Source: an uncultured Desulfobacterales bacterium
GTDB lineage: Bacteria; Desulfobacterota; Desulfobacteria; Desulfobacterales; JAFDCJ01
DNA length: 7,185 bases
Direction: 5' to 3'
Assembly (NCBI GenBank): GCA_945787595.1
Contig: CALZJV010000670.1
Span: 1-7,185, forward strand
This document shows, piece by piece, positions 1 through 7,185 of this stretch. The position numbers and the translations under genes were made by a program. The notes below the pieces were generated by a model, which saw only the letters and a list, made by a program, of their open reading frames with translations, ran no database searches and was not told the origin of the DNA. Position 1 is the first letter of the stretch; each line of letters starts with the position of its first letter.

Positions 1-135
1 GAAGATCCGCCGTTTCTTTGGAGGGATAAGAAGCAGGGAGCGTTTTGAATCTGGCGCTTTAGAAGGGTCTAATTACGAAGTTTGATTACGGTGGTGTAAT
101 TTGACTTCATACGTTGGTTTTGACTGGGATTGATA

Positions 136-164
136 TTTGGCAATTGTCATGTTAAATTGCCAAA
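136..164. promoter_or_regulatory. Inverted-repeat operator upstream of the vapB-like antitoxin
   Basis: A perfect 10-bp inverted repeat, TTTGGCAATT (136-145) and AATTGCCAAA (155-164), is separated by 9 bp. It ends just before the ribosome binding site (GAGGAG, 168-173) of the antitoxin start at 179. AbrB-type antitoxins commonly bind such palindromes over their own promoter and, with the toxin, repress the operon. The symmetry is seen directly; the autoregulatory role is inferred from position and family. It could also form a hairpin in the leader that affects translation. Confidence 0.6.
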
Positions 165-178
165 AATGAGGAGACAAC

Positions 179-447
179 ATGGAAACTACTTTAGACAAAT
201 TTGGACGAATCGTCATCCCAAAAGAATTCGCGATGATTTCAACCTCAAACCAGGAAGCCAGATTCGTATTGAAGAGCGTGAGCAAGCTATCATATTAAAA
301 CCGGTTGCCGGCGAACCAAATCTCCACTGGAAAGACGGGGTACTCGTGTTTTCCGGAGCGCCCATGGGGGACGTTGATAAAGCAATTGAGAAGCATCGGA
401 ATGACAGGTTAAAAAAACTTCAGATAGTAAATGAAAATCTTATTTGA
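179..447 (+). pseudogene. vapB: Frameshifted AbrB-family antitoxin (VapB-like)
   Basis: Reading from ATG 179, behind a GAGGAG ribosome binding site, gives METTLDKFGRIVIPKE, the typical swapped-hairpin start of an AbrB/MazE-fold antitoxin. That frame then goes off-family. The frame one base back continues the family from about 226 with IRDDFNLKPGSQIRIEE and runs to the TGA at 445-447. One missing A near 223-227 (expected GAA ATT) explains this. The restored protein would be about 89 residues, with the DNA-binding fold in roughly the first 45 and a toxin-binding tail after that. It overlaps the truncated PIN toxin by 17 bp, the classic vapBC arrangement. The open frame from a TTG at 130 is out of register for its first third, so that start is not real. 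CCCAAAA (217-223) lies exactly at the shift in slippery-heptamer phase, so programmed -1 frameshifting is a remote alternative to decay. Antitoxin identity is secure; loss of function is very likely. Confidence 0.8.
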
Positions 448-595
448 TACATCAGTAAATATTGCAGGGCTGATCGAGGCCCACCCGATGCATAACAGAG
501 CCTTTCCCTGGTTGAAGCGGGCCAAGGAAAATGAGTTTGAATTGATCGTGGCCAGTCACACCATAATGGTCATCTTTTGCGTTTTCGATTTTTGA
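431..595 (+). pseudogene. vapC: Truncated PIN-domain toxin (VapC-like)
   Basis: ATG 431 lies inside the end of the antitoxin frame. The product begins MKILFDTSVNIAGLIEAHPM and continues to about VASHT (near 562). This matches the N-terminal third of PIN-domain VapC ribonucleases, with the first metal-binding Asp (D6, in LFDTS) and an acidic residue in LIEAHP. A full PIN toxin has about 130 residues and three or four conserved acidic residues. This frame stops at 593-595 after 54 codons, and roughly the last ten (MVIFCVFDF) do not fit the family and read into the remnant element that follows. Without the central and C-terminal acidic residues it cannot be an active nuclease. Loss of the toxin would remove selection on the antitoxin, in keeping with the frameshift upstream. 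Confidence 0.8.
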
Positions 596-783
596 AATAC
601 TTTGTTGACTGAGTGACCATTTTTGGCAGATTTCTTAATAAAATACAAGAATATATGGTTTTGCTAACCTAAAATTGACCCCCCAATTGTACAAACGACA
701 ATCGAAAATTGACCCTGCCTCTGTTATAGCTGATTTGCAGCTATCAAATCAGACAGGCGGATTTGGGAGCTCAATTTTTGCAT
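566..783. mobile_element. Transposase-less remnant with IS21-like repeated ends
   Basis: From the point where VapC similarity stops, the DNA carries short repeats typical of multi-repeat insertion sequence ends. AAAATTGACCC occurs at 671-681 and 705-715 (34 bp apart). Its core reversed, TCAATTTT, lies at 771-778. ATGGTCA near 566 faces TGACCAT near 614. IS21-family elements carry several internal repeats of this style at each end. No transposase fragment is readable in any frame, so this would be a solo end or deletion derivative that broke vapC. The repeats are seen; the family is a pattern-based inference and the exact borders are uncertain. Confidence 0.4.
726..752. promoter_or_regulatory. 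Two overlapping inverted repeats upstream of prsR
   Basis: Two perfect dyads share bases. ATAGCT (726-731) pairs with AGCTAT (739-744), and CTGATTTG (730-737) pairs with CAAATCAG (745-752). They cannot form at the same time. The site ends about 77 bp before the prsR start. It may be a regulator-binding site or a pair of alternative leader hairpins; which, if either, cannot be decided from sequence. Confidence 0.4.
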
Positions 784-829
784 CATCAAGATAAAACAGC
801 TAACTGTCTTGCACCTGCAGGAGGTTTGA

Positions 830-2096
830 TTGAAAAAACAGAAGCTTTTGATTATTGAAGACGAAGCCTCGGTGGCCAAACAGCTTAAGTGGGGTCTCGG
901 GGAGGAATATGAAATTACCATTGCCGTCCAAGCTGATCAAGCAAGACCACTGCTGGTCTCCGGCTCCTTTTCTGTCATCACCCTGGACCTGGGGCTGCCG
1001 CCCTACCTGGATAGCCCGCAGGAAGGTTTCAAGCTCCTGGAAGAGATAAGTTCTCTTTCCCCCCAAACCAAGGTAATCGTCATCACCGGCAATGCCGAGA
1101 AGGAAAATGCGGTCCAGGCCATTGCACCGCCGGCTGCAGCGGCATGCTTTCCAGGGTGGGGAGTTTTGCGGTATGCTGGGTGTCTCCCCGGTTATGGGCC
1201 GGCTGTTCGAGCGGATCAGCAAGGTGAGCGGGACCGATTATCCGGTGCTCATAACCGGAGACAGCGGCACAGGCAAGGAGATGGCCGCACGGGCAATTCA
1301 CAGTCTGAGCCCAAGGGACCAAAAGCCCCTGGTGATCATAAACTGTGGAGCGATTCCTGAAAACCTTTTAGAAAGCGAGCTTTTCGGCCACGAAAAAGGG
1401 GCTTTCACCGGGGCTGCCGGGCGCAAAATCGGCAAGTTTGAGCAGGCTGACGGGGGGACGATTTTTTTAGACGAGATTGGTGAACTGCCCTTGGCCCTGC
1501 AGGTGAAAATTCTGCGGTTTCTCCAGGAAGGTACCGTCGAGCGGTTGGGAGGCATAAAGACAATTACCCTGGATGTCCGCATCCTTGCCGCCAGCAACAT
1601 CAATCTGAAAGATGCCGTCAAGAAAGGTGGCTTCCGCGAAGACCTCTTCTACCGCCTGAACGTTGTCCCGTTAATGGTCCCCAGCCTGAGGGAGCGAGCG
1701 GAAGATATCTTACTTCTGGCCCATCACTTTCTGGGGGAGGAGAGCCAAAAACTTCAGCGTGGGCCAACTTCCCTATCGCCGGCTGCGATCTCCGCTTTGA
1801 CTGCAAATACCTGGCCGGGTAATGTGCGCGAGCTGCAGAACCGCATCCGCCGGGCTTTGGGCACCACCACCGGTCGAATCATAGATCCCGTCGACCTGGG
1901 ACTGGAAGACGCACCGCCAGAGTACCTGGGGCAAAAGTTTCTTACCCTGAAACAGGCCCGGGAAACAGCCGAGAAAAAGACCATCCGCCAGGCCCTGGCA
2001 CTGACCGGCAACAATATCAGCCAGGCTGCCAAGCTGCTTGAGGTCAGCCGGCCAACCCTGCATGACCTCTTGAAGAAGTATGGGATCGGTTCATAA
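830..2096 (+). pseudogene. prsR: PEP-CTERM response regulator PrsR, broken in the receiver domain
   Basis: A TTG start at 830 follows a good ribosome binding site (AGGAGG, about 819-824). It opens a response-regulator receiver: acidic pair in IIEDEAS (residues 10-12), phosphoacceptor D53 in LDLGLPP, Thr in VITGN. Similarity stops after QAI near 1123. The following codons belong to a different frame, which from 1125 reads RRLQRHAFQGG and then GMLGVSPVM. That is the linker and start of the sigma-54 AAA+ domain. About 30-35 codons are missing, including beta-5/alpha-5 and the conserved Lys-Pro. The downstream half is intact to the TAA at 2094-2096: Walker A GDSGTGKE (1257-1280), GAFTGA sigma-54 loop (1398-1415), Walker B with FLDE, REDLFYRLNV, WPGNVRELQN, and a Fis-type HTH (about 1992-2084). 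The family activates sigma-54 promoters of PEP-CTERM/exosortase genes on phosphorylation by PrsK. An internal ATG at 1173, 9 nt after GGGGAG, could give a receiver-less 307-residue activator. Identity is strong, supported by the nearby prsK and PEP-CTERM gene; a sequencing or assembly error at the junction is not excluded. Confidence 0.82.
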
Positions 2097-2106
2097 ATCG
2101 AGAGAT

Positions 2107-2147
2107 GGTTTAATCCGCAGATTTCGCAGATTATACGGATTAAAACC
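2107..2147. repeat. Inverted-repeat element after prsR
   Basis: GGTTTAATCCG (2107-2117) faces CGGATTAAAACC (2136-2147), 11 pairs with one bulged base. The 18-nt centre contains CAGATT followed by CGCAGATTA. The design (AATCCGCAGATTTCGCAGATTA) resembles short dispersed intergenic repeats seen in many environmental bacteria. It begins 10 bp after the prsR stop and would form a hairpin, but no T-run follows, so it is not a convincing intrinsic terminator. Confidence 0.5.
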
Positions 2148-2264
2148 ACATTAAGGCCGATGCGAATTTCCGAGACGTTTACATTAAACATACAGCTAGG
2201 CTGTACGGGTATGACAGTGATTATTTACCGCCCGCTTCGCTCGAGACGCAAAGGCCGCAGAGTC

Positions 2265-2325
2265 CGCAATCGCATCCGCCGAACTGGGGTTGGAAGACAC
2301 ACCAACAGAAGGCGAAGGGCAAAAA
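2265..2325 (+). pseudogene. Degenerate duplicate of a prsR 3' segment
   Basis: The frame from 2281 reads ELGLEDTPTEGEGQKK, which lines up with DLGLEDAPPEYLGQK of prsR (1894-1938). Just before it, CGCAATCGCATCCGCCG (2265-2281) resembles the prsR bases encoding QNRIRR (about 1837-1851). The intervening 40 or so bases are absent and the two pieces are in different frames. This looks like a shredded second copy of the end of a prsR-like gene, either a paralogue or a partial duplication. It is too short to be functional. The peptide match is clear; common origin is an inference from about 60 bp. Confidence 0.45.
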
Positions 2326-2352
2326 AAAATCCCCCGGGGGTGACGGGGGATT
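2320..2352 (-). terminator. Intrinsic terminator of the PEP-CTERM gene
   Basis: AATCCCCCG (2328-2336) and CGGGGGATT (2344-2352) form a perfect 9-bp stem with a 7-nt loop. On the minus strand the stem runs into nine T (2321-2329 complement). It lies about 35 bp past the stop of the minus-strand PEP-CTERM gene ending at 2387. The T-run marks it as a terminator for that strand only; for prsR, coming from the left, the run is on the wrong side. Confidence 0.88.
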
Positions 2353-2386
2353 AAATCAATCTTGGGTATGTTGTAAAGTGCTGTAG

Positions 2387-2941
2387 CTATGCCCTGTAAG
2401 CCTTCTTGTTATACCGTTTGCGTCCATAAACCACTAAACCGAGAAGGCCGGAGCCCATGAGCAATATAGTGGCAGGTTCGGGGACAGGAGCAATTGGTAT
2501 TGCGTTAGCCTTAGCCAAATATATCGCCTTATTAAATTTGAAGCCACGTATCTTACTGCCCAATATTCTTGCAACCAACTCAGCACGTATAAAGCCTTTC
2601 TCGCTTAGGGTTATGGTAGATGTTAACCAATATTCGGCTCCCTTTATCTTAATTTTCTTCTCTCTGATGTTTTCTCCTATTGTGAGGTTTTGCATAATCC
2701 ATGTCATACTCTTATTACGGTTATCAGAAAAATTCAAATTTATTTTAGGCCTGATTTTATGTTGTGAGTGGCTATTAAATCCTTTAATGGCTACATTATG
2801 CGTCCAGTTGTGGATAGTATTATTCGTCATAAAAGCATTGGCCTTATATGTACTCAAATTTTTAAACGGCATAGCACTCGCAGTTGCCACTATCCCAAAA
2901 ACCAGCGTCACCGCACATAAAAACATTAAAAACTTTTTCAT
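2387..2941 (-). CDS. Small secreted PEP-CTERM sorting-domain protein
   Basis: This 184-residue protein has a clean signal peptide (MKK, hydrophobic core 4-20, likely cut after ASA at 23). It ends in a PEP-CTERM sorting signal: VPEPAT at 153-158, a hydrophobic segment at about 159-172, and a basic tail with GRKRYNKK. Such proteins are exported by Sec, held in the inner membrane by the C-terminal helix, then cut and released by an exosortase (XrtA/EpsH), usually into an extracellular polysaccharide matrix. The start at 2941 has AGGAAGAG 4 nt upstream. The mature part (24-150) is rich in Asn and Lys, strongly basic, contains no Cys, and has five N-x-S/T triplets (N28, N40, N45, N76, N85). I do not recognise a named domain in it. 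The gene is AT-richer than prsR and prsK. A terminator follows it, and a candidate sigma-54 promoter with activator site lies upstream, so it is probably a PrsR target. No exosortase is in the window, so the processing enzyme must be elsewhere. The architecture is certain; the specific role is unknown. Confidence 0.92.
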   Translation of the reverse strand: MKKFLMFLCAVTLVFGIVATASAMPFKNLSTYKANAFMTNNTIHNWTHNVAIKGFNSHSQHKIRPKINLNFSDNRNKSMTWIMQNLTIGENIREKKIKIKGAEYWLTSTITLSEKGFIRAELVARILGSKIRGFKFNKAIYLAKANAIPIAPVPEPATILLMGSGLLGLVVYGRKRYNKKAYRA

Positions 2942-2992
2942 TTCTCTTCCTTTTGGTATATTGATTTAAATTCGAGTCTTGCTATACATTAA

Positions 2993-3008
2993 GCAAAAAT
3001 CATACTAG
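2993..3008 (-). promoter_or_regulatory. Candidate sigma-54 (-24/-12) promoter of the PEP-CTERM gene
   Basis: On the minus strand CTAGTATG-ATTT-TTGC (3008 down to 2993) matches the sigma-54 pattern CTGGCACG-N4-TTGC at all but three positions, all of them transitions, with the correct 10-bp spacing between the -24 and -12 dinucleotides. The -24 GG is AG here, a real weakness. Transcription would start near 2981, about 40 nt before the ATG at 2941. PEP-CTERM genes with prsK/prsR are known to be sigma-54 dependent, and an activator-like site lies about 97 bp upstream of this start point. Confidence 0.4.
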
Positions 3009-3069
3009 AAATATAAATAATTGAATTTAAACGAAATTTAAATGGATGTGACACCATGATTTCTGCCTG

Positions 3070-3086
3070 TGTAAAATTATCCGACA
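3070..3086. promoter_or_regulatory. TGT-N11-ACA dyad, possible PrsR activator site
   Basis: TGTAAAATTATCCGACA is a TGT-N11-ACA dyad of the kind bound by Fis-type HTH activators of sigma-54 promoters (compare NifA TGT-N10-ACA and NtrC sites). Its centre (3078) is about 97 bp before the predicted start point, the usual enhancer distance. Assignment to PrsR is an inference from neighbourhood. Confidence 0.4.
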
Positions 3087-3638
3087 GTTATAAACCGGCA
3101 TAAACCAACGCTTGCCATAGATAAAAGCTGCTTAGCACTCTGTAATCTTGCGTTAAACGGCTACCACTCGGAAGACATCGAAAATTGTTCGGAATAAATC
3201 ACTCAGAAAGGTGTCGAAATAATTTACAGTTTAGCAGAGCCAGATGTTGATGGCGGGGTTTAAGTGAGTGTCCCTTGCGGGTGTAAATCACGGCTGTTGG
3301 CAAATGGTAGTCTTTCATTCCTTATCACCGCGATTTGAAAATCAGGTTTCAGCACTGCCGCTGGCTTGAAAAGCGGTCAGCTTAATCGAATAAAAAACTT
3401 AACGAAATTCAATTCTATTTTTCTGACAGGATCAACAGGATGGACAGGATACAGCGATACTAAAACAATATAATCCTGTAACTCCTGTCTAAATTATTGA
3501 AATTTTATATGAGGTGTCAGTAGTGAAAAGGCGAGAGCCGGCCTGAACCCTGAAACCCATGCTTGTAGAAGGTTTCACCACGCCCGGTAATGCCCAAAAA
3601 GAGAGCTATTTTCATAGTATCTTACGCGGTCTGTACTA
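3087..3638. other. Gene-free region between the PEP-CTERM gene and prsK
   Basis: No open frame with a ribosome binding site or family resemblance was found on either strand. It holds ATAAACC twice (3090-3096, 3101-3107), the ACAGGAT tandem/hairpin repeat (3426-3488), and a 7-bp inverted repeat TGAAACC/GGTTTCA (3551-3557, 3571-3577) downstream of prsK. The last has no T-run on the minus strand, so it is a poor terminator. Transcripts of prsK (minus) would run into this stretch. Confidence 0.5.
3426..3488. repeat. ACAGGAT tandem repeat with hairpin symmetry
   Basis: ACAGGAT occurs three times with an exact 9-bp period (3426-3432, 3435-3441, 3444-3450). The array then faces a reverse complement, ATCCTGT-aac-TCCTGT (3473-3488), across a 22-nt centre. 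It can fold as ACAGGA-tgg-ACAGGAT against that arm with a 3-nt internal loop. Arrays of this CAGGAT(N)2 type are dispersed in intergenic DNA of many environmental bacteria; their function is unclear. Confidence 0.7.
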
Positions 3639-5753
3639 TCAGTCACGGTCCGATTTTCCGCTCCTTACCAGCGGCAGCCTGATCACAAACCGGGCTCCGC
3701 CCCTTTCAACATTTTCAGCGGATATGGTCCCTTTGAGGCTTGTCACTAGACGGTGTACCTGCCAGAGGCCGATACCCGTTCCTTTGGACTTGGTGGTCTT
3801 GAAGGGCTGAAACAACGCGTCGGGCAAAAGATTCACGGCAATTCCCCGGCCGCTGTCCGTGATCTCTATGATTGCCTGCCCCTGACCGTCATCTCTGGAG
3901 GCTTTTATCCGCACGACTCGTCCCCCACCGCCTGCCTCCAGTGCGTTTAGCAGCAGGTTCTCCAGGACGGGGAACAAAAGCTTCGGATCTGAATTTACCC
4001 GGATTGAAGTCCGGCAGTCGAGAGCGATATTCATAGCCTCCAACTTTTTCCCCAATTGTGCGCAGTGGTCTTCCAGAAACTGCCTGAGTTCCATGTCCTG
4101 CCAAACCGGAGCAATCTCATCTTTGAGCATGCTCAAACGATCCTGCACTTTGGCCATCCTTTTTAGGGCATCATTTACGGCCTCCAGCATGTCTTGCTGA
4201 AATTCGGGCTTTTGGATATGGTCGGCAGCGTTCTTACTGGCCAACGAGAGCATGGTGGCTGCATTTTTGACATCGTGGAGGACAAAGGCCGACAGCTTGT
4301 CCCAGGCCCTGAGCTCCCGGGCATGGGCCAATTTCTCGCTCATTCTTACTGCCAGCAAGGCGGAAGCCGCCTGGGTGCCAAGTGCCGTCAGCAGGTCAAA
4401 GTCGTCGTGGCCATAACGGCCTCCGGTAAATTCCGGTCCGAGACCGATCAAGCCGACGAGCTGATCTCCGATGAAAAGCGGTGCCGTGAGTACCAGATTG
4501 AGATCCGTCAGAAATCCCTCCTTTCTTTCTGCTACCGTTTTCCATTCCCCGTCAGGTTCTTTTTCGTTGACGTCGAAATAGGGATGTGTCCGGAGGAATC
4601 GAACCAGTGGATCATCGGGGGAAAAGGCATTGGCAATTTCTCTACCGTCCGGGTTCCCATCTGATGAAACAATTCTGTAACCATGCCCCGTATCCCCAAG
4701 CCATATGATAAGATTAGTTGTATATAGACTTTCGGACAAGACCTGGCGTAGCGCCTTGATCACATCGTCCTCGGTTAAAGCTCCCTGTAGGTGACCGGAA
4801 AGGGCCAGCCACTCGTCCCGATACTCGTATTTGTTGACATAAAAATGGGTGCTGATAAAGAATTGAACTCGGCGACGCAGCTTCCCGGAGAAGGCAAATA
4901 AACCAATGGCAACTAGTCCGAGAGCCAGAAACAGCCAACCTAGCACAAAAGGAAGGGTCAGCCCGAATGTTCGCATAATTAAGGAGACAACGCCAAGAGC
5001 AAAAAGATATCCGGCAAAAATGGATGGTGCCACAAAGGAATAGACGATCTTGCGGGATATAAACATCTTGCGGTTTAGCAGCCGGTGGCGGGCGACTGCG
5101 TAACCCATAAAGGACCAGGCAACAAGCACGAGCGCAGCAGTGAGCATAAAATGATCGGAAGCGAGCCGCAGGAACGTAAGCCGGTAAGAGGTGGCCCAGG
5201 CAAATGTTCCACAGATCAGATACCCTCCGACAACCAGGAATTTATATTCCCAACGACGTGCCGGTTCTAGCGTACGCCAGAATCTTTCCAGGCGCCATGC
5301 CATGGCAAGTACAGATATCAGGAGGAAAATGGCATAAAAATAAACCGATCCATTATGGTTAAAGACAAGACTTTGATCTGCTATGCGGATACGGATTGCC
5401 GGGGGGTAGACTAAGCAATAGCCAATCAGCGCTATCACCACGGCTCCAATTAAAATCTGTATTAATAGGGTTTGACGGGATTCCTGAGCCGGCGTAACGG
5501 TCACCCTGCCCAGCCGGTAGGCCATTACAAACCAAAGAAAGGCAAAAATGGTTTCAGAAATAAGGAGCAGCGGCACCACATGGGGTTCCAAGTGATAGCT
5601 CAGGAAGATGTATTCAGCGGCCAGCAACGGCATACATAGCAGGACCTGGACTAGAGAAAGAGAATAACGCCGTTCAACGCTTTTAAGGCGAAAAACCAGA
5701 AGCGAGGAGAGCAACAACAACAGATTCGATACGTAAAATAAATAGATCGGCAT
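3639..5753 (-). CDS. prsK: PEP-CTERM system membrane sensor histidine kinase PrsK
   Basis: This 704-residue protein is full length for PrsK kinases. The first ~290 residues hold about eight or more hydrophobic segments (e.g. 5-22, 33-52, 60-79, 96-116, 138-153, 171-188, 202-220, 240-290). A GAF-like domain follows at about 318-470. The kinase core has H493 in VLHDVKN, the phosphorylated residue and the DVKN variant typical of this family. Next come an N box ENLLLNALEAG (598-608), G1 DSGRG (633-637), F box FQPFKTTK (648-655) and G2 KGTGIGLW (657-664), so all ATP-binding motifs are present. The known role is to sense an unidentified envelope or redox signal and phosphorylate PrsR, which drives sigma-54 promoters of PEP-CTERM genes. 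prsK usually sits directly upstream of prsR on the same strand; here it is convergent with a damaged prsR and separated from it by the PEP-CTERM gene. The ATG at 5753 has no clear ribosome binding site, but an in-frame stop lies nine codons upstream and no better start is near. The kinase looks functional but may lack its partner. Confidence 0.93.
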   Translation of the reverse strand: MPIYLFYVSNLLLLLSSLLVFRLKSVERRYSLSLVQVLLCMPLLAAEYIFLSYHLEPHVVPLLLISETIFAFLWFVMAYRLGRVTVTPAQESRQTLLIQILIGAVVIALIGYCLVYPPAIRIRIADQSLVFNHNGSVYFYAIFLLISVLAMAWRLERFWRTLEPARRWEYKFLVVGGYLICGTFAWATSYRLTFLRLASDHFMLTAALVLVAWSFMGYAVARHRLLNRKMFISRKIVYSFVAPSIFAGYLFALGVVSLIMRTFGLTLPFVLGWLFLALGLVAIGLFAFSGKLRRRVQFFISTHFYVNKYEYRDEWLALSGHLQGALTEDDVIKALRQVLSESLYTTNLIIWLGDTGHGYRIVSSDGNPDGREIANAFSPDDPLVRFLRTHPYFDVNEKEPDGEWKTVAERKEGFLTDLNLVLTAPLFIGDQLVGLIGLGPEFTGGRYGHDDFDLLTALGTQAASALLAVRMSEKLAHARELRAWDKLSAFVLHDVKNAATMLSLASKNAADHIQKPEFQQDMLEAVNDALKRMAKVQDRLSMLKDEIAPVWQDMELRQFLEDHCAQLGKKLEAMNIALDCRTSIRVNSDPKLLFPVLENLLLNALEAGGGGRVVRIKASRDDGQGQAIIEITDSGRGIAVNLLPDALFQPFKTTKSKGTGIGLWQVHRLVTSLKGTISAENVERGGARFVIRLPLVRSGKSDRD

Positions 5754-6080
5754 GGAATTAACATCAATGAAAGGTTGGGTTTAATTTTATTACCGCACCT
5801 AACAGAGGCGTGGCAATTTACCCCTTTGTGGGAGCCGATAAACAGCCTAACAGCCAGGCACATAGCCGCAATACCAACCCAACACAGGCAGATATAGATA
5901 AATGCAGCATGACTGAAGCGGGCATCGGCCATCCCAAATTACATATGCTGTATTTGGTAGCACTTTGGAGACTTCCGATCAAGATTTTCATGATCTTTTA
6001 AAAAAAATCAGCAATTTTTTATACGAACGCTAATCATGCACGGTTAAGGTGCATTTTAAGGTTAAAGGCGAAAGGTTAAG
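5754..6080. other. Gene-free region upstream of prsK
   Basis: No convincing gene. A hydrophobic 93-codon open frame on the minus strand (5651-5932) has no ribosome binding site and enters prsK out of frame. The stretch should hold the prsK promoter, but nothing near consensus was found. GATCA/TGATC flanks 9 nt near 5979-5997, next to an A-rich run at 6000-6007. From about 6055 the DNA becomes purine-rich (AAGGTTAAAGGCGAAAGGTTAAG), leading into the direct repeat at 6081. Confidence 0.5.
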
Positions 6081-6161
6081 GGTGAAAGGCGGAAGGAAAG
6101 AAGCGGCGAAGTTGGGAAGATGAGAAGTTGAGATACGCTTGGGGCGCTTTTTAAGCTGATT
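6081..6161 (+). repeat. Direct repeat copy 1 (left of MazEF)
   Basis: This 81-bp purine-rich segment starts GGTGAAAGGCGGAAGG and ends TTTTTAAGCTGATT. It recurs in the same orientation at 6913-6992 with about seven substitutions and one 1-bp indel, roughly 90% identity. The two copies frame the MazEF-like pair and its promoter. Copy 1 ends only 4 bp past the toxin stop codon. It contains internal GAAGTTG repeats. Confidence 0.88.
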
Positions 6162-6165
6162 TAGT

Positions 6166-6525
6166 TTATTTGGTTATTAAAGGAATTGCTAAAATTAACT
6201 TCAAGCCTTCATGCACCTCGTCCATTCTTCTATTTGAAAGCGTGCCAATTTTTTCTTTAATGCTTCTTTTGTCTGCAGACTTAATTTGAGTAGTATTGAT
6301 TACGCATTTTTTTGGTAAATTTGCCTCTCCTTTTCTTAGAATCACGTTGCCAGGCAGTTCTCCAAATTTTATTGTAGATGTTATCGCCAGCATGATAACC
6401 GTGTTGAGTTTACTATCGTTTAATATGTCATTTTGAATGACAAGACCCGGCCTACGTCCAATCGGCTCAGAACCCTTTCCCGGTGAAAAATTAACCCAGT
6501 AAATGGAACCTTTTCGAATTACCAT
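6166..6525 (-). CDS. mazF: MazF/PemK-family mRNA interferase toxin
   Basis: The product is 119 residues from ATG 6525, the usual MazF length (about 110-120), and opens MVIRKGSIYWVNFSPGKGSE. Family hallmarks include GSIYWVNFSPGKGSEPIGRRPGLVIQ with the active-site Arg in GRRPG (R24/R25), the ST loop LAITST (T49-S50) and the NTTQI segment. MazF toxins cut single-stranded RNA at short sequence motifs and stop translation when the antitoxin is lost. A longer open frame runs up to 6561, but its extra 12 residues are antitoxin coding DNA out of frame. The 6525 start has GGAGG (6532-6536) 6 nt upstream and overlaps the antitoxin stop in ATGGTAA, the signature of translational coupling. All family landmarks are present, so it is likely active. 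Confidence 0.93.
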   Translation of the reverse strand: MVIRKGSIYWVNFSPGKGSEPIGRRPGLVIQNDILNDSKLNTVIMLAITSTIKFGELPGNVILRKGEANLPKKCVINTTQIKSADKRSIKEKIGTLSNRRMDEVHEGLKLILAIPLITK

Positions 6526-6773
6526 TCCTGGCCTCCCTGGTTCCCAGCTCCATCGAACCATTTGGTCGAATGGAGTTGCTCCTTTTTGATTGAATCATCT
6601 GAAAAGACCCGGTTATATGAATCTTTAATTTGTCGTTCCTTTTCGCTTAATACCTTTTCGCGAAGTACGTTTGATATATATTTGCTGCGAGACAGCCCCA
6701 TCTGTTTGCTGATATCATCAATCATTATCACAAGGTCAGCCGGAATTGTGATAGCAACTTTTTGTGTATGCAT
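6519..6773 (-). CDS. mazE: Ribbon-helix-helix antitoxin paired with MazF
   Basis: This 84-residue protein has an N-terminal ribbon-helix-helix DNA-binding domain at about residues 4-45: the beta strand KVAITIPADL, then MIDDISKQMGLSRSKYISNVLRE. A charged, probably disordered tail follows, with SIKKEQLHSTKWFDGAG, the part that would wrap around the toxin. This is the RHH class of MazF partners rather than the AbrB-like E. coli MazE, so the symbol is used by position. The start ATG 6773 follows a perfect AAGGAGGT (6781-6788) with 7-nt spacing. It is first in a two-gene operon, overlapping mazF by 7 bp. With the toxin it is expected to bind the promoter region and repress it, as in other type II modules. 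Confidence 0.92.
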   Translation of the reverse strand: MHTQKVAITIPADLVIMIDDISKQMGLSRSKYISNVLREKVLSEKERQIKDSYNRVFSDDSIKKEQLHSTKWFDGAGNQGGQEW

Positions 6774-6809
6774 AATTGATACCTCCTTAAAGTATGATAA
6801 TTTCTAAAT

Positions 6810-6838
6810 ACTATAAGGGGATGATTCTATAATGTCAA
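6810..6838 (-). promoter_or_regulatory. Sigma-70 promoter of the mazEF-like operon
   Basis: On the minus strand a perfect -35 TTGACA (6838-6833) is followed after 17 bp by -10 TATAGT (6815-6810), a near-consensus promoter about 37 bp before the antitoxin ATG. TTATAG occurs twice, once in the spacer and once overlapping the -10 box, and may be part of the operator. The strength fits a type II toxin-antitoxin operon held down by autorepression. Confidence 0.82.
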
Positions 6839-6847
6839 GGTAATAAA

Positions 6848-6865
6848 GGTTTCTAGGGTTTCTAG
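6848..6865 (+). repeat. Tandem 9-bp repeat upstream of the mazEF promoter
   Basis: GGTTTCTAG is perfectly duplicated head to tail (6848-6856, 6857-6865). It lies 10-27 bp upstream of the -35 box. It could be an upstream binding site for the antitoxin-toxin complex or a simple slippage product. Confidence 0.5.
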
Positions 6866-6912
6866 AAGGAAAACATAGGGGTCCTCAGATACGCAGGAGG
6901 ACAAAGGATAAA

Positions 6913-6992
6913 GGTGAAAGACGGAAGGGCAGAAGCGGCGAAGTTGGGAAGATGTGAAGTTGGGATACGCTTGGGCGGTTTTTAAGTTGATT
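6913..6992 (+). repeat. Direct repeat copy 2 (right of MazEF)
   Basis: This is the 80-bp partner of the repeat at 6081-6161, same strand, about 90% identical. The similarity is densest in AGAAGCGGCGAAGTTGGGAA. Copy 1 continues GATTTAGTTTATT, but here that continuation is displaced: GATTGAGTTTATT occurs only at 7080-7092, after an 84-bp interval bounded by GTTGATT (6986-6992 and 7077-7083). Confidence 0.88.
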
Positions 6993-7185
6993 GGCCAGGT
7001 AAAATACTTTTCACTGTTACTATCGTAAATTTCACAAGCTAAAAGTTTGCTGGGCTCCCTTGGTTGGGTTGACTAGGTTGATTGAGTTTATTCAAAATCG
7101 AAAACCTGGTCCTCAGGGCCAGGTCAGAGGTGATCGGCTCTGCCATAGAACAAATCTGTTCAAGGTTTCAGGTGTCAGGTTTCAG
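6993..7185. other. Non-coding right edge with low-complexity repeats
   Basis: No coding frame is supported. The stretch contains a GGTTG-type run at about 7062-7092 (GGTTGGGTTGACTAGGTTGA), the hairpin at 7104-7124, and a final GGTTTCAGGTGTCAGGTTTCAG type run that continues past the window. TCAGGTTTCAG also occurs at 3342-3352. Confidence 0.5.
7100..7124 (-). terminator. Possible intrinsic terminator for a minus-strand gene beyond the window
   Basis: ACCTGGTCC (7104-7112) and GGGCCAGGT (7116-7124) form a 9-bp stem with one G-T pair and a 3-nt loop. On the minus strand it is followed by TTTTCGATTTT. No such T-run follows on the plus strand. The gene it would terminate would have to lie to the right of the window; alternatively it shields mazEF from read-through. 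Confidence 0.45.

Follow-up and report, generated by a model that had tools for sequence, protein, structure and literature searches.

A 98-nt out-of-frame deletion separates the receiver from the AAA+ half of a prsR gene located near an uninterrupted prsK

The window (the whole 7,185-nt stretch of DNA analysed here, from an uncultured Desulfobacterales bacterium) carries a prsR gene (830..2096, forward strand) that is split into a receiver frame and an AAA+/HTH half in the +1 frame, a frameshifting deletion having apparently cut PrsR off from its intact kinase PrsK. The predicted loss of PrsK control over PrsR is well founded, and the gene is probably a recently broken one, with PrsR output most likely abolished.

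The native start of prsR is a TTG codon preceded by a Shine-Dalgarno-like AGGAGG (819..824, forward strand) with an anti-SD duplex of -11.0 kcal/mol. The frame that begins there keeps 98 receiver codons (830..1123, forward strand) corresponding to positions 1-93 of the 445-position TIGR02915 profile, and then runs through an out-of-frame tail (1124..1360, forward strand) to the stop of the ORF (830-1360), overlapping the AAA+ frame. The remaining linker, AAA+ and HTH half (1128..2096, forward strand) lies in the +1 frame, open from an ATG at 1092, and matches TIGR02915 positions 127-444 as well as PF00158, PF25601 and PF02954. These limits agree with the first-pass annotation, which had the receiver match stop after QAI (1123) and the AAA+ half resume in another frame. 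TIGR02915 is the best family for both pieces, whose scores of 95.9 and 391.8 bits, each below the curated cut-off of 502.6, were taken per piece. Between the two, 33 profile positions (94-126) are missing. The codons that we take to encode the phosphoacceptor Asp (986-988) and the Thr (1085-1087) are both kept. A full receiver with Asp, Thr and Lys is nevertheless lacking, as the profile match ends at position 93 and the Lys column is gone, and the last receiver helix and most of the linker are lost besides the conserved Lys.

A comparison at the DNA level allowed the precise placement of the lesion. In BLASTN against L023, a MAG contig and the nearest DNA relative compared, segments 974-1125 and 1126-2096 align and exactly 98 nt of L023 remain unmatched between them, so that the junction falls at 1125..1126 (forward strand; last left-flank and first right-flank base). 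The 98 nt do not make up a whole number of codons, so the frame changes at this point. The window has 4 nt between QAI, which ends at 1123, and RRLQ, which starts at 1128. Among 49 distinct orthologous loci, counted only where the receiver match reached its last residue and the AAA+ match began near its first, 46 have 102 nt at this place, two have 105 nt and one has 90 nt. Under stricter limits, with loci restricted in the same way, 29 of 30 (a set with three duplicate pairs) have 102 nt and the other has 90 nt. At the protein level, all but one of 113 full-length relatives have 34 residues in this interval, the exception having 31, and the receiver Lys, absent in the window, occurs in 113/113; the 30-35 codons, including this Lys, estimated to be gone by the first-pass annotation were thus well judged. 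Alignment to full-length PrsR (TIGR02915), in which 94-126 are absent, and the 98 nt lost with respect to L023 confirm that the deletion is real relative to the family. As judged from these comparisons it is also private to the prsR of the window, the junction being found in none of the relatives inspected (protein sets of 13 and 14, and the loci measured). Such an out-of-frame loss in an otherwise near-constant interval argues for a broken gene.

The same data bear on whether prsR is intact in the genome and the contig merely lost 98 nt, for instance through collapsed strain variants. The nearest homologue, P0001 (93 percent), which covers only the AAA+ half on a 1,072-base contig and has no starting Met, carries some of the missing region in frame, and several metagenomic relatives are frame-broken at other places, both of which would fit such an artefact. 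A clean loss of 98 nt is, however, unlike a typical base-calling indel, the exact breakpoint against L023 shares no base (by eye) between its two sides, and prsK is uninterrupted over 704 codons. An assembly artefact is considered unlikely.

If the gene is broken as proposed, translation from the native TTG would give the 98 receiver residues plus an unrelated tail that ends at 1360, and this fragment could not serve as a phospho-switch. Little or nothing of the AAA+ half would be made, PrsK-PrsR signalling would be lost, and the second half of the gene would not yet have had time to decay. Ribosomes shifting by +1 somewhere from 1126 to 1360 could in principle join the receiver stump to the AAA+ half and yield a PrsR devoid of the Lys, since both frames overlap free of stops from the junction to 1360; we know of no shift signal in this overlap, and consider the event very improbable.

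The AAA+/HTH half shows no visible damage and retains every motif, as the first-pass annotation had noted for the sigma-54 activator motifs. The sigma-54 interaction domain (PF00158, 233.8 bits), the AAA lid (PF25601) and the Fis-type HTH (PF02954, 41.8 bits; 1959..2081, forward strand) are complete. In the translation, the stretches GDSGTGKE (1257..1280), GAFTGA (1398..1415) and GGTIFLDEIG (1452..1481), all on the forward strand, presumably correspond to the Walker A region, the sigma-54 contact loop and the Walker B region, respectively. The AAA+ sigma-54 domain with GAFTGA and the Fis-type HTH expected of a PrsR are thus both in place. The absence of extra damage in this half, with all motifs kept, and the uninterrupted PrsK stand against a gene that is simply broken. 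In a different scenario, an internal ATG at 1173 (or 1107 or 1092) would direct synthesis of a receiver-less, constitutive PspF-like activator deaf to PrsK; we regard this rewiring as doubtful. A product initiated at 1173 would consist of the complete AAA+ and HTH domains (307 aa, 33.4 kDa), and the chains of PspF crystal structures align from residue 148 or 149 of homologue P0002, close to the Met equivalent to 1173, which would suit such a protein.

A closer inspection of the region around the candidate ATG (1173..1175, forward strand) showed that it lies 9 nt after GGGGAG (1158..1163, forward strand), just as the first-pass annotation had indicated. This SD-like stretch, placed within Gly-Gly-Glu codons, gives a pairing of -8.0 kcal/mol that could support initiation, a point in favour of rewiring and against a plain loss; the other starts of the AAA+ frame pair more weakly (ATG 1092, -2.8; ATG 1107, -4.3; TTG 1122, -3.3 kcal/mol). 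Nevertheless, of 32 orthologue rows, which include three duplicate pairs, 30 have ATG as the codon equivalent to 1173, one has ATC and one has TTG; the full prsR frame is present in 29 of these rows (the others being L023/L090, broken, and L037, which runs off its contig), and 27 of the 29 carry the ATG. Pairing energies range from -11.5 to +1.5 kcal/mol among the 32 rows and are stronger than that of the window in the intact rows L010/L083 and L018 only. With the ATG found in 27/29 intact rows and the pairing within their spread, the site was not gained with the deletion, and on the sequence comparison both the ATG and the SD-like stretch before it belong to the ancestral coding sequence. In addition, the frame of the native TTG 830, with its strong SD, is open across 1173 to 1360 and out of phase, so that ribosomes coming from 830 would cross the internal start out of frame. 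The ancestral nature of the site, the open receiver frame and the strong native SD all weigh against rewiring and in favour of a broken gene. In P0012 and P0148, which are probably one gene since the longest contig is 38,855 bases in both, the gene caller picked the Met equivalent to 1173 in a differently broken prsR with an altered HTH end; this choice makes a protein from 1173 conceivable and counts to some extent against a mere loss.

Substitution patterns were compared between the two halves. The window has eight private changes in 98 receiver columns (0-2 in each of nine relatives) and three in 322 columns of the AAA+ half (0-3 in each of ten relatives), a contrast that looks like a relaxed receiver next to a constrained AAA+ half. 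With equal sampling, that is, with P0001 dropped because it covers the AAA+ half only and the same nine relatives summed for both halves, the counts become 8:6 in the window versus 7:10 in the relatives (Fisher p = 0.30), and in each half no relative has as many private changes as the window. The orthologue comparison put forward in the first-pass annotation therefore revealed no demonstrable difference between the halves, which speaks against rewiring. On a fixed tree the branch of the window measures 0.110 in the receiver, level with that of P0005, and 0.067 in the AAA+ half, where no other member of its clade has a longer one, and in both halves it is shorter than those of some outgroup rows. 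The branch along which substitutions were counted may reach back well beyond the deletion, so that the undamaged AAA+ half says little either way. Gap counts from BLASTN alignments (about 70 percent identity) were dropped as a measure of decay because L004 and L010, with an intact prsR, also give many gaps of 1-2 nt; tblastn frames and stops were used instead.

By this measure, PrsR-matching genomes keep the full frame in 37 of 40 cases (452-493 aa, no internal stop) and are broken in three. The 40 distinct genomes comprise nine of ten searched (the tenth, G010, with a match of only 51 percent, was excluded), six new ones from the 9/148 matching at 1e-120 and 25 new ones from the 29/389 matching at 1e-115. 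In G009, whose locus is L023 and which is thus the closest DNA relative, the receiver, the AAA+ half and prsK are all broken; in G334 the receiver changes frame and the AAA+ half contains a stop; and in G014 (L098, about 1059-1404) the receiver is interrupted by a repeated stretch of about 20 codons, with frame change and stop, while the AAA+ half is open, a lesion independent of that in the window. A receiver query of the 389 genomes matched 35, including 28 of the 29 that matched with the AAA+ half, the exception being G334. Short receiver frames were seen in G323 and G226, where the match reaches the end of the contig or of the available stretch, in G258 (163 aa, with 173 bases available after the match) and in G368 (112 aa). 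The 1.6-Mb MAG of G009 gave no exosortase match alongside its frame-broken prsR and prsK, which may reflect incompleteness, as G001, with an intact prsR, has none either.

Among the best 120 homologues listed, 113 are full length and seven shortened, the sequences of all the latter but P0094 having been inspected. In addition to P0001, P0009 and P0020 (metagenomic) open with out-of-frame residues and then continue in frame, with the receiver broken and the AAA+ half open; P0012 is without receiver and altered at its HTH end; P0039 retains the receiver and is altered and short at its C-terminus; P0094 (430 aa), named partial, keeps the receiver domain; and P0101, with no receiver domain call, has V as its first residue and begins within the last part of the receiver, probably at a contig edge. 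Damage to the receiver only is thus found in the window, in one genome (G014) and in two metagenomic proteins, whereas G009, G334 and P0012 are damaged in both halves. Strict searches with the AAA+ half preferentially recover copies in which it is intact, which biases this mix, and a trend can be neither claimed nor excluded; G009 itself would have failed the limits of the 148- and 389-genome searches. A search of the plasmid collection gave no match to 600-2200 of the window, and the titles and abstract openings among the literature matches listed held no direct precedent for a receiver deletion, an internal start or a broken PrsR. The prevalence of full frames and full-length homologues, the receiver matches in 28/29 genomes, the AAA+ damage in two of the three broken genomes and the state of prsR and prsK in G009 favour a recently broken gene, and the lack of any relative with the same junction is a further point against rewiring. 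G014, P0009 and P0020, in which a broken receiver is likewise followed by an open AAA+ half, point in the opposite direction.

The neighbourhood of prsR is that expected for the family. The gene for the XrtA/PEP-CTERM histidine kinase PrsK (3639..5753, reverse strand; 704 aa) scores 335.6 bits against TIGR02916 (cut-off 300), and its H-box, HDVKNAATM, has the same form in 5/40 relatives, HDIKNAATM occurring in 19/40. The window is convergent for prsR and prsK, as are 20 of the 24 loci holding both genes (same strand in three, divergent in one). Between them lies a gene for a PEP-CTERM protein (2387..2941, reverse strand; PF07589), which completes the linkage of prsR to prsK and PEP-CTERM genes. 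The likely terminator of the PEP-CTERM gene is an inverted repeat at 2325-2354 (by eye), which has a minus-strand T-run. A role for PrsR in the control of PEP-CTERM genes has been inferred, in a passage of PMC1569441, from co-occurrence with a sigma-54 motif, and an excerpt of PMC9850573 reports RpoN dependence for one PEP-CTERM gene and one mutant that was not restored by plasmid-borne prsK or prsK-prsR. A scan with one simple consensus found no -24/-12 sigma-54 site above chance upstream of the PEP-CTERM gene at 2387-2941, a result that counts against rewiring. The best candidate there, which has no GG, scored 11.8 and was rejected (95 percent level of Markov-1 random sequences, 12.3).

Further features lie elsewhere in the window. 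Just downstream of prsR, at 2256-2324, the 3' end of a second prsR may survive as a relic: 49 nt are 73 percent identical to prsR (E 7e-6), and 23 residues match PrsR proteins with an E of 8.9e-4 in blastx and of 5.9e-6 in tblastn run without composition correction, in a comparison with 120 proteins and five intergenic pieces. At the other end of the window, direct repeats of 86 nt (6066-6151 and 6898-6983, 86 percent identical) flank a MazE/MazF-like pair (6166-6773). At 181-600, an AbrB/MazE-like gene has its N-terminal part in a different frame from the rest (by eye) and is followed by a PIN-like gene that stops at about 53 codons (PIN_3, E 0.0024, below the cut-off); together they are probably a decayed toxin-antitoxin pair. 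The presence of these frame-broken and truncated genes in the same window is in line with prsR being a further broken gene.

Overall, a recently broken gene is the more economical explanation with respect to a rewired activator. In the receiver-less, PspF-like rewiring suggested by the first-pass annotation, two elements stand, as PrsK control should be gone and the AAA+/HTH module is complete, whereas the production or selection of this half found no support. If prsR is merely broken, it would represent one more two-component system that loses its output half before its kinase, and its sole use would be to mark the loss of the PEP-CTERM regulon in this lineage. In the other case, to which we give little credence, an always-on activator made from 1173 would render the PEP-CTERM/exopolysaccharide surface programme constitutive and leave PrsK an orphan. 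A two-component regulator would thereby have given rise to a PspF-like activator, an event perhaps repeated in G014, P0009 and P0020. Were the AAA+ half made, the conversion of a phosphorylated into a constitutive regulator would have been caught at its start.

With respect to PrsR as defined by TIGR02915, the window shares both family matches and the prsK and PEP-CTERM neighbours and differs in the absence of positions 94-126 and in the placement of its halves in different frames. The nearest solved structures to PrsR are chains 4l4u, which we take to be an NtrC-family chain, and 1ny5, and this affiliation is compatible with a rewired activator. The latter chain is NtrC1. In NtrC1 and DctD the receiver and coiled-coil linker hold the AAA+ domains as inactive dimers, a repression described in a portion of PMC2941729, and loss of both parts from PrsR would by analogy release its AAA+ domain. 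We infer that PrsR belongs to this regulatory type. In the window the repressing receiver and linker part is the one deleted, and with the receiver end and most of the linker gone, a free AAA+/HTH product would be active if NtrC1 and DctD are a guide. PspF and HrpR/S, listed in Table 1 of PMC7175178 (group 4) among the bEBPs without a regulatory domain, provide the other point of comparison. The product of the window from 1173, if made, would likewise be composed of AAA+ plus HTH only, but would differ from them in being the deletion descendant of a receiver-bearing regulator.
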